Part shown: positions 1 through 64,000 of the stretch, piece after piece | Layout: each line of letters begins with the position of its first letter | How positions within the stretch are numbered: the stretch's first letter is position 1 | Origin: Bifidobacterium breve | GTDB taxonomy: Bacteria; Actinomycetota; Acidimicrobiia; IMCC26256; JAENVU01 | Direction of reading: 5' to 3' | Assembly: GCA_945865605.1 (NCBI GenBank) | Contig: CAMBEL010000005.1 | Span: 1 to 64,000, forward strand | DNA length: 64,000 nt | The notes under the pieces: model-generated | The model's database searches: none | Told to the model about the DNA's origin: nothing | Seen by the model: the letters and a program-made list of their open reading frames with translations, nothing else | Program-made: the position numbers and the translations under genes

Positions 1-633
1 CTCGCCACCGATACCGCGGCCGCCAGAGACAACAACGGCGGCCTCTTCCAGCTTCGGTCCCTCTCGCTCTTCAACGTGACGCTCAAGAACCTTCGCTTCG
101 CCAGCACGACCAGTCTCTACATTTCCAACGGCGACCACCTCTGCCGCACCTGCACCGCCGGGCTCGGCGACAAAAGACTTAGGCCGTATTCCTGCAAGAA
201 ACGGCTTCGGTCCATCGAACACGGTCGCCACGAGCGTATTGCCGCCGAAGATCGCGGCGTTCACGGTCACCGCATCGCCATCGACTGCCAAGCCGACACC
301 GTTTGTCAACACTGTTCGGTTGCATCGCGCGCTCACTATTGCCATCGCATCGCGACCGTCGCCAGACTGCACGAACAAGATCAAGTCTGGCTGTTCGACC
401 TCAACGAGGCCAGCGATTGCGGATCCACCGGTAATGCCAGTCAACCCGCCGCCAGCGTCGACTGAGAACACCTTGGTAACGCCGTGCTCGCCAAGCTGCG
501 GAGCGATTACATCGACATCTGATCCGACGTACACGCACTCGACGGTTCCGAACTCGCGAGCCTTCGTACAGCACTCGAGTGTGGCCGTTGTCGGCTTGTC
601 GCCCTCTGACTCTGCAAATACCCAGATCTTCAT
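1..633 (-). CDS. etfA: Electron transfer flavoprotein alpha subunit, 3'-truncated by window edge
   Basis: The 211 codons visible here are the N-terminal two thirds of EtfA (family length about 320 aa). EtfA pairs with EtfB and carries FAD, passing electrons from acyl-CoA dehydrogenases to ETF:quinone oxidoreductase. The protein opens MKIWVFAESEGDKPTTATLE, typical of the alpha-subunit Rossmann-like domain. At the window edge it reaches VVVSGGRGIGGE, the entry to the C-terminal FAD-binding domain. The ATG (631-633) shares one base with the etfB stop (TGATG), so the pair is translationally coupled. Several acyl-CoA dehydrogenases in this window are plausible electron donors. Family call certain; the C-terminus is not visible. 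Confidence 0.95.
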   Translation of the reverse strand, partial: MKIWVFAESEGDKPTTATLECCTKAREFGTVECVYVGSDVDVIAPQLGEHGVTKVFSVDAGGGLTGITGGSAIAGLVEVEQPDLILFVQSGDGRDAMAIVSARCNRTVLTNGVGLAVDGDAVTVNAAIFGGNTLVATVFDGPKPFLAGIRPKSFVAEPGGAGAAEVVAVGNVETGRAGEAKVLERHVEEREGPKLEEAAVVVSGGRGIGGE

Positions 634-1403
634 CAGATCACCTTCAGCTCGTCGAGAAACGCAACAATCTTTTCGAAGCCAGTGCCGTCGTCCTCGAACT
701 TTTCACCGGCTTCGCGTGCAGGAGCGGCTTCGACCGACACGATGTTCTGGTGAGCCGTCAGATCATCACCGGACAAACCGAGATCCGCTGCGGTCACCTC
801 ATCAACAGGCTTGCCCTTCGCAGCCATGATCCCCTTGAACGATGGATACCTAGGCTCAACAACACCGGCCGTCACGCTTACCACTGCGGGAAGCGGTGCT
901 TCGACGTCGTCATAGCCAGCTTCGGTCTGGCGTTGGATCTTTACTTTGCCGTCGTTGATCTCGACATGCTTGGCGAACGTCAGCGCTGGCCAGTCGAGCA
1001 ATGCGGCGACCTGCGCTGGCACGGTCCCCGTGTAGCCGTCGGTTGCTTCCGTTGCGGCGAGGACCAAGTCGACTCCACCGACACGCTCCACGCTCTTGGC
1101 AATTACCTTGGCCGTTGTCAACGCATCGGCTCCGTGCAACGCATCATCAGAAACGAGCACGGCCTTCGCTGCGCCCATCGCAAGTGCGGTGCGCAATCCC
1201 GATACTTCCTTGTTGGGGGCCATCGAGATCAGCGTGACCTCTCCCCCGCCCGCCGCCTCAACTAGCTGGAGAGCCATCTCGACGCCATAACTGTCGGACT
1301 CGTCGAGAATGAGTTTTCCCTCGCGCTTGAGCGTGTGATCCGCATTCAACTCGCCCGGAACGGCCGGATCTGGAATCTGCTTGACGCAGACAACGACGTT
1401 CAT
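633..1403 (-). CDS. etfB: Electron transfer flavoprotein beta subunit
   Basis: EtfB, 256 aa, binds AMP and forms the heterodimer with EtfA. The sequence begins MNVVVCVKQIPDPAVPGEL, the canonical start of the family, and contains the LAATEATDGYTGTVPAQVA stretch of the nucleotide-binding core. I chose the ATG at 1401-1403 over a longer in-frame start at 1454 because the family begins exactly here and GGGAG lies 9 bases upstream on the minus strand. It is the first gene of etfBA. The 112 bases between it and the upstream ABC permease stop leave room for its own promoter, though I see no clear boxes. Confidence 0.96.
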   Translation of the reverse strand: MNVVVCVKQIPDPAVPGELNADHTLKREGKLILDESDSYGVEMALQLVEAAGGGEVTLISMAPNKEVSGLRTALAMGAAKAVLVSDDALHGADALTTAKVIAKSVERVGGVDLVLAATEATDGYTGTVPAQVAALLDWPALTFAKHVEINDGKVKIQRQTEAGYDDVEAPLPAVVSVTAGVVEPRYPSFKGIMAAKGKPVDEVTAADLGLSGDDLTAHQNIVSVEAAPAREAGEKFEDDGTGFEKIVAFLDELKVI

Positions 1404-1515
1404 CTTCGTAGGTCTCCCAATTCGTAGGGGCACGCCAGAGAACCGACGCGCCACAGAGATTTCGGGCGAGATTCTGTCCGTTCGGGACCCGAAATGTCGA
1501 AGCGAGGAACCAGAT

Positions 1516-2343
1516 CTAGGTCACATCGCGCCGATGGAATACCGCCAACGAAACGGCGACGAAGACCGCCAGGTAAGCGGTCAACCTCACCATGCTTGCT
1601 CCAGGGGTCACTTCGGCCATCGTCGATTGACTCTCAAATATCATGCGATCCCACGAGAAGGCCGAGGCAACATTGATGAAAAGCGCCCATCTAACCCACT
1701 GCGGCTTGACCTCGTACATGATGGTCTCGGCCAAGATCCAGTAACCAACCCACACACCTAACACTGCTGCGGTATTTCGCCCAAGAGTCGCGATGGCACC
1801 ACTGATGACAGCGAATAAGGCTGCCAAAACCGCTCCTCTAGCGAGCACCAGACCGAGATCGCGCCAGAAGACTCCGCCTGCACCGTCTGGATTGCCGCTG
1901 ATTGCCGATCCAATTGTCCAGGCCGCGCAGAAGACGACGTGCGTAATCAGAAAGAAAGAAGCTGCCACCAACGCAACGGCGATGAGGCGCGCCACCAGCA
2001 ACCGCACCCTTCGCGGTTCCCACCCTAAGACCGTCGTCACAGTCCCCGCCCTGTACTCCGCTCCGATTGCACTCGCACCGATTACGGCAACAATCAAGAA
2101 CGACAACAAGGTCACAGCAATTACTACGTTGTCCTGCGCGTTCCCACTCGTCTCCGCTTGAGCCTCGGTGAGCCATAGCGATGTAGTCCGCATCACGAAC
2201 GAACCGTCTGACTGAATTTTCTGGCTGTTGAGGGCGCACAGCACAACAACAAAAAATATGAGCGCGATGGCCGCGATCGCACAGACGCGAACCAAGCGGC
2301 GCGCAGTGAGGCGACGCCACTCGACGCCAACGAGGCCGATCAT
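1516..2343 (-). CDS. ABC-2 type transporter permease
   Basis: 275-aa integral membrane protein with about six hydrophobic segments. The first is near residues 18-38 (IAAIALIFFVVVLCALN), and others lie around residues 75-95, 110-135, 160-190, 195-210 and near the C-terminus. The fold matches ABC-2 export permeases that pair with a DrrA/CcmA-like ATPase. Its ATG overlaps the stop of the ATPase gene upstream by four bases (ATGA), a classic coupled pair. The substrate cannot be told from sequence; lipids, drugs or peptides are all possible. Confidence 0.85.
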   Translation of the reverse strand: MIGLVGVEWRRLTARRLVRVCAIAAIALIFFVVVLCALNSQKIQSDGSFVMRTTSLWLTEAQAETSGNAQDNVVIAVTLLSFLIVAVIGASAIGAEYRAGTVTTVLGWEPRRVRLLVARLIAVALVAASFFLITHVVFCAAWTIGSAISGNPDGAGGVFWRDLGLVLARGAVLAALFAVISGAIATLGRNTAAVLGVWVGYWILAETIMYEVKPQWVRWALFINVASAFSWDRMIFESQSTMAEVTPGASMVRLTAYLAVFVAVSLAVFHRRDVT

Positions 2344-3263
2344 GAGCCTTCCACCGTTCCGCCCTCGGTGAGTTCGAGGAACACAGTCTCGAGGTCCACT
2401 TCATCTGCGCGCAATTCGCTAAGAAACAATTTACCGCTGGCGAGCACCTCTGTTACGCGCGCAGCCTCGTCGCTTCCAAGTTGGACGCGCACGATCTCGC
2501 CATCGTGGCTAGCCGCGATGCCTGCCTGCGCCAATATCTCAACGGCGCGATCCGGGTCACTCACTCGAACTATCAATCCGGCGGTATGACCTAGAGCTAG
2601 AACCTCAGCGACGGACCCTTCTGTAATGAGTGCACCGCGGGCCAAGATCGCCACGCGATCGCACATCAGCTGCACTTCGCTCAAGAGGTGGCTCGAAACA
2701 AAAACCGTGCGGCCCTCTGCGCCCAACGACCTGATGAGTTCGCGAGACTCGCGGATACCACCTGGGTCCAGGCCATTCGCAGGTTCATCAAGAATCAAAA
2801 GTTCTGGGTCCTTGAGCAGGGCAGCTGCCAGTCCCAGACGTTGTCGCATGCCGAGCGAATATGTGCGTACGCGATCTTCACCGCGGCTCTCTAGTCCAAC
2901 GCGCTCAAGGGCGGCTGCAACCGCCCGCGGGCCGATCCCGTCTATTGCACCGAGAAGTTCAAGGTTGCGTCTCCCCGAGAACGCGGGGAAAAGCGCAGGG
3001 GTCTCAACAATTGAACCGATACGCGAGATCACCGTTGAGAGGTCACGACTAACCGCAGCACCCAAAACAGAGATCCGCCCAGAAGTTGGCCTGGCCAGCC
3101 CGAGCAAGCACCTGATGGTCGTTGTCTTGCCCGACCCGTTGGGCCCCAAGAAGCCATAGACACCGCCTTCTGGCACCGACAGGTTCAAGTCAGCTACTGC
3201 GCGCGTCACTCCGCGTCGTCGCCTGTATTGCTTCGTCAGTCCCTCGATCTCGATGACAGACAT
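2340..3263 (-). CDS. ABC transporter ATP-binding protein
   Basis: 307-aa ATPase of the DrrA/CcmA type that energises the permease downstream. Visible motifs are the Walker A (GPNGSGKTTT, about residue 40), the ABC signature in a relaxed form (YSLGMRQRLGLAAAL), the Walker B with catalytic Glu (LLILDEPANGLDPGG) and the switch His in VFVSSHLLSEV. A roughly 90-residue C-terminal extension after the nucleotide-binding domain is usual for this subfamily. It is transcribed divergently from the acyl-CoA dehydrogenase at 3342, with 78 bases between the start codons. Confidence 0.93.
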   Translation of the reverse strand: MSVIEIEGLTKQYRRRRGVTRAVADLNLSVPEGGVYGFLGPNGSGKTTTIRCLLGLARPTSGRISVLGAAVSRDLSTVISRIGSIVETPALFPAFSGRRNLELLGAIDGIGPRAVAAALERVGLESRGEDRVRTYSLGMRQRLGLAAALLKDPELLILDEPANGLDPGGIRESRELIRSLGAEGRTVFVSSHLLSEVQLMCDRVAILARGALITEGSVAEVLALGHTAGLIVRVSDPDRAVEILAQAGIAASHDGEIVRVQLGSDEAARVTEVLASGKLFLSELRADEVDLETVFLELTEGGTVEGS

Positions 3264-3341
3264 CGCCCAAAAACACTAATGCCGGCAGTTGTCGGTACCT
3301 TGCGTTTGCATGAATGGGCAATCGACCGAGATACTGCGTTC

Positions 3342-4562
3342 ATGGCCATCGACTTTTCCCTTTCACCTGAACTCGAAGCGATCCGCACAAAGACGCGCGA
3401 CTTCATCCAGACCGTCGTCAAACCCATCGAAGATGCGATGGACGAAAGCGACCGCAAGCAACTCATAGACGGCATCATCAAGATGCGCACGGAGGCGCAG
3501 CGCCAAGGTCTATGGCTGCCACACATGCCAGAGGAGTGGGGCGGTATGGGGCTCGGGCATGTCGAGTTAGCGATGGTGCAAGCGGAGGCAGCCAAGGCGC
3601 GCTTCGGACCTTTCGCTATCAACGCGCAAGCCCCTGACGAGGGCAATATGCACACGCTTCTTCATTGGGCAACGGAAGATCAGAAGCAAAAGTATCTAAA
3701 GCCATTATGCGAAGGCACGGCACGTTCTTGCTTCGCCATGACCGAGCCAGAGGTTGCGGGCTCCGACCCGACTCTCATCCGCACCAACGCGTACCAAGAC
3801 GGCGACGAGTGGGTAATCAACGGCCACAAGTGGTTCATCAGCCAGGCGCGCAGTTCCAAGTTTGCAATCTTGCTGTGTCGCACAGAAGAGCAACCAGAGA
3901 TCAAACAGGCGGCCAATAGCGCTTTCATCATCGACCTGCCGACCGATGGATGGAACGACGTGCGTGAAATCGAAACGATGCACGGGGGAACCGGCCACTC
4001 CGAGATTGTGATCACCGATCTACGCGTACACGACAGCCAGATGCTCGGTGGTCGCGGGCAAGGTCACTTGCTCGGACAGTACCGACTAGGACCAGCTCGT
4101 CTCGCTCATTGCATGCGATGGATCTCGCAGGCCGAGTTGGCGCTCGACATGATGGTCGACCGCTCACTCAACCGGTACTCACACGGATCGTTGCTTGCAG
4201 AGAAGCAAGGCATCCAATGGATGATCGCTGACTCCGCGATCGAGTTGTACCAAGCGAAGCTCATGGTCCTACATGCTGCATACAAGATTGACCGCAAGGA
4301 AGACTTCAAGTCGGAGGTCTCGATGACCAAACACTTCGTAGCCAATGCGCTGAACCGCATCATCGACCGCTCGATTCAGGTGCATGGTGCACTCGGATAC
4401 TCGACCGACACTCCCCTGGCGCATATGTTCCAGCATGCGCGTTGGGCTCGCTTCGCCGATGGAGCGGACGAGATCCACATGATGCGCACGGCGGAACGCA
4501 CAATCGCTGCCTACAAGGACAGCGGAAGCACGCAGGCGGCTACGGGTGGTCTTCCGATCTAA
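3342..4562 (+). CDS. Acyl-CoA dehydrogenase (ACAD10/11-like)
   Basis: 406-aa flavoprotein that would form a 2-enoyl-CoA from an acyl-CoA and pass electrons to ETF. The start MAIDFSLSPELEAIRTKTRD is typical, so the ATG at 3342 is preferred over an in-frame start 38 codons earlier. The middle domain has FAMTEPEVAGSDPTLI and NGHKWFISQA. The C-terminal region VHGALGYSTDTPLAHMFQHA followed by ADGADEIHM resembles the ACAD10/11 subgroup rather than the short-chain type with an EGT motif. Substrate length is unknown. It is the first gene of a plus-strand run and stands close to etfBA. Confidence 0.9.
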   Translation: MAIDFSLSPELEAIRTKTRDFIQTVVKPIEDAMDESDRKQLIDGIIKMRTEAQRQGLWLPHMPEEWGGMGLGHVELAMVQAEAAKARFGPFAINAQAPDEGNMHTLLHWATEDQKQKYLKPLCEGTARSCFAMTEPEVAGSDPTLIRTNAYQDGDEWVINGHKWFISQARSSKFAILLCRTEEQPEIKQAANSAFIIDLPTDGWNDVREIETMHGGTGHSEIVITDLRVHDSQMLGGRGQGHLLGQYRLGPARLAHCMRWISQAELALDMMVDRSLNRYSHGSLLAEKQGIQWMIADSAIELYQAKLMVLHAAYKIDRKEDFKSEVSMTKHFVANALNRIIDRSIQVHGALGYSTDTPLAHMFQHARWARFADGADEIHMMRTAERTIAAYKDSGSTQAATGGLPI

Positions 4563-4654
4563 CTATCGGGAAACCAAGGACTTTCGTCACAGAAATTAGA
4601 TGAGTTGATCGCGGCTCCGACTCTGCGAGCCGCTGCCTCTCTAGACTTGCTCCC

Positions 4655-5356
4655 ATGGCAACCGCTTTCTGGCCAACTGCAGAACACTGGTCGGTCGAGA
4701 TCCCGCTCGACACGCCGCACCCACGCGTAGACGCTCTGGCAGACCGCGGTTGGTTAGCACTTTCCGATGCGCCATTCGAAGTGCCGGACGCAGAGTTCCT
4801 CTCACTCGAGTATATGGACTGGAAGAGCGGAGGCGACACCAACTTCGCTCCGATCGCAACGGCCGACGGAGAGCTCGACTGTCGCGGCTTTTGGAACGAA
4901 GGCGACGAGCGCCCAGACAAGGACGCTCGATTCACCATCAATGCCGAGAAATGTCCAACGCTTCGTACCTACGTTGAGAGCGTCGGCGCCAACTTCGGAC
5001 GCGTTCGTACGATCAAGTTGGAATCGCAAGACCATGAGACGGCGATGCGATCGTTCCACCGCGACGACAACAATCGCTTCAATCCTCCCGATCAAGGTTG
5101 GGTGGTGCGCTCTTGGCTCGAACTAACTGACAACCCGGACAGTTACATGGTGCTTATGGAGTCGGGACCCGATGGTTTGCCGGACCCAACCACCGAGGCA
5201 CGCGTCCCTCTCTCAAAAGGGACTCGGATCGTCGTAGACACCCAACGCCTGTGGCATGTAGTTGTGCACCCGGGCTCCGAACCCCGGTACGCACTCATCA
5301 CAAGTTTCGAAAGTGGCCCGACGCTCGCGAGATGGATCGAGTCTCAACGCCATTGA
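4655..5356 (+). CDS. Hypothetical protein with 2OG-Fe(II)-oxygenase-like metal motif
   Basis: 233-aa soluble protein I do not recognise by name. Residues 134-137 read FHRD, giving an H-x-D pair (H135, D137). A distal histidine lies in RLWHVVVH (H201 or H205), followed six residues later by an arginine in PRYALITSF. This H-x-D...H...R spacing on a beta-rich background is the facial triad plus 2-oxoglutarate arginine of Asp/Asn-hydroxylase-like dioxygenases. Many strands and the WLELTDNPDSYMVLMES segment fit a double-stranded beta-helix. The function is inference only. It ends 2 bases before the next gene, so the two are likely co-transcribed. Confidence 0.6.
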   Translation: MATAFWPTAEHWSVEIPLDTPHPRVDALADRGWLALSDAPFEVPDAEFLSLEYMDWKSGGDTNFAPIATADGELDCRGFWNEGDERPDKDARFTINAEKCPTLRTYVESVGANFGRVRTIKLESQDHETAMRSFHRDDNNRFNPPDQGWVVRSWLELTDNPDSYMVLMESGPDGLPDPTTEARVPLSKGTRIVVDTQRLWHVVVHPGSEPRYALITSFESGPTLARWIESQRH

Positions 5357-5358
5357 AT

Positions 5359-6510
5359 ATGCGCTTCGGCACCTTCATGGCCCCATTTCACCCCGTAGGA
5401 CAAAACCCGACGCTCGCGTTGGAGCGTGACCTGGACCTGATTATCCATCTCGACAAGCTTGGCTTCGACGAGGCCTGGGTCGGGGAACACCACTCGGGTG
5501 GCTACGAGATAATCGCTTCACCAGAAGTATTCATCGGTGTCGCGGCCGAACGCACCAAACGAATCAAACTTGGTACCGGCGTCAGTTCGCTTCCCTACCA
5601 ACACCCCCTTCTATTGGCGGACCGCATGGTCCTTCTCGACCACCTAACCCGTGGTCGCACAATGCTCGGTGTTGGGCCTGGACAACTCACGTCAGATGCC
5701 CACATGCTGGGAATACCTGCAGACCTACAGCGACCGCGCATGGAAGAAGCGCTCGACGTGATCATGGCGTTGCTCCGCGGTGAGACCGTCACCTACGAGT
5801 GCGAGTGGTTCACGGTCAACGAAGCGCGCTTGCAATTGCTTCCTTACTCGGATCCTTGTTTCGACATCGTGATCGCAGCATCCTTCTCCCCTACCGGCGC
5901 GCGCGGTGCTGGCAAGCACGGCATTGGAATGCTCTCTGTAGCAGCCACAGCGAAGCAAGGCATGGACCTGCTCTCGCATCACTGGGACATGTGGGAAGAA
6001 ATCGCGTTGCAGCATGGGAATGTCGCCAACCGTGACAAGTGGCGACTGGTCGGGCCGATGCACATTGCCGAAACTCGTGAACAAGCCGAAGCAGACATCC
6101 ACTATGGCATCGAAGAGTTCTCCCGATACTTCACCCACGTGCTTCCTGGTGGTCCCGTGCAAGGAAACACAATCGACGAAATCCGTGAAAACAATCGTGC
6201 TCAAAACTTCGCAGTAATCGGAACGCCTGACGATGCCATTGCCAAGATTGAAGAACTCGTCGAGGCGAGCGGCGGAGGATTTGGAGCCTTCCTGCTCTTC
6301 GACCACGACTGGGCGAACCCGGCCGCGAAGTTGCGATCATACGAGTTATTTGCTCAGTACGTGATGCCGCACTTCCAGGGATCGCTTGAACCGTTGAACG
6401 CTTCGTACAACTGGCTCATCAACAGCGACGGCGAGTGGGTAAGCCGTGCAGCGGGAGCAATCGCGAAGGCGATCGAGCACCACGAAGCCGAGAAAGTGCT
6501 CGGCACATAA
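5359..6510 (+). CDS. LLM-class flavin/F420-dependent monooxygenase (limonene monooxygenase-like)
   Basis: 383-aa bacterial-luciferase-like TIM-barrel enzyme. It begins MRFGTFMAPFHPVGQNPTLA and has the family's FDEAWVGEHHSGGYE substrate/flavin region, LGTGVSSLPYQHPLLLADR and a long C-terminal insert. Overall it resembles the limonene 1,2-monooxygenase branch, which uses reduced flavin with O2, but F420 use cannot be excluded. The ATG at 5359, 2 bases after the preceding stop, fits the conserved N-terminus better than the earlier in-frame start. The next gene, an alpha/beta hydrolase, begins directly at its stop. The monooxygenase-hydrolase pair suggests a catabolic step on a hydrophobic substrate. 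Confidence 0.87.
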   Translation: MRFGTFMAPFHPVGQNPTLALERDLDLIIHLDKLGFDEAWVGEHHSGGYEIIASPEVFIGVAAERTKRIKLGTGVSSLPYQHPLLLADRMVLLDHLTRGRTMLGVGPGQLTSDAHMLGIPADLQRPRMEEALDVIMALLRGETVTYECEWFTVNEARLQLLPYSDPCFDIVIAASFSPTGARGAGKHGIGMLSVAATAKQGMDLLSHHWDMWEEIALQHGNVANRDKWRLVGPMHIAETREQAEADIHYGIEEFSRYFTHVLPGGPVQGNTIDEIRENNRAQNFAVIGTPDDAIAKIEELVEASGGGFGAFLLFDHDWANPAAKLRSYELFAQYVMPHFQGSLEPLNASYNWLINSDGEWVSRAAGAIAKAIEHHEAEKVLGT

Positions 6511-7368
6511 TTGGCGCCGACGACACATCGCTTCGTCTCGCCGTCGGGAATATCGCTGGCTGTGCACGCCTGGGGAGGAAGTGGACCCCCCGTTCTCCTT
6601 GCTCATCCGACAGGCTTTCACGGCATTGCATGGGCGCCGGTTGCTGAACAATTAGTGAACGCTGGTCGCTCAGTCTGGTCGTTCGACTTCCGTGGCCACG
6701 GCGACAGTGACCCCTCGCCTGCTGCGACATACTCGTGGGCAGAGTACGCAGCCGACGCGCACGCCGTCACAGAGCACCTAGAACTCGTAGGCGACCCTCG
6801 TCTGGTCGCGGTCGGACATTCAAAGGGCGCCGCAGCATTGTTACTTGGAGAGGCCGATGCCCCGGGCACTTACTCGCGCATCTGGGCTTACGAGCCGATC
6901 ATCTTCCCCACGGACGTAACGCAGTCTCCCGACCACGACAATCCTCTCTCAGCCGGAGCACGAAGGCGACGCGCTATCTGGCCATCGCGTGAAGAGGCGC
7001 TCGCGTCCTATTCATCTCGTCCGCCGCTCGATGTGTTCGATAGCGATGCACTGCGCGCGTATGTCGAATACGGCTTTCGTGATCTACCGGACGGCAACGT
7101 CACGCTGAAATGCGACCCGGAACACGAAGCAACGATGTACGCGATGGGTGCCGCCAACGGAATCTACGCGCGCCTTAGAGAAGTCACGTGCCCCGTGCTA
7201 GTGGCGTGCGGTGAAACGACAGACGCAATCGTTCCTTCGTTAGCGCGCAAGATTGCTGACCGCATCGCACAATCAACTCTAGAAATCTGGGACGAGAGAG
7301 GACACTTCGGTCCCCTTCAAGATCCCGATAAAACCGTTGAGTCGATAATGCGATTCGTGGACGCCTAG
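6511..7368 (+). CDS. Alpha/beta hydrolase
   Basis: 285-aa alpha/beta-hydrolase fold enzyme. The nucleophile elbow is GHSKGAAAL (Ser of G-x-S-x-G, about residue 110). The oxyanion region is LLAHPTGFHGIAW, the acid is probably the Asp in CGETTDAIV, and the catalytic His lies in ERGHFGPLQDP near the C-terminus. The likely start is a TTG at 6511 immediately after the TAA of the monooxygenase, so translation would be coupled. An ester, lactone or epoxide product of the upstream monooxygenase is a reasonable substrate, but that is inference from context. Confidence 0.86.
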   Translation: MAPTTHRFVSPSGISLAVHAWGGSGPPVLLAHPTGFHGIAWAPVAEQLVNAGRSVWSFDFRGHGDSDPSPAATYSWAEYAADAHAVTEHLELVGDPRLVAVGHSKGAAALLLGEADAPGTYSRIWAYEPIIFPTDVTQSPDHDNPLSAGARRRRAIWPSREEALASYSSRPPLDVFDSDALRAYVEYGFRDLPDGNVTLKCDPEHEATMYAMGAANGIYARLREVTCPVLVACGETTDAIVPSLARKIADRIAQSTLEIWDERGHFGPLQDPDKTVESIMRFVDA

Positions 7369-7388
7369 CGCTCGCAACTTCACCGCTA

Positions 7389-8405
7389 TCAGTTAGATGC
7401 CTTGAATCCGTCGAGGACCTTTGCCCATCTATCGGGATCGCTTTGATATGGCGCATAGAAAGACACTCGGTCCACGAGGTCGCCATAACGCGCCATGAGA
7501 AGTTTCGGTATGTCTTCCGGCTCACCGATCACTGAGAAGGTCTCAAGCATCTCGTCATCAATCAAGTCGCCCATCTCGACCCACTTGCCGGCCTTCGACA
7601 TTGTGTTCAGTTCTGGCTGCAGGCCTCCCCACCCATGCAATTCGAGCACTCCGCGATATGCAGGCGTAGAACCGTAGAACGCAATCTGTTGTTTTGTACC
7701 AGCGCGGGCGCGTTCCATCTCTTGTTCTGTGGTACCGGTTACGACGAAAAGAGGTCCAGACAATTCGAAGTCGGCGCGCGCTTTGCCGGCCTTCGCCCAA
7801 CCGCGCTCCAGTGCGGGCATCGTGACCTCGCGCACGTAGCGCTCCGTGGTGAACCCGTGCAAGATGATTCCGTCTGCGACTTCTCCCGCCACCTCGGTCA
7901 TCTTTTCTCCAACGGCCGCAAGGAAGACCTTCGGCGGACCGTAGGCATTTGCTCCAGGGTTGAAGAACGGCGTCATGAGAGTGTGCCGATAGAACTCGCC
8001 CTCGAAACGCAATTCCGTACCCTCGCCCCAACAAGACCAGATGGCACGCATCGCCAAAATCATTTCGCGCATTCGTGCCGCAGGGCGCGACCAAGGCATC
8101 GAGAAGCGCTTCTCGATATGAGCTTTGATCTGGCTACCCAATCCGAGGTTGAAACGCCCGTGACTGAACTCGTTTAGATCCCATGCCGTGTTCGCGAGCG
8201 TCATAGGAGATCGCGCGAACGCCACGGCAATTCCGGTGCCAAGTTCAAGCTGCGAAGTATGTTCTGCGGCAATCAGAAGAGGGAGGAAGGGGTCATGACT
8301 CGTCTCAGCTGACCAAACACCTGAGAATCCAACGCTCTCCAATTCCCGAGCTGAGGTTGCGATCGCTTCTGGCGAAACGCCGCCTATGCCACCGTCTACC
8401 TTCAT
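7389..8405 (-). CDS. LLM-class F420-dependent oxidoreductase (MSMEG_2256-like group)
   Basis: 338-aa luciferase-like TIM-barrel protein beginning MKVDGGIGGVSPEAI. Recognisable segments are GFSGVWSAETSHDPFLPLLI, LGTGIAVAFARSP and HGRFNLGLGSQIKAHIEKRF, which place it among actinobacterial F420-dependent LLM enzymes. A GGAGG (8410-8414) five bases before the ATG at 8403-8405 decides this start over one four codons upstream. It is a single gene, convergent with the hydrolase at 6511-7368 and divergent from the nuclease at 8560. Confidence 0.88.
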   Translation of the reverse strand: MKVDGGIGGVSPEAIATSARELESVGFSGVWSAETSHDPFLPLLIAAEHTSQLELGTGIAVAFARSPMTLANTAWDLNEFSHGRFNLGLGSQIKAHIEKRFSMPWSRPAARMREMILAMRAIWSCWGEGTELRFEGEFYRHTLMTPFFNPGANAYGPPKVFLAAVGEKMTEVAGEVADGIILHGFTTERYVREVTMPALERGWAKAGKARADFELSGPLFVVTGTTEQEMERARAGTKQQIAFYGSTPAYRGVLELHGWGGLQPELNTMSKAGKWVEMGDLIDDEMLETFSVIGEPEDIPKLLMARYGDLVDRVSFYAPYQSDPDRWAKVLDGFKASN

Positions 8406-8425
8406 CGCTTCCTCCATTTTCTTAG

Positions 8426-8446
8426 TGACCGGTTTTCAATGACCGG
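8426..8446. promoter_or_regulatory. Direct repeat TGACCGG x2, possible operator
   Basis: Two TGACCGG heptamers at 8426-8432 and 8440-8446 are spaced 14 bases apart in the divergent region between the LLM oxidoreductase (start 8405) and the RecB-like nuclease (start 8560). The position just upstream of the LLM gene would suit a regulator site, but the repeat is short and could be chance. Confidence 0.25.
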
Positions 8447-8559
8447 ACGCTATCCCAAGGACCGATTATGCGACCACGGAGGCATCGGAACTGACCCGGC
8501 CGCGCCTTTGGCACCGATCACGCCGCACATAGTCGCACCCCTCCCGTAGTCTCTACGCC

Positions 8560-9408
8560 ATGCTCAAAATGCCCAACGGATTGTCCCCGAGTTCGTGCTC
8601 TACGTTCAAGAATTGTCCGCTTTCTTACAAGTTCTCGTACCTGATGAAAATACCGCAGGAGCCATCGGCCGCTGCCAGCAAGGGGACGCTCGTGCATGCA
8701 GCCCTAGAACTACTCATGCAGCGTGAGCCAGACCATCGCACGTTGCAAAACGCGCTCTCCGATCTCGATACGGCGCGCAAGAAACTCGCGAGCGATCCTG
8801 ATTTCACAGGCCTCGATCTAACCGCCACCGAATGGGACAAGTTCCATGCTGATGCGGCAGCCCTCGTGCATAAGTACTTCGAACTAGAAGACCCCAAGAC
8901 CATTCGCCCCGTTGGTCTCGAGATGCGAGTCAGTGCTCAGATCGGCAACGTCCGTCTGCGCGGCATCATCGACCGCCTCGAACTCGACAACAACGACGAC
9001 CTTGTCATTACTGACTACAAAACAGGCAGGGCCCCGCCTGCGCGTTTTGCAGAGAAGCGCATGGATGGAGTCCATATTTACGCCGCATTAGTTGAGGCCG
9101 AGCAAGGCAAGCGACCAGTGCGCGCGCAATTGCTCTTCCTCGCGGACCCAGTCGCGGTTGTTACGAATATCTCCCAACAGACGATCACGCGTGTTGAACG
9201 CTCAACGAATGCCGTGTGGTCGGCTATTCAGACTGCAACGGAGAAGGACGACTTCCGACCCTCCACGAGCAAACTCTGCGACTACTGCAGCTATCAGGCG
9301 TATTGCCCTGAATTCGGAGGCAACCCAGAAGCGGCGCTTGCGTTACTGAATCCGCCAGTGACGGGTGCCACAAGGCCCACACTCGCAACGCCGGGCCAAG
9401 CCTCGTAA
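8560..9408 (+). CDS. RecB-family PD-(D/E)XK nuclease with Fe-S cluster cysteines
   Basis: 282-aa stand-alone nuclease of the RecB/AddB/Cas4 type. Catalytic motifs are visible in order: G-x-x-x-H (GTLVHAALE, H46), GIIDRLEL (D138), ITDYKTG (D152, K154) and a Q/H-x-x-Y-like helix (VHIYAALVE). One cysteine near the N-terminus (C19) and three at the end (C240, C243, C249 in CDYCSYQAYC) match the 4Fe-4S staple seen in AddB, Cas4 and actinobacterial RecB-like proteins. No helicase or Cas gene is adjacent, so it is probably a housekeeping repair exonuclease. The gene is followed closely by a PAP2 gene. Confidence 0.88.
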   Translation: MLKMPNGLSPSSCSTFKNCPLSYKFSYLMKIPQEPSAAASKGTLVHAALELLMQREPDHRTLQNALSDLDTARKKLASDPDFTGLDLTATEWDKFHADAAALVHKYFELEDPKTIRPVGLEMRVSAQIGNVRLRGIIDRLELDNNDDLVITDYKTGRAPPARFAEKRMDGVHIYAALVEAEQGKRPVRAQLLFLADPVAVVTNISQQTITRVERSTNAVWSAIQTATEKDDFRPSTSKLCDYCSYQAYCPEFGGNPEAALALLNPPVTGATRPTLATPGQAS

Positions 9409-9418
9409 CCTGCGGTCG

Positions 9419-9958
9419 ATGCCGGCCGTTCCTAGCCCAGAAGAAATTCCTGCCGTCGCGGCCTTCGACCGTGCCGTGGAGCAGGCACTCGAACGCGTTC
9501 GCGGTCCCGCGCTCGACAAGTTCATGTACACGTTGTCGAGCCTCGCCGACCACAGCCTCCTGTGGTTCGCGATCGGTGGCGCAAGGGCACTGCGAAGAAC
9601 CGATCCGGGTTTCGCGATGAAGTTCGGGGTCGCTATCGGCGCAGAGTCCGTAATAACAAATGGTGGCATCAAGTCGCTGTTCCGACGAGTGCGACCGGAA
9701 CCCGAGATCGCAGAAGGACCCCTTCCGTACGGGATGCGGAGGCCGATCACATCTTCGTTCCCGTCCGGGCACGCCACCGCCGCGTTCGTGGCAGCCGCCA
9801 TCTTGAGCAAGACCGGACGGGGTGGACCCGGTTGGTACCTACTCGCTGCCCTAGTTGCCAGCAGCAGGGTCTATGTACGCATGCATCACGCATCGGATGT
9901 GGTGGCAGGAGCCGCCATTGGCGTTGTCATGGGCAAACTCGCCGCCCGTTGGTTCTAG
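9419..9958 (+). CDS. PAP2-family phosphatase
   Basis: 179-aa membrane phosphatase of the type 2 phosphatidic acid phosphatase family. All three motifs are present: K-x6-R-P (KSLFRRVRP), PSGH (SSFPSGHATAA) and SR-x5-H-x3-D (SRVYVRMHHASDV). Hydrophobic segments flank the motifs. The ATG at 9419 is preferred because the longer frame upstream overlaps the nuclease gene. The likely substrate is a lipid phosphate or isoprenoid pyrophosphate at the membrane. It is tightly linked to the DsbA-like gene 9 bases downstream. Confidence 0.9.
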   Translation: MPAVPSPEEIPAVAAFDRAVEQALERVRGPALDKFMYTLSSLADHSLLWFAIGGARALRRTDPGFAMKFGVAIGAESVITNGGIKSLFRRVRPEPEIAEGPLPYGMRRPITSSFPSGHATAAFVAAAILSKTGRGGPGWYLLAALVASSRVYVRMHHASDVVAGAAIGVVMGKLAARWF

Positions 9959-9967
9959 GATCGCGAC

Positions 9968-10552
9968 ATGCGCGAGATCACGGTCACGTTCGACTACCGG
10001 TGTCCATTCGCACGTAACGGAAACGAGGCTGTCGTAGCTGCGTTACGTGAAGGGGCTGACCTCGAAGTGCGATTTCTGCCTTTCTCATTGGACCAGAACC
10101 ACCTCGAGGAGGGCGAGCCTCCCGTCTGGGCGCGCGATCCAACCGAATGGGGTTCCGGAGTCCTTGCCCTCCTTTACGGAATAGCGATTCGCGACGCGTT
10201 CCCTGAAAGTTTTTTGGACGCGCACATCGCACTGTTCGCAGCGCGCCATGACCAAGCGCGGCAGTTGAACGACGAAAACGTGCTCGTCGAAGTAACCAAT
10301 TCCGTCGGGATCGATGCCGCAGCCGTTCAGGAAGAGGTTGCAAGCGGACGACCACTCAAGGTTCTTGCGGAGGAGCACACCGAAGCGGTCGAAAGATGGA
10401 GCGTATTTGGCGTCCCCACCTTCATCGAAGGCGAGGAAGCGGTATTTGTTCGTTTCATGGAGCGAGGTCGAGCCGACGATCTGCTGCGCGCGCTCGACAT
10501 GATCGGCTGGGATCGGCTGAACGAGTTCAAGCGCACCCGAATCGCACGGTAG
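9968..10552 (+). CDS. DsbA/HCCA-isomerase-like thioredoxin-fold protein
   Basis: 194-aa cytosolic thioredoxin-fold protein of the FrnE/DsbA superfamily, starting MREITVTFDYRCPFARNGNE. The active site has a single Cys (DYRCPFAR) rather than C-x-x-C. The cis-proline loop GVPTF, typical of the fold, is present near residue 150. This arrangement fits 2-hydroxychromene-2-carboxylate isomerase-like or thiol-transferase members rather than a disulfide oxidase. The gene sits 9 bases before the wax-ester synthase start. The partner thiol is unknown; mycothiol is a guess from the organism type. Confidence 0.8.
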   Translation: MREITVTFDYRCPFARNGNEAVVAALREGADLEVRFLPFSLDQNHLEEGEPPVWARDPTEWGSGVLALLYGIAIRDAFPESFLDAHIALFAARHDQARQLNDENVLVEVTNSVGIDAAAVQEEVASGRPLKVLAEEHTEAVERWSVFGVPTFIEGEEAVFVRFMERGRADDLLRALDMIGWDRLNEFKRTRIAR

Positions 10553-10560
10553 ACGGGCCC

Positions 10561-11943
10561 ATGTCGGAGCGTATGTCGCCATCCGAGGCGGTCATGTGGG
10601 CCGTCGAAAAAGATCCGGCGTTGCGTTCCGACGTCTGCAACCTAAGTTTGCTCGACGGCGAACCCGACCTAACGCGCCTCAAGGCGAAGATCGGCGAAGC
10701 GCTGATCGCAATTCCACGCCTTTCACACCGTGTCGTGTCACCTCCGATTCGGATAGCTCCGCCCGAGTGGCGACCGGACCCAACTTTTGAAATCGACTAT
10801 CACCTTCGGGCTGCGGCGCTTCCGAGACCAGGTTCAATGCGCCAACTGCTGGATCTCGCCGCATCGTTGTGCGCAACTCCATTTGATCGTTCACGGCCTC
10901 TATGGGAGTTCACGGTCATTGGAGGCTTGGCGGGGGGACGCTCTGCGTTGCTCCAGAAACTGCACCACACCATCACCGACGGCGTAGGTGGTATGCGCCT
11001 GTCGATGAGTCTCGTCGATTCTGAGCGGGATCCCGACTACGGAATGCACTCGTTGCTGCGCGACGCCGTTGCAGAAAACCCAGTTAAGCATGATCCAGTA
11101 AACCGCGATTCACCGATCGATATCCTTCGTGATGCACTCACATTCGCATCACGTGAAAGCATCGAGATCGCATGGCGCACGGCTACGGGCCTTGTGCAAG
11201 GAGCCGCTCACCCAACAAAGACTGCGCGAGTACTCCAATCTCTGCGCCGCCAAGTACTCGTAACCGACCGCGCTCGGTCGTCGTTCATGGCCCAGCATTG
11301 CCTGGCACGGCGCTTCGATATTTGCGAAGTTCCGTTGGACCAAACGATCGCCGTCGCACACGCGCTCGGTGGAAGTTTGAACGATGCATTCGTAACAGGA
11401 GTCGCCGGCGGGCTCGGGCTCTACCACGAACGCATGGGCGTGCCGGTCGATGAGCTGCGGATGGCAATGCCTATCTCGACGCGCTCCTCAGGAGATGAAG
11501 CCGCTAACCGTTTCGCCCCTAGCCGCCTGCTGGTACCAGCAGGTCCCAAGGATCCTGCTGCGCGTTTTTCACAAATACGACAGCGGCTCGGAGATGTGCG
11601 GATCGAGCCGGCACTCGCAGCGGTAGATGCATTAGCCGGATTAACGGCCGTGCTCCCAACTTCGGTTCTCGTGGCGCTCACGCGTACCCAAACGCGCACG
11701 ATCGACTTCGCTACATCGAACATCCGCGGGAGCCGAGAACCTCTCTTCATCGGCGGGACCCGGATAGACGCGACATTTCCGATGGGACCGAGAGCGGGCT
11801 GCGCGCTCAATGTCACTCTCATCTCCTACGGCGGAACCCTCTGCATGGGGGTTCACTCGGATCCAGCCGCTATCACTGATCCCGATGCACTCGTCGAATG
11901 CATCAAAGAATCATTCGATTCTCTGCTCGCCCTCGGCGCGTAA
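10561..11943 (+). CDS. Wax ester synthase / diacylglycerol acyltransferase (WS/DGAT)
   Basis: 460-aa acyltransferase that esterifies fatty alcohols or diacylglycerol with acyl-CoA, forming storage lipid. The catalytic HHxxxDG motif is seen as KLHHTITDGVGG near residue 135. The N-terminus MSERMSPSEAVMWAVEKDP and the later SNIRGSREPLFIGG segment are typical of actinobacterial WS/DGAT. The ATG at 10561 fits; an upstream in-frame extension overlaps the previous gene and is not family-like. Its stop shares one base with the next start (TAATG). It implies a neutral-lipid storage capacity, in line with the beta-oxidation genes around it. Confidence 0.93.
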   Translation: MSERMSPSEAVMWAVEKDPALRSDVCNLSLLDGEPDLTRLKAKIGEALIAIPRLSHRVVSPPIRIAPPEWRPDPTFEIDYHLRAAALPRPGSMRQLLDLAASLCATPFDRSRPLWEFTVIGGLAGGRSALLQKLHHTITDGVGGMRLSMSLVDSERDPDYGMHSLLRDAVAENPVKHDPVNRDSPIDILRDALTFASRESIEIAWRTATGLVQGAAHPTKTARVLQSLRRQVLVTDRARSSFMAQHCLARRFDICEVPLDQTIAVAHALGGSLNDAFVTGVAGGLGLYHERMGVPVDELRMAMPISTRSSGDEAANRFAPSRLLVPAGPKDPAARFSQIRQRLGDVRIEPALAAVDALAGLTAVLPTSVLVALTRTQTRTIDFATSNIRGSREPLFIGGTRIDATFPMGPRAGCALNVTLISYGGTLCMGVHSDPAAITDPDALVECIKESFDSLLALGA

Positions 11944-12917
11944 TGCGAGCAGTCGTTGTCAATTCGGGCCAGATCCAAATCGATGAGCGCCCGAGACCGT
12001 CGCCCAGTCAGGGCGAAGTGCTCGTCCGCGTTCGGGCCGCGGGACTGAACCGCGCAGACCTTCTGCAGCGAAGCGGCCTGTATCCCCCGCCCCCTGGAAT
12101 CGCCCCGGATATTCCTGGTCTCGAGTTCTCAGGCGTCGTAGAAGAGTTGGGTCAAGGAGTCGAGCATCCTGCAATCGGAACCTCGGTCATGGGAATCGTT
12201 GCTGGCGGGGCCCAGGCCGAGTTCGTTGTCGTGCACGCGACCCATTGCGCAGCGATACCAAGCGGTCTCGATGTCGTCACCGCGGGTGGGATCCCAGAAG
12301 CATTCTTCACCGCGCATGATGCGATGCGCACACAAGCCCTACTAGTACCGGGCGAGCGCGTACTTGTGCACGCCGCCGGTTCCGGAGTCGGTACAGCAGT
12401 CATACAGATCGCCGTAGCCCTCGGATGTCCCGTCACCGGCACAGCACGAACGGAATCAAAGTTGGAACGTGCACGCGCGCTCGGACTTCAGCACGGTGTA
12501 GTGGCAACCGACGGTATCGAAATGCAGGCGTTTGCTGACCTCATAACAAGTGGAGGTGCTCCAGATGTGGTGATCGATCTCGTTGGAGGTGCGTATGTGA
12601 CAGCGGATGTGATCGCTGCCGCGCCACTCGGTCGAATCGTTGTGGTCGGCACGCTCGCTGGCGGTAGCGCGAAGATTCCCCTGCTCGCAATGATGGGTAA
12701 GCGTTTGCGCATGCTGGGAACGATGTTGCGCACCCGCTCTATTGAGGAAAAGGCGAGTGTCACGTCGCGTTTCATGAACGAGGTTGGGCCATTTCTGACC
12801 GATCGATCTATTTCGCCTGCGATCGAAAATGTCTTTGACTTCCAAGACGCCGCTGCCGGCTACGACCTACTCGCTTCAAATACAACATTCGGAAAGTTGA
12901 TTTTGAGTGTTTCTTGA
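11943..12917 (+). CDS. NAD(P)H:quinone oxidoreductase, MDR superfamily
   Basis: 324-aa zinc-independent medium-chain dehydrogenase/reductase. It begins MRAVVVNSGQIQIDERP and has GLNRADLLQRSGLYPPPPG, the signature of the PIG3/quinone oxidoreductase branch. The Rossmann motif VLVHAAGSGVGTAVIQIA binds NADPH. No structural or catalytic zinc cysteines are seen. The start overlaps the stop of the WS/DGAT gene by one base. It probably reduces a quinone or enone substrate; the exact one cannot be inferred. Confidence 0.88.
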   Translation: MRAVVVNSGQIQIDERPRPSPSQGEVLVRVRAAGLNRADLLQRSGLYPPPPGIAPDIPGLEFSGVVEELGQGVEHPAIGTSVMGIVAGGAQAEFVVVHATHCAAIPSGLDVVTAGGIPEAFFTAHDAMRTQALLVPGERVLVHAAGSGVGTAVIQIAVALGCPVTGTARTESKLERARALGLQHGVVATDGIEMQAFADLITSGGAPDVVIDLVGGAYVTADVIAAAPLGRIVVVGTLAGGSAKIPLLAMMGKRLRMLGTMLRTRSIEEKASVTSRFMNEVGPFLTDRSISPAIENVFDFQDAAAGYDLLASNTTFGKLILSVS

Positions 12918-12959
12918 TGCGAGCCGGTACCATCCAGGCTTTCCCTTCCGGAGGAACTC

Positions 12960-14147
12960 ATGAGCAAAATCGCTGATACCGATGTCGTAATCGTCGAGGC
13001 CGTCAGATCCCCATTGGGTAAACGCAACGGTGGGATCTCCACCATGCATCCAGCAGATCTGTTGGGGGCCGTGCAACTAGCCGCTATCGGGCGTTCGGGA
13101 ATCAATCCCACCGACATTGGACAAGTTGTCGGCGGTTGCGTGGGACAAGTTGGACCGCAGACATTCAACATTGCCCGGACCGCATGGTTAGCAGCAGGAC
13201 TTCCGTTCGAAGTTGCAGCAACAACGGTAGATGCGGCGTGTGGATCGGCACAGCAAGCAACAAACCTCGCTGCTGCATTGGTGAAGGCGGGTGTTATCGA
13301 CGCAGCATTGTCCTGCGGCGTCGAGTTGATGAGCAAGGTTCCGCTTGGTGCGACGATGCTGAAGGATATGGACCGACCTTTACCGCGTTCCTACTTCCCC
13401 CAATACGAGCCCACGTCACAATTCGAAGGAGCTGAACGGATCGCTGACTCGTGGGGCATAACGCGTGCCGACTGTGACGCGTTCGGGCTTGAGTCTCAGA
13501 ACCGCGCTCGACGAGCCTGGGCCGAAGGCCGATTCGAACGAGAGGTAGTCGCTGTCGAAGCACCAGATCTAGGTGACGACGGCAAGCCGACTGGTTCCAC
13601 CCATCTAGTCGCAATAGACGAAGGCCTTCGCGAGACTTCCCTCGAAGCCTTGTCTGCACTCAAGGCAATTGCGCGAGAAGATGGCGTTCACACGGCTGGC
13701 ACCTCAAGTCAGATCAGCGACGGCGCAGCCGCTGTACTTCTGATGACGTTTGAGAAGGCCAACCAACTTGGCCACACCCCGCGTGCACGTCTCGTTGATC
13801 AGTGCCTAGTGGGTACAGACCCGGTACTGATGCTCACCGGTCCAATCGACGCCACAAAGCGACTCCTCGATCGCAACAATCTTTCCATGCAGGACATAGA
13901 CACCATCGAGATCAACGAGGCCTTCGCTTCTGTTGTTTTGGCGTGGGAACGCGAACTGAAACCAGACATGGAACGCGTCAATCCCAACGGCGGCGCAATC
14001 GCGATTGGGCACCCAGTAGGAGCGACTGGCGCTCGTCTGATCACCACGGCATTGCATGAGTTAGAACGCATCGACGGAACTTTCGGGCTCGTGACCATGT
14101 GTTGCGGCGGCGGTCTAGGCACCGGCACGCTCATCGAGCGCATCTGA
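12960..14147 (+). CDS. Thiolase-family acetyl-CoA acetyltransferase
   Basis: 395-aa thiolase II-type enzyme. The nucleophilic Cys is C94 in DAACGSAQQATN, the His lies in AIGHPVGATGARL near residue 350, and the second Cys is in TMCCGGGLGTGTL near the C-terminus. It resembles FadA5-like thiolases of actinobacterial sterol or fatty-acid degradation, but the chain length cannot be assigned. A strong GGAGGA at 12950-12955 precedes the ATG. Its stop TGA shares a base with the start of the next gene (TGATG), so the two are coupled. Confidence 0.92.
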   Translation: MSKIADTDVVIVEAVRSPLGKRNGGISTMHPADLLGAVQLAAIGRSGINPTDIGQVVGGCVGQVGPQTFNIARTAWLAAGLPFEVAATTVDAACGSAQQATNLAAALVKAGVIDAALSCGVELMSKVPLGATMLKDMDRPLPRSYFPQYEPTSQFEGAERIADSWGITRADCDAFGLESQNRARRAWAEGRFEREVVAVEAPDLGDDGKPTGSTHLVAIDEGLRETSLEALSALKAIAREDGVHTAGTSSQISDGAAAVLLMTFEKANQLGHTPRARLVDQCLVGTDPVLMLTGPIDATKRLLDRNNLSMQDIDTIEINEAFASVVLAWERELKPDMERVNPNGGAIAIGHPVGATGARLITTALHELERIDGTFGLVTMCCGGGLGTGTLIERI

Positions 14148-15088
14148 TGACCACCTTCGGGTTCCAGATTCCCAATTTCAGCCAAGATGTTCCAGACGAC
14201 CAACTGTTCGAAAACGTGGCAGCTCTCGCGGTCGCAGCCGAGACGAGTGGCTTTGCATCGGTATGGGTAATGGATCACTTTTTCCAGTTGCCCCCACTGG
14301 GTGGCCCAGACCAGCCAATGCTTGAGGGTTACACATTGCTATCCGCCCTCGCCGCTCGTACCGAACGCGTAGAACTTGGAACACTGGTAACCGGAGTGAC
14401 CTACCGCAATCCAGCGCTCGTCGCGAAGATGGTCACCACTCTCGACGTGATCTCACGTGGCCGTGCCGTCTGCGGACTAGGGGCCGCTTGGTACGACATC
14501 GAACACGACGCTTTGGGATTCGCGTTCCCTCCAGCGGGCGAGCGGCTCGACCGACTTGAAGAAGCTGTCCAGATATGCCGGGCGATGTTCACGACAGACC
14601 ATGCAAACTTCTCTGGCCGCTACTACTCGATCACCGACGCAAGGAACCTGCCACGGCCAATCCGTTCCGACGGGATACCAATCATGATTGGCGGAAGCGG
14701 TGAGCGACGCACACTCAAACTTGTGGCGCAATATGCAGATCGCGCCAACATCTCTGGATCTCCTGGCACCGTGCGGCGGCTATTGGACGTCTTGCACCGG
14801 CACTGCGCTGACGTAGGCCGCGACCCAGCTGAAATCCGTTTGACCTGGCTCGGCACCTTGATGCTCACAAACTCATCGGTGGAAACCGGCGAAACGCGTG
14901 CGATGATCGAGGCTGGAGCGGGTGCTGAAACGGATGAGAAATTCATCATCGGTAACGACAGCGAAGCAACTGAACGCGTTGCCGAGTTGATCGAGGCTGG
15001 TGTGGACGACGTGATAGTGAACATGCCATTTTCTGGCCCAGACATCGTGCACCGTGCGGGCGTCCTTTTTACCAATCACTTCGCATAG
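14147..15088 (+). CDS. LLM-class F420-dependent oxidoreductase
   Basis: 313-aa luciferase-like protein beginning MTTFGFQIPNFSQDVPDDQ. Family landmarks are GFASVWVMDHFFQLPP, ELGTLVTGVTYRNPALVAKM, LDVISRGRAVCGLGAAWYD and IPIMIGGSGERRTLKL, typical of actinobacterial F420-dependent LLM oxidoreductases. It is translationally coupled to the thiolase through a one-base overlap, which suggests a role in the same lipid or sterol pathway. This is the third LLM enzyme in the first 15 kb. Confidence 0.9.
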   Translation: MTTFGFQIPNFSQDVPDDQLFENVAALAVAAETSGFASVWVMDHFFQLPPLGGPDQPMLEGYTLLSALAARTERVELGTLVTGVTYRNPALVAKMVTTLDVISRGRAVCGLGAAWYDIEHDALGFAFPPAGERLDRLEEAVQICRAMFTTDHANFSGRYYSITDARNLPRPIRSDGIPIMIGGSGERRTLKLVAQYADRANISGSPGTVRRLLDVLHRHCADVGRDPAEIRLTWLGTLMLTNSSVETGETRAMIEAGAGAETDEKFIIGNDSEATERVAELIEAGVDDVIVNMPFSGPDIVHRAGVLFTNHFA

Positions 15089-15097
15089 CCTGTAAGC

Positions 15098-15925
15098 GTG
15101 TCCACGCTCGCAGAACGGCTCGGCTACGCGCCCGACGCGAAACTCGTCATCATCAACTGCGACGATCTCGGATCTTCGCGCTCGGCGAATGTCGCAATCT
15201 ACGAATCCCTCCGAACCGGATTCGCCACCAGCGCCACTCTGATGGTCCCTTGCCCGTGGTCACGTGATGCTGCGGCTGACTACCGCGGCGAAGACGTAGG
15301 TGTGCATCTCACCCTCACATCTGAATGGGAAAGATACCGATGGGGTCCAATTACACGTTCACCGAGCCTGCTCGATGGCGATGGAGGATTCCCGCGTACC
15401 GTCGAAGATGTCTGGGAACATGCGGACATCGAAGAAGTGACCAAAGAATGTCGCGCGCAGATTGAACGTGCCATTCTCTGGGGCTTCGATGTCAGTCACC
15501 TCGATAGTCACATGGGGACGCTCCAATTGAAACCGGAGTTCTTCAGCGTGTATCTGGAACTCGCTTCCGAATTCGCGTTGCCATTACGCATGGTTGGGGC
15601 GAGCGCAGAACCACTTGTCGGCTTTCCGTTCAGACGCATCGCGGCCGAGGAAGGCATCTGCTTCTCCGATCACTTCATCTACACATCGGTCGGCTCGAAG
15701 AAAGCGATTGAAAAGGCTCTTTCACAACTACGGCCGGGCGTCACCGAGGTCTACTTCCATCCGGCTGTTGACACAGACGAACTACGCTCATCGCATCCGG
15801 ACTGGGCCAATAGGGTCGAAGATCACGCGACGCTTTGCGAAGATGCGGCGTTCGCAGATCTCATCACGCGTTCGGACGCGACATTGATTGGATATCGAGA
15901 ACTGCGAGAGGTTCAGAGGTCGTAA
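15098..15925 (+). CDS. ChbG/YdjC-family carbohydrate deacetylase
   Basis: 275-aa protein of the YdjC/ChbG family, TIM-barrel metal-dependent deacetylases acting on N-acetylated oligosaccharides. Metal and catalytic motifs are visible as INCDDLGSS near residue 27, VGVHLTLTSEW, SHLDSHMGTLQ and YFHPAVDTDE. The start is a GTG at 15098, nine bases after the preceding stop, with no better ATG nearby. It may belong to the thiolase-LLM operon by position, although its chemistry looks unrelated. Confidence 0.88.
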   Translation: MSTLAERLGYAPDAKLVIINCDDLGSSRSANVAIYESLRTGFATSATLMVPCPWSRDAAADYRGEDVGVHLTLTSEWERYRWGPITRSPSLLDGDGGFPRTVEDVWEHADIEEVTKECRAQIERAILWGFDVSHLDSHMGTLQLKPEFFSVYLELASEFALPLRMVGASAEPLVGFPFRRIAAEEGICFSDHFIYTSVGSKKAIEKALSQLRPGVTEVYFHPAVDTDELRSSHPDWANRVEDHATLCEDAAFADLITRSDATLIGYRELREVQRS

Positions 15926-15949
15926 CTGGCGAATTATGAGTCGTCGAAG

Positions 15950-16336
15950 TTAGTAATCCGTTACTTTGCGGATCTCTTCCTGCAACGCCTTGTACTCAGG
16001 TGAGTTGGTCAGCGGCATTAATTGCATGAGTTTGGCCATGTTGCCCGTCACCTTCATGCGACCTTGCATGAACGCCGAGTTCGCGTCGAGTTCTCCATTC
16101 TGGACCTTCACGGAGTCTGCATAGGAGAGCGTCATCGTGAAGTCGGCACCTTCCATCTCGCCAAGCGCGCTCTCGATGAGCTGGCCGTCTTCAATGCGCC
16201 AGTAGTACTTAATGGTTCCGTCAGGTCCACCATTGACGACATACTGCATGTGGGCAGATGAGCCGGGGCGTTCGGGTTGACTCTCGGCCAATACGCGAGT
16301 TTCGTCAATCCATTCCTGCGACAAATACTTGGCCAT
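15950..16336 (-). CDS. SCP2 sterol-binding domain protein
   Basis: 128-aa single-domain SCP2 protein. The segment IKYYWRIEDGQLIESALGEMEGADFTMTLSYADSVKVQNGELDANSAFMQGRMKVTG, seen here in parts, shows the fold's beta-sheet and the AFMQGRMKVTGNMAKLM lipid-tunnel helix. It likely binds acyl chains or sterols in the cytosol. GGAGGT lies nine bases upstream of the ATG. It is the last gene of a minus-strand run of acyl-CoA dehydrogenase, cyclase and Mca, and converges on the YdjC gene 24 bases away. Confidence 0.88.
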   Translation of the reverse strand: MAKYLSQEWIDETRVLAESQPERPGSSAHMQYVVNGGPDGTIKYYWRIEDGQLIESALGEMEGADFTMTLSYADSVKVQNGELDANSAFMQGRMKVTGNMAKLMQLMPLTNSPEYKALQEEIRKVTDY

Positions 16337-16371
16337 AGCTGCAGTACCTCCGTTAGTGGATCGTAGACCGG

Positions 16372-17265
16372 TCAGACCGTAGCGCGTGTTTCAGTCCTTA
16401 GCCCAGCGAAGAGATCGTCTTCCACGTCGCCGTCGCCAACATGGTTGTCGACTAGCGAGTGGGCAAGAATGAACTCTTCAAAAGGAAACACGTCGCGGAT
16501 CACATCATCGGGCAAGCGCATCCAGAAGCCATCGGGGTCGACCTGCGTTCGATGTGCCAGCAGCGCCTCTCTACGTTTGTGCAAGAAGTCGCTTACATCG
16601 ATAAACGTTGTGAATCGATGGTCGGCGCGGCCGTCTATGCCGCGTTCCAACCATCCGACGTAAGGGCTCTCCTCGCCGCGCGCCAGAAAGGCCTCGTGCA
16701 ATGCCTTTATTCGACGCCCAGACCAGCCCGTGTAATACATCTTCTTCGGCTGCCAAGGGCGCCCCGCGTCTGGAAATGCTTCGGCATCTCCTGCAGCTTC
16801 AAAAGCGGGCATTGAGATCTCGTGGACCTTCACGTGGTCGGGATGTGGGTAATACGCGCTCTCGTCGCCATAAGTGATTAGTACCTGGGGGCGTTCAGCA
16901 CGAATGATTCGCACGAGTTTTTCGACGGCTTCGTCGATGGGAGCATTAGCGAAGTTCTCCGCGTGGCTATTCGCATCGGAGTCCTTCATCCCGGAATCGC
17001 GATAGCCGAGCATTTGTAACAACGCGTATCCGATCGCGTCCGCGCTGTTTTTTAACTCTTTCAACCGCACGTTCGTCAGGTCCGCACGAACTTCTGGAGT
17101 ATCGACAGCCGGATTGAGGATGTCGCCTTCTTCGCCGCCAGTACAACAAACCAGGACGCCTCGGATCCCTTCGGCTGCATATTTCGCGACGGTAGCGGCG
17201 CCCTTCGACGCTTCATCGTCGGGATGAGCATGAACGCTCAGAAGGCAAAGTGGTTCGCTGTTCAT
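16372..17265 (-). CDS. mca: Mycothiol S-conjugate amidase
   Basis: 297-aa zinc amidase of the PIG-L/LmbE family that cleaves mycothiol S-conjugates to a mercapturic acid and GlcN-Ins during detoxification. The zinc motifs are SVHAHPDDEASKG near residue 12 and YYPHPDHVKVHE near residue 142. The CCTGGEEGDILNPAVDTPEV loop and the KMYYTGWSGRR region distinguish Mca from MshB. It presupposes that the host makes mycothiol. It lies 12 bases downstream of the cyclase stop, so it is probably in one operon with it. Confidence 0.92.
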   Translation of the reverse strand: MNSEPLCLLSVHAHPDDEASKGAATVAKYAAEGIRGVLVCCTGGEEGDILNPAVDTPEVRADLTNVRLKELKNSADAIGYALLQMLGYRDSGMKDSDANSHAENFANAPIDEAVEKLVRIIRAERPQVLITYGDESAYYPHPDHVKVHEISMPAFEAAGDAEAFPDAGRPWQPKKMYYTGWSGRRIKALHEAFLARGEESPYVGWLERGIDGRADHRFTTFIDVSDFLHKRREALLAHRTQVDPDGFWMRLPDDVIRDVFPFEEFILAHSLVDNHVGDGDVEDDLFAGLRTETRATV

Positions 17266-17277
17266 ATCCCGGTGAAT

Positions 17278-18372
17278 CTACTGATGCACTGTTGTGGAAC
17301 GGTCACCGGAGCGTACCGAAAACGTCTCGATGCGTCCGATGTCACGGATGCGTCGCACGCGCATACGCGACCACGCAAACTCTGGGTTGTCAATGACGGC
17401 ATGGTGAACGCTCCCGGACACGAGGACAGTTCCAGGACGAGCAACCTCTACCAACCTGTGTGCGAGGTTGACTGCTGGACCGTAGTAGTCGCCGTCTCGT
17501 GTTACAGCGGCTCCAAGATCCACTCCCGCGCGCGCCTCAGGTAGTTGGTCGTCGCCTGCGGTTCGCTCGGTCAAGCGCAAGGCAATCTCTACGGCGACAT
17601 GTGGGTCGTCGGCTACATACATAACTTCATCGCCGATCGTCTTCACGACCCGACCACCCAGTTCGGCTACAGAGTCTCGGGTCAAAGCATCGAAGCGCAC
17701 GATCAAATTGTCTAGGTCCACTGAGTCAAGCTCTTGGCTGATCGCCGTGTAACCAACGAGATCGAGGAAACCAACACTTAGATCAGATGTCGGCTCATTC
17801 TCAACGGAACACTTGCGCCGTACGGCAGCCCTAACTTGAAGGCGCAGCGCGTAGTCGGTGAGATTCGAAATGCGTTCCCAGTCGAGACCGTCCACCAACA
17901 AGGAGGCGATCTCCTGTTCAGACATTCCAACCTGTCGCGCAGTGGTTATCGAAGCTGCGATTCCATCACTCAGGACTTCGGCAATCCTCGAAAGTCCTGC
18001 ACAAATAGCACGGACTTGTCTTACGAGTGCTTCCTCTGGGTCTTCATCGGTCGGAAGTAAACTGTTAAGCCCGCCCGTGATGTTCCGCAACGCGTCTAAG
18101 CCTTCCTCGGTGAAGACGGGGACATTCTCTGGAAGGTCGGGAAAGCCGATTGCGCGCCACAGACGATTGGAGAACTCGCGATCAACGCCAGCGCGGTCAG
18201 CGAGGGTTTCTGGCGTCAGCGTCGGAGTCCCCGGCGTCAACAAGCGGTCGAGCATTAGCAGAACTATCGAACCGTCTTCAGCCGATCGCGCGATCTCAAC
18301 CGTGGGCGTCCCACGGCGTCCAAGAAAGCGCTCAAGTCTGCTGTTTAACCTGATCGCAAGACATCCTTCCAA
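17278..18372 (-). CDS. Class III adenylate cyclase with Rv1264-like N-terminal regulatory domain
   Basis: About 364 aa. Residues 40-190 form an all-helical region (DRAGVDREFSNRLWRAIGFP is diagnostic) like the pH-responsive regulatory domain of Mycobacterium Rv1264. Residues 195-355 are the catalytic homology domain. Catalytic residues appear intact: metal Asp in SVGFLDLVGYT (D204) and IGDEVMYV (D248), a Lys at the purine-specifying site (VVKTIGDE), and N302/R306 in VNLAHRL. It is soluble, with no transmembrane segment. The start is uncertain: the longest frame starts at a TTG inside the upstream acyl-CoA dehydrogenase gene (28-base overlap), and the ATG at residue 40 is an alternative. Confidence 0.88.
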   Translation of the reverse strand: MEGCLAIRLNSRLERFLGRRGTPTVEIARSAEDGSIVLLMLDRLLTPGTPTLTPETLADRAGVDREFSNRLWRAIGFPDLPENVPVFTEEGLDALRNITGGLNSLLPTDEDPEEALVRQVRAICAGLSRIAEVLSDGIAASITTARQVGMSEQEIASLLVDGLDWERISNLTDYALRLQVRAAVRRKCSVENEPTSDLSVGFLDLVGYTAISQELDSVDLDNLIVRFDALTRDSVAELGGRVVKTIGDEVMYVADDPHVAVEIALRLTERTAGDDQLPEARAGVDLGAAVTRDGDYYGPAVNLAHRLVEVARPGTVLVSGSVHHAVIDNPEFAWSRMRVRRIRDIGRIETFSVRSGDRSTTVHQ

Positions 18373-19622
18373 GCGAGTTCGCGTGACGTGTCCGGCTCCT
18401 TCGGCAAACCGAGTACGCGTTCGCCGAGGATGTTTCGCATGATGTCGGACGTACCACCCTCAATTGTGTTGGCCTGCGCTCTCAAGAATCCGAATGCTAC
18501 AGATGCGCCGGGATCCACTTGCGGGGACCGGCCTACACGCTCCGTCAAAGAAAGGTTGTGGCCCTCCCAGGCAACTCCTGCTGCACCTTCAAGATCGATC
18601 GCGAGTTTCTGGACACGTTGATTAAACTCAGCCTGCTGGAGTTTGGTGATCGAACCTTCTGGTCCGGCTTCGCCACCACTCTTACGCTTGGCAGTTGCAC
18701 GGTCGTTGTTCATGCGAATTAGACGGCTCTCAATGTATGCCTGCGACAGCCGTTGACGGGATACTGGATCGGTGATGCCGCGATGACGTTCGATAAGTCG
18801 TTGCACCGGACTTCCGCCTACCGCATCGCCGCCTATCGAGCCAGCACCCGACAACGAAACTCGCTCGTTCATGAGCGTGGTGATCGCTACCTTCCATCCG
18901 TCACCTTCGCGACCGAGCATCCAGTCATTGCGAACTCGAGCATCGGTAAAGAACACCTCGTTGAACTCAGCATCCCCCGTGATCTGCACCAGGGGTCGCG
19001 TTTCTACTTCCGGTTGGTGCATGTCGACCACGAAGTACGACAAGCCTGAGTGCTTGGGAACATCGGGATTGGTCCGACAAAGGAGCATTCCCCATCGGGA
19101 AATGTGGGCGACCGTCGTCCAGACCTTCTGCCCATTCACTACCCACTCATCTCCGTCGCGCACAGCGCGCGTTGCCAGTCCCGCAACGTCAGAACCAGCG
19201 ACCGGCTCACTAAACAGTTGACACCAGATTTCCTCATTGCATGCCAAGGGTTTCAGCAGGCGGTGTTTCATCTCCTCGGTACCCCATGCAATGAGGGTTG
19301 GGCCGCCCATCCCGATCCCGATGATGTTGTACGGCCGCGGCACCTCGTAGTGATTTAGTACATCGTTGACATGCCTGGCCTCGCCCGGCGTAAGCGACAG
19401 TCCCGCTCCATATTCGGACGGCCATGTCGGCGTGGCGTATCCCGCTGCGCCGAATCGCACGCACCAGTCTGCGTAGTCAAGGGACGTGCGCGCCATCGCC
19501 ACACCGTCGACGTCGCCAGTATCTATCGCCTCAATCCACCTTGGAGGAAGCTGTTCGTTCAGCCACGCGAGAGTCTGGTCTCGCAACTGTTCGGGGCTCT
19601 TGACTCGCGTTTCGACAACCAT
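18345..19622 (-). CDS. Acyl-CoA dehydrogenase family protein (FadE-like)
   Basis: 425 aa, slightly longer than short-chain enzymes. Recognised features are the flavin/substrate loop CQLFSEPVAGSDVAGL, NGQKVWTTVAHISRWGML and the C-terminal NTIEGGTSDIMRNILGERV, in which the Glu of EGG-T is the presumed catalytic base. This layout is frequent among mycobacterial FadE proteins of steroid and branched acyl-CoA metabolism. It heads a minus-strand unit with the cyclase, mca and SCP2 genes. The SCP2 protein makes a lipid or sterol substrate plausible. Confidence 0.9.
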   Translation of the reverse strand: MVVETRVKSPEQLRDQTLAWLNEQLPPRWIEAIDTGDVDGVAMARTSLDYADWCVRFGAAGYATPTWPSEYGAGLSLTPGEARHVNDVLNHYEVPRPYNIIGIGMGGPTLIAWGTEEMKHRLLKPLACNEEIWCQLFSEPVAGSDVAGLATRAVRDGDEWVVNGQKVWTTVAHISRWGMLLCRTNPDVPKHSGLSYFVVDMHQPEVETRPLVQITGDAEFNEVFFTDARVRNDWMLGREGDGWKVAITTLMNERVSLSGAGSIGGDAVGGSPVQRLIERHRGITDPVSRQRLSQAYIESRLIRMNNDRATAKRKSGGEAGPEGSITKLQQAEFNQRVQKLAIDLEGAAGVAWEGHNLSLTERVGRSPQVDPGASVAFGFLRAQANTIEGGTSDIMRNILGERVLGLPKEPDTSRELAWKDVLRSG

Positions 19623-19663
19623 GCTTCTCCTCGACCCTTGTAGGAGCAGCGTAGGTCACCGGC

Positions 19664-19677
19664 TGATCGCATGATCA
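19664..19677. promoter_or_regulatory. Palindrome TGATC-GCAT-GATCA, possible operator
   Basis: A perfect 5-bp inverted repeat around a 4-base centre lies in the 107-base divergent region between the acyl-CoA dehydrogenase (start 19622) and the VanW gene (start 19730). The place suits a TetR/GntR-type operator for lipid genes, but no regulator gene is next to it and the arms are short. Confidence 0.3.
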
Positions 19678-19729
19678 ACCGCACACCGACCCGGCAAAGC
19701 CAACTTCATGCGCTAATTTTCGTGTCCTA

Positions 19730-21574
19730 GTGACCGTCGACACCTCCCCTGCTCCCGTGCCCAACCAGCCGCCTCAATTGCATCCGTTGCATGCCCCAGG
19801 CCGTGAACGGCTCGCACGGGCTTGGAGCGACCGTCGAGCGCCAATTGTGGGGTTGATCGTTGGACTGGTTGTACTGCTTCTTGTCGGTAGTGCCCTAGCC
19901 GATCGAATTGCATTCAGGAACCAGGTCATGCCGGGGGTGACTGTCGGTCATGTATCTCTTGGCGGCTTGAGCGAACAAGAGGCTTTGGTGGCATTGCAGG
20001 CTGAATCCGACCGGTTGTACGCGACTCCCGTCACGATCAGGGCAGGCGACAAGACCTTGTCTGTCGACCCCTCTGCGCTTGGTCTTGTGGTCGACCTACC
20101 TGCAACGGTGCGAAGTGCGCGCAAGGCTGGCAGATCGGCAAACCCACTCGACCAACTCGTAGGAACAATTTTACGCCGCACCCGCAATGACCGCGTCCCA
20201 CTATCGATCACGCTCGATCAACACCGGGTTGAAGGAGTGATGGACGGTTGGGTTTCTGAAACCGGCAAGGGCCTCGTGGACGGTGGGTTGGCCTTCGAAG
20301 GATCGCATGTGATCGAGATTGCCCCGAAGGCCGGGACTGGTATCAACCGCGCGGAGGCGAGGGGTGCGGTGGTAGCTGCATTGGCGCGAGGTGAGAGCGA
20401 TGCCGGATCAATTCCAATCGGACACACCACGCCCGCAATCGACATCAAAGACTTGCGCGACGCCGCGCGCAGGGCGCGGGCCTTGTTGGCTGCACCCGTG
20501 GTAGTAACGGCCAAAGCCACTGACATCACGCTTTCGCCGGAACAGGTAGCCCGAACGCTCTCAACCCAGATCGTTGAGTCACGCCTGGTGCTGAGGTCTG
20601 ACCCTGTGAAGTTGCGCGCAGAACTCGCACCTGGACTAGGGCCAGTAGAGACGCTCCCCAAGGATGCAGAGTTCTCTGTCTCTGGATCAACAGTGAGCGT
20701 GATTCCGGCCACAACAGGGAGTCTCGCCAACATCGACGTAGTCGCGCGCCAAATCGGTCGCGGCCAGCACGCAGCCATCGCGCCGATACAGAAAGCCGAA
20801 CCTGCGCGCTCGACCGCTTGGGCGGACAAACTCAACATCACTGAACTCGTTTCCAGCTACACAACAAATCACCCTTGCTGCGCGCAGCGCGTTACGAATA
20901 TCCACACTGCTTCCGATGCGCTGAACAACACGATCGTCGAACCAGGCGCGACCTTCTCGCTGAACGGGACCCTCGGCCCGCGCACAACCGAAAAGGGGTA
21001 CGTCGCCGCGCCTGCCATCCGAGCCGACCTTGAGTACGAAGATGCAATTGGTGGAGGCGTCAGTCAAATTTCGACGACGCTCTACAACGCAACTTTCTTT
21101 GGTTGTTACGAAGATGTGACACACACTGTTCATGCTCTCTACATTTCCAGATATCCGATGGGCCGAGAGGCAACGCTCAATTTCCCTTCGATCGACAACA
21201 AGTTCCGCAATGACTCGAGCTCTGGAGTCCTAATACGCACGTCGTATAGCCCTACTTCGATCACGGTGTCTCTGTACGGCAACAAGGAAGGACGCTCATG
21301 TCGCGCCGAAGGTCCGAACATCTTGGAGACACTCCTGGCGCCGGTTGAGTATGTGGATGATCCTGCAATGCCAGTCGGGACCGAGAAAGAACTAGCTCCC
21401 GGACATGACGGATATGTGGTTGAGAACTTCAGAGTGATCAACAGGGTTGGGCAACCTGAAAAGCGCCAACGGTTCGTCGAGAGGTACGCAGTAACACCGC
21501 GCAAGATCGCCCGCGGCACCGCTCCGGCACCGGTTCCTGTTGTTCCCGCGGTTCCACCTGCGCCACCCGCGTAG
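19730..21574 (+). CDS. VanW-family protein with peptidoglycan-binding-like repeats
   Basis: 614-aa membrane-anchored extracellular protein. Residues 38-57 (VGLIVGLVVLLLVGSALA) form a single N-terminal transmembrane anchor after a Pro-rich cytosolic tail. Two putative peptidoglycan-binding-like domains follow (about 65-200 and 215-345). A VanW domain spans about 365-495 (NTIVEPGATFSLNGTLGPRT, GGGVSQISTTLYNATFF). The C-terminus is a short Pro/Ala-rich tail. Such proteins act in the cell envelope; the exact biochemical role of VanW is unknown. The start is a GTG at 19730; no clear ribosome-binding site is seen. Confidence 0.9.
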   Translation: MTVDTSPAPVPNQPPQLHPLHAPGRERLARAWSDRRAPIVGLIVGLVVLLLVGSALADRIAFRNQVMPGVTVGHVSLGGLSEQEALVALQAESDRLYATPVTIRAGDKTLSVDPSALGLVVDLPATVRSARKAGRSANPLDQLVGTILRRTRNDRVPLSITLDQHRVEGVMDGWVSETGKGLVDGGLAFEGSHVIEIAPKAGTGINRAEARGAVVAALARGESDAGSIPIGHTTPAIDIKDLRDAARRARALLAAPVVVTAKATDITLSPEQVARTLSTQIVESRLVLRSDPVKLRAELAPGLGPVETLPKDAEFSVSGSTVSVIPATTGSLANIDVVARQIGRGQHAAIAPIQKAEPARSTAWADKLNITELVSSYTTNHPCCAQRVTNIHTASDALNNTIVEPGATFSLNGTLGPRTTEKGYVAAPAIRADLEYEDAIGGGVSQISTTLYNATFFGCYEDVTHTVHALYISRYPMGREATLNFPSIDNKFRNDSSSGVLIRTSYSPTSITVSLYGNKEGRSCRAEGPNILETLLAPVEYVDDPAMPVGTEKELAPGHDGYVVENFRVINRVGQPEKRQRFVERYAVTPRKIARGTAPAPVPVVPAVPPAPPA

Positions 21575-21632
21575 AGCACAGGGCCGCCCAAGATCACGCG
21601 CAAGGTGCCGCTTAGTCCCTAGGCTCGGCACG

Positions 21633-22646
21633 ATGATCCGAGCCTGGAAATATCGACCATCCGACGCTGCCGCCAAAGGAGCCTCCGCGTTCGCAGGAGA
21701 TCCGGTGGCCCCCGAGTCGCTCGCGACTGCACTCCACGATGCTCGTAGTGAGGGTTCGACTTTGTTACTCGTCGATGTGACCGCCCCGAGTTCCGACGAG
21801 CTGGACCTCATTGCCGAATACTTGCCATTGCACGTTCTCGTTCGCGATGACCTACACGATGAAAAGCAACGCACCAAGCTCGTACAGCGTGGCAACCAGT
21901 TCCATGTTGCGATTCACATGCTCACTCCAACCGAAGACCATCTCACGACTTGCGAAGTAGACCTCGTATTCGGCCAGGACTGGATTCTTATGGTTCGCCA
22001 TGGGGAGCCTGAAAACGATGCCGCCATCGAACCTGCAAGACATCGATTCGAATCGATACGCGCCGACATACACGGCGACGACCTCGGGCTACTGCTATGG
22101 GCACTGCTCGACACCGTGATCGACGGTTACTTCGTCGCCTCGGAATGGTTGGACGATCGCCTCGAATCAATCGAAGATGTCGTCTTGGATCATGTCGTCT
22201 TCGACGCGATACCGAAGGAAATCTTCACTGTCCGGCGCGATCTCCTGCGTTTCCGTCATGCAACAGCGCCTATTCGCGAGGTCGCTCATGCTCTATCTCG
22301 TCCAGAAGTTCCATGGCTAGGAAGTGAATCAACAGTTCGGATGAATGACCTATGGGACCACAGCATGCGCGTCGCAGACACCCTCGACACACAACGGGAC
22401 CTCCTAGCCGCAATGCTCGAAGGCCACCTCGCCATCGTCTCGAACCATATGAACGACGCCATGAAGAAGATGTCGAGTTGGGGAGCGCTCATCCTCGTGC
22501 CTTCATTGATCGCCGGCATCTACGGGATGAACTTCCAAAACATGTTTCTCCAGAACACCTCCTGGGGTTACCCTGCAGCGCTCATCTTCATGGTGACAGT
22601 CACCTCTTCACTAGCCGTATTTTTCCGACGTAAGCAATGGCTATAA
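21633..22646 (+). CDS. corA: CorA-family magnesium/metal transporter
   Basis: 337-aa member of the CorA channel family for Mg2+ and related ions. The signature YGMNF lies at the end of the first of two C-terminal transmembrane helices (WGALILVPSLIAGIYGMNF). The second helix is WGYPAALIFMVTVTSSLAVF, followed by the short basic C-terminal tail RRKQWL. The cytosolic N-terminal alpha/beta domain begins MIRAWKYRPSDAAAKG. The ATG at 21633 is preferred over a longer frame that overlaps the VanW gene. The GMN motif is certain; ion selectivity is not. Confidence 0.92.
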   Translation: MIRAWKYRPSDAAAKGASAFAGDPVAPESLATALHDARSEGSTLLLVDVTAPSSDELDLIAEYLPLHVLVRDDLHDEKQRTKLVQRGNQFHVAIHMLTPTEDHLTTCEVDLVFGQDWILMVRHGEPENDAAIEPARHRFESIRADIHGDDLGLLLWALLDTVIDGYFVASEWLDDRLESIEDVVLDHVVFDAIPKEIFTVRRDLLRFRHATAPIREVAHALSRPEVPWLGSESTVRMNDLWDHSMRVADTLDTQRDLLAAMLEGHLAIVSNHMNDAMKKMSSWGALILVPSLIAGIYGMNFQNMFLQNTSWGYPAALIFMVTVTSSLAVFFRRKQWL

Positions 22647-22677
22647 CACTCGATGATCGCTGAACTCGTCGGCGCTA

Positions 22678-25074
22678 CTAGTCGCTCAGAACAACTTCTG
22701 CGGTCTCCCGCCGCGACATGAGTCTGTAGGCGCACTCCACCCCGGCGCAGCCGACAACCGCGATCAATATCCCAACCCAAACAACGTTCCCAGGCGGTAT
22801 AGCGAGATTGTAGAAGTCGCGCAGCGGAACGATCGCCAACACCACGAGGAACAGTCCAACCATCGCCGCAAGCAGTGCGCCGCGATAGACGGTGAGTGGT
22901 CTCGAAAGGATTACTAGCACCCACAATCCGATGACCATCAGAACCATCGTCGCGGCAGTACGTGCATCGCGCGTCGAAAGTTCTTGGCTCCGCGCGAATG
23001 CATACGTAGCTAACACACAAATTGCAGCAACTCCCCCGGCTGGGAACGCAAATCGAAACACCCGTTCGACAAAACCTGGAATGTACCGCCGCTCACTCGG
23101 CGCGAGCGCAAGGAAGAATGCAGGTATACCAATCGTCAACGTGCTCACGATCGTGAGGTGGCGTGGAAGGAACGGGAACGGCCACGCGGTAATGACGATG
23201 GCTATCGCAAGAAGCGATGCATATGTGGTCTTGGTGAGGAAGAGGTTTGCAACACGCTCGATATTCGCTGTCACGCGGCGCCCCTCGGCCACGACTCCTG
23301 GGAGAGTCGAGAACCGGCTGTCTAGCAACACGAGTTGCGCTACTGCGCGCGTCGCTGGCGCACCAGAACCCATCGCTACACCAATATCAGCGTCTTTGAG
23401 CGCAAGAGCATCATTGACTCCGTCGCCGGTCATGGCAACGACATGCCCCCGCGATTGCAACGCCTTGACCATCTCTCGTTTCTGATGCGGCGTCACGCGC
23501 CCAAATACTGAGTGCCTTTCAAGAACGTCGGCTAGCGCATCAAGGTCTTCGGGCAGATCACGCCCGTCAATCGGTTCACCCGGATCGGGAAGCGATACCC
23601 GCCGCGCGACTGCGGCTACCGTCCGCGGGTTGTCTCCGGAGATCACCTTCAGCGCTACTCCCTGGCGGGTGAAAAACTCCAACGTCTCTGCCGCGTCAGG
23701 TCTGACCCGTTCCTCAAGTAACACGAGCGCTATTGGAGAAATCCCTTCGGGTAGAACTTCGCCAACGAGCGCGCTGGTTCCCTGTGCGAGTAGCAATACG
23801 CGGCTTCCCGTTGCCGCGGCATCATCTGCTTTTTGGCGCACAGGGTCAGATGCGTCCGGCAACACCATTTCCGGTGCACCGAGAACCCAACTGCCGTGTT
23901 CGGTAAAACTCGCAGCGCTCCATTTGCGCGCCGATGAGAACGGGACGGTACCGGTGCGAGTCCAGCCCTTCGGCGGTTCATAAAAATCACCTATCGCGGC
24001 CATGGTCGCGTTGGCGTTGTCATCATCGGCAATTGCACCGAGTGCCGCGTCGATCTCCGCCTGATCGACTGTCGACAGCGCAACAATGCTGCCCATCTCG
24101 ACGGCACCTTCGGTGAGGGTTCCGGTCTTATCAAGGCACACAACATCAACCCGTGCCAATACCTCTACCGCTGGCAACTCCTGCACAAGAACCTGACGCC
24201 GCGACAGAGTTATAGCGGCAACACCGAACGCAATGCTTGTCAGCAAGACGAGGCCCTCCGGAACCATGCCTACAACACCAGCGACTGCGCCGGTGACAGC
24301 TTCCGCAAAGTCTCCATCGGCACGTTGACGCCAAAACAACAATGGGCCGACAATCACAACTATCCATGTGACGTAACCAAGAATCTTGTTGATGCCCTCG
24401 ACGAGGTCGGAGTGAACAACTTTGAAACGGCGAGCTTCGGTGGCCAGCCGTCGGGCATATGCGTCCTCCCCTACAGCCGTCGCTTGAGCACGGCCGCGAC
24501 CAGCCACGACGATGCTCCCTGAGAGAAGCGACGCACCCTTCTGCTTGCCTACGGTGTCGGACTCGCCGGTCAGTAGAGACTCATCTACCTCCATACCTTC
24601 GGCGGCAGTGACGATCAGGTCGGCTGGTATCTGGTCGCCTGTGCGTAGTTCGAGGAGATCGTCTAGCACCACGTCCTCGACTGCAATCTTGATCAGTTGT
24701 CCATCACGCACTGCGCGGGCGATCGGAGCGTTGAGCACAGCGAGGCGATCGAGCGTTCGTTTCGCTCGCAGTTCCTGAACGATCCCGATCAGTGCATTGA
24801 CGACAAGCACGATCCCGAACAGTCCATCGATGGGAGAGCCGAATACGAGTATCAACACAAGCATCGTGCCGAGGATCGCGTTGAACCTTGTGAGAATGTT
24901 TGCCTTCGCGATTTCACGCAACGTTCGACTCGTGCGCCCACCCGATCCATTCACTTCGCCGCGCGCTATTCGTTCCGCTACTTCGGACGCCGTTAGGCCA
25001 GCGGGTCCCGTCTGTGTGCGCGGTGGTGGGGCCGAGAGAGTTACAACGGCTGCAGGGGCGGGCGTTGGGGACAC
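22678..25074 (-). CDS. P-type cation-transporting ATPase (CtpE-like)
   Basis: 798-aa P-type ATPase. Motifs in order are TGES in the actuator domain (ESLLTGESDTVGKQ), the membrane MVPEGLVLLTS helix, the phosphorylation site DKTGTLT, KVISGDNPRTVAAVA and the hinge MTGDGVNDALALKDADIGVA. The PEGL ion-site motif and length match mycobacterial CtpE, which is reported as a Ca2+ pump, so Ca2+ transport is the best guess. Several hydrophobic helices close the C-terminus. It is a single gene, convergent with corA (31-base gap). Confidence 0.9.
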   Translation of the reverse strand: MSPTPAPAAVVTLSAPPPRTQTGPAGLTASEVAERIARGEVNGSGGRTSRTLREIAKANILTRFNAILGTMLVLILVFGSPIDGLFGIVLVVNALIGIVQELRAKRTLDRLAVLNAPIARAVRDGQLIKIAVEDVVLDDLLELRTGDQIPADLIVTAAEGMEVDESLLTGESDTVGKQKGASLLSGSIVVAGRGRAQATAVGEDAYARRLATEARRFKVVHSDLVEGINKILGYVTWIVVIVGPLLFWRQRADGDFAEAVTGAVAGVVGMVPEGLVLLTSIAFGVAAITLSRRQVLVQELPAVEVLARVDVVCLDKTGTLTEGAVEMGSIVALSTVDQAEIDAALGAIADDDNANATMAAIGDFYEPPKGWTRTGTVPFSSARKWSAASFTEHGSWVLGAPEMVLPDASDPVRQKADDAAATGSRVLLLAQGTSALVGEVLPEGISPIALVLLEERVRPDAAETLEFFTRQGVALKVISGDNPRTVAAVARRVSLPDPGEPIDGRDLPEDLDALADVLERHSVFGRVTPHQKREMVKALQSRGHVVAMTGDGVNDALALKDADIGVAMGSGAPATRAVAQLVLLDSRFSTLPGVVAEGRRVTANIERVANLFLTKTTYASLLAIAIVITAWPFPFLPRHLTIVSTLTIGIPAFFLALAPSERRYIPGFVERVFRFAFPAGGVAAICVLATYAFARSQELSTRDARTAATMVLMVIGLWVLVILSRPLTVYRGALLAAMVGLFLVVLAIVPLRDFYNLAIPPGNVVWVGILIAVVGCAGVECAYRLMSRRETAEVVLSD

Positions 25075-25147
25075 GCCGCGACGCTACCCGGACCCCTGGG
25101 GTCTGAGTGCGCTACCCGCACATCTGTTGTCTCGTGTTGCCCTCCCC

Positions 25148-28100
25148 TCACCGGAAGTCGCGCGATCGGAGTATGTCTGCCAATGCCAGCGGGAGTACCT
25201 CAATGCGGTGGGCAATCACGTTGATCACTCCCTGGTGCCGTTCGAGAACTCCACGTATACGCAATGCTTGTGCGTGGCGCGCCACCTTGCGGTAGCGCTT
25301 CCACACCCCTGGCGGACAGATCACATTGATGAGTCCGGTCTCGTCTTCAAGATTTATAAACACTGTTCCCTTCGCTGTCTCTGGCTGTTGACGGTGTGTA
25401 ACCACCCCTGCCACCTCAACCACTTGACGGCCAGCCGTTTCACGCAGCGCCGCCGCAGTAAGCACGCCTCGTGCGTCGAGTTCGGCGCGCACGAACTCGG
25501 TGGGGTGCTTGCCTGGCGCCATTCCTGTTGCCCATAAATCTGCTGCTGTCTCCTCCACGTCGGTCATGCCCGGTAACGGCGGTGCAACCACACCTACAGC
25601 GGTACCGGGCAAGCGCGCCGCGACCGCACCAGCACTCGTATTGGGCCGCGCTTCGTGCAGTGCTCCCGCGGCCCATAGGCCTGAGCGACGGTCTACGCCG
25701 AAACACGCGAACGCTCCCGCGGTTGCAAGTGCTTCGAGCGCATCTACTGGCGCTTCGGCTCGTCTAGTGAAATCTTCCAGACCACTGAACGGTTCAATCG
25801 CTCGCTCTGCATCTATACGATCAAGAAGCGCTTGGGACAATCCGCGCACGTAACGCAGCCCGATGCGTACCGCTCGAATCGACGGGTCCGCGTGCCATCC
25901 AGGCAACGGGCGTCCAATCGGCCCTGCTTCTTCTGGGCGCGGTTGCAGTGTGCAGTTCCGGCTTGAGTGCTCCACACACGGCCCGAGTATCTCTACTCCG
26001 TGACGTCGCGCGTCGCGCACGAGCGTGTGTGTCGAGTAGAAACCCATCGGCTGCGCGTTGAGCAGCGCGCACACAAACTCGGCTGGGTGATGCAACTTCA
26101 CCCAAGCGCTCGAATACACGATGTAAGCGAAACTCACCGAGTGGCTTTCGGGGAACCCAAAGCTTGCGAATGCTTCAAGTTTGTGCGCGATCTCCTCTGC
26201 AGATTCTGGCGGTATCCCACGCGCTGCCATGCCATCCATCAACCTTCCATGCATGCGCTCCATGCGCGCTTGCGACCGCTTCGAACCCATTGCTTGACGC
26301 AACTGATCAGCCTCACCAGGAGTAAAACCAGCGGCATCGATCGCCATCTGCATGAGTTGCTCCTGAAACAACGGAACGCCCAAGGTCTTGCGCAGACACG
26401 GTTCCACTAACGGATGCATGTAGGTGACCTCCTCTTCACCGTTGCGACGCCGCAGGTACGGGTGGACGGATCCACCTTGTATGGGACCAGGTCGTATGAG
26501 CGCCACCTCCACCACGAGGTCGTAAAAACACTCGGGGCGCAGGCGAGGAAGAGTCGCCATCTGTGCGCGGCTCTCTACTTGGAACACACCGATTGTGTCT
26601 GCTGCGCTTAACAACGCATAGACCTCTGGTTCTTGGGGAATAGTGGCGAGATCTACCTCTAGCCCCTCGTGTTCGCGGATCAGATCAACAGCTAGATGCA
26701 ACATCGTGAGCATCCCGAGACCAAGCAGATCAAACTTCACAAGGCCCGCCGCAGCGCAATCGTCTTTATCCCACTGCAACACCGAACGGCCCTCCATGCG
26801 AGCCCACTCGACGGGGCAACACTCCACAAGTGGACGGTCTGCCATCACCATTCCCCCCGAGTGGATGCCTAGATGACGCGGGAAGTCCTGAACTGCATCG
26901 GCCAGTTCCAACACGATCTCGGGTACATGCGGGGCATCTGTTTGTTCGCGGAAGTCATCGAACGCTTTTTCACGCGTGCGCCAACGATCTATCCACCGAG
27001 TGACCGCATCGGCATGGCCGGGCGAAAGGCCGGCGACCTTGGCCATCTCGCGGAGCGCGGAGCGCGGCCGGTAGGTGATCACGTTTGCTACCTGCGCTGC
27101 ACGGTCTCGTCCGTAGCGGGCATATATGTACTGGATCACTTCTTCACGGCGCTGATGTTCAATGTCTAAATCGATGTCGGGTGGGCCATCGCGTTCGGGA
27201 GAAAGGAACCGTTCGAATAACAAACCAAGAGCGACCGCATCGGCTTTGGTAATGCCGAGCGCATAACAGACAGCGCTGTTTGCCGCGCTTCCCCGGCCTT
27301 GGCAGTAGATGTCGTGCGTGCGACAGAACTCGACGATGTCGTGCAACAACAAAAAGTAGCCAGCGAAACCCAGTTCATCAACGACACCAAGTTCGTGATC
27401 GATCTGGCGCATCGCCTGTTCATACTGGGAATGAGTGACCGGGTAGTAAACCGATGCTCCGCGACGGGTGAGTTCTCTAAGCCAACTCATGTCGGTGTGC
27501 CCATCTGGGACTGGGTAGTCGGGCAGGTTTGGCACCGCGACCTTCAGATCAAACGCACACGCCGCCGCTATCTCTGCAGTGCGCTCTACTGCTCCCGGGT
27601 AACGGGCAAAGCGATGGAGTTGTTCGTCGGCACTGCGTAAGTGCGCGAACGGGGTGGGCGGTAGCCAGCCATCCATCTCATCGAGACTGCGACGCGCGCG
27701 CACTGCAGCAAGTGCTGTTGCAAGACGATGACGATCTGGAGTTGCATAGTGCACGTTGTTCGTAACAATCACTTCGACGCCTGCGTTCATCGCTATGCGA
27801 GCGAGAACATCGTTGCGGTGATGGTCAAGAGGGTTACCGTGATCCCAAAGTTCCACCAACACGCGGTCACGACCAAACGCTTGTACAAGACGCGCTAACT
27901 CGTGCATCGCCGCCGAAGGGCCATGCTCCTGTAGTGCGCGAGGAACCGCGGCTTTGCGGCATCCGGTTAGCACAAACCAATTGCCGGTAGAGGAGGCGTG
28001 TACCGCTATGAGATCTTCAAGTGTGAACCGAGGAGCACCTTTCTCCCCGCGCAGTTGTGCTTCACTGATGGCGCGCGCTAGCGAGGCATACCCGCGCGGC

Positions 28101-28390
28101 CCTTCCGCAAGAACTAGAAGGTGGTCGCCAGGTGGATCAGCAATGCCGTTTGTGGAGCGGGCGCCGCTTCCGCGACCAAGCGTCAACTCCGCTCCGAAGA
28201 TGGTTGGCAACCCGAGTGGGCGAGCTGCCTCTGCAAAGCGGACTACGCCATAGAAGCCGTTGTGGTCGGTAACGGCAAGACCCGCTAAGCCGAGCCGGTG
28301 CGCTTCTTCGGCGAGTTCCTCGGGATGGCTAGCACCGTCAAGAAAAGAAAAGTTTGTATGGCAGTGCAACTCCGCATACATGGAACCCAT
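25148..28390 (-). CDS. dnaE2: Error-prone DNA polymerase III alpha subunit DnaE2
   Basis: 1080-aa C-family polymerase that acts with ImuA' and ImuB in damage-induced translesion synthesis. The N-terminal PHP domain is intact (YAELHCHTNFSFLDGASHPE, VTDHNGFYG). The polymerase aspartates are in GPPDIDLDIEHQRREEV, followed by QGRGSAANSAVCYALGI-type palm residues. A C-terminal OB domain (VEVAGVVTHRQQPETAKGTV) ends the protein. The length and lack of a long C-terminal tail fit DnaE2 rather than DnaE1. The start is ATG 28390 or the in-frame ATG at 28381. It has its own LexA box (28433-28448). Confidence 0.96.
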   Translation of the reverse strand: MGSMYAELHCHTNFSFLDGASHPEELAEEAHRLGLAGLAVTDHNGFYGVVRFAEAARPLGLPTIFGAELTLGRGSGARSTNGIADPPGDHLLVLAEGPRGYASLARAISEAQLRGEKGAPRFTLEDLIAVHASSTGNWFVLTGCRKAAVPRALQEHGPSAAMHELARLVQAFGRDRVLVELWDHGNPLDHHRNDVLARIAMNAGVEVIVTNNVHYATPDRHRLATALAAVRARRSLDEMDGWLPPTPFAHLRSADEQLHRFARYPGAVERTAEIAAACAFDLKVAVPNLPDYPVPDGHTDMSWLRELTRRGASVYYPVTHSQYEQAMRQIDHELGVVDELGFAGYFLLLHDIVEFCRTHDIYCQGRGSAANSAVCYALGITKADAVALGLLFERFLSPERDGPPDIDLDIEHQRREEVIQYIYARYGRDRAAQVANVITYRPRSALREMAKVAGLSPGHADAVTRWIDRWRTREKAFDDFREQTDAPHVPEIVLELADAVQDFPRHLGIHSGGMVMADRPLVECCPVEWARMEGRSVLQWDKDDCAAAGLVKFDLLGLGMLTMLHLAVDLIREHEGLEVDLATIPQEPEVYALLSAADTIGVFQVESRAQMATLPRLRPECFYDLVVEVALIRPGPIQGGSVHPYLRRRNGEEEVTYMHPLVEPCLRKTLGVPLFQEQLMQMAIDAAGFTPGEADQLRQAMGSKRSQARMERMHGRLMDGMAARGIPPESAEEIAHKLEAFASFGFPESHSVSFAYIVYSSAWVKLHHPAEFVCALLNAQPMGFYSTHTLVRDARRHGVEILGPCVEHSSRNCTLQPRPEEAGPIGRPLPGWHADPSIRAVRIGLRYVRGLSQALLDRIDAERAIEPFSGLEDFTRRAEAPVDALEALATAGAFACFGVDRRSGLWAAGALHEARPNTSAGAVAARLPGTAVGVVAPPLPGMTDVEETAADLWATGMAPGKHPTEFVRAELDARGVLTAAALRETAGRQVVEVAGVVTHRQQPETAKGTVFINLEDETGLINVICPPGVWKRYRKVARHAQALRIRGVLERHQGVINVIAHRIEVLPLALADILRSRDFR

Positions 28391-28432
28391 AAGTCGCCGC
28401 GCTCCTCCCCAAAACCTGGAGGCACGACACTA

Positions 28433-28448
28433 TCGAACATACGTTCGC
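28433..28448. promoter_or_regulatory. LexA (SOS) box of dnaE2
   Basis: TCGAACATACGTTCGC matches the actinobacterial/Gram-positive LexA consensus TCGAAC-N4-GTTCGA at 15 of 16 defined or free positions (the last base is C instead of A). It lies 43 bases upstream of the dnaE2 start, so dnaE2 is likely SOS-induced independently of imuA'-imuB. Confidence 0.85.
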
Positions 28449-28457
28449 CACACAACA

Positions 28458-28516
28458 AGGGCGATCTCGGCACGTTCGAGGCCCTTATAGGGCCCGAAAC
28501 GTGCCGAGATCGCCCT
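28458..28516. terminator. 59-nt near-perfect hairpin between imuB and dnaE2
   Basis: Arms 28458-28476 and 28498-28516 are perfectly complementary over 19 bases (AGGGCGATCTCGGCACGTT and its complement). Inside, GGCCC (28480-28484) pairs with GGGCC (28490-28494) around a TTATA loop. It begins 5 bases after the imuB stop and ends 10 bases before the dnaE2 LexA box. It is therefore probably the terminator of imuA'-imuB, although only a weak TTGTTGTGT tract follows on the minus strand. Confidence 0.8.
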
Positions 28517-28520
28517 CCTG

Positions 28521-30116
28521 TTAGTCATAGATGGCTTCTATTGCTGCTTGGCCTTGCTTGACCTTTACCAGGCATGCCATTTCTCCTACAGCCACCTGCC
28601 AGTACGTGCACCTTGATCGTGTTCGCCGGTCCCACCAGCGCACATCGTGGGCCCACGGCCCTGCCCACCCCGTGATCTCCCCACCCCCTCCCACAAGAAC
28701 TGCGCTACGCAACAGCGCGGGGGGTGCGCTTACCTCCCCGCGCCCCGAGACACTTACTTCCGCGCCCGTCACGTCGAGCAGCGTTGCTGGCACCGGCGGG
28801 TCAAACACGCGCGCTGGAGGTGGTCCGGGTACACCGCCCGGCCACGACGGGACCTCGGAATGTACCGGACCCACTACAGCCTCGATCGGCCTCAACGGTT
28901 CACGCGGTTCCCCCCATGGGACCCAACGCACCCTCTCGCCGGGGGTTCGTCCACCTTGAGGTACTGCCGTCACAACATTCTCCGGTCCGATAATTCCCTG
29001 TACCCGCGCCAGTACCCGCGCGCAACGATCGGCTCCGGCAGCATCACCTCCCCAAAACCCAAGCTGGCGACCGGTCGCAGGGATCACCTGTTCTGGCACG
29101 AGCCGCAACAACGTGAGCCCTCCGGTAAGTCCTCCCCTTGCCGTTGCGCGATCCCTCAAGCCATCGGTCAACCAGCCATCGAGTTGCCAACGCACACGTT
29201 CAGCGAGCATTGCAGCCGTCAATGCCCCCTCATGTCGCCAACCACGCGCAAGATGTTCGCCGTGTTCGGTCTCGGCCTCCACCACAACATGAGTACACGC
29301 GAGACCCATCGCTTCGAGCCTTCCGAGTAATCGGTCTGCAAGTACTTTCGCTGCGAACGCTGCCTCGTCCACACGCTCCGCGGGCGGGTCCAACTCACAG
29401 GTCTCCACCAGATCAGGAGGTGGAACGGTGAGCGATGGCGGATGTTCGTCTTCACCACGGGAGAGCCGATACATGCCGAGACCATGCGAGCCAAAACGCG
29501 CAAGCACCGATGGCACAGGTAGAGCCGCGAACGCCCCAAGAGTGCTTAGCCCCAAGCGGCACAACAAGGAACCCAACTCCTCATCTCCAAGCGTTCCGAC
29601 GGGCCACGGCGCGAGAAACTCTGAGGTCTCCCCCGGTACAACGATCACACCACGCCGAGCAGCGAGACGCGCAGCGAATATGCCATCCGCGATTCCAGCC
29701 CGCGCGTCCGGCACCCCCGCGACACGCGCCACCTCGATGATGCGTTCTACAAGTTTCTCATCGCCTCCGAAGTAGCGCGAAGGCCCCCGCGTCGGAAACG
29801 ACAGCATCCCTGGGCGCTCCAACACGAGCCGCGGTGCAAGATCTTCGACCGCGCGCGCTACCGGTTCAAACATGCGCGTATCTCCGGATAGATCAACCTC
29901 GAGCACTGTGATACCAGGAGCAAGTGTCTCCGCTTCACGGCGGCGCATACCAATAACCACATCTTGTGCACGAGCTTCGGCAGAACATGCGAAGACGCGA
30001 CTCCGTTCCAGAACAGCAATAGGCGCATCATCGGGTGCATCGCCGCGACGGCGCGCCGCTACTACCGGCCAGTCAGGACACCACAAACACAAAGTGCGCG
30101 CAGTCTCCACTATCAA
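28521..30116 (-). CDS. imuB: ImuB, catalytically inactive Y-family polymerase-like mutasome adaptor
   Basis: 531-aa DinB-related protein that recruits DnaE2 to the sliding clamp in the SOS mutasome. The N-terminal Y-family region begins TARTLCLWCPDWPVVAARRR, where the catalytic acidic residues of active Y-polymerases are absent. PSRYFGGDEKLVERI and the little-finger region follow. QLGFWG at residues 351-356 is a close match to the beta-clamp-binding motif QLPLWG of mycobacterial ImuB. About 175 residues of C-terminal extension follow. The start overlaps the imuA' stop by four bases (ATGA). Confidence 0.93.
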   Translation of the reverse strand: MIVETARTLCLWCPDWPVVAARRRGDAPDDAPIAVLERSRVFACSAEARAQDVVIGMRRREAETLAPGITVLEVDLSGDTRMFEPVARAVEDLAPRLVLERPGMLSFPTRGPSRYFGGDEKLVERIIEVARVAGVPDARAGIADGIFAARLAARRGVIVVPGETSEFLAPWPVGTLGDEELGSLLCRLGLSTLGAFAALPVPSVLARFGSHGLGMYRLSRGEDEHPPSLTVPPPDLVETCELDPPAERVDEAAFAAKVLADRLLGRLEAMGLACTHVVVEAETEHGEHLARGWRHEGALTAAMLAERVRWQLDGWLTDGLRDRATARGGLTGGLTLLRLVPEQVIPATGRQLGFWGGDAAGADRCARVLARVQGIIGPENVVTAVPQGGRTPGERVRWVPWGEPREPLRPIEAVVGPVHSEVPSWPGGVPGPPPARVFDPPVPATLLDVTGAEVSVSGRGEVSAPPALLRSAVLVGGGGEITGWAGPWAHDVRWWDRRTRSRCTYWQVAVGEMACLVKVKQGQAAIEAIYD

Positions 30117-30784
30117 CTTGCTAAGGACACGAGCCCATGAAGCGGTGCACCACTTCCCTCAACCCGGACCGAAAGGTTGCGCGACGTGAGTATGCCGTCG
30201 CCCATACGGAATCCATTCCACTCGCCACCTTCTGCATGAATGCGCAAAGCGGCCGCGGCTGGCCACTCGCCCAACGTCACTAGTACCGCACCTCGTTCTC
30301 GTGCGCGAGAAACCAACCGACGAGCATCGGCGGCACGCACCCCGCGTGGTACCTCCACCAACACAACAGTTATTGCATCGAGCAACGCTGCCGCAACAAC
30401 CGCCCATCGATCTAGCGGTACATCGCGCACAACTGCGAAGCGCGTGAGATCAACACCGGCCGCCGACGCAGCAAGCGCACCCAGAGTGTGGTCAGGGCAA
30501 AGAGCACCGGCCCACTCCCCCGCCGCGCTCGCCGCAGCAACCAATCCAAACGCGAGTGTTGTAGCTCCTCCCCCTGGCACGCCGGTAACAGCCACCACCA
30601 TCCCGCGCCGAAGTTCGGGGACTAGCGCGCCTAACGGACCAGGTACCGGAAGAAGACGGTCCTTGGCAAGCAGCAGCGGAGCACCGACACGCGCAACCTC
30701 ATATAGGCGCGCACGTGCCTCGGGATCACGCAGCGGAATAACTGCATCACCCGGAACCGAATCCGTAGGGGAAGAAGAGGCCAT
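30113..30784 (-). CDS. imuA': ImuA' (RecA-like SOS mutasome accessory protein)
   Basis: 223-aa RecA-like protein, encoded immediately before imuB as in mycobacteria. The Walker A-like loop reads TGVPGGGATTLA and lacks the usual lysine, so classical ATPase activity is doubtful. A hydrophobic Walker B-like strand is ITVVLVEVPRG. The family pairing with ImuB and the LexA box 19 bases upstream make the assignment firm. I prefer the ATG at 30784 to a GTG two codons earlier because GAGG lies five bases before it. The role is to stabilise or load the ImuB-DnaE2 complex. Confidence 0.88.
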   Translation of the reverse strand: MASSSPTDSVPGDAVIPLRDPEARARLYEVARVGAPLLLAKDRLLPVPGPLGALVPELRRGMVVAVTGVPGGGATTLAFGLVAAASAAGEWAGALCPDHTLGALAASAAGVDLTRFAVVRDVPLDRWAVVAAALLDAITVVLVEVPRGVRAADARRLVSRARERGAVLVTLGEWPAAAALRIHAEGGEWNGFRMGDGILTSRNLSVRVEGSGAPLHGLVSLAS

Positions 30785-30802
30785 ATCCACCTCAACACCT
30801 TA

Positions 30803-30818
30803 TCGAACACATGTTCGA
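30803..30818. promoter_or_regulatory. LexA (SOS) box of imuA'-imuB
   Basis: TCGAACACATGTTCGA is a perfect 16-base palindrome and an exact match to the TCGAAC-N4-GTTCGA LexA consensus. It sits 19 bases upstream of the imuA' start and downstream of the Nfu-like gene stop (30875), so it controls the imuA'-imuB operon. Confidence 0.93.
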
Positions 30819-30874
30819 TGTTGCTAGTCCTTACCCACGGGCGCGGATCAGCGGAATCGCCCTACCGCACCGGA

Positions 30875-31234
30875 CTATGCGATGGGTGAAACCTCGGGCG
30901 CTTCTACACCTCGGGCCTCGAACGACCAGCCAGCATCATCTCCGTAGTACTCAAAAAGATGCTCAATTAGGTAAGTGGCCTTCGCCTCGAGTTCACCCCA
31001 CTGCTCGGAAGCGGCCTCAACGGTTACGGAGTTGGAATACACCGTTACGGTCGTAGCCCCCGCCTCGAGCAGGCGAGCAGCAAGCACATCTGGTGGGCGG
31101 CCGCCACGTGCCTGGGCATCTTCTACCGAGCTGTATCGCTCAGTAGCCATACCCGTCAAAGATCGGTTTAGGTCATAAAGGCGAGTCGTAGGCGATGCCC
31201 CTGTACGCGCCGTAACTGTGATCGGCTGTCCCAT
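30875..31234 (-). CDS. Small protein resembling the Nfu N-terminal domain
   Basis: 119 aa, cytosolic. The order ITVTARTGASPTTRLYDLN, RYSSVEDAQ, LAARLLEAGATTVTVYSNSV and WGELEAKATYLIEHLFEYYG follows the Nfu N-terminal (scaffold) domain pattern: a beta-strand start with an N/T-P-x-x-R/K-like turn, a short helix 'SAEEA', a 'LA-x-x-LF-x-I-x-GV' helix and strand, and a final W-x-x-L-K helix. No C-terminal NifU C-x-x-C domain follows, so iron-sulfur assembly is only a suggestion. It is upstream of imuA' but separated by a LexA box. Confidence 0.6.
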   Translation of the reverse strand: MGQPITVTARTGASPTTRLYDLNRSLTGMATERYSSVEDAQARGGRPPDVLAARLLEAGATTVTVYSNSVTVEAASEQWGELEAKATYLIEHLFEYYGDDAGWSFEARGVEAPEVSPIA

Positions 31235-31291
31235 GCGCCTGAGACTAATTGCTCGCGCTGACGGAAATCGTTTCAGCGAAGACGGCGGCCC

Positions 31292-31954
31292 TCAGAACAA
31301 CCGCCCGGGTGCTGGCTCAATTCCGCCCCACGCCAGGTCATCCATGAAAGACCATGACCGGCGGTGGATCGTTGTCGGTCCCCATGCAGACAATGCTGCC
31401 CTATGAACCGGAGCCGGGTATCCCTTGTTCGACTCGAACCCGAACGCAGGGAAGTTCTCGGCCTCATCTCTCATCAACGCATCGCGGGTCACCTTGGCGA
31501 CACAACTCGCCGCCGCTACCGAAAGCGATGTCGCGTCTCCCTTGACCACCGTCGTCACGCGCGAACCCATACGCAAATAATCATGATTACCGTCGAGAAT
31601 TACGCGGTCCGGTTCATACCCGCGATCGGCAAGCGCGGCGAGTGCGCGCATCGCGGCCAAGCGAAGAGCCGCTGTCATCCCAAGCGCATCGCACTCGTCA
31701 TGACTTGCATGTCCTATCGCGAATGCTTCTGCCCAACCGCTAACCGCAGCAGCTGCTTGTTCGCGCTTCACGGGAGTAAGCATCTTCGAGTCGCGCACGC
31801 CAGCCAGGTGTTCCGAGCCCGGAATAACTGCTGCGACCGTTACTGGCCCAGCCCATGCGCCGCGTCCAACCTCGTCGATCCCGCATACAAGGCGGTCTCC
31901 GTCTCTTATGCATTGACGCTCGAGCCGCAGCGTGGGACTCGTTGTCGCCGTCAC
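31292..31954 (-). CDS. rnhB: Ribonuclease HII
   Basis: 220-aa enzyme that removes ribonucleotides from DNA:RNA hybrids. The catalytic GIDEVGRG-A-WAGPV motif (Asp27, Glu28) is followed by VRDSKMLTPVKRE, the VILDGNHDYL Asp and the GYPAPVHRAAL C-terminal substrate loop. I start at the GTG 31952-31954, since a longer frame would overlap the HAD gene upstream. The stop is followed by a 57-base gap to the Nfu-like gene. Confidence 0.95.
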   Translation of the reverse strand: MTATTSPTLRLERQCIRDGDRLVCGIDEVGRGAWAGPVTVAAVIPGSEHLAGVRDSKMLTPVKREQAAAAVSGWAEAFAIGHASHDECDALGMTAALRLAAMRALAALADRGYEPDRVILDGNHDYLRMGSRVTTVVKGDATSLSVAAASCVAKVTRDALMRDEAENFPAFGFESNKGYPAPVHRAALSAWGPTTIHRRSWSFMDDLAWGGIEPAPGRLF

Positions 31955-31997
31955 GGGACCTGACCGTAGCCCCACTATCAACGATCGCGCAGGATGC

Positions 31998-32648
31998 CTA
32001 CAACGGCACCGACAGCAATGCCGAACGCACATCGGCGAGCGTGTCGAATCTCTGGTGTTCTACGCCGTTCATCGTGCACCATTCAGAAAGTGAACTCTTC
32101 GCGAACACGACGTCAGCGAGCAACGCTGCTTTGCGATCGCTCGTTCCGTCACCGACTACAACAGTTGTACGCCCACGCCGCAACGCGTCCTTCACCGGCG
32201 CCTGCTTGCACGTTCCACAACTTGAACAAGCACAGCAGCGATCTTCGTTCGGAAAACTCAGCGAGCCACTTTCCCAGTCGACTGCATTCGTCAAGACGGG
32301 AACGCTTAAGTGCGCACACGCATCTTGGGCGTAGAACCCAAACCCATCCGAGAGCACGGTCACCTCGGCGTGCGCTGACACCAGGCCCTCTACCAATTCA
32401 TCGAGTCCAGGGTCGATTGCAACCTCGTGTGCGACTGACCGCAACAGGTCGGCATCGTGGGGCAACAAGTCCCACTCATCAAGCAGGCATATCCGACTCC
32501 CAATTCCTCCGGCGTCGTACTCGGCATCAATCGCCTTCCACCCGGGTTTACCAAGCCTTTCAAGCAAGTGAACCCCAACGTCGGCGCGGCTAATCGTCCC
32601 GTCGAAGTCGAGGAATACCGAAGTATTCGCGAGATCGAGAGTGGGCAC
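31998..32648 (-). CDS. HAD-IB phosphatase (MtnX/PHOSPHO-like)
   Basis: 216-aa HAD hydrolase. Motif I is VFLDFDGTISRAD (Asp14, Asp16), motif II is VTVLSDGFGFYA, and motif III/IV is TTVVVGDGTSDRKAALLAD. A cysteine cluster (CCACSSCGTCKQ) precedes motif III, a feature of the MtnX/PHOSPHO-like subgroup. The substrate is unknown; phosphoserine or a small phosphomonoester are candidates. The start is the GTG at 32646-32648, with the Tat phosphoesterase starting divergently 52 bases away. It lies 43 bases upstream of rnhB and is probably co-transcribed with it. Confidence 0.85.
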   Translation of the reverse strand: MPTLDLANTSVFLDFDGTISRADVGVHLLERLGKPGWKAIDAEYDAGGIGSRICLLDEWDLLPHDADLLRSVAHEVAIDPGLDELVEGLVSAHAEVTVLSDGFGFYAQDACAHLSVPVLTNAVDWESGSLSFPNEDRCCACSSCGTCKQAPVKDALRRGRTTVVVGDGTSDRKAALLADVVFAKSSLSEWCTMNGVEHQRFDTLADVRSALLSVPL

Positions 32649-32700
32649 TCGGCCAGGGTATCGGCCGTGGCCCGTGACTAATTGGTTGGAATCGGTCACA

Positions 32701-34164
32701 ATGAGTGCCGGCAAGGCGGCGAATGTAGTGATTGATAGACGCAAGTTCATAAAGAACGCAGCGATCGCCGGTGGAGCCCTGGCTGGTGCGACCGCGCTGT
32801 CGGGATGTCGCGGCCTCTATCCGACTGGGTTCCAGCCCGGCTCATCGCTGATCGACGGACTCGCATCGGATTGCGGCATCGACACCGTTGTTGTCGTCAT
32901 GATGGAGAACCGCTCGTTCGACCACTGGCTCGGTTGGCTTGCCACCCACGAGAACTACCTGGAGCAAGGACGCAGTCGGTACGGCGCGGGGTTTGGCATT
33001 GACGGCAACCAGCACCAGACATACACCGGTCCCACTGGCCTCGTAGACACTGCGTACCTACCCAACTGGGACAAGACGACGGATCCGTGGCGCGGTTGCG
33101 GGTTCGGAGACCCCGGACATTCTTGGACCGCAGGGCGCGCCCAACGCGATGGCGGGTTCCTCGCGACAGGTGCGAACAACTCCGAGTTCGCGCTCGGTTA
33201 CTACGGCGCAAGTGATCTGCCGTTCAGCTCCCGCCTCGCGAAACGTTTCACAACATTCGACGGATATCACTGCTCCATTCTTGGCCCCACATATCCAAAC
33301 CGCGAGTACCTCAACGCAGCACAATCTGGCGGCATCAAGAACAACTATCTTCCATTAGCCGAGGGCGGCTTCCTATGGGAAACCATCTGGGACCGGTTCG
33401 CAGCTGCGGGAGTACCGGCTCGCTCCTATTACTCAGATTTACCCGTACTTGCTTTGTGGGGCAATCGCTTGATGCCATATGTCTCCCAAATCAGTAACTA
33501 CTTCACAGATTGTGCGTCAGGCTCTCTCCCCAACGTTGTTTTCGTAGACCCCGCTTTCGTCGGTGACAATCGCAACGATGACCATCCGTTGGCCGACATT
33601 TGCGCTGGCCAGGGATTCCTGCGAGACGTATTTCAGGCCTTCGCAAAGTCAAACCACTGGGAGCGCGGCCTCTTTGTCGCTACCTACGACGAATGGGGAG
33701 GCTTCTTTGATCACGCCGCACCACCCCACCTACCGGACGACCGCACGAATGCTATCGATGCCGAAGACTTCTCCCAGGCTGGATTTCGCGTCCCAACTGT
33801 CATGGCTTCGCCGTTCGCGCGCCCCGGTTTTGTAGACAGCCGAACATACGACCACACATCGGTGTTGCGCTTCCTCGAATGGCGTTTTCTCGGAGCGCCG
33901 CCAGAAGGACCTGGGGCAGAGGGCGACAATTGGTTCCTCACACAACGTGATCGCTACGCGAACAACCTGGGTGCGAGTCTCATGGCCGAGTCCTTCTCCC
34001 CTGACATTTGGTTCGATCCAGCCTCGCTCGAGGTGGGCACACCATCACCTGTTTGTGCACCCATCGCCCCGACGCCTGGCATCGCAGCCGCGAACTTTGG
34101 GCCGCTAGACAACGCGTTCGACGAGGACAAGTGGGCGCTCTACCTCGACACGCTCAACTTCTAG
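32701..34164 (+). CDS. Tat-exported phosphoesterase (phospholipase C/acid phosphatase family)
   Basis: 487-aa secreted enzyme of the phosphoesterase family (PF04185-like). The N-terminus has a twin-arginine signal, DRRKFIKNAAIAGGALAGA, ending in a lipobox-like TALSGC, so it is probably a Tat-exported lipoprotein. The catalytic start is VVVVMMENRSFDHWLGWL. The later segment HWERGLFVATYDEWGGFFDH carries the second metal site. The ATG at 32701 is chosen because the signal peptide starts here. The likely role is extracellular phosphate or phospholipid scavenging. Confidence 0.9.
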   Translation: MSAGKAANVVIDRRKFIKNAAIAGGALAGATALSGCRGLYPTGFQPGSSLIDGLASDCGIDTVVVVMMENRSFDHWLGWLATHENYLEQGRSRYGAGFGIDGNQHQTYTGPTGLVDTAYLPNWDKTTDPWRGCGFGDPGHSWTAGRAQRDGGFLATGANNSEFALGYYGASDLPFSSRLAKRFTTFDGYHCSILGPTYPNREYLNAAQSGGIKNNYLPLAEGGFLWETIWDRFAAAGVPARSYYSDLPVLALWGNRLMPYVSQISNYFTDCASGSLPNVVFVDPAFVGDNRNDDHPLADICAGQGFLRDVFQAFAKSNHWERGLFVATYDEWGGFFDHAAPPHLPDDRTNAIDAEDFSQAGFRVPTVMASPFARPGFVDSRTYDHTSVLRFLEWRFLGAPPEGPGAEGDNWFLTQRDRYANNLGASLMAESFSPDIWFDPASLEVGTPSPVCAPIAPTPGIAAANFGPLDNAFDEDKWALYLDTLNF

Positions 34165-34232
34165 AACAACGTCGCGCACATGATTGCAACCTGACAGCCG
34201 GTCCACATATCAACCGCTCTAGGCTGCGCCCG

Positions 34233-36980
34233 ATGAGTGACAAGCCAACCGTCGTCGCGATCGTTCCGCACACCCACTGGGACAGGGAGTGGTATTCGCC
34301 GTTCCAAACGTTCCGAATGCGGCTGGTGAAGTTGCTCGACGCACTACTACCGCTACTCGAAGAAGACCTCGACTACAAACACTTTCTTCTCGACGGTCAG
34401 ACCGCGGTCCTCGATGACTACTTGGCCATAAGGCCAGAGGCAGCAGCATCTCTTCGACGACTCGCAGAGAACGGGCGCCTCGCGTTTGGTCCATGGATGA
34501 TCCTCATGGACGAGTACATGGTCTCTGGCGAAACGATGATCCGAAACCTACAAATGGGCATAGCGCGCGCCACCGAGTTCGGAGGCCCGATGATGGTCGG
34601 ATACCTGCCAGACATGTTCGGACACGTCGCGCAGATGCCGCAAATACTTCAACACGCTGGCCTAGACCATGCCGTGGTGTGGCGCGGCGTCCCGTCGGCG
34701 ATCGACAAGACCGCTTTTTTTTGGGAAGCACCAGACGGTTCACGCGTACGTGCTGAATACCTGGTCGGCTCGTACTCCAACGGCCGCGACCTACCGGATA
34801 AAGCCTCGGAACTGTTGGGCCGTGCACGCGGTTACGAAGCCGAGCTCGGAACGGCGCGCCTCGATGGCGGCGGCATTCTCCTGATGAACGGTACAGACCA
34901 CCAGATGCCCCAGCCTTGGCTGGGGCGCGTGATCGAAGAAGCCAACGCTGCGCAAACAGACTACAAATTCGTCGTCACTTCGTTGCCCGACTACCTCGCG
35001 CAGCAGCCGAGCGATGGGATCACCACATGGCGGGGCGAACTGCGCTCTGGGGCACGCGCCAACGTGTTGATGGGAGTCGCTTCAAACCGCGTAGATGTTC
35101 ATCAAGCATGCGCACGCGCTGAGCGAGCTCTTGAGCGTCGCGCTGAACCACTTTGTGCCTTATTGCTGGCGAGCGAGCGCTATCCGAAGGAGTTGCTAAC
35201 GGAGGCATGGCGGCAACTCGTTCTCAATAGCGCGCATGACTCGTCGTGCGCATGTAGCCATGACGAAGTGGTGGATGCGGTGGTAGTCCGATATCAGGAA
35301 GCGCGACAAATCGGTGATGGGCTGGTGCGCGATGCGCTGCACGCTTTGTCATCCGAAGTCGATGCGGAACCAGGTTCGACACTCGTCGTCAACCCGACGC
35401 GTGCAGACCGTTCTGGACTGGTAGAGGCCGTGGTCGCCGGTGAGGGACCGTGCCACTTGATTGCCCTCGACGACGGAAGCTCGCACCCGGCGCAGGTAGC
35501 GGACACGCGCGGAGGTGAGGCGTTCTCCACCGTAGTGAACGGTCTCGCGATAAACAACGTCCTCGAGATGATGCGAGGTCCAGAGTTCGCAGGAACCCGC
35601 ATAGCACGGTACGAATTAGATCGAACGGACGACGGAATAATGCACGTACGTTGTTACATGGCAACAGCTGGAGCGCCCGCGCGGGACTTAGAAGAACTGC
35701 GTGATGAACTTCTAACGATCGCCGACGCACAAACCACGTTCCGGTTCTCCGTAGTCCAACCGCCATCGCGCGAAATCGTCGCCAATGCCGGATCCGTTCC
35801 GGGTTTCGGATGGCGCACCTTTAAGATCGTCGACGGCCTCCCTCCCGAAGAAGGCCCATCCGTCGTCGCAGGCCCCAACTGGTTAGAGAACGAATACATG
35901 CGCGTAGAAGTCGAGCCGCGACACGGCACCTACGCAATAACTACCCCCGATGGACTCCACCTGACTGGCCTCGGACGCATCATCGAAGGTGGTGACGGGG
36001 GAGACACATACAACTACTCGCCCCCAACTAACGACTTGCTCGTAGACACACCCGGAACGGTTGCAATCACTGTCCCCGAACGCGGCCCCGTTCGTGCGCG
36101 GCTTCGCATAGCCGCTCAATACCTGTGGCCATCGAGCGCCATTGGAGATGCTCGATTCTGTTCGGACCGAAGCGAAGACTCCGTCCTCACCGAAGTCGTG
36201 ACAACGCTCGAACTCCGCCAAGGCGAAACGTTTCTCCGCGTTCACACAGAGTGGGACAACCGTTCGCGAGACCATCGGGTTCGCGCGCACTTCCCCCTTC
36301 CCGAGTCGGTTACCCACTCAAGCGCCGAGTGCGCGTTCGCCGTCGTTGAGCGTGGGCTTGAAACTGAAGGGGGGCCTCACGAAACTGCCCTACCAACTTT
36401 CGTTTCCCGCCGTTTTGTCGATGCCAGCGGTGGCACATCCGGGATCGCGTTGTTGCATGATGGCTTGCTCGAATATGAATTGGTTGAGGACGGCTCCGAA
36501 CTTGTGCTCACGTTGCTCCGCGCCACTGGGTATCTGTCCCGCTCCGAACTTGCATTGCGCCCTAACCCGGCTGGGCCGCTTGACCCCCTCGAAGGGCCAC
36601 AGCTACAGCGCAAGATTGCGGTCGATTACGCCGTAGTTCCCCACCGAGGCGACTGGGAAGACGCTGAGCTTTACAACCGCGCGGACGAGTTCCTCGTTCC
36701 GCTAGAGCGAGCCCGAACTTCCAATGCCGTAGGCACCGTAGTGAACACTGGCAACAAGCTAAAGGTAAATGGAGCGGTCGTCTCTGCGGTAACACGCGAT
36801 CCTGGCGGACTGACCATCCGTATTTTCAACCCGTGTGCATCTCTGAGCACTGCATCGATATGGATAGACGGTGCTCCAGCGCAAGGTTGGGAGATCGACC
36901 TACTCGGTCGCGCCAAGGATCGATTCAACGGCGCGATAGAACTCCCACCTGCTCGCATAGCAACGCTCAGATTGTCCTAA
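34233..36980 (+). CDS. Glycoside hydrolase family 38 alpha-mannosidase
   Basis: 915-aa enzyme with retaining alpha-mannosidase motifs. The N-terminal VPHTHWDREWYSPFQTFR holds zinc-binding His and Asp. GYLPDMFGHVAQMPQIL contains the catalytic nucleophile Asp. LNSAHDSSCACSHDEVVDAV provides the remaining zinc His/Asp. No signal peptide is present, so it is cytosolic, as in MngB-like enzymes that act on imported mannosyl derivatives. Beta-sandwich domains occupy residues from about 480 to the end. It faces the minus-strand unknown protein at 37001 with only 20 bases between stops. Confidence 0.92.
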   Translation: MSDKPTVVAIVPHTHWDREWYSPFQTFRMRLVKLLDALLPLLEEDLDYKHFLLDGQTAVLDDYLAIRPEAAASLRRLAENGRLAFGPWMILMDEYMVSGETMIRNLQMGIARATEFGGPMMVGYLPDMFGHVAQMPQILQHAGLDHAVVWRGVPSAIDKTAFFWEAPDGSRVRAEYLVGSYSNGRDLPDKASELLGRARGYEAELGTARLDGGGILLMNGTDHQMPQPWLGRVIEEANAAQTDYKFVVTSLPDYLAQQPSDGITTWRGELRSGARANVLMGVASNRVDVHQACARAERALERRAEPLCALLLASERYPKELLTEAWRQLVLNSAHDSSCACSHDEVVDAVVVRYQEARQIGDGLVRDALHALSSEVDAEPGSTLVVNPTRADRSGLVEAVVAGEGPCHLIALDDGSSHPAQVADTRGGEAFSTVVNGLAINNVLEMMRGPEFAGTRIARYELDRTDDGIMHVRCYMATAGAPARDLEELRDELLTIADAQTTFRFSVVQPPSREIVANAGSVPGFGWRTFKIVDGLPPEEGPSVVAGPNWLENEYMRVEVEPRHGTYAITTPDGLHLTGLGRIIEGGDGGDTYNYSPPTNDLLVDTPGTVAITVPERGPVRARLRIAAQYLWPSSAIGDARFCSDRSEDSVLTEVVTTLELRQGETFLRVHTEWDNRSRDHRVRAHFPLPESVTHSSAECAFAVVERGLETEGGPHETALPTFVSRRFVDASGGTSGIALLHDGLLEYELVEDGSELVLTLLRATGYLSRSELALRPNPAGPLDPLEGPQLQRKIAVDYAVVPHRGDWEDAELYNRADEFLVPLERARTSNAVGTVVNTGNKLKVNGAVVSAVTRDPGGLTIRIFNPCASLSTASIWIDGAPAQGWEIDLLGRAKDRFNGAIELPPARIATLRLS

Positions 36981-37000
36981 AGCAGCAAACACACGGAATG

Positions 37001-38140
37001 TCAGTCTCGGTTAGCGCTAAGAATTGCTTCACCCATTGCTTCGGAAGTGTTCCACGAATCGTCTAGCGCCGAAGCACGCAATACGAAACGCTGTGCGGGA
37101 TCAGTTACCTCCCATAAAACCTTTACCTTTTCTTCCATGCGCCGGATCGCGAACGACACGCTCCCGAATCGTGTAGGTGCCCCGTGTACGTCCACGTTTG
37201 CTCGCCGATCACGACTAGGTAGCAGGTCCACTCCGTCGTGTGTCTCACGAAGCAACTCATTGCGCATGCGTAGCAGTAACGCCGATGCGGAATCACCAGC
37301 ATCCAAGCCCCGTCTCAGAACCGAAGCGCGCCGAGCGCGTAGTGACAGCGCTTCCCATGCAATAGTCGCCTCCGTGTCATAGCCCCAGTCTTCGAGTGCC
37401 GCAGCAACACCAGCGTCTGGATCGGGATCTAGAAGCACCTGCGATCGCGCAAAGTTGATAGCGCCTTCTTCTCGAGCGTCATTGAGCACGACCCGCATTC
37501 CCTTGTCGAGATGTGCATTCCAACCTCGCGCCACCTCGTCGGCGTCAGGCATATTCACGAGATCTAAACGCCCAGGATCGGATCCGGATGTAAGCAAAGC
37601 AATGCGAAGACGGTTCCTATGGCTCAGAGGAAAGCAGATCGTCGCGTTGACGCCACTGCGACCAGAACATGCCGGCATCGCGCCAGTGCTCTCCCCGATC
37701 GTTGGCGCTGCACCGACTACATCGTTAACGGACCATCGCGGCGGTGCATACGGCATCAGGATCGCCAACCGACCGTCGACAGCTATTCCCGATGCTCCAT
37801 CGACACTTACCGGCGAGATCGAACGCGCGCCAACGACCGAAAAACCGACCACGAAGGCTGCAGGTGACTCGTTTGCGACCTCTACGACGACTGCGCCTCC
37901 GGACCCTCCGATGCCATAAACGCGCTGCACCGCGTCTCCCCCCGGAACCCGGAGACGCGTTTGCGCGATCGGAGCGCCACCGTGTTCGACTCGCCTAGTG
38001 CTCGGGTCACTGCTTGGCACTCGCACGCGGTCGTCCGCGCCGATCCACCAGTCCAACGACCAGTCCTCATTGTGCACCGCGACCTGCCCGCGATCGCCTA
38101 CGAACGCCCTCCCTGGTGCACCGAGCGCACCAACGATCAC
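37001..38140 (-). CDS. Conserved hypothetical protein, beta-rich N-terminus and helical C-terminus
   Basis: 379-aa soluble protein I cannot assign. Residues 1-130 are strand-rich (AFVGDRGQVAVHNEDWSLDW) and residues 220-330 are helical with many Ala/Arg/Glu. The beta-sandwich plus alpha-helical layout recalls GH15/glycogen-debranching-like enzymes, but no catalytic motif is clear. It starts with a GTG overlapping the gpsA stop by four bases (GTGA), so it is translated with gpsA and plsC. It lies beside a GH38 mannosidase. Glycan- or glycerolipid-related function is speculative. Confidence 0.7.
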   Translation of the reverse strand: MIVGALGAPGRAFVGDRGQVAVHNEDWSLDWWIGADDRVRVPSSDPSTRRVEHGGAPIAQTRLRVPGGDAVQRVYGIGGSGGAVVVEVANESPAAFVVGFSVVGARSISPVSVDGASGIAVDGRLAILMPYAPPRWSVNDVVGAAPTIGESTGAMPACSGRSGVNATICFPLSHRNRLRIALLTSGSDPGRLDLVNMPDADEVARGWNAHLDKGMRVVLNDAREEGAINFARSQVLLDPDPDAGVAAALEDWGYDTEATIAWEALSLRARRASVLRRGLDAGDSASALLLRMRNELLRETHDGVDLLPSRDRRANVDVHGAPTRFGSVSFAIRRMEEKVKVLWEVTDPAQRFVLRASALDDSWNTSEAMGEAILSANRD

Positions 38141-39150
38141 CGCATGCCGCGCAGTTCAGGTTTGGCCTCACGCAGCATCAACTCGGGGACTAGCTCGCTT
38201 GGGTCTCTACCCTCGTAGAGCACCGCTCCGACCTCTTCGGCTATCGGCATTTCCACTTCGGCGCGGCGAGCTAACTCAAGCACCGCTCCGGTCGTCTTGA
38301 CTCCTTCGGCGACCATCTTCATTTCCGCAACAATCTCATCTAACGCTCTCCCCTGTCCAAGAGCAACTCCAACAGTTCTATTGCGACTCTTTTCGCTCGT
38401 GCACGTAGCTACCAGATCACCGAGACCGGCTAGTCCGGCGAAACTCATTGGGTTCCCACCGAGTTTGTTCCCCAGGCGCGCGAGTTCCGCTAGCCCTCGG
38501 GTCATGAGCGCGGCCTTCGTGTTATCTCCATATCCAAGACCATGCGCTATGCCAGATGCGAGAGCGACAACGTTCTTCAGCGCTCCGGCAATCTCACACC
38601 CGATTACATCAGGATTTGTATATACACGAAATGTTTCAGTCATGAACAAGTGCTGCAAGAATTCCGCAGTTCTGCCGTCGGCAAACGCCACGACCGAAGC
38701 TGCCGGTCCACCCGCTGCTACCTCACGCGCAAGATTCGGCCCGGTCAAAACGCCAATCTTGTCTTGCCGATGTTCGGGAAGCACGTCAGCTACGACCTCA
38801 GTCATACGTAACAGCGTCCCCTGTTCGACACCTTTGGCAAGGCTGACGATCGGAATGTCGGCAGCGATCCATGGCGAAGCAGCGGCGAGCACGTCTCGGA
38901 AACCGTGAGACGGCACGCCCATTACGATTACCTCCGCTCCAGCGCACGCCTCTTCGAGTGAACCGGTAGCACGCACCGCAGCTGGCAGATCAATGCCAGG
39001 CAGGTAGTCGGGACTGCAGTGATCACCATTGATCGAAACCACAACCTCGTCATCGCGAGCCCAAAGCACAACCTCGGCATTTGTGGAAACGATCCGCGCG
39101 ACAGCCGTACCCCACGATCCTGCACCTATCACTGCAACTCGGGTAGTCAT
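38137..39150 (-). CDS. gpsA: Glycerol-3-phosphate dehydrogenase [NAD(P)+]
   Basis: 337-aa enzyme that makes sn-glycerol-3-phosphate from dihydroxyacetone phosphate for phospholipid synthesis. The N-terminus carries the dinucleotide motif VAVIGAGSWGTAVARI. GVLTGPNLAREVAAG and CEIAGALKNVVALASGIAHG (catalytic Lys) followed by GYGDNTKAALMTRGL are all canonical. Its start overlaps the plsC stop by four bases (ATGA), giving a plsC-gpsA-hypothetical unit in which acyltransferase and its precursor supply are co-expressed. Confidence 0.96.
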   Translation of the reverse strand: MTTRVAVIGAGSWGTAVARIVSTNAEVVLWARDDEVVVSINGDHCSPDYLPGIDLPAAVRATGSLEEACAGAEVIVMGVPSHGFRDVLAAASPWIAADIPIVSLAKGVEQGTLLRMTEVVADVLPEHRQDKIGVLTGPNLAREVAAGGPAASVVAFADGRTAEFLQHLFMTETFRVYTNPDVIGCEIAGALKNVVALASGIAHGLGYGDNTKAALMTRGLAELARLGNKLGGNPMSFAGLAGLGDLVATCTSEKSRNRTVGVALGQGRALDEIVAEMKMVAEGVKTTGAVLELARRAEVEMPIAEEVGAVLYEGRDPSELVPELMLREAKPELRGMR

Positions 39151-39863
39151 GGCCGCTCATCGGGTCGACTAGTTCGCAACACGGCAGTTTCCGCTGGCCG
39201 TACCCACCAGCAACCATCATCCTGGACGACTTCCTTCTGAAAAATCTCCCGTGCCCTGCGGACACAACCACAGATTGCTTCCATGATTCTGTCCGTGGCT
39301 TCATGGATGTCTTCATTCGTTTCGATCAAAACCGCCTTCCCGATTACAGCTATCTCCGGCGCGCGCCAACGCCACTCCGGCTTGCGCCCCTTACTCATGA
39401 CGCGGTGTAAGCCCCAGAGTCCAATCGGCGTCACCGGTATGCCGCTCGCCGCCGCAAGGCGCGCTGTTCCGGACTTACCCGGCATCGGTTCAAGATCTGG
39501 CGAAATTGTTCCCTCAGGGAATACTCCAACACATTGACCTTTCAATAGATCTCGAACCGCAACATCGAGCGATCCGCCCGCATCTGGGGTACCTCGGCGC
39601 ACCGGAATCTGCTGCATCCCGCGCAAGATCATCCCAAGGCCACATTTCTCAAACAGTTCCTCCTTCGCCAGGAAGCGCACGCGCCGCCGACGTCGGTTCG
39701 CTACATATGCGAGCGCTAGCGGATCCAGATACGAAATGTGATTGCTAGCCAATATCACTGGCCCCAACGCAGGAACTTCTTCCACGCCATCGATTACCCA
39801 TTTCACTCCGGCATGCAAGGGTGGGAACAACGCGGCCAACGCGAGGGTGTATGCAACATCCAT
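39147..39863 (-). CDS. plsC: 1-acyl-sn-glycerol-3-phosphate acyltransferase
   Basis: 238-aa PlsC-type acyltransferase. Motif I is ASNHISYLDPLALAY (NH-x4-D), motif II lies around RGMQQIPVRRGTPDAG, motif III is GVFPEGTISPD and motif IV follows in GIPVTPIGLWG. A hydrophobic N-terminal stretch (residues 1-20) may anchor it to the membrane. The ATG at 39861-39863 is chosen because longer frames would overlap the divergent cofC gene, whose start is 22 bases away. It forms phosphatidic acid together with gpsA-derived glycerol-3-phosphate. Confidence 0.93.
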   Translation of the reverse strand: MDVAYTLALAALFPPLHAGVKWVIDGVEEVPALGPVILASNHISYLDPLALAYVANRRRRRVRFLAKEELFEKCGLGMILRGMQQIPVRRGTPDAGGSLDVAVRDLLKGQCVGVFPEGTISPDLEPMPGKSGTARLAAASGIPVTPIGLWGLHRVMSKGRKPEWRWRAPEIAVIGKAVLIETNEDIHEATDRIMEAICGCVRRAREIFQKEVVQDDGCWWVRPAETAVLRTSRPDERP

Positions 39864-39885
39864 CGATCGGTAGCATACGCAGACC

Positions 39886-40542
39886 ATGAAGCCTGACCCC
39901 CTGAGGGAACTGCCGTCAGACGCGGTGACGCCCGAACATGGCGCAGGAGTTGTAATCCCGGTGCGCGCGTTTAGATCGGGAAAGCTTCGACTCAAGGATG
40001 CGCTTAGCGACGAAATTCGTGAGGAGTTCGTGCGACAGATGGCGAATCGTGTTGCCGATGCTGCTGGCGATCTGCCAACCGCAATCGTCTCTGATGCTCC
40101 CGAGGTTCGAGATTGGGCCCGCGAACGTGGTGTCGAGATCCTCGATGACCCAGGGACACTCGATAGCGCGGCTATGGCGGGAGCGCTGTGGTGTGAGCAT
40201 CGCGGATTATCGCGCCTCATATTTGCGCACGGCGACCTGCCCTTGGCCGTTCCGGGATCACTCGCGACCTTCGGGTCGAACATCTCTGATCAGGTCGCGT
40301 TCATCGTTCCCTGCCACCGTGAGGATGGCACGAACGTCTTGGCTCTGCCCATCGCCTCCGTCCTACACGACACATCCACCCAGCCCGCCTTCCGGTTCGC
40401 GTTTGGACCCGGTTCCTTCAAACGCCACGAAGCGTCTGCACTCGAAGCCGGACTCGCCGTGCAGATTATTCGAGACCCAGGTTTATGTTTCGATGTAGAT
40501 CTCCCAAGTGACCTCGCAGCGCTCAGTGCGGCAGAAATCTAG
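39886..40542 (+). CDS. cofC: 2-phospho-L-lactate/phosphoenolpyruvate guanylyltransferase, F420 biosynthesis
   Basis: 218-aa CofC/FbiD protein, a nucleotidyltransferase-like enzyme that activates 2-phospho-L-lactate or PEP with GTP in coenzyme F420 synthesis. Features are the N-terminal IPVRAFRSGKLRLKDAL, the FAHGDLPLAVPGSL metal-site strand and CHREDGTNVLALP, typical of the family. It is the only F420 biosynthesis gene in the window, and three LLM-class enzymes that may use F420 lie in the first 15 kb. It starts 22 bases from the divergent plsC and ends 2 bases before the PIG-L gene. Confidence 0.9.
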   Translation: MKPDPLRELPSDAVTPEHGAGVVIPVRAFRSGKLRLKDALSDEIREEFVRQMANRVADAAGDLPTAIVSDAPEVRDWARERGVEILDDPGTLDSAAMAGALWCEHRGLSRLIFAHGDLPLAVPGSLATFGSNISDQVAFIVPCHREDGTNVLALPIASVLHDTSTQPAFRFAFGPGSFKRHEASALEAGLAVQIIRDPGLCFDVDLPSDLAALSAAEI

Positions 40543-40544
40543 AT

Positions 40545-41270
40545 ATGTACGCAGACCTCAGTTTTCCCAGTTCCGCGCTCGCCATCGGCGCACATCCCGA
40601 CGATATTGAATTTGGATGCGGCGGGACGCTGGCCAAGTGGGCCGCTGTAGGTTGCGAGGTTCACATGCTGGTGTTGACCGACGGCTCCAAAGGGACGTGG
40701 AACCCGTCGGACGATCCCTCAATGTTGATAGACCACCGTAAAGTCGAAGCCCTTGCCGCAGCGACGGTTCTCGGCAACTGCGAATTGCATTGGGCCGGGC
40801 TCATAGATGGAGAACTCTCCGCAACCGCAGCCGAACGGGAACACATCGTGCGCGCGATTCGTGATATCCGGCCCGAGGTACTACTTGGACATGATCCATG
40901 GAAGCGCTATCGCTTACATCCAGACCATCGTCACGCAGGCTGGTTGACGGTAGACGGCGCCGTAGCTGCACGCGATCCGCACTTCTTTCCCGAAGTCGGT
41001 AATTCGCCCCACAGACCAAATCACCTCCTCTTGTTCGAAGCCGATGAACCGGATCACACGGAATCGATCGATGCTTCGCTGTCTACGAAGATCGCCGCTC
41101 TGACATGCCACCGCAGCCAATGGCAAACAACTATGGGTATTGACGCCGGGAGTGAAAATGAGGCATTGCAACACGAAGCCTTTGCCGAGCGCGTTACCGC
41201 TGATGCACAAGCCGCAGCAGTTGCCTCCGTCTACAACGTGGGCGAAGCGTTCCGGCGACTTGTCCTCTGA
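40545..41270 (+). CDS. PIG-L/LmbE-family deacetylase
   Basis: 241-aa zinc-dependent N-acetylglucosaminyl deacetylase-like protein. Motifs are AIGAHPDDIEFGCGGTLA near residue 13 and YRLHPDHRHAGWLT near residue 120. It differs from the Mca at 16372-17265 in lacking the Mca-specific CCTGGEEGD loop. It could act in mycothiol or another sugar-thiol pathway, but the substrate is not clear. It is coupled to cofC with 2 bases between stop and start, and ends before a strong bidirectional terminator. Confidence 0.87.
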   Translation: MYADLSFPSSALAIGAHPDDIEFGCGGTLAKWAAVGCEVHMLVLTDGSKGTWNPSDDPSMLIDHRKVEALAAATVLGNCELHWAGLIDGELSATAAEREHIVRAIRDIRPEVLLGHDPWKRYRLHPDHRHAGWLTVDGAVAARDPHFFPEVGNSPHRPNHLLLFEADEPDHTESIDASLSTKIAALTCHRSQWQTTMGIDAGSENEALQHEAFAERVTADAQAAAVASVYNVGEAFRRLVL

Positions 41271-41274
41271 ACGC

Positions 41275-41306
41275 GATTTGGGGAGGCCCGAAGGCCTCCC
41301 CAAATC
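41275..41306. terminator. Bidirectional intrinsic terminator hairpin
   Basis: A perfect 14-bp stem, GATTTGGGGAGGCC (41275-41288) with its complement (41293-41306), closes a CGAA tetraloop. It sits between the convergent PIG-L gene (stop 41270) and the lysine-rich gene (stop 41331), so it can end transcription from both sides. No long U-run follows. Confidence 0.85.
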
Positions 41307-41330
41307 TAACTCCGAAGAGTGTCGACGTAA

Positions 41331-41669
41331 TTAGCGACGCTTTGCAGCCTTACGCTTGGCCGGAGCCTTGCGCTTGGCAGGAGCCTTACGCTTTGCGGGA
41401 GCCTTACGCTTTGCGGGAGCCTTACGCTTTGCGGCCTTCCGCTTAGCTGGGGCCTTCTTTGCGGCCTTACGCTTGGCAGGAGCCTTGCGCTTTGCGGGAG
41501 CCTTCTTAGCGGCCTTCCGCTTAGCTGGGGCCTTCTTTGCAGCCTTACGCTTGGCAGGAGCCTTGCGCTTTGCGGGGGCCTTCTTTGCGGCCTTCCGCTT
41601 AGCTGGGGCCTTGCGCTTTGCTGGAGCTTTTTTTGCGGCCTTGCGGGTCCTTCTTTTTGCTGGAGCCAC
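41331..41669 (-). CDS. Histone H1-like lysine/alanine/proline-rich protein
   Basis: 112-aa basic protein made almost entirely of A-K-K-A-P-A-K-R-K-A-P repeats (starts APAKRRTRKAAKKAPAKRKA). It has no globular domain. It resembles the C-terminal tails of actinobacterial HupB/HU and eukaryotic H1-like proteins that bind DNA non-specifically, and the lysine clusters favour nucleoid compaction. The start is best taken as the GTG at 41667-41669, since AGGTGG lies five bases upstream; another in-frame GTG is three codons earlier. DNA- or RNA-binding is inference from composition. Confidence 0.85.
   Translation of the reverse strand: MAPAKRRTRKAAKKAPAKRKAPAKRKAAKKAPAKRKAPAKRKAAKKAPAKRKAAKKAPAKRKAPAKRKAAKKAPAKRKAAKRKAPAKRKAPAKRKAPAKRKAPAKRKAAKRR
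41340..41640 (-). repeat. Degenerate coding repeat in the lysine-rich gene
   Basis: The gene is built from imperfect repeats of about 15-36 bases, for example GCCTTACGCTTGGCAGGAGC and GCCTTGCGCTTTGCGGGAGC on the plus strand. They encode AKRKAP/AKKAP units and vary mostly at third positions. They look like a slippage- or recombination-grown coding repeat, not a CRISPR or a transposon. Confidence 0.8.
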
Positions 41670-42341
41670 TAGTACCACCTTTCTACGGTGTTTTATCTAA
41701 TCGGTAATTGCTTCTGTCTGAGGACACACCGAACGCCACACAGTGGTGATGTCGATGATCTCCTCGTAACCACGGTGCCACTCACACTCGCCAGCACTCG
41801 GCTGCGCGAGGTTCGTTGCCACCGCGAACTTAGGGATCGACTGACAAACTTCGCCATCGTCAATTTTGTGATCAACGTGGTTTCAGTTGTTCAGTGTCGT
41901 TATCCCTCGGCATGGAGTGCACTCCGCTGCACTTGCCACGCCTAGTTGTGAAGGACGAGACCTGCCTTACGCATCACCTCCGCAGTGTGTCTCACCGGAC
42001 ATCGTACGCAAAATCTCACGAAGGTCAAGCATTACCTTCATTGCGTCTTCCGAATTCGGTTCATCACACCGCTCACTCGTAAACGAATATAAATGTCAAC
42101 CACTAACTAACTACTGTCTGTCCGCGTTAATCGTGCGAACAACATGAGCGTTACACACACCCGTCGTCATTTCGCGGATACCCACAATCGCTCGCGAACA
42201 TTCGCAAAATGTGCGAGCCACTAAAGCGTTGCCGTCACAACACGAGCAACATTCGCAACGCGCGTTATTCAACGACGCGCAACAGGTACATCCAATTACG
42301 CCCCTCACAATTACGCCCCTCACGTCGACTGCGACGCACTA
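41670..42341. other. 670-base intergenic region without a confident gene
   Basis: This is the longest non-coding stretch in the window, between the lysine-rich gene and the tRNA terminator hairpin. It should hold the promoter of the lysine-rich gene. A minus-strand frame at 41697-41822 (GTG start; it contains RGYEEIIDITTVWRSVC) reads protein-like for about 41 codons, ends 27 bases before the lysine-rich start, and has no ribosome-binding site. A 10-bp imperfect inverted repeat (ctcgc..acatt / aatgt..gcgag, about 42192-42219) and a 15-bp tandem repeat (42294-42323) are also visible. No RNase P, tmRNA or riboswitch signature is recognised. Confidence 0.6.
42294..42323. repeat. 15-bp tandem duplication
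   Basis: CAATTACGCCCCTCA occurs twice head to tail (42294-42308 and 42309-42323) upstream of the tRNA-side hairpin. It is non-coding. It may be a simple slippage product, or a repeated protein-binding site. Confidence 0.75.
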
Positions 42342-42372
42342 CACGAGTCCGGGATGCGTTCCCGGACTCGTG
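42342..42372. terminator. Hairpin terminating the tRNA-bearing transcript
   Basis: A 13-bp perfect stem (CACGAGTCCGGGA, 42342-42354, with 42360-42372) closes a five-base loop. It begins 5 bases beyond the tRNA-Glu 3' end on the minus strand. It is well placed to terminate the leuB-to-tRNA-Glu transcription unit. A TTTT follows on the plus strand only. Confidence 0.8.
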
Positions 42373-42377
42373 TTTTG

Positions 42378-42450
42378 TAGCCCCGAGCAGATTCGAACTG
42401 CCGTTACCGCCTTGAGAGGGCAGCGTCCTAGGCCACTAGACGACGGGGCC
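42378..42450 (-). tRNA. tRNA-Glu (anticodon CTC)
   Basis: Minus-strand cloverleaf of 73 nt. The acceptor stem GGCCCCG pairs with CGGGGCT (one G-U). The D-arm region is TCTAGTGGCCTAGGA. The anticodon loop CTCTCAA sits on a CTGCC/GGCGG stem, giving anticodon CTC (decodes GAG). The T-arm GGCAG-TTCGAAT-CTGCT and discriminator A complete it. CCA is not encoded. It follows tRNA-Gln by 38 bases in the same direction. Confidence 0.93.
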
Positions 42451-42488
42451 TTGCTTGTCCTCCGGGTATTGATGCACCCGGCACCCAG

Positions 42489-42560
42489 CTCGGGGGGGAG
42501 GACTCGAACCCCCAATTACAGGACCAGAACCTGTTGTGTTGCCAATTACACCACCCCCGA
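42489..42560 (-). tRNA. tRNA-Gln (anticodon CTG)
   Basis: Minus-strand cloverleaf of 72 nt. The acceptor stem TCGGGGG pairs with CCCCCGA, the D-arm is GTGTAATTGGCAACAC, and the anticodon loop TTCTGGT on an ACAGG/CCTGT stem gives anticodon CTG (decodes CAG). The T-loop is TTCGAGT and the discriminator is G. CCA is not encoded. It lies 40 bases downstream of gltX on the same strand. Confidence 0.93.
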
Positions 42561-42600
42561 ATGGGACACGAGATATTAGCCCGCGATCGGCCAACCTCAC

Positions 42601-44055
42601 CTACCCCAAGCCTCCACCTAGGCGGACGCGGACAGCGTCGAGCCGAGCCAACGCACGGTCGCGTCCGAGCAAGTGAATGGCTTCGAAGAGGGGAAGTCCC
42701 GCATGACGACCTTCGATGGCGACGTAGAGCAGTGACATAACTTTGCGCGGCTTGAGGCCAAGAGCCTCGATCACTCCTCGCACATCGGTACCACCAGCTC
42801 CAGCCTCCGCGGTCCACTCACATGTGGTGATGTGCGCATGTACCGCGTCGAGCACCTCCATGCCACGTTCAGAAGCCGCGACCTTTTCCCATGAGTCTGG
42901 AGAGATTGAGAAGTCCGCATCACCGACGAACAAGAAATCCGCCTGATCGACGAGCGCTTTGATAGTGGTCGCTCGTTCTTGTCCGAGCCTCGCCGCCGCT
43001 ACCGCCAACTCGCGATTCGACTCTTCGCCCCATCGTGCTCGAACGGCATCGACTACCAATGCCTCGAGTTGATCCGTGGCCAGAGCTCGAATGTGTTCGC
43101 CATTCATCCAGTCGAGCTTTTGGTAATCGAAGAATGCTGCCGAGTGTGTTACGCGACCGATGTCGAACTCTGTAATCAGTTCCTCGCGAGTCATCACCTC
43201 ACGCCCGTCTTCAGGAGCCCATCCGAGCAGTGCCAGGTAATTCACCAACGCGTCAGGGAGAAACCCCGAGTCACGGAATTCTTCGAGAGCAACGGCTCCA
43301 TGGCGCTTAGACAACTTCGCTCGATCGGCACCAACCAATAGCGGGAGGTGCCCGTACTCGGGGCTTCCATCGATGCCCAGGGCTTCCCGAATCGCTAATA
43401 CCCGATGCGTCGAGTCGAGCAGATCTTCGCCTCGGAGCACATGGGTGATGGCCATTTCGGCGTCATCAACGGCGTTGGCGAGAAAGAAAACCGGGCTGCC
43501 GTCCGAGCGCACAATCACGAAATCAGCAATCGTTGACCACTCAACGGTCACCTCTCCTCTCACTAAATCGGTGAACGAACTCACGCCCTCATCAGGGGTA
43601 CGGAACCGAATTGACCTGGGCCGACCTTCGCCTGCCAATGCGGCGCGTTGGTCGCTGTTCAGATCTCGACATCGCCCGTCGTATCCGGGCGATCGCCCAT
43701 CGGCGCGGGCAACATCATTTCGGGCGCTTACTTCCTCTGGGGTGCAGTAGCACTCATAGGCGCGGCCCGAAGCGAGGAGGGTGTCCGCCGCGGCCGCATA
43801 CCTGTCAAGTCTGTCGCCCTGCAGAAATGGACCTTCGTCCCAGTCCAGGCCGAGCCATGTCAACGTGTCTTGGATGCCAACAATCCATTCTTCCCTGGAA
43901 CGCGCGGCATCGGTATCTTCAATTCGAAGGACAAAGGTCCCACCGTGGTGGCGCGCGAAGAGCCAGTTGAATAGTGCCGCTCTGGCAGACCCGACGTGCA
44001 AATAACCCGTAGGCGCGGGCGCGAACCGGACGCGCACAGCGCGTGAATCGGTCAC
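42601..44055 (-). CDS. gltX: Glutamyl-tRNA synthetase
   Basis: 484-aa class I synthetase charging tRNA-Glu, and possibly tRNA-Gln if it is non-discriminating. The HIGH-equivalent is PAPTGYLHVGSARAALFNW near residue 13, and the KMSKS-equivalent is AKLSKRHGAVALEEF near residue 240. The C-terminal anticodon-binding helical domain follows. The start overlaps the stop of the upstream acyl-CoA dehydrogenase by four bases (ATGA). The two tRNAs it would charge directly (Glu) or indirectly (Gln via transamidation) lie just downstream. Confidence 0.95.
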   Translation of the reverse strand: MTDSRAVRVRFAPAPTGYLHVGSARAALFNWLFARHHGGTFVLRIEDTDAARSREEWIVGIQDTLTWLGLDWDEGPFLQGDRLDRYAAAADTLLASGRAYECYCTPEEVSARNDVARADGRSPGYDGRCRDLNSDQRAALAGEGRPRSIRFRTPDEGVSSFTDLVRGEVTVEWSTIADFVIVRSDGSPVFFLANAVDDAEMAITHVLRGEDLLDSTHRVLAIREALGIDGSPEYGHLPLLVGADRAKLSKRHGAVALEEFRDSGFLPDALVNYLALLGWAPEDGREVMTREELITEFDIGRVTHSAAFFDYQKLDWMNGEHIRALATDQLEALVVDAVRARWGEESNRELAVAAARLGQERATTIKALVDQADFLFVGDADFSISPDSWEKVAASERGMEVLDAVHAHITTCEWTAEAGAGGTDVRGVIEALGLKPRKVMSLLYVAIEGRHAGLPLFEAIHLLGRDRALARLDAVRVRLGGGLG

Positions 44056-45194
44056 GGTTTTATCTCGTCTAAGAGCCGTCTCGCGACAACAACTCGCTGG
44101 ATCTGATTAGTGCCCTCATAAATCTGCGTGACCTTCGCATCGCGCATCATGCGCTCCACGGCAAACTCGGTCGTATACCCGGCGCCACCAAGAATTTGGA
44201 CCGCATCTGTGGTCACACGCATCGCAATATCTGAGGCAAACAACTTGGCCATCGACGAGATCTTCGATACCCCAGCGTCGCCGGCATCGACCATTGCACA
44301 TGCCCGGTACACCAGGGTGCGCGCGGCCTCGACTTGCGTAGCCATATCCGCGAGCATGAATTGCAGACCCTGGAAGTCGGCTATCCGCTTCCCGAACTGG
44401 CGGCGTTCGGTGACATACCGGGTCGCTATGTCGAGAGCACCCTGAGCAATGCCTACAGCTTGCGCACCAACAATCGGGCGCGAGGTGTCCAACGCTCCCA
44501 TGGCATAGGCGAATCCCTGTCCTTCAGAACCGATCAAACAGTCCGCAGGCACAATCGCATCGTCAAATAACAGTTCGCCGGTCGGAGAGCCGCGCATGCC
44601 CATCTTGTGTTCAAGCTTTCCAATCGAAAACCCTGGCGTGTCCTTAGCTACCGCGAACGCGCTGATCCCTCTGCTTCCAGCATCCGCATCCGTCTTAGCA
44701 AAGACCGTGTACACGTCAGAAATACCGGCATTGGTAATCCATGACTTCCGTCCGTTGAGTACGAAATTGTCTCCATCGCGAACGGCGCGCGTCGACATGG
44801 CCGCCACATCGCTACCGGCTTCAGGCTCAGAGAGGCAATAACTGGCTTGCCACTCCCCGCTCGCGACACGCGGAACGATCCTGCGAGCAAGTTCTTCGGA
44901 CCCATGCTTGACGATGGGAGTTACACCGAGGCGCGATATCAGCACGAACAGAGAAGCGGATCCGCAGACGCGAGCCACTTCTTCGACGACGATCGCGTAT
45001 GCGAGCGCTCCGCCTCCATCGCCGCCGAGGTGTTCAGGATAAATCGCACGCACAAGACCCGAGTCCCGATATGCCTGAAAAGATGCCCACGGGAACGATG
45101 CGTCGCTATCGGCCGCTGCAGCGTTCGGCTCAATCTGAGTCGTCGCTACCCGCCTTACAACTTCCCGCAATGCCTCAAGCTCATCGGAGAGCAT
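44052..45194 (-). CDS. Acyl-CoA dehydrogenase (short/branched-chain type)
   Basis: 380-aa flavoprotein. Landmarks are SYCLSEPEAGSDVAAMST, RKSWITNAGISDVYTVFAK, ERRQFGKRIADFQGLQFMLA and the catalytic Glu in AKVTQIYEGTNQIQRVVVARR, the classical position of short-chain and branched-chain acyl-CoA dehydrogenases. The ATG at 45192-45194 (MLSDELEALREVV) is favoured, because longer frames overlap the hypothetical gene upstream. Being in the leuB-ilvE-cimA unit, it may act on branched acyl-CoA from Val/Leu/Ile, but that is inference. Confidence 0.9.
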   Translation of the reverse strand: MLSDELEALREVVRRVATTQIEPNAAAADSDASFPWASFQAYRDSGLVRAIYPEHLGGDGGGALAYAIVVEEVARVCGSASLFVLISRLGVTPIVKHGSEELARRIVPRVASGEWQASYCLSEPEAGSDVAAMSTRAVRDGDNFVLNGRKSWITNAGISDVYTVFAKTDADAGSRGISAFAVAKDTPGFSIGKLEHKMGMRGSPTGELLFDDAIVPADCLIGSEGQGFAYAMGALDTSRPIVGAQAVGIAQGALDIATRYVTERRQFGKRIADFQGLQFMLADMATQVEAARTLVYRACAMVDAGDAGVSKISSMAKLFASDIAMRVTTDAVQILGGAGYTTEFAVERMMRDAKVTQIYEGTNQIQRVVVARRLLDEIKP

Positions 45195-45208
45195 AAAGAG
45201 GCCCACGG

Positions 45209-45694
45209 TCAGTCGCCGCCGACTGGTTGAACCAGCGCAGACAAAGGAACGGTGTCCGCAACCGCGCGACAGACCGAGTACTCGTGCGCCGCTCCTCGAA
45301 CGGTTCCCGCCCTCAATTCCCAACGCGCTGACAATGCGTCATCCGAGTAGCCGAGCACGCCCATCGCGACTTCAACGTCTTCATTTATCGGTGCACGACT
45401 TAGGGCGCCCGCTCGCTTCATCGCTACCGCTCCAATTACGGCAATCGCGTCTTCAGCATCTTCGTGCGGCGCAAGGCACAGGTCGTCGCGGCGCCGGTTT
45501 GCCAATGTGAGCGCGTAGCCAGTGCTCGGTCCTGGAGTACCAAGAAGCGCACCCTCTGGCTGAGCGGAAGACAGATCGCCAGGGCGATCTGCGCGCCAAC
45601 CGACACTCGGCGGCATGTGCACACCAGGAGCGAGGTTTGGCGCCTGGCGAGGCTCCTCATCGAGGGTGGTCGGTACGTACGGATCAGTTGGCAT
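45209..45694 (-). CDS. Conserved hypothetical protein in the leuB-gltX unit
   Basis: 161-aa soluble protein starting MPTDPYVPTTLDEEPRQAPN. The first 60 residues are Pro-rich and probably disordered. A compact part follows: PGPSTGYALTLANRRRDDLCL, then an alanine-rich helix AEDAIAVIGAVAMKRAGALSRA and RWELRAGTVRGAAHEYSVCRAV. I do not recognise a function. It starts 11 bases after the cimA stop, and its own stop lies 14 bases before the acyl-CoA dehydrogenase start, so it is part of the operon. Confidence 0.75.
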   Translation of the reverse strand: MPTDPYVPTTLDEEPRQAPNLAPGVHMPPSVGWRADRPGDLSSAQPEGALLGTPGPSTGYALTLANRRRDDLCLAPHEDAEDAIAVIGAVAMKRAGALSRAPINEDVEVAMGVLGYSDDALSARWELRAGTVRGAAHEYSVCRAVADTVPLSALVQPVGGD

Positions 45695-45705
45695 CAGAAG
45701 TGTTG

Positions 45706-47325
45706 CTACCCGCGCTTGGATGCTTGTAGCAAGCCGTAGACAAGAGAATCGGACAATGCTTGCCAACTCGCTTCAATTATGTTCTCGCTGACGCCGATTG
45801 TCGTCCAAGTCTCTTCGCCATCGGTGGAGTCGAGCAACACGCGGGTAACGGCTCCTGTCCCCTTGTTTGTATCCAAGACCCTGACCTTGTAGTCAGTAAG
45901 ACGGAGCAGATCGAGCGCCGGATAGAGACCACCTAGCGCCTTACGGAGGGCCCGGTCGAGCGCGTTCACGGGACCGTTGCCTTCGGCGGTCGCGGTCACC
46001 GGTTCTTCGCCGATAAACACTTTGATGGTTGCTTCGGTAGTGACGCCATCTGGAACATGACCCGACGATGGAGCTGGACTCGTGTCATCTGTCACGACCG
46101 TGAACGATTCGACCCTGAACCATTCTTGTTCCCAGCCAGAAACGCGGCGCATGAGAAGTTCGAGAGACGCGTCTGCAACCTCGAAGTGGTACCCCGCATT
46201 CTCGAGTTGCTTAAGCGTGTCAACAACTTCGTTTACCGTCGGGCCATCAAGTTCGAGGCCAAGTTCGGCTGCCTTGAGAAGAATCGTCGAACGGCCTGCG
46301 AGTTCGGAAAGCACGAACCGCGTCCCATTCCCGACGAGATCCGGCTGCACATGTTCGTACGCGTCCGGGCGTTTTACGATGGCGCTCACATGAAGGCCGG
46401 CTTTGTGCGCAAACGCAGAGCTCCCGACATACGGTGCTTGCGGATTGAGTGTCATGTTGACCAACTCCGCGACATGGTGAGCGACGGGCGTGATGCGCTC
46501 CATGCGGTCCGGAGGAAGTGTCTCTACACCCATTTTGACCGAGAGATTAGGAATAATCGTGATGAGATTGCAGTTGCCCGTGCGCTCGCCATATCCGTTG
46601 ATGGTCCCTTGAACCTGAGTGGCACCCCCGCGCACGCCGGCCAGCGCGTTGGCGACTCCGCATCCGGCGTCATCGTGTAGATGAACGCCAACTGCAACAT
46701 CGGACCGGAAGTAATCGATCACTTCCGCGACAATGCGTTCGACCTCGAACGGCAGTGCCCCGCCATTCGTGTCGCAAAGGACAAGCCGGTCTACGCCCGC
46801 CGTGACCGCTCCCTCCAAGACTCGCAGGCTGAACTCTGGGTTGGCTTTGTAGCCATCAAATAGATGTTCGGCATCGAAGAGCACCTTGAGCCCATGTGAC
46901 TTGAGGTACGCGATTGATTCGCTCACCATCGCTACGCCCTCATCGAGCGTTGTTCCGAGTGCTTCTGTTACGTGATAGTCCCAGCACTTTCCGACGATGC
47001 AAACAGTCCCAGTCCCCGCTTCGACGAGATGCCGGAGCGTGTCATCTGAATCAACCTTGCCCTTGATGCGACGGGTCATTCCAAACGCGACAAGCATCGA
47101 CGTGGTTAGGTTGAGTTCCTTAGGAGCGCGCCGGAAGAACTCGTCATCCTTTGGATTAGAGCCTGGCCATCCTGCTTCGATGTAGTCGACGCCTAGCCAG
47201 TCGAGTTGCTCTGCAATCCGCAACTTGTCATCGACTGTTAGAGAGATTCCTTCGAGTTGCGCGCCATCACGCAAAGTCGTGTCATATATCTCAACCCGCG
47301 AAGGCAGGACAATCTCAGCCGACAT
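45706..47325 (-). CDS. cimA: (R)-citramalate synthase
   Basis: 539-aa HMGL-like TIM-barrel enzyme that condenses pyruvate and acetyl-CoA to citramalate, giving a threonine-independent route to 2-oxobutyrate and isoleucine. The start RVEIYDTTLRDGAQLEGIS, the metal-binding VGVHLHDDAGCGVANALAG and NGYGERTGNCNL are conserved. A C-terminal LeuA-like regulatory domain (about residues 400-530) is present. The variant DGAQLEGIS (instead of DGEQSPG of LeuA) separates it from the leuA paralog at 59378. Its start overlaps the ilvE stop by 11 bases. Confidence 0.93.
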   Translation of the reverse strand: MSAEIVLPSRVEIYDTTLRDGAQLEGISLTVDDKLRIAEQLDWLGVDYIEAGWPGSNPKDDEFFRRAPKELNLTTSMLVAFGMTRRIKGKVDSDDTLRHLVEAGTGTVCIVGKCWDYHVTEALGTTLDEGVAMVSESIAYLKSHGLKVLFDAEHLFDGYKANPEFSLRVLEGAVTAGVDRLVLCDTNGGALPFEVERIVAEVIDYFRSDVAVGVHLHDDAGCGVANALAGVRGGATQVQGTINGYGERTGNCNLITIIPNLSVKMGVETLPPDRMERITPVAHHVAELVNMTLNPQAPYVGSSAFAHKAGLHVSAIVKRPDAYEHVQPDLVGNGTRFVLSELAGRSTILLKAAELGLELDGPTVNEVVDTLKQLENAGYHFEVADASLELLMRRVSGWEQEWFRVESFTVVTDDTSPAPSSGHVPDGVTTEATIKVFIGEEPVTATAEGNGPVNALDRALRKALGGLYPALDLLRLTDYKVRVLDTNKGTGAVTRVLLDSTDGEETWTTIGVSENIIEASWQALSDSLVYGLLQASKRG

Positions 47326-48232
47326 GCTCGACCCAGTCCTTATATCGATCCGTCTTGCCTCGGACCGCCTTCGAAAACTCGGCGGCGATGGCGGTTGTCT
47401 TGGGACCCGGGCAAGGGATGCTGCGATCGTCCACGGAATTCACGGCGCTAATCTCGGCAGCAGTCCCGCAAACGAACAATTCTTCGGCTACGTAGAGATC
47501 GCTGCGCGTCAAAGTTGCTGCTCGCACCGTATACCCGAGGTCCCTGGCGATCGTCACTACTGAATCCTGAGTAATGCCTTCAAGGGCACCCGCGCCTGGG
47601 GGCGGCATGATCAGTTCATCTTTCCGGCCGCAGAAGAGATTCTCGCCAGTGCATTCGCTCACGTCACCTGTTGGGTTGAGCATGATCGCCTCGTCATAAC
47701 CCGCCTTGAGCGCTTCTACTTTGGCGAGGGACGAGTTGACATAGTTGCCCGTCGTTTTTGAAGTTGGCGGCATCGTGTTTGGGTCATGACGGTTCCATGA
47801 ACTGACCTTCATGCGCACGCCTTTGGTGACGGCATCGTCACCCAGATACGCGCCCCACGGCCAACATGCGATCGCAACATCCACACTGCAAGGAATTGTG
47901 TTTAATCCCATTTCCCCATAGCCGTAATAGGCAATCGGGCGGATGTAGCACGACGGGAGACCAGTGGATCGCACCGTAAGTTTGATCGCGTCAATTATTT
48001 CGTCGACCGTGTATGGGATATCCATCATCATGATTGCGGCGGACTCGAATAGGCGCACCACATGGTCCGTAAGTCGGAATACGGCTGGGCCGTCATCGGT
48101 TTCGTACGCGCGAATTCCCTCGAACACGCCGGTTCCGTAGTGCAGCGTGTGCGTCAGGATGTGTATCTGGGCTTTATCCCAATCGACTAGTTCGCCGTTC
48201 ATCCAAATCTTGTCGGTCTTTTCAATGGACAT
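47315..48232 (-). CDS. ilvE: Branched-chain amino acid aminotransferase
   Basis: 305-aa class IV PLP enzyme that aminates the 2-oxo acids of Val, Leu and Ile using glutamate. The start MSIEKTDKIWMNGELVDWDK is family-typical, so the ATG at 48230-48232 is chosen. The PLP lysine is in TSKTTGNYVNSSLAK, with GYDEAIMLN and VSECTGENLFCGR downstream. It lies 4 bases after the leuB stop. Its use of glutamate as amino donor makes its linkage to gltX noteworthy. Confidence 0.95.
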   Translation of the reverse strand: MSIEKTDKIWMNGELVDWDKAQIHILTHTLHYGTGVFEGIRAYETDDGPAVFRLTDHVVRLFESAAIMMMDIPYTVDEIIDAIKLTVRSTGLPSCYIRPIAYYGYGEMGLNTIPCSVDVAIACWPWGAYLGDDAVTKGVRMKVSSWNRHDPNTMPPTSKTTGNYVNSSLAKVEALKAGYDEAIMLNPTGDVSECTGENLFCGRKDELIMPPPGAGALEGITQDSVVTIARDLGYTVRAATLTRSDLYVAEELFVCGTAAEISAVNSVDDRSIPCPGPKTTAIAAEFSKAVRGKTDRYKDWVEHVG

Positions 48233-48236
48233 TGCG

Positions 48237-49229
48237 TCACACCCTCTCTGCGATATGGGAGCCAATCTCGGCTGTACTACCTAAAACGTCGTCACTCTCA
48301 TTCACGGCGCTCGCTACTCGCTGAGCCGCCTTGGTCTCGCCTAGGAACTCAAGCAGCATCCCTGCGCACAAGATTGCTGCGCGAGGGTCCGCTGCACCGG
48401 TTCCGGCGATATCTGGCGCCGACCCATGGACCGGCTCAAACAGGGACGGCCCAGTGCGTGAGGGATTGAGGTTACCGGATGCGGCGCGCCCGATCCCTCC
48501 TGCAATCGCCCCTCCGAGGTCGGTGAGAATGTCTCCGAACAGGTTGTCCGTGACAATCACGTCGTAACGCTCGGGCCGTTGGACGAAGTGGATACAAGCT
48601 GCATCTACGTGGTCGTAGCCAGTTGTCACACTCGGAAACTCGGTGGCTACGGCGTCGAACGTGCGCTGCCAGAGGTCGCCCGCGAAGGTAAGGACGTTCG
48701 TCTTGTGTACGAGCGTCAGATGCTTACGCGGCCGAGATTCGGCAAGTTCAAACGCATAGCGGATACACCGCTCGACACCGAATCGCGTATTAAGCGAGCC
48801 TTGCGTTGCTACCTCTTGCGGAGTGCCCTTGCGAAGGAACCCACCTTCTCCGAGGTAAGTCCCTTCGGTGTTTTCGCGAATCACAATCATGTCGACACCA
48901 TCGTTCAACGGGCCAGCGGGTGCAAGGAACGGACGCAGGTTTACGAATAGGTCGAGTTCAAATCGCAAACGAAGCAGGAGTCCGCGCTCAAGCACACCTG
49001 GTGGCACATCGGGTGTGCCAATGGCACCAAGCAAAATAGCGTCCATAGATCGCAACTCTTCGATCGTCTCATCAGATAAAACCTCGCCGGTAGCCAAGTA
49101 CCGAGTGCCACCTAGGTCGTATGTAACCGGCTCGTACGCGACGCCCGTTGAATCGACGACCTTCAACGCTTCGGCAATGACCTCAGGGCCAATCCCGTCT
49201 CCACCGATGACCCCAATGCGATAAGTCAC
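48237..49229 (-). CDS. leuB: 3-Isopropylmalate dehydrogenase
   Basis: 330-aa NAD-dependent beta-decarboxylating dehydrogenase of leucine synthesis. Motifs are [15 protein letters not shown] at the N-terminus, [37 protein letters not shown] and [19 protein letters not shown]. The most likely start is the GTG at 49227-49229 with AGAGGG three to four bases upstream. Longer in-frame starts would fall inside the upstream attenuator-like terminator (49276-49302). It is the first gene of a leuB-ilvE-cimA unit behind a leader with a Thr/Ile/Val-rich peptide. Confidence 0.94.
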
Positions 49230-49275
49230 TAACCCTCTTTCACGCGGTAATGGAAGCATCATTGCTTCATCCATC

Positions 49276-49302
49276 AAAAAACCGCCCACCGAAGTGGACG
49301 GT
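49276..49302 (-). terminator. Attenuator terminator in the leuB leader
   Basis: On the minus strand a 9-bp stem ACCGTCCAC (49294-49302) pairs with GTGGGCGGT (49281-49289, one G-U) around a UUCG tetraloop and is followed by five to six U (A-run 49276-49281). It lies 47 bases before the leuB start, in an RNA leader with no upstream gene to terminate, which makes it an attenuator rather than an end-of-gene terminator. Confidence 0.85.
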
Positions 49303-49307
49303 TGGAA

Positions 49308-49331
49308 GCGAACGCCAGGATCGGCGCCCGC
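49308..49331 (-). promoter_or_regulatory. Leader-RNA hairpin abutting the leader-peptide stop (leuB)
   Basis: Minus strand GCGGGCGCC (49323-49331) pairs with GGCGTTCGC (49308-49316) in a 9-bp stem (two G-U) with a GATCCT loop. It begins directly after the TAG of the leader peptide and ends 5 bases before the terminator stem. A ribosome at the stop codon would cover its 5' arm. Confidence 0.6.
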
Positions 49332-49379
49332 CTAAGAAATTACGATTGTTGTCGTTGCGGCTGGTTCAAATGAAAACAT
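49332..49379 (-). CDS. Putative branched-chain attenuator leader peptide (leuB-ilvE-cimA)
   Basis: A 15-codon ORF, MFSFEPAATTTIVIS, ends in TAG. Its control-codon-like run Thr-Thr-Thr-Ile-Val-Ile (ACG ACA ACA ATC GTA ATT) resembles the leaders of thr and ilv operons. It is followed by an adjacent hairpin and an intrinsic terminator before leuB, the standard order for ribosome-mediated attenuation. There is no Shine-Dalgarno, but the predicted promoter would place transcription start only a few bases upstream, so a leaderless mRNA is possible. The case rests on the combination; the peptide alone is short. Confidence 0.65.
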   Translation of the reverse strand: MFSFEPAATTTIVIS

Positions 49380-49388
49380 GGAACCAAC

Positions 49389-49418
49389 AGCATTGCAGCA
49401 GGTCAGGCCTTAGGTCAA
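49389..49418 (-). promoter_or_regulatory. Putative promoter of the leuB leader
   Basis: On the minus strand a TTGACC -35 (49413-49418) is followed after 18 bases by AATGCT (49389-49394), a weak -10. The predicted start is three to five bases upstream of the leader-peptide ATG. The -35 hexamer is identical to that of the leuA leader. Confidence 0.5.
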
Positions 49419-49506
49419 ACCATTTCCGTCAGTGCTAGGGCAAACAGACGGCGGTGCCAATGAGGGTTTCCACTTCTGGAAGGCTCAACTGCGCGAGGCT
49501 TGGCCC

Positions 49507-50199
49507 ATGGCCGAAGGCGGACGCAGCGGGTTCAGCAAATTCCTAATGTTGATCGTCATCGCGATTCTAGGTTTGGCACTCGCCTTCTGGTTGCTCATTC
49601 TGCGCAATGCCGCCGAAGACCCGGCCGTAATCCAAGAAACTCCGATCTCTGAAGGTGGCTCTCTCGACGGCGCGTGGACGCTTGTGCCGAATGATTCGTT
49701 CGGATCGTTCGCCGGTTTCCGCATAGACGAAGAATTCGTCGGCGCGATCAAGAACACAGCTACAGGCCGCACTGATGAAGTTTTTGGAAAAATGGAGATC
49801 AAGGGGGGCGCCGTGACGAGCGCGACTATCACCGCATCACTGTCGGCCCTAACAAGTGAACCCCAATTCCGAGTCGACGCGTTGAAGGGCGTGGGCCTGG
49901 AGACGGTCAAGTTCCCTGAGGCAACGTTTGTCCTCGTTACGCCAATCGCGTTAAGGCAACCTCAAGAAAAGGGGGTTACCAATTCATTCGACGCCACTGG
50001 AGATCTCACATTGCATGGCGTTACTAGGCGCGTGACGATTCCACTGGAGGGTAGGTGGGACGGAACGACCATCCAAGTAGTTGGGCATCTCCCGATTTCG
50101 CTAACAGAGTACGGCATCGTCAAGCCAACCACCCCCCGCGTCGCTTCGATCGCAGACGCAGGCGAGTTAGAAATCCAGTTGTTCTTCCTGAAGCAATAA
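49507..50199 (+). CDS. Membrane-anchored YceI-like domain protein
   Basis: 230-aa protein. Residues 8-30 (GFSKFLMLIVIAILGLALAF) form an N-terminal transmembrane anchor. A lipocalin-like YceI domain follows: GAWTLVPNDSFGSFAGFRID, a VFGKMEIKGGAVTSATITAS strand pair, KFPEATFVLVTPIAL and DLTLHGVTRRVTIPLEGRW. YceI domains bind isoprenoid or other hydrophobic ligands in the periplasm or outer face. The ATG at 49507 starts just before the hydrophobic segment and is preferred over an upstream in-frame start. It is divergent from the leuB leader. Confidence 0.85.
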   Translation: MAEGGRSGFSKFLMLIVIAILGLALAFWLLILRNAAEDPAVIQETPISEGGSLDGAWTLVPNDSFGSFAGFRIDEEFVGAIKNTATGRTDEVFGKMEIKGGAVTSATITASLSALTSEPQFRVDALKGVGLETVKFPEATFVLVTPIALRQPQEKGVTNSFDATGDLTLHGVTRRVTIPLEGRWDGTTIQVVGHLPISLTEYGIVKPTTPRVASIADAGELEIQLFFLKQ

Positions 50200-50240
50200 A
50201 AACAGCTACTTCGCAGGGCTTCGCCTAGCCTGACTAACCC

Positions 50241-50714
50241 ATGGACCAAACCCATCTGTCTCAGGCTGCGCATGACCGACTCCAAGAAGAGCTCGCGATG
50301 CGTTCAGGCCCCAACCGTCGCGACCTCGCCGACACGATTGAACGCGCACGCGAGTTAGGCGACCTCAAAGAGAATGCCGACTACCACGCGGCTAAAAATG
50401 AACAGGGGTTCAATGAAGCGCGTATACGCCAAATAGACGCGATGCTCAAAGATGTCGTAATCGTCGATACGACAGCTGCAGATGTCGTGGCACCTGGAAC
50501 GATCGTAGGAATCCTCATCGAAGGCGAAGCCGAGGCGACCGAGTATCTCATCGGATCAATAGAGGAACGGCCAGGCGACCGAGACGTTCTTTCTACGTCT
50601 TCTCCCCTAGGCAGAGTGCTTATGGGGAAGGCCGTCGGAGACCGAGCGAGCTACGAGACCCCGAGAAAAACAACGCTCAACGTTGAAGTCGTTACGATCC
50701 GTTCCGCGGAATAA
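50241..50714 (+). CDS. greA: Transcription elongation factor GreA
   Basis: 157-aa GreA. The N-terminal coiled-coil carries the acidic tip ARELGDLKENADYHAAKNEQ, which inserts into the RNA polymerase secondary channel to rescue backtracked complexes. The C-terminal FKBP-like domain includes SSPLGRVLMGKAVGDRASYE. It starts with ATG after a 41-base gap from the YceI gene. Its 3' end overlaps the convergent hyuB stop by 23 bases. Confidence 0.95.
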   Translation: MDQTHLSQAAHDRLQEELAMRSGPNRRDLADTIERARELGDLKENADYHAAKNEQGFNEARIRQIDAMLKDVVIVDTTAADVVAPGTIVGILIEGEAEATEYLIGSIEERPGDRDVLSTSSPLGRVLMGKAVGDRASYETPRKTTLNVEVVTIRSAE

Positions 50715-52239
50715 TTGCCCCCCAGGCACCACCACCTGGCGTTAGAACGCGGAGCACATCGCCGGCATCCAATTGAATGGTCACTTTGTCTGGCAATCGT
50801 TCAGCGCGCGTTTCATCGCCCCCGCGCAATAACCAGTTCTCTCCGATGGCGCCAGCACCGCCTCCAGTCAGACCCCACGGTTGAGTCACACGTCGTTCAC
50901 TAATGATTGACACTGTCACCGCCTCCAACATCTCTAGTTCCCTGACAATGCCATCACCTCCCGCGAACTCACCGGCACCACCACTGTCTCTACGTAACCC
51001 GTAACGCACGACTCTCATCGGTAGCAAGCGCTCTAGCGCCTCGACCGGCGTATCACGGGTGTTTGTCATGTTGGTATGAACGCCGCTCATTCCCGCGCGT
51101 CCAGGACGGCCACCTTGCCCACCACCGACCGTCTCGTAATACACCCATCCTTCGCCACCGACTAGGAGGTTGTTCATCGTCCCCTGGCTAGCAGCGCCCA
51201 CTTTTTCCGGTGCGACTGCTGCAAGTGCACGCAGGCAGACATCCGCGATGCGTTGGCTTACTTCTACGTTGCCGCCGCCGACGGCCGCGGGGAAAGCGGC
51301 TGCAACAATCGACCCTGCCGGAGCTTCCACGCGTACCGCGCGCAGCGCTCCTCCGTTGGCGGGAATCGTAGGGTCGGTCACGGCACGCAATGCAAACCCA
51401 ACCGCGCTCACCGTCACCGCGTGCACGGCATTGACGTTGCCCGGACGCTGCATGTCTGTTCCGGTGAAATCGAACGTCGCAGTGTCGCCGTCGATGACAA
51501 GAGTCAGTGCTATTCGCGCTGGCGATTGTTGATGCGGGAGTGATCCCGTCGAATCCATAACGTCTTCCGCTGTCCAGACTCCATCGGGGAGCGAAGCGAT
51601 CGCGGCCCGCATGCGCCGTTCTCCGTAATCCACAACCGCTGCAAATGGCGAGCCAGCGAATGTTGCAAGCCGTGCAACCCCCAAGCGGTTTGCGCCAATC
51701 TGTGCATCGAGATCGGCGCGGCGCTCGTCTGGAGTCCTTGACGACGCGACAAATATCTCGACGATGCCATCGTCAAGCACAACGGGAGGGAGACGCAATC
51801 CTTCCTGCGCAATGTGCGTCGCCTCCGGCGGCATTGACCCCGGAGTCATACCGCCTAGATCTGCGTGGTGCGCCCTGTTAGCCGCCCACCCAACCAGCAC
51901 TCCATCAACAACACAGGGGGCAACCAACGTGACGTCATTCAAGTGGGTCCCGCCAGCGAACGGATCATTGACGATGATCTGGCCGCCTGATCCAACTGCG
52001 TATCCACATGCATCAATTGCGGCTTGAACGGCAGCTGGCATTGAGCCGAGGTGAACGGGAATGTGTTCCGCTTGGCCAAGCAACTCACCCTCGGGGGTAA
52101 ACACAGCAGCAGAACAGTCTTGGCGTTCCTTGATATTTGGACTACTTGCGCCGCGCTGCAACACAACGCCCATCTCGTATGCGATGCCAGAGAGCCTCGA
52201 AGTCAAGATCTCGAGATCGGCTGGATCGAGTTCGGTCAT
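50692..52239 (-). CDS. hyuB: Hydantoinase/oxoprolinase family protein, HyuB-type subunit
   Basis: 515-aa HyuB subunit of an ATP-dependent hydantoinase/5-oxoprolinase-like enzyme. Recognised segments are SPNIKERQDCSAAVFTPEGE, NDPFAGGTHLNDVTLVAPC and NRAHHADLGGMTPGSMPPEA near the N-terminus, and YGLRRDSGGAGEFAGGDGIV later. Its start overlaps the hyuA stop by four bases (ATGA). The gene ends inside the 3' end of convergent greA (23 bases shared). The actual substrate (hydantoin, 5-oxoproline or another lactam) is unknown. Confidence 0.9.
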   Translation of the reverse strand: MTELDPADLEILTSRLSGIAYEMGVVLQRGASSPNIKERQDCSAAVFTPEGELLGQAEHIPVHLGSMPAAVQAAIDACGYAVGSGGQIIVNDPFAGGTHLNDVTLVAPCVVDGVLVGWAANRAHHADLGGMTPGSMPPEATHIAQEGLRLPPVVLDDGIVEIFVASSRTPDERRADLDAQIGANRLGVARLATFAGSPFAAVVDYGERRMRAAIASLPDGVWTAEDVMDSTGSLPHQQSPARIALTLVIDGDTATFDFTGTDMQRPGNVNAVHAVTVSAVGFALRAVTDPTIPANGGALRAVRVEAPAGSIVAAAFPAAVGGGNVEVSQRIADVCLRALAAVAPEKVGAASQGTMNNLLVGGEGWVYYETVGGGQGGRPGRAGMSGVHTNMTNTRDTPVEALERLLPMRVVRYGLRRDSGGAGEFAGGDGIVRELEMLEAVTVSIISERRVTQPWGLTGGGAGAIGENWLLRGGDETRAERLPDKVTIQLDAGDVLRVLTPGGGAWGAIIPRNGS

Positions 52240-54017
52240 TGTTCAGACCTTTCAAGCAACAACGCTCCAAGAGGACCGGGCTCGGCGCGCCAACCATTCG
52301 GTATCCAGATGGTGCAGTCTGGCTCACTAATAACTTCCGGCCCGCGCGCGCTTTGCCGAACGAGTGCGGGTAACGCTGAAGGATCGACCTGTGCGGCAAC
52401 CTGCGCTCGCGCTCTCAACGCGATTACTTCGACCTGAACACCGGGTCGCATGTATCCGTTGCGTCGCTCATGTTCGATCGCGAACTCTTCGATTGAACTG
52501 ACTGTGATTTCGTGGCTCTGGCCTTCGTAACGACAATCAACAAAACTCTCGACCATCGGGGAACCCTCGAGCAATCCGGAAACGTCGTTTTCCAACTTCC
52601 GTAGTGCATCGGCGAGCCCGCCTGTACTTCCAGGCGTCGGCCATGACCGAACGAGATCGCGCTGCATTGGGGAGGTCAACAGACCGACAGCCGAAAACAC
52701 GCCAGCTCTCGACGGAATAATCACAGCCCGCATCTCAAGGGCTTCTGCGATCGCGCACCCATGAAGCGGTCCCGCTCCACCGAATGCGACCAACACAAGT
52801 TCACGCGGATCTACGCCCTGAGACACGGTTACGAGTCGGACGGCGCGCTCAATGGAAGCGTCGACGACGCGCACTACGCCCTCTGCCGATACCCCAGCGT
52901 TTTCGAGCGCCGCGCGCGCCAGGTCGATCCGCAATGGTCCAATGCCAGGGAACGATGTCCCCTCCGGAATTCTCCCTAAAACTAGGTCGGCGTCAGTCAC
53001 GGTCGGTTCGGTTCCTGAGCCATAACACGCAGGTCCCGGTACCGCTCCCGCGCTGTTCGGTCCAACAACGAGAGCACCGCCAGCATCAATTCGTGCGATG
53101 GAACCGCCTCCGGCTCCGATCGTGTGGATCGACAACGAAGGAAGTCGAATCGGGAACCCACCGACCGTGTGGCTAGACGTCGGTTCAGGAACTCCGCCTC
53201 GGATCAAACAGACATCGGTGCTCGTACCACCCATGTCGAATGCAACCGCATCGCCGAATCCGCAAGCAGTAACCAAAGCCGATGCAGCGCGCACGCCGCC
53301 CGCTGGACCCGACAGCAATAGTGCGGCAGGTGTTGCTGCCGCTTCGCGAGCAGGTACCAGGCCCCCGGCCGAAGTCATAACGAGCACCGTCTCGCCGAGA
53401 TCATCGATCGCCTCGAGATACCTCCTGCAGATCGGCCGCAGATACGCATTGGCAACCGTCGTCACTGTGCGTTCGTATTCACGGAACTCAGGTGAGACCT
53501 CGTGCGAACAAATGACATCCATGCCGCGGTTCCGCAACTCTTGAGCCACCGCGATCTCGTCGGTCGCGTCGAGGTCGGCATGCAGGAGGCACACAGCTAC
53601 CGCGTCCACATCAGTCGGTATCGCGTCAAGATCCGTGAGGTCGAGTTCATTGACCCTGTGGCCGCTGGCATCGATTCGTCCCGTCACCTCAAATCGCAGT
53701 TCGCGCGACACCAACGGAATCGGCCGATCAACGAATGTGTCATACAAAGACGGTCGCGATTGGCGCGCGATCTCGATGACGTCGGCGAAACCTTTCGTAG
53801 AAACAAGCGCCACCCGCGCCCCTTGGCGCTGCAACAATGCATTGATTGGCACTGTCGTCCCATGAGCGAGAACACCAGGACGACCAAGGCCTAGCGCTTC
53901 GATACCAGCACCAACCGCAGACGCGGGATCTCGCGGTGTAGAAGCAATCTTGACCACACTGCCATCGTCGCCAACAACATCCGTGAACGTCCCGCCCGTA
54001 TCAACGCCAACCCGCAT
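52236..54017 (-). CDS. hyuA: Hydantoinase/oxoprolinase family protein, HyuA-type ATPase subunit
   Basis: 593-aa HyuA subunit with an ASKHA ATPase fold. Motifs are RVGVDTGGTFTDVV at the N-terminus, LAHGTTVPINALLQRQG, AVAFDMGGTSTDVCLIRGG and VAFGGAGPLHGCAIAEAL. It is somewhat shorter than many HyuA proteins (about 650-700 aa) but the core motifs are present. It couples ATP hydrolysis to ring opening of a cyclic amide with HyuB, whose start overlaps it by four bases. It is separated from the antiporter gene upstream by 40 bases. Confidence 0.9.
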   Translation of the reverse strand: MRVGVDTGGTFTDVVGDDGSVVKIASTPRDPASAVGAGIEALGLGRPGVLAHGTTVPINALLQRQGARVALVSTKGFADVIEIARQSRPSLYDTFVDRPIPLVSRELRFEVTGRIDASGHRVNELDLTDLDAIPTDVDAVAVCLLHADLDATDEIAVAQELRNRGMDVICSHEVSPEFREYERTVTTVANAYLRPICRRYLEAIDDLGETVLVMTSAGGLVPAREAAATPAALLLSGPAGGVRAASALVTACGFGDAVAFDMGGTSTDVCLIRGGVPEPTSSHTVGGFPIRLPSLSIHTIGAGGGSIARIDAGGALVVGPNSAGAVPGPACYGSGTEPTVTDADLVLGRIPEGTSFPGIGPLRIDLARAALENAGVSAEGVVRVVDASIERAVRLVTVSQGVDPRELVLVAFGGAGPLHGCAIAEALEMRAVIIPSRAGVFSAVGLLTSPMQRDLVRSWPTPGSTGGLADALRKLENDVSGLLEGSPMVESFVDCRYEGQSHEITVSSIEEFAIEHERRNGYMRPGVQVEVIALRARAQVAAQVDPSALPALVRQSARGPEVISEPDCTIWIPNGWRAEPGPLGALLLERSEQ

Positions 54018-54057
54018 TAGATCAGCGTGTCACAACGCGAAGAGACGAATGAACCGA

Positions 54058-56001
54058 TCATTCAACCGTTGCAACGACAAGCGAGGTGAGTTCTTCCAAC
54101 CGGTTGCGCTGTGTCGGGTCTAGATCTCCTAATGCGAGACCGAGTAGGTAGAGAGACCAAACGGTCTCAGCTCGTTTGGTATGCGCAGCGAGTTGAAGAA
54201 CAGACTCTTCGGTTAACCCGTCAAGTCGCCCAGCCGCAGCGCGAAGGAGCGCAGCATCTACCACCAATCTCGCCACCGTATCTTCGGCTTCGTGCCCCAA
54301 GCCAAGACGACCCACGAGACTTCGAGCGACGGGTTCCGCGGAGTTATCTTCGCCCGCGGCCTCCAACACGAGCGCCGATAACAACACGAGTTCTGGATGC
54401 GCCAGGTGTTCGTGTGCGGCGAGCGCGAACGGATCCGCCTTTATCTGTCTGCCAACTCGGTCTACGAGTTCAAACCTCAAGACATGGCTTGGTTCAATGA
54501 TGAATGGGTCGGCTCGTCTCCGGGCAACGGCGTTCGCTAGTTCGGGTAACGACCGCGCGAGTACACCGGTTGTCTCCAAGAATCGCCACGTCCGTTCATT
54601 GCCATGCGCGAGCAGGTCGAATAACCGCGCGGCGGCCGCAGGAGTCCAGGCGGTATCGCTCGAGCTAGGCCGACCTAGGCGATCGAGCAGCTTGGTTCCG
54701 GGGCGCGCTCCACCCGTGACAGCACCAGCGGCTTCGAGAGCGATCGTGAGCAACTCGCTTTCCGGAGGTTGAGCAGCTAGATCAACGATTCCATCATCAA
54801 CCCGCAGCCACCCGAGGTCCGGCATCGAGTCGGGCGTTATCTGGGCAGTTTCATCCCATACCTTTTCGAGACGCCGTCGCAACAAAGGCGGAGCCATAAG
54901 GGTCGTAATAAGAACCACGAGTAGGAGAGCCGCGTAAAGCGGACCATCGAGGATCCCGCGCTGGAGACCGATCGTCGCAAAGATCAGTCCAACTTCGCCT
55001 CGGGGAAGCATCCCTAGCCCAATAACCCACCGGTCACCCGGCGCCCCTACCGCGCCCCAGGCTGAGACCAACTTGCCAATCACCCCGACAACAAGCAGGG
55101 CCGTGGCGATTGCCAACACTTGACCATCGAAGAACGAACCGATATCTATTGAGATACCGATCCCAAGGAAGAACACTGGGATAAAGAGATACCCAACCGG
55201 CGCCAGCTCCCGCTCTATGCGCTCCTTTTGATCACTGCGTGACAGCGCAAGTCCAGCCACAAATGCGCCCACGACTGGAGCGAGGCGCGCAAAGCTCGCG
55301 ATTTGGGCGAACGCGAGCGTGAAGGCGAGAGCGATCGCAACCAATGTGCCGGCTGACCGCGCGTATTTCTGTACAAACCGAAAAAATGGTGGACCAAGAC
55401 GCCCACCGATCACGACAGTAACGATGAGAAATCCTGCTGCGACGCCGACGATCCCTGCGACGGCGAGCATCGAGACACTGCCATCGGCGACGATGCGCAC
55501 AACCACCGTCAGAATCACGAGACCGAGCACATCATCGACGACTGCAGCACCGAGCACAGTTCTTGCCTCGATCGATGAGAGCGCGCGCAAATCGCTAAAC
55601 ACGCGCGCCGTAAGGCCAACACTTGTGGCCGCAAGGGCTGCACCTAAGAACAGCGATACGTTCGCCACTTCACCGAAGGCCATGCCGACGGCGAAGCCAC
55701 CAAGCATCGGGAGCACTACGCCGAGCAGCCCGACGCCTATCGACGCTCGCCCCACCGCGGCGAGCCCCTTTACATCCATCTCGAGCCCAACCTGCAACAA
55801 CAAGAGGATCACGCCTAGTTCGCCAAGAACCAGCAGCACTTCGCTCGGACCGACCAAAGCGAGTACCGATGGACCAACAATGACGCCAGCAACGATCTCG
55901 CCAACGACGGTCGGAATCCGAATTCGTTCTGCGACCTCAGCCGCAATCTTCGCGGCAACAAGAACTACGAGAATGTCTAATAGGACTTCGCCAACGTTCA
56001 T
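54058..56001 (-). CDS. Na+/H+ (cation:proton) antiporter with C-terminal GlnD-HD-like domain
   Basis: 647 aa. Residues 1-375 are a 12-helix CPA-type antiporter with the ion-binding VVDD (D155/D156) and APVVGAFVAGLALSR. Instead of a TrkA-N/RCK domain, residues about 450-645 resemble the HD region of GlnD: WRFLETTGVLARSLPELANA, EPSHVLRF, HPELVLLSALVLEAAGE and DTVARLVVDAALLRAAA line up with the order of GlnD's TGVLGRYLPEF, VDEHTLR, LFHDIAKG and VRHHL. The HD pair is lost (LVLEAAGE), so the tail should be non-catalytic. A regulatory function is inferred. It is divergent from leuC. Confidence 0.85.
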   Translation of the reverse strand: MNVGEVLLDILVVLVAAKIAAEVAERIRIPTVVGEIVAGVIVGPSVLALVGPSEVLLVLGELGVILLLLQVGLEMDVKGLAAVGRASIGVGLLGVVLPMLGGFAVGMAFGEVANVSLFLGAALAATSVGLTARVFSDLRALSSIEARTVLGAAVVDDVLGLVILTVVVRIVADGSVSMLAVAGIVGVAAGFLIVTVVIGGRLGPPFFRFVQKYARSAGTLVAIALAFTLAFAQIASFARLAPVVGAFVAGLALSRSDQKERIERELAPVGYLFIPVFFLGIGISIDIGSFFDGQVLAIATALLVVGVIGKLVSAWGAVGAPGDRWVIGLGMLPRGEVGLIFATIGLQRGILDGPLYAALLLVVLITTLMAPPLLRRRLEKVWDETAQITPDSMPDLGWLRVDDGIVDLAAQPPESELLTIALEAAGAVTGGARPGTKLLDRLGRPSSSDTAWTPAAAARLFDLLAHGNERTWRFLETTGVLARSLPELANAVARRRADPFIIEPSHVLRFELVDRVGRQIKADPFALAAHEHLAHPELVLLSALVLEAAGEDNSAEPVARSLVGRLGLGHEAEDTVARLVVDAALLRAAAGRLDGLTEESVLQLAAHTKRAETVWSLYLLGLALGDLDPTQRNRLEELTSLVVATVE

Positions 56002-56254
56002 TTCAGGTTCCGTTGACTATCTGCAGAGTAGGCATCTCGGGTGCTCAAGGCGCCACCTGCATCAATGACTGAGGGCATGCTAGGAAAATAGCAAACAAGA
56101 TTTCGGGATTGTGGCGTTGATTTGAAAGATCCTCAAAGGCCGTGGTCGGTGGGTCGCATTTATCCAATCGACCATTCGATCGCTGCTCCCCTATCCTGAG
56201 AGGCCCGAAACCGCAACGTCCCTCGGACGCATCACCGACCCGGAGCAATCAAGA

Positions 56255-57655
56255 ATGCCCAAGACGCTCAGCGACAAGATCTGGGAAAACCATGTCGTGC
56301 ATCGCGCAACCAATGAGCCCGACCTTCTCTATATTGATCTGCACCTAGTCCACGAAGTCACGTCGCCGCAGGCATTCGATGGCCTTCGCATGAACGGCCG
56401 CACGGTACGACGCCCGGAACTCACTGTCGCCACGATGGATCACAACGTGCCCACGGAGGGACTCGAACGCGGAATCGAAGATCCCGTATCGCGGCGCCAA
56501 ATCGAAGTACTCGCAACGAACTGCGATGAGTTTGGGATCAAGTGCTACGGAATGGGAGACCGGCTACAGGGAATTGTGCACGTGATCGGGCCCGAGCAGG
56601 GACTGACACAACCCGGCATGACGATCGTTTGTGGAGATAGTCACACCTCTACCCACGGCGCGTTCGGCGCGCTCGCCTTCGGTATCGGCACCAGCGAAGT
56701 TGAACATGTACTCGCGACCCAGACTCTGCCGCAACAGCGGCCAGGAACAATGGCGGTAACCGTCAATGGTGAACTCCCTGATGGAGTTACGGCAAAGGAT
56801 CTCGTGTTGGCGATCATCGGTCGCCTCGGTACGGGCGGCGGAATCGGTTCAGTCATTGAGTACCGCGGTTCTGCCATTCGCAGTCTCTCGATGGAAGGGC
56901 GAATGACCGTCTGCAACATGTCGATTGAAGCTGGCGCGCGCGCAGGGCTAATCGCGCCCGATGAAACTACATTTGCTTACCTCAAGGGTCGGGCGTTCGC
57001 TCCTGAGGGCGACCAATGGGAACGCGCGCTCGATGCGTGGCGCAAACTGGCAACCGACGAAGGTGCAACCTTCGACAGCGAGGTCATCATCGATGCCGCG
57101 ACTCTCGCTCCCAGCGTCACATGGGGTACGAACCCAGGCCAGGTCACCACGATAGATGCCGTTGTTCCTGATCCCAACTCGTACGACGATCCAGCGCAAC
57201 GCGAAGCCGCTACTCGCGCGCTGCAATACATGGGACTCACGGCCGGCACGCCGATCCGAGAGATTTCGGTCGATACCGTGTTCATCGGATCTTGCACTAA
57301 CTCGCGCATTGAAGATCTTCGTGCGGCTGCAGCTGTTGTGCGAGGACGTTCTGTTCGTGCAGGAGTGCGAACTCTGGTCGTTCCAGGCTCCTTCGCCGTC
57401 AAGGAACAAGCCATCGCCGAAGGACTCGACAAGGTGTTTCGCGATGCCGGATTCGATTGGAGAGAACCGGGATGTTCGATGTGCTTGGCGATGAACCCAG
57501 ACAAACTCACAGTTGGCGAGAGATGCGCGAGCACTAGCAACCGCAACTTTGAGGGGCGGCAAGGAAAGGGCGGTCGCACCCACCTAGTGTCTCCTGCCGT
57601 CGCCGCCGCAACTGCTATCGCGGGTCACTTCGCCACGCCAGAGGACCTGAACTGA
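56255..57655 (+). CDS. leuC: 3-Isopropylmalate dehydratase large subunit
   Basis: 466-aa aconitase-family subunit of leucine synthesis that isomerises 2- to 3-isopropylmalate. The [4Fe-4S] cysteines are visible in [17 protein letters not shown] and [36 protein letters not shown] and the final [14 protein letters not shown] are conserved. GGAG lies about 11 bases before the ATG. The 253-base divergent region between the antiporter and leuC shows no terminator or leader peptide. Its stop shares one base with the leuD start (TGATG). Confidence 0.96.
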
Positions 57656-58251
57656 TGGAACCGGTAAGCGAGATCATCGGTCGCGCAGTGCCATTGGATC
57701 GGTCCGATGTCGATACCGACCAGATCATTCCGTCCGATTGGTTGAAGCGTGTAGAACGCACGGGATTCGGCGCAGGTCTGTTCTCTGAATGGCGCGAGCA
57801 ATCCGATTTCGTTCTCAACCAGTCACGCTATAGCGATGCAGTGATACTCGTGGCTGGCCCAAACTTCGGTACCGGATCATCCCGCGAGCATGCGGTGTGG
57901 GCCCTACAGGACTATGGATTTCGAGCCGTCATCTCCTCGCGATTCGCGGATATTTTCCGCAACAACTCAACGAAGTCCGGACTCGTCCCCGTGACGCTCC
58001 CGAAAGAAGTTGTGGATCGCATCATGCGGGCGGTCGAAGATGACACATCGATCGAGGTGGTGATCGATGTTGTCGATCGACGCGTTGCAGTACCAGCGAT
58101 CGACCTGGACGAGCCGTTCGACCTAGACGACTACACGCACCACCGTTTGATAAATGGCCTAGATGACATAGGTATCACCGAGGCCCGCGTATCCGAGATT
58201 GATGTCTTCGAAGCCAACCGTCCGTCATGGCTACCGGCTCTGCGCTCCTGA
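57655..58251 (+). CDS. leuD: 3-Isopropylmalate dehydratase small subunit
   Basis: 198-aa LeuD, the swivel-domain partner of LeuC. PLDRSDVDTDQIIPSDWLKR at the N-terminus and GPNFGTGSSREHAVWALQDY are diagnostic, as is ISSRFADIFRNNSTKSGLVP. Translation is coupled to leuC through the one-base overlap. It converges on the CPBP protease gene with 29 bases between stops, and no obvious terminator hairpin is seen there. Confidence 0.96.
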   Translation: MEPVSEIIGRAVPLDRSDVDTDQIIPSDWLKRVERTGFGAGLFSEWREQSDFVLNQSRYSDAVILVAGPNFGTGSSREHAVWALQDYGFRAVISSRFADIFRNNSTKSGLVPVTLPKEVVDRIMRAVEDDTSIEVVIDVVDRRVAVPAIDLDEPFDLDDYTHHRLINGLDDIGITEARVSEIDVFEANRPSWLPALRS

Positions 58252-58280
58252 CGCTACGGCGTACCTCTCAGTCCGGTTCG

Positions 58281-59138
58281 TCAAATAACAAATAGTGCCA
58301 GAGTCACGATCGCCGCGTTATATACGGCGTGCGCGAACAATGCCGGTCCCAACCGGTGTGCTTTGTGACGTATCGCACCAAGACAGAGGCCAACCGTCAA
58401 GATCATGGCGAAGATTCCCACGTTTCCCCATCCTTCATCGGGCGAAACGTGCATCAGGGCGAACAGCGCGGCTTGGACGAAGAGACCGATAGTGATCCCC
58501 CAACGCGCTACAACACCGCCCTGCACGAGGCCGCGGAAGAACAACTCCTCGAAAAAGGGTGCGCCGACCACTGCAACTACGACTATGACGACAGTTCCGA
58601 GGGCACCCGAGTCGGCGATCGGCCCCAATACGTCATCCGCACCGGTCGGAGTGAGGTCGGGAGCCAGCGATTCAAACACTTTTGCAACAATGCCAACGGC
58701 GAAGACCATCGCGATCCCGAGTCCAAGACCTTGTGCGGCATCGACCCAACGCAAGCGCGTAAGGCCAAGATCTTTGAGGCTGCCCGATCCTTTGCGGTGC
58801 ACTGCGACAATGCACGAGCCCAGGAGCCCAGTCCACAATCCCAGAGCGGAGCCAAACATGACAGCTGGATCCGAAGTCTCAAACCCTGCGGCGAGCAGTG
58901 TCACGACTACACCCGCCGCAAGCCCGAGACCAACGAGCATTCCTATCAAGGCGGTCCATCCAGCCCTAATGCCAACTACAGTTATATCCGGCGATGTCAC
59001 CACCGAAGTAGGAACGGAATCGGTATAGCCAGTCCAAGTTGTCCCGTCCCACCAGCGCCAAGATGCGACGCTCCAAGGATCGGAATACCAGCCTGGCGGC
59101 GCAATCGGCGGTGTCAACTTCCCGCCGCCGATTGCCAC
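58281..59138 (-). CDS. DUF2510-CPBP family intramembrane protease
   Basis: 285-aa membrane protein. Residues 13-36 are a DUF2510 module (PPGWYSDPWSVASWRWWDG), a small actinobacterial domain. Six to eight hydrophobic helices follow with the CPBP/CAAX-protease motifs: EE-x-x-x-R in FFEELFFRGLVQG, F-x-x-x-H in LFALMHVSPDEG and HAVYN near the C-terminus. Its substrate is unknown; such proteases process prenylated or bacteriocin-related substrates in other bacteria. The apparent start is a GTG at 59136-59138 without a clear ribosome-binding site. It lies 28 bases after a 43-aa ORF. Confidence 0.85.
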   Translation of the reverse strand: MAIGGGKLTPPIAPPGWYSDPWSVASWRWWDGTTWTGYTDSVPTSVVTSPDITVVGIRAGWTALIGMLVGLGLAAGVVVTLLAAGFETSDPAVMFGSALGLWTGLLGSCIVAVHRKGSGSLKDLGLTRLRWVDAAQGLGLGIAMVFAVGIVAKVFESLAPDLTPTGADDVLGPIADSGALGTVVIVVVAVVGAPFFEELFFRGLVQGGVVARWGITIGLFVQAALFALMHVSPDEGWGNVGIFAMILTVGLCLGAIRHKAHRLGPALFAHAVYNAAIVTLALFVI

Positions 59139-59166
59139 AAACGTCGGAATGCCCGACGGTTACGAG

Positions 59167-59298
59167 TTACGCCGGAACTGAAATGATGCGCGAATGGGCT
59201 GCGAAAAGCGCCGAGTCGACCGCTACACCAAGTTCGACAGCAAGTTCCTTGGTCTGATCGCGATCGAACAAGTAAGTGAGAAATTCGTTGTAGTTCAT
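59167..59298 (-). CDS. 43-aa small protein downstream of leuA
   Basis: Frame starting MNYNEFLTYLFDRDQTKELA. GGGAGG (59304-59309) lies five bases before the ATG at 59296-59298, one of the best ribosome-binding sites in the window. The sequence is predicted to be mostly helical with an LAVELGVAVDSALF stretch, mildly acidic and not membrane-spanning. It starts 79 bases after the leuA stop and ends 28 bases before the CPBP gene. I recognise no family; the strong initiation region argues that it is translated. Confidence 0.65.
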   Translation of the reverse strand: MNYNEFLTYLFDRDQTKELAVELGVAVDSALFAAHSRIISVPA

Positions 59299-59377
59299 AT
59301 CTACCTCCCAGTGGATGATGTTCACTAGGTATTTCGGCCCCCTCGCGCCAAAACTTGAGCACAAATATTTCCTCGCT

Positions 59378-60919
59378 TTAAGGGCCTACTGTTCGCTCAC
59401 GTGGACCAGGTCGATCGCTCAACCGAACGATCTTGTTGACAGCCGAAAGATATGCGCGGGCAGAAGCTTCGACGACATCCGTAGCCACTCCTCGGCCACT
59501 CGCCTTCACCCCATTGACATCTAATTGCAAAACGACGTCTCCCAGAGCGTCACCGCCGCGCGTCACAGAAGAAACATGGAACTCCGTTAGATCGCCGACC
59601 GTTCCTGTGGCTGCAGCTATCGCAGCAATCGCGGCATCGATCATCCCGTTGCCTGTACCTTCTCCTTCACATTTTTCAGAGCCGTCGGTCAAGATCACGC
59701 GGGCATGCGGCGTTCGATTGGTGCCTCCCTGCAGTTCCAGGTCGACCATCGTGTACTTGTGAACAACTCCGGTTCCGAGTTCCTCGGCAACTATCGCTTC
59801 GAGATCCGCCTCCGTGATCTCAACCTTGCGATCAGCAAGTTCCTTGAAGCGAACGAAAGCCTGGTTGAGGCCATCACCCTGCAAGTGCAGCCCCATCTTC
59901 GATAGCGAGTCCGCAAAAGCATGCCGCCCGGAATGCTTGCCGAGCACGATCTGCGCGGCTTCCTGCCCAACCAGGCCGGCATCAATGATCTCGTATGTCT
60001 CTCGATCTTCAAGCACACCGTGTTGATGGATGCCGGCCTCGTGCGCGAATGCGTTACGGCCGACGATCGCCTTGTTGAATTGCACTGGATAACCAGTCAG
60101 TCGTGAAACCATTCGCGACGTACGAGCTAGTTCTTCCGTATGTATCCCAGTGTTCAAACCCTCGTAGTAATCCGATCGCGTATGGATCGCCATCACTACT
60201 TCTTCGAGAGCTGCATTTCCGGCGCGTTCCCCTAGCCCATTCATTGCGCATTCCACTTGGCGAGCTCCGTTGATAACGCCCGCAAGTGAGTTGGCAACGG
60301 CAAGTCCTAAATCGTCGTGGCAATGCGTAGACACGATGAATTCGCCCTTAACTTGGTCGAACACATACGCGATCAGTTTTCCGTAGTCTTCCGGTACGCC
60401 GTACCCAACGGTGTCAGGGATATTCAAGGTCGTCGCACCGTTGTCGACCGCGATTTGGCACACAGCGCACATGAAGTCTGGATCCGACCTGAACCCATCC
60501 TCGGGCGAGAACTCAACATCGTCGGTGTAACTCTTTGCGCGCGCAACACCAGCTGCGGCTTCGTTCTTGACCTGATCGTGCGACATCCGCAACTTCTTGG
60601 TCATATGAATCTCTGAAGTCGCGATAAATACATGGATGCGATTGCGCTCCGCGTGGCGCACCGCTTCCCATGCCCGATCGACGTCCTTGAAGCCCGTTCG
60701 CGAAAGACCAGCAATCACCGGGCCACGGACTGTCTTGGCGATCGCTTCGACCGCTTCAAAGTCCCCGTCACTCGCGATAGGAAAACCGGCCTCGATGATG
60801 TCGACGCCAAGACGTGCGAGTTGTTCGGCAATCTCAAGTTTCTCACCCGCATCAAGTGAGATACCCGGTGATTGCTCTCCATCTCGCAGTGTGGTATCGA
60901 ATATCAGAACCCTGTCCAT
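59378..60919 (-). CDS. leuA: 2-Isopropylmalate synthase
   Basis: 513-aa enzyme catalysing the first committed step of leucine synthesis (2-oxoisovalerate plus acetyl-CoA). It opens [20 protein letters not shown] with the metal Asp, has [35 protein letters not shown] and a C-terminal regulatory domain (about residues 385-505, [20 protein letters not shown]) that binds leucine for feedback inhibition. The ATG at 60917-60919 is family-consistent. It is preceded by a leader with a Leu-rich 13-codon ORF and an intrinsic terminator, so it appears attenuated. Confidence 0.96.
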
Positions 60920-60957
60920 AAGGGGTCTTCCTCTCAAGCGTCGGTCGGAAAGGCAAC

Positions 60958-60991
60958 AAAAAACCCTCCCGGCCCGAGGGCACGAGAGGGT
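60958..60991 (-). terminator. Attenuator terminator in the leuA leader
   Basis: On the minus strand ACCCTCTC (60984-60991) pairs with GGGAGGGT (60963-60970, one G-U) and is followed by a run of five to six U (A-run 60958-60963). The loop is GC-rich (GTGCCCTCGGGCC). It lies 38 bases before the leuA start with no upstream gene on this strand, so it is an attenuator. Confidence 0.85.
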
Positions 60992-60993
60992 GC

Positions 60994-61018
60994 GGCGAGC
61001 ACGATATGTGTGCTCGCC
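60994..61018 (-). promoter_or_regulatory. Leader-RNA hairpin adjoining the leader-peptide stop (leuA)
   Basis: Minus strand GGCGAGCAC (61010-61018) pairs perfectly with GTGCTCGCC (60994-61002) around a seven-base loop. It starts one base after the TAG of the leader peptide. GAGG...GCAC on its 5' side could also pair with GTGCCCTC in the terminator loop, and AGAGG at the stop codon with CCTCT of the terminator stem, offering an alternative antiterminated fold. Confidence 0.65.
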
Positions 61019-61019
61019 T

Positions 61020-61061
61020 CTACCTAAGAAGTAGTCCGTTGATGCGCAGTCCTAAGGTCAT
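61020..61061 (-). CDS. leuL: leuA attenuator leader peptide
   Basis: A 13-codon ORF reading MTLGLRINGLLLR then TAG. Five of 13 codons are Leu, ending in three adjacent Leu codons (CTA CTT CTT). AGGAAG lies five bases before the ATG. The stop is followed by a 9-bp hairpin and then a U-run terminator upstream of leuA. This is the textbook layout of a leucine-sensing, ribosome-mediated attenuator: stalling on scarce Leu-tRNA would alter downstream folding and permit leuA transcription. The fold switch itself is inferred. Confidence 0.85.
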   Translation of the reverse strand: MTLGLRINGLLLR

Positions 61062-61071
61062 AAGTCTTCCT

Positions 61072-61100
61072 AGTCTGCCACGCCGCCGTGGCCCGGTCAA
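61072..61100 (-). promoter_or_regulatory. Putative promoter of the leuA leader
   Basis: On the minus strand TTGACC (61095-61100) and CAGACT (61072-61077) are spaced by 17 bases. The implied transcription start is about 4 bases upstream of the leader ATG, so the leader peptide would be near-leaderless. If so, the AGGAAG site would not be transcribed; a promoter further upstream is the alternative. Confidence 0.5.
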
Positions 61101-61142
61101 CGCGATTAAACACTCGGCGCCGAATCGCGCGAGGATGGTCAA

Positions 61143-61580
61143 GTGTTTAGATTCATGAAGCGGGGGGTAGTAGCCGGTCTTGTGGCTGGTGCCGCCTATG
61201 CGGCCTGGCGCTTCCTCGAGTCGAGGCGCCCAGACACTGGCGGGGTCGTCTTCGAGCCCGCACCATTTCCTTCTCCTCCGCGCCCCGTTCCGCGCCCCTC
61301 GCAAATCGACAAACCGCACGAGCCCGTCCACGCAGGACTGGAGTTCGAGGACGCGTCGACTACGAATGGAGCAGCACCAAACGAATCCACTCAGAGTGCC
61401 GCGGCATGGGTTGAACCCGTCAATGGTGTGTGCCCAACTTCGCACCCGGTTAAGGCGAAAGTCGCGAGCCGCATTTTCCACGTGCCGGGCGGCGCGAGTT
61501 TTGATCGCACGCAAGCAGATCGCTGTTATCTGAACGCCGACGCTGCCGAAGCCGATGGCTTGCGCGCCGCGAAGCGCTAG
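61143..61580 (+). CDS. Membrane-anchored protein with C-terminal 'sunset' domain
   Basis: 145 aa. Residues 5-24 (MKRGVVAGLVAGAAYAAWRF) are an N-terminal membrane anchor, and residues 35-90 are Pro/Glu-rich linker. Residues 94-145 carry a C-terminal domain (NGVCPTSHPVKAKVASRIFH, VPGGASFDRTQADRCYLNAD, AEADGLRAAKR) seen in actinobacterial 'sunset' proteins; two cysteines and a histidine could bind metal. The start is a GTG at 61143 with GAGG 8 bases upstream. An in-frame stretch after the TAG (61581-61637) encodes SEVELLKEIRDLLRGRDS. Confidence 0.8.
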   Translation: MFRFMKRGVVAGLVAGAAYAAWRFLESRRPDTGGVVFEPAPFPSPPRPVPRPSQIDKPHEPVHAGLEFEDASTTNGAAPNESTQSAAAWVEPVNGVCPTSHPVKAKVASRIFHVPGGASFDRTQADRCYLNADAAEADGLRAAKR

Positions 61581-61633
61581 AGCGAAGTGGAACTGCTCAA
61601 AGAAATTCGTGATCTCTTACGCGGGCGGGACTC

Positions 61634-63220
61634 TTAGCCGAGTTCGATTGCTTTTGCGTCAACGATTCCCGGTTCCGCTCTGATCTGGTCGATTACCTCG
61701 GCAGGGACGGGAATCTGTGTGGAAATAACCATCAAAGCTGCTGCCCCTTCGGCCGTCTTTCCCACATCCATGTCGTTCACGTTGACGCCAGAGGATCCAA
61801 GGATCGTGCCGACCCTTCCAATCATTCCAGGCACATCATCGTTGCGCACAACAAGCATGTGTGCTGACGGCGGCACATCGACAATATGGTCGTCAATCGC
61901 CACAATGCGCGGCGTAGCGCGCTTTCCATACAACGTTCCCGCGACTTGCGTCTCACGCCCATCACAAGTTCCTCGTATTTCAACAAGGTTCACATAGTCA
62001 CGTGCAGTTGCGAGCTTGCTCTCGCGCACCGTGAGGCCTCGCTCTTGAGCAAGTTGAGGCGCGTTCACGAAACTCACAGGTTCATCAACAACAGGTCCCA
62101 GCACACCCTTGAGCACTCCGAGCGTGAGCACTTTGCAGTCGTAGTCAGCGATCTGGCCTTCAAAGGCGACCTCAAGGGTCTCAGGAACTCCACCCGAGAG
62201 AGCGGTAAAGAGGCAACCCAGGCGTTCGACGAGAGGAAGGAACGGCTGCACTGTCGCGTTGGCTTCCGTTGCCGCGACGTTGACTGCGAACGGTACGAAC
62301 TCCCCATTGAGCGCGAGCACGACTTGCTCGGCGATCGTTTGGCCTGCCTTGTCTTGTGCTTCCGCGGTGGACGCGCCTAGGTGTGGGGTGACCACTACGC
62401 CAGCGAGAGCGAACAGCGGCGACCCTGTGGTCGGTTCCTTGGCGAACACATCGAGTGCAGCGCCAGCAACCTGGCCGGATGAAATCGCTGATGCGAGAGC
62501 GTCTTCGTCGATGATCCCGCCGCGGGCGGTGTTGATAATACGGATTCCAGGTTTCGCTTTCGCAAGAACTTCCGCGCTGATCAGGCCCGTCGTTTCTGGA
62601 GTCTTTGGCAGATGGATCGTCAAGAAATCGACCTGCGCGATGAGTTCTTCGATCGTGGAAACGAGTTCAACGCCGAGTTGTCTGGCGCGATCCGCGCTTA
62701 CATACGGGTCATAGGCGCGTAATCGCATCCCAAAAGCGAGGCATCGCTGGGCAACCAATACTCCGACGCGTCCAAGACCGACTACACCGAGCGTCTTCCC
62801 ATGCAGTTCGACACCCGCCCAGCGGGTTCGATTCCACACCCCGGCTTTTAAATCGGCATCGGCCTGGGGAATATTGCGCGCTTGAGCAAGCATCAGCGCG
62901 ATGGTTTGTTCCGCAGCGGACAACACATTCGATTGCGGAGCATTGACAACCATCACGCCTTGTTTTGTCGCGGCGGCTACATCGACATTGTCGAGCCCAA
63001 TCCCAGCGCGCCCGACAACCACAAGATCGCTCCCGGCAGCAAGAACCTCGGCCGTAACCTGCGTCGCGCTACGAATCACCAGAGCATGCACGCCTTTGAC
63101 TGCCACAAGAAGCTCGTCATGTCCTAGGCCAACCTGCACACTCACCTCGAGGCCCGCTGCGCGCATCGATGCGATGCCGCTGTCGGCTAACTCTTCGGTT
63201 ACAAGTACGCGATTGGTCAT
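61634..63220 (-). CDS. serA: D-3-phosphoglycerate dehydrogenase
   Basis: 528-aa long-form SerA that starts serine synthesis by oxidising 3-phosphoglycerate. Substrate and NAD domains include VVVGRAGIGLDNVDVAAATK, LGVVGLGRVGVLVAQRCLAF, INTARGGIIDEDALASA and VVTPHLGASTAEAQDKAGQT. C-terminally it has the allosteric substrate-binding domain (about 320-450) and an ACT domain (HMLVVRNDDVPGMIGRVGTI, about 455-528) for serine feedback. It lies 31 bases after the aspC stop, probably in one operon, and converges on the sunset-domain gene. Confidence 0.96.
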   Translation of the reverse strand: MTNRVLVTEELADSGIASMRAAGLEVSVQVGLGHDELLVAVKGVHALVIRSATQVTAEVLAAGSDLVVVGRAGIGLDNVDVAAATKQGVMVVNAPQSNVLSAAEQTIALMLAQARNIPQADADLKAGVWNRTRWAGVELHGKTLGVVGLGRVGVLVAQRCLAFGMRLRAYDPYVSADRARQLGVELVSTIEELIAQVDFLTIHLPKTPETTGLISAEVLAKAKPGIRIINTARGGIIDEDALASAISSGQVAGAALDVFAKEPTTGSPLFALAGVVVTPHLGASTAEAQDKAGQTIAEQVVLALNGEFVPFAVNVAATEANATVQPFLPLVERLGCLFTALSGGVPETLEVAFEGQIADYDCKVLTLGVLKGVLGPVVDEPVSFVNAPQLAQERGLTVRESKLATARDYVNLVEIRGTCDGRETQVAGTLYGKRATPRIVAIDDHIVDVPPSAHMLVVRNDDVPGMIGRVGTILGSSGVNVNDMDVGKTAEGAAALMVISTQIPVPAEVIDQIRAEPGIVDAKAIELG

Positions 63221-63251
63221 TGGCGCAAGGTTACGGCTTGGACATGAACCG

Positions 63252-64000
63252 TCATGCGAGAAAGTCCGCGATGCGCCTAACGCCTTCGTTTAGATCGTCG
63301 TCGCCAAGAGCAAAACTCAATCGGGCATAGCCCGGTGCACCGAATGCTTCTCCCGGAACCACAGCGACCTTTGCTTCGTCAAGGAGCACGTCCGCCAAGT
63401 CCATCGAAGTCTCAATACGGCGCCCTCCAAGTTCGCGGCCGAGCACACCTTCGAAGTTAGGGAAGCAATAAAAAGCACCCTGGGGCTTGTTGCACTCCAC
63501 ACCGGCAATATTGGACATCACCTTGTACATCGCTTCGCCGCGACGGGCGAACGCTGCTCGCATTTCACCAACGGCAACGAGGTCGCCCGAAACCGCAGCG
63601 AGTGCTGCGCGCTGCGCGACGTTCGAAACGTTCGACGTTACGTGTGACTGCATATTTGTTGAGGCAGCAACAACGTCGCCGGGACCGATGAGCCAACCGA
63701 CACGCCACCCTGTCATCGCGTACGTCTTCGCAACACCGTTGAGCACCAAGCAGGTTTCCGCCAACTCGGGAACAAGGGTCGGCATAGAACTGAAGACGTT
63801 GTCGCCAAACGTGAGGTGTTCATAAATCTCGTCGGTGACGACCCAGATCCCATGTTCTACAGCCCAGTTTCCGATTGCGGCGACTTCGTCTGGTGGGTAT
63901 ACCGCGCCAGTCGGGTTAGACGGCGAAACAAAGAGCAACACCTTGGTACGGTCGGTGCGCGCATCCTCCAACTGCTCAACGCTTACACGAAACCCCGATG
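63252..64000 (-). CDS. aspC: Aspartate aminotransferase (class I/II), 5'-truncated by window edge
   Basis: The C-terminal 249 or so residues of a PLP-dependent class I aminotransferase; the reading frame is open to the right edge and continues beyond it (the visible part begins near [17 protein letters not shown]). It contains [30 protein letters not shown], the PLP lysine in [19 protein letters not shown] and the C-terminal Arg region [13 protein letters not shown]. It most resembles thermophile/actinobacterial AspC (type Ib). It supplies aspartate and is co-oriented with serA. Confidence 0.92.

What the first reader, a model, noticed from the sequence alone, without database searches (positions are those of the whole stretch)
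54058..55400. Cation:proton antiporter fused to a degenerate GlnD-like HD domain
Typical CPA2 antiporters end in a TrkA-N/RCK domain. Here the residues after about 450 run TGVLARSLPEL, EPSHVLRF, HPELVLLSALVLEAAGE and VVDAALLRAAA, which lines up with the order of GlnD's TGVLGRYLPEF, VDEHTLR, LFHDIAKG and VRHHL. The HD pair is replaced by L-E, so the domain should be catalytically dead but could bind a nucleotide or a nitrogen-signalling protein. A transporter with a GlnD-derived sensor would be an unusual regulatory fusion. Leucine genes are next to it.
Basis: partly seen in the sequence, partly recalled or inferred. Interest (0 to 1): 0.7.

Follow-up and report, generated by a model that had tools for sequence, protein, structure and literature searches.

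The report
Ammonium-linked antiporter with GlnD sensor tail
This gene joins a sodium/proton-type membrane exchanger to a dead copy of the cell's nitrogen-sensor enzyme GlnD; relatives keep GlnD's amino-acid-sensing ACT domains and usually sit beside ammonium-transporter and PII genes, which points to ion exchange controlled by nitrogen supply, while the copy in this window has lost those ACT domains.

Summary
The ORF (window 54058-56001, minus strand, 647 aa) is a NapA-like CPA2 antiporter followed by a region homologous to the HD domain of GlnD (TIGR01693 E 2e-8; profile-profile E 2e-19, with shuffled controls negative). The catalytic histidines are gone across the 26 family members compared. 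Most relatives are about 900 aa and continue through both GlnD ACT domains, so the ancestral architecture is antiporter + pseudo-HD + ACT-ACT, i.e. GlnD without its nucleotidyltransferase. The window copy lost its ACT domains through a 736-nt deletion relative to its closest sister (or an assembly error). Trees give one origin of the fusion, in Acidimicrobiia and one further family outside that class, with several later losses of the tail. In 17 of 29 fusion genomes (17 of 19 outside the window's own leuCD-linked lineage) an ammonium transporter and/or PII gene lies beside the fusion, against 3 of 21 related solo antiporters. Best reading: a cation/proton antiporter allosterically controlled by nitrogen status (probably glutamine), working with Amt/PII. 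Ligand, direction of control and ion are inferred. Leucine genes are only local synteny. No description found in the papers searched.

The parts
54058..56001 (-). complete ORF: NapA-like antiporter with GlnD-derived C-terminal region, 647 aa, ACT domains missing
54880..55953 (-). Na_H_Exchanger (CPA2, NapA-like) transport domain, residues 17-374; D156-D157 and K310 invariant in 29 of 29 fusion members
   Evidence: PF00999 E 3e-64; NapA 5bz2/4bwz E 1e-61; conservation
54139..54657 (-). GlnD-derived pseudo-HD domain, residues 449-621; catalytic His lost
   Evidence: TIGR01693 positions 369-555 E 2e-8; hhalign; motif table
54056..54062 (-). junction of a deletion that removes 736 nt (rest of linker and both ACT domains) relative to sister locus L002; 5 unmatched nt and a premature TGA
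54030..54056 (-). remnant of the original 3' end of the gene (CGGTTC...GCGTTGTGA), out of frame, as in L002
52236..54017 (-). neighbour: hydantoinase A-like gene (name from sequence; not scanned here), shared with some close relatives only
56255..57655 (+). neighbour: leuC, divergent; local synteny only

Best explanation
The gene encodes a NapA-type cation/proton antiporter that acquired, once, the C-terminal half of GlnD (HD + ACT + ACT, without the nucleotidyltransferase) as a cytosolic regulatory module. The HD part has lost its metal site and serves as a scaffold, perhaps still as a docking surface for PII. The ACT pair is the sensor, most likely for glutamine as in GlnD. The protein works beside a dedicated ammonium transporter and PII, adjusting Na+/H+ (or NH4+/H+) exchange to nitrogen status, either to balance charge and pH during ammonium uptake or to vent excess ammonium. 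SHOWN here: domain homology, loss of HD catalytic residues, conserved antiporter ion site, single origin, purifying selection, Amt/PII gene neighbourhood, and ACT loss in the window copy. INFERRED: glutamine as ligand, direction of control, ion transported, contact with PII. The window copy, lacking ACTs, would be a constitutive or deregulated antiporter, or an early pseudogene.
For: Domains; hhalign E 2e-19 with clean controls. ACT folds matched by the L004 C-terminal model (Z 8-12; pLDDT 70). HD catalytic positions: His of HD in 14/14 GlnD vs 1/26 fusions; the GDH-motif His in 14/14 vs 0/26; the second His of the RHH-type motif in 14/14 vs 1/26. Antiporter D156, D157, K310 invariant in 29/29, the electrogenic CPA2 motif of PMC6181914. 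dN/dS 0.11 antiporter and 0.16 pseudo-HD (window vs L002); 0.14 HD and 0.13 ACT (L002 vs L004). Single origin: antiporter tree and C-terminal tree. Amt (PF00909) and/or PII beside 17/29 fusions vs 3/21 solos, mostly same strand and under 700 nt away, upstream in some genomes and downstream in others. In actinobacteria glnD itself lies in amtB-glnK-glnD operons and GlnD responds to glutamine (PMC4285133).
Against: No ligand or transport data exist. ACT domains bind many amino acids, so glutamine is by descent only. Ten fusions of the window's lineage have no Amt or PII gene beside them. Tail and ACT losses recur, so the module is dispensable in some lineages. The neighbourhood contrast (Fisher p 0.003) does not correct for relatedness, and an independent-pairs test on the tree had too few pairs to decide. 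The HD part could not be modelled with confidence (pLDDT 56).
Confidence: 0.6

Rival explanations
1. The tail is a docking platform for PII (GlnB/GlnK): the pseudo-HD, derived from the domain that handles modified PII in GlnD, binds PII or its modified form and so gates the antiporter, as GlnK gates AmtB. The ACT domains are secondary.
For: PII genes lie beside several fusions (L124, L129, L130, L111, L186, L174); [quoted passage not shown] Pseudo-HD is kept without ACTs in some lineages (L111/L186, L117, window).
Against: Loss of the metal site says nothing on PII binding; most fusions have Amt but no PII gene directly beside them. No interaction could be tested.
Confidence: 0.25
2. The tail is an inert or stabilising remnant of an accidental fusion in an amt-glnB-glnD operon, drifting and being lost repeatedly.
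For: Independent losses of ACTs or of the whole tail; the tail diverges faster than the antiporter (66% vs 78-80% identity).
Against: dN/dS near 0.13-0.16 across HD and ACT, conservation of the ACT motifs across many families, and a very old single origin.
Confidence: 0.12
3. The window's missing ACT domains are an assembly or sequencing artefact in a metagenome-assembled genome; the real gene is full length as in L002. (This concerns only the window copy and is compatible with the main explanation of the family.)
For: The genome is incomplete (86%, 115 contigs); the sister genome has an intact 900-aa gene in the same neighbourhood.
Against: The junction keeps both gene ends with only 5 unmatched nt and the HD part is under purifying selection; other lineages have lost ACTs too.
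Confidence: 0.3

Closest known systems
GlnD, PII uridylyl/adenylyl-transferase (TIGR01693)
   Same: C-terminal HD + ACT + ACT in the same order; same genomic company (amt, glnB) in many relatives
   Different: Nucleotidyltransferase replaced by an antiporter; HD metal site lost; ACTs missing in the window copy; far below the family cut-off (29.9 vs 519.4 bits)
NapA of Thermus thermophilus (CPA2 Na+/H+ antiporter, 4bwz/5bz2)
   Same: Transport domain (E 1e-61), invariant D-D and K
   Different: The solved NapA chains end after the transport domain; here a GlnD-derived cytosolic module follows
KefB/KefC glutathione-gated K+ efflux antiporters
   Same: CPA2 antiporter with a C-terminal ligand-sensing module
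   Different: Kef uses an RCK/KTN domain; here pseudo-HD + ACT; transport domain much closer to NapA than to KefC (1e-61 vs 2e-23)
AmtB-GlnK ammonium gate
   Same: Membrane transport controlled by the PII nitrogen-signalling network; same gene company
   Different: Regulator is covalently fused and derives from GlnD, not PII; the transporter is an antiporter

Membership tests
GlnD (PII uridylyl/adenylyl-transferase) | N-terminal nucleotidyltransferase domain | tested here: not met
   Residues 1-380 are Na_H_Exchanger; the TIGR01693 match starts at position 369 (window) or 351 (L006)
GlnD (PII uridylyl/adenylyl-transferase) | HD domain with catalytic His/Asp residues | tested here: not met
   Homologous domain present, but catalytic His lost in the window and in 25-26 of 26 fusions vs 14/14 kept in GlnDs
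GlnD (PII uridylyl/adenylyl-transferase) | two C-terminal ACT domains | tested here: not met
   Absent in the window copy (deletion); present in most relatives
GlnD (PII uridylyl/adenylyl-transferase) | score above NCBIfam cut-off | tested here: not met
   29.9 bits vs 519.4; L006 132.7
NapA-type CPA2 antiporter | CPA2 / Na_H_Exchanger fold | tested here: met
   PF00999 E 3e-64, TIGR00932 E 3e-54 (below its own cut-off of 238 bits)
NapA-type CPA2 antiporter | Asp-Asp ion site and Lys of electrogenic CPA2 | tested here: met
   D156, D157, K310 in 29/29 fusion-clade members; significance from PMC6181914
NapA-type CPA2 antiporter | electrogenic Na+/H+ exchange | not testable with these tools
   needs transport assay
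Kef-type antiporter | C-terminal RCK/TrkA_N domain | tested here: not met
   No such Pfam or NCBIfam domain hit C-terminally, E up to 10
glutamine-binding ACT sensor | glutamine binding | not testable with these tools
   ACT folds matched by profile and model in relatives only; ligand unknown

The most novel reading that the evidence does not exclude
A separate route of nitrogen control: ammonium transport paired with an antiporter whose gate is a repurposed GlnD (pseudo-HD + ACT-ACT) that reads glutamine directly, so that intracellular nitrogen status sets Na+/H+ or NH4+/H+ exchange without covalent PII modification.
Probability: 0.4. Interest if true: 0.8.

Novelty: new variant of a known kind. 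Interest (0 to 1): 0.66.

Why it matters
GlnD is known as an enzyme that modifies PII. Here its regulatory half has been moved, minus both catalytic activities, onto an ion antiporter and kept for a long time, in many lineages beside ammonium-transporter and PII genes. If confirmed, it ties ion and pH homeostasis directly to nitrogen sensing, gives a natural GlnD regulatory fragment free of catalysis for finding the glutamine site, and adds an ACT-gated type to the known RCK-gated antiporters. The gene neighbourhood makes the function testable.

Tried and rejected
Leucine link: leuCD adjacency found only in the window's lineage, rejected as functional. Chance or low-complexity similarity: rejected by shuffled and reversed profiles. 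Direct PDB sequence match for the tail: none for the window's tail at E up to 10 and one insignificant hit, E 0.57, for the full tail of L006. Structure jobs were limited to four related sequences, hence shallow. The independent-pairs test of Amt linkage against fusion had too few pairs. Literature searches for an antiporter-GlnD or antiporter-ACT fusion found nothing relevant, but the library lacks most subscription journals.

Full report
WHAT IS THERE. The ORF at 54058-56001 (minus) encodes 647 aa. Residues 17-374 are a Na_H_Exchanger domain (PF00999, E 3e-64), closest among solved structures to Thermus thermophilus NapA (E 1e-61) and much less to KefC (E 2e-23). The electrogenic CPA2 residues, two adjacent Asp (D156, D157) and a Lys (K310), are invariant in 29 of 29 fusion-clade members; their meaning is taken from PMC6181914. 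No RCK domain was found. Residues 449-621 match the HD region of GlnD (TIGR01693 positions 369-555; E 1.7e-7 in the whole protein, 2.4e-8 for the C-terminal part).

IS THE GlnD SIMILARITY REAL? Yes. A profile of the fusion pseudo-HD regions against a profile of 14 genuine GlnD HD domains from related genomes gives probability 99.2 and E 2e-19 over 190 columns; the window sequence alone gives 96.5 and E 9e-10; five column shuffles and the reversed profile give under 0.5. The His of the HD pair is present in 14/14 GlnDs and 1/26 fusions; the His of the GDH motif in 14/14 and 0/26; the second His of the RHH-type motif in 14/14 and 1/26; the Asp of the HD pair is still Asp in 19/26, and the window has Glu. 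The structural test could not be completed: the model of this part has pLDDT 56.

Homologues are mostly around 900 aa and run on through two ACT domains. The L006 protein (901 aa) matches TIGR01693 from 351 to 846 (E 1.4e-38) and PF01842 ACT (E 5e-16); a model of the L004 tail (pLDDT 70) matches ACT-domain structures at Z 8-12. The graft is thus GlnD minus its nucleotidyltransferase. The closest sister, L002 (86% identical, a Lake Baikal MAG), has the intact 900-aa gene in the same neighbourhood. Relative to it the window lacks 736 nt, has 5 unmatched nt at the junction and keeps the last 27 nt of the gene out of frame. This is either a real deletion or an assembly error. Other members also lack ACTs: L111/L186 (593-aa frames, pseudo-HD only) and L117 (stop after the HD part). 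The window genome has a separate normal amt-glnB-glnD cluster on contig C21, so the fusion does not replace GlnD.

DISTRIBUTION AND HISTORY. Among 61 related genomes, about 18 carry a closely related antiporter, most of them fused; further fusions occur through the class and in one family outside it (G319, G333). The antiporter tree puts all fusions in one supported clade (SH-aLRT 97), with later losses to solo antiporters (G030/G020, G173, G200) and separate ACT losses. The tail tree likewise separates all fusions from all GlnDs by one branch (SH-aLRT 97). dN/dS is 0.11 (antiporter) and 0.16 (linker + HD) for window vs L002, and 0.14 (HD) and 0.13 (ACT) for L002 vs L004: the module is under purifying selection. 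The synonymous distances to L004 are near saturation, so those ratios are approximate.

GENOMIC CONTEXT. leuC/leuD lie beside the gene only in the window's own lineage. Elsewhere the gene next door is an ammonium transporter: PF00909 was confirmed at E 1e-94 or better for nine neighbouring genes in eight loci, and PII genes are adjacent in several, for example fusion-amt-glnB-amt-glnB in L124 and fusion-glnB-amt in L129 and L130. Counted uniformly within 2.5 kb, 17 of 29 fusion genomes have Amt and/or PII beside the fusion (17 of 19 outside the leuCD-linked lineage), against 3 of 21 solo relatives (Fisher p 0.003, not corrected for relatedness). Some loci have Amt upstream, others downstream, nearly always on the same strand, so the link is not one frozen arrangement. 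Sister G002 has an Amt of the fusion-associated class about 20 kb from its fusion; the window's genome shows only the Amt of the glnB-glnD cluster, but it is incomplete.

MECHANISM. In actinobacteria glnD normally lies in an amtB-glnK-glnD operon, and GlnD answers to glutamine (PMC4285133). A duplicated or rearranged operon in which the regulatory half of glnD became fused to an antiporter gene would explain both the architecture and the neighbours (inference). I propose that the ACT pair binds glutamine and, through the dead HD scaffold, sets antiporter activity to nitrogen status while Amt imports ammonium; PII may dock on the tail. Ligand, sign of control, ion and PII contact are not shown. 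A window protein without ACTs would be constitutive, PII-controlled only, or decaying.

VERDICT. I rate it a new variant of a known kind: a CPA2 antiporter with a sensor module not previously described in the papers searched.

Noticed in passing
L107 5530-7137 (minus), G335:C20: 535-aa stand-alone protein with pseudo-HD + ACT-ACT and neither nucleotidyltransferase nor antiporter; branches between GlnDs and the fusion tails. No antiporter or Amt beside it.
   Followed up: partly
L111 4366-6147 and L186 (G280, G274): 593-aa antiporter with a strongly eroded pseudo-HD and no ACTs, in a same-strand run with amt, glnB, amt, glnB.
   Followed up: partly
L116 5435-7420 (G042) and L117 4012-6204 (G191): Fusion frames ending inside or just after the pseudo-HD; whether truncation, frameshift or error was not settled.
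   Followed up: no
G000:C21:17529-21523: Ordinary amt-glnB-glnD cluster of the window's genome, with an Amt of a class different from that beside the fusions.
   Followed up: partly
L109, L112, L115: Solo antiporters of or near the fusion clade that still sit beside an ammonium transporter, suggesting that the antiporter-Amt link can outlast, or may predate, the GlnD tail.
   Followed up: partly
window 50692-54017: Pair of hydantoinase A/B-like genes overlapping by 4 nt, directly behind the truncated fusion gene; present in L002, L003 and L131 but not in L004.
   Followed up: no
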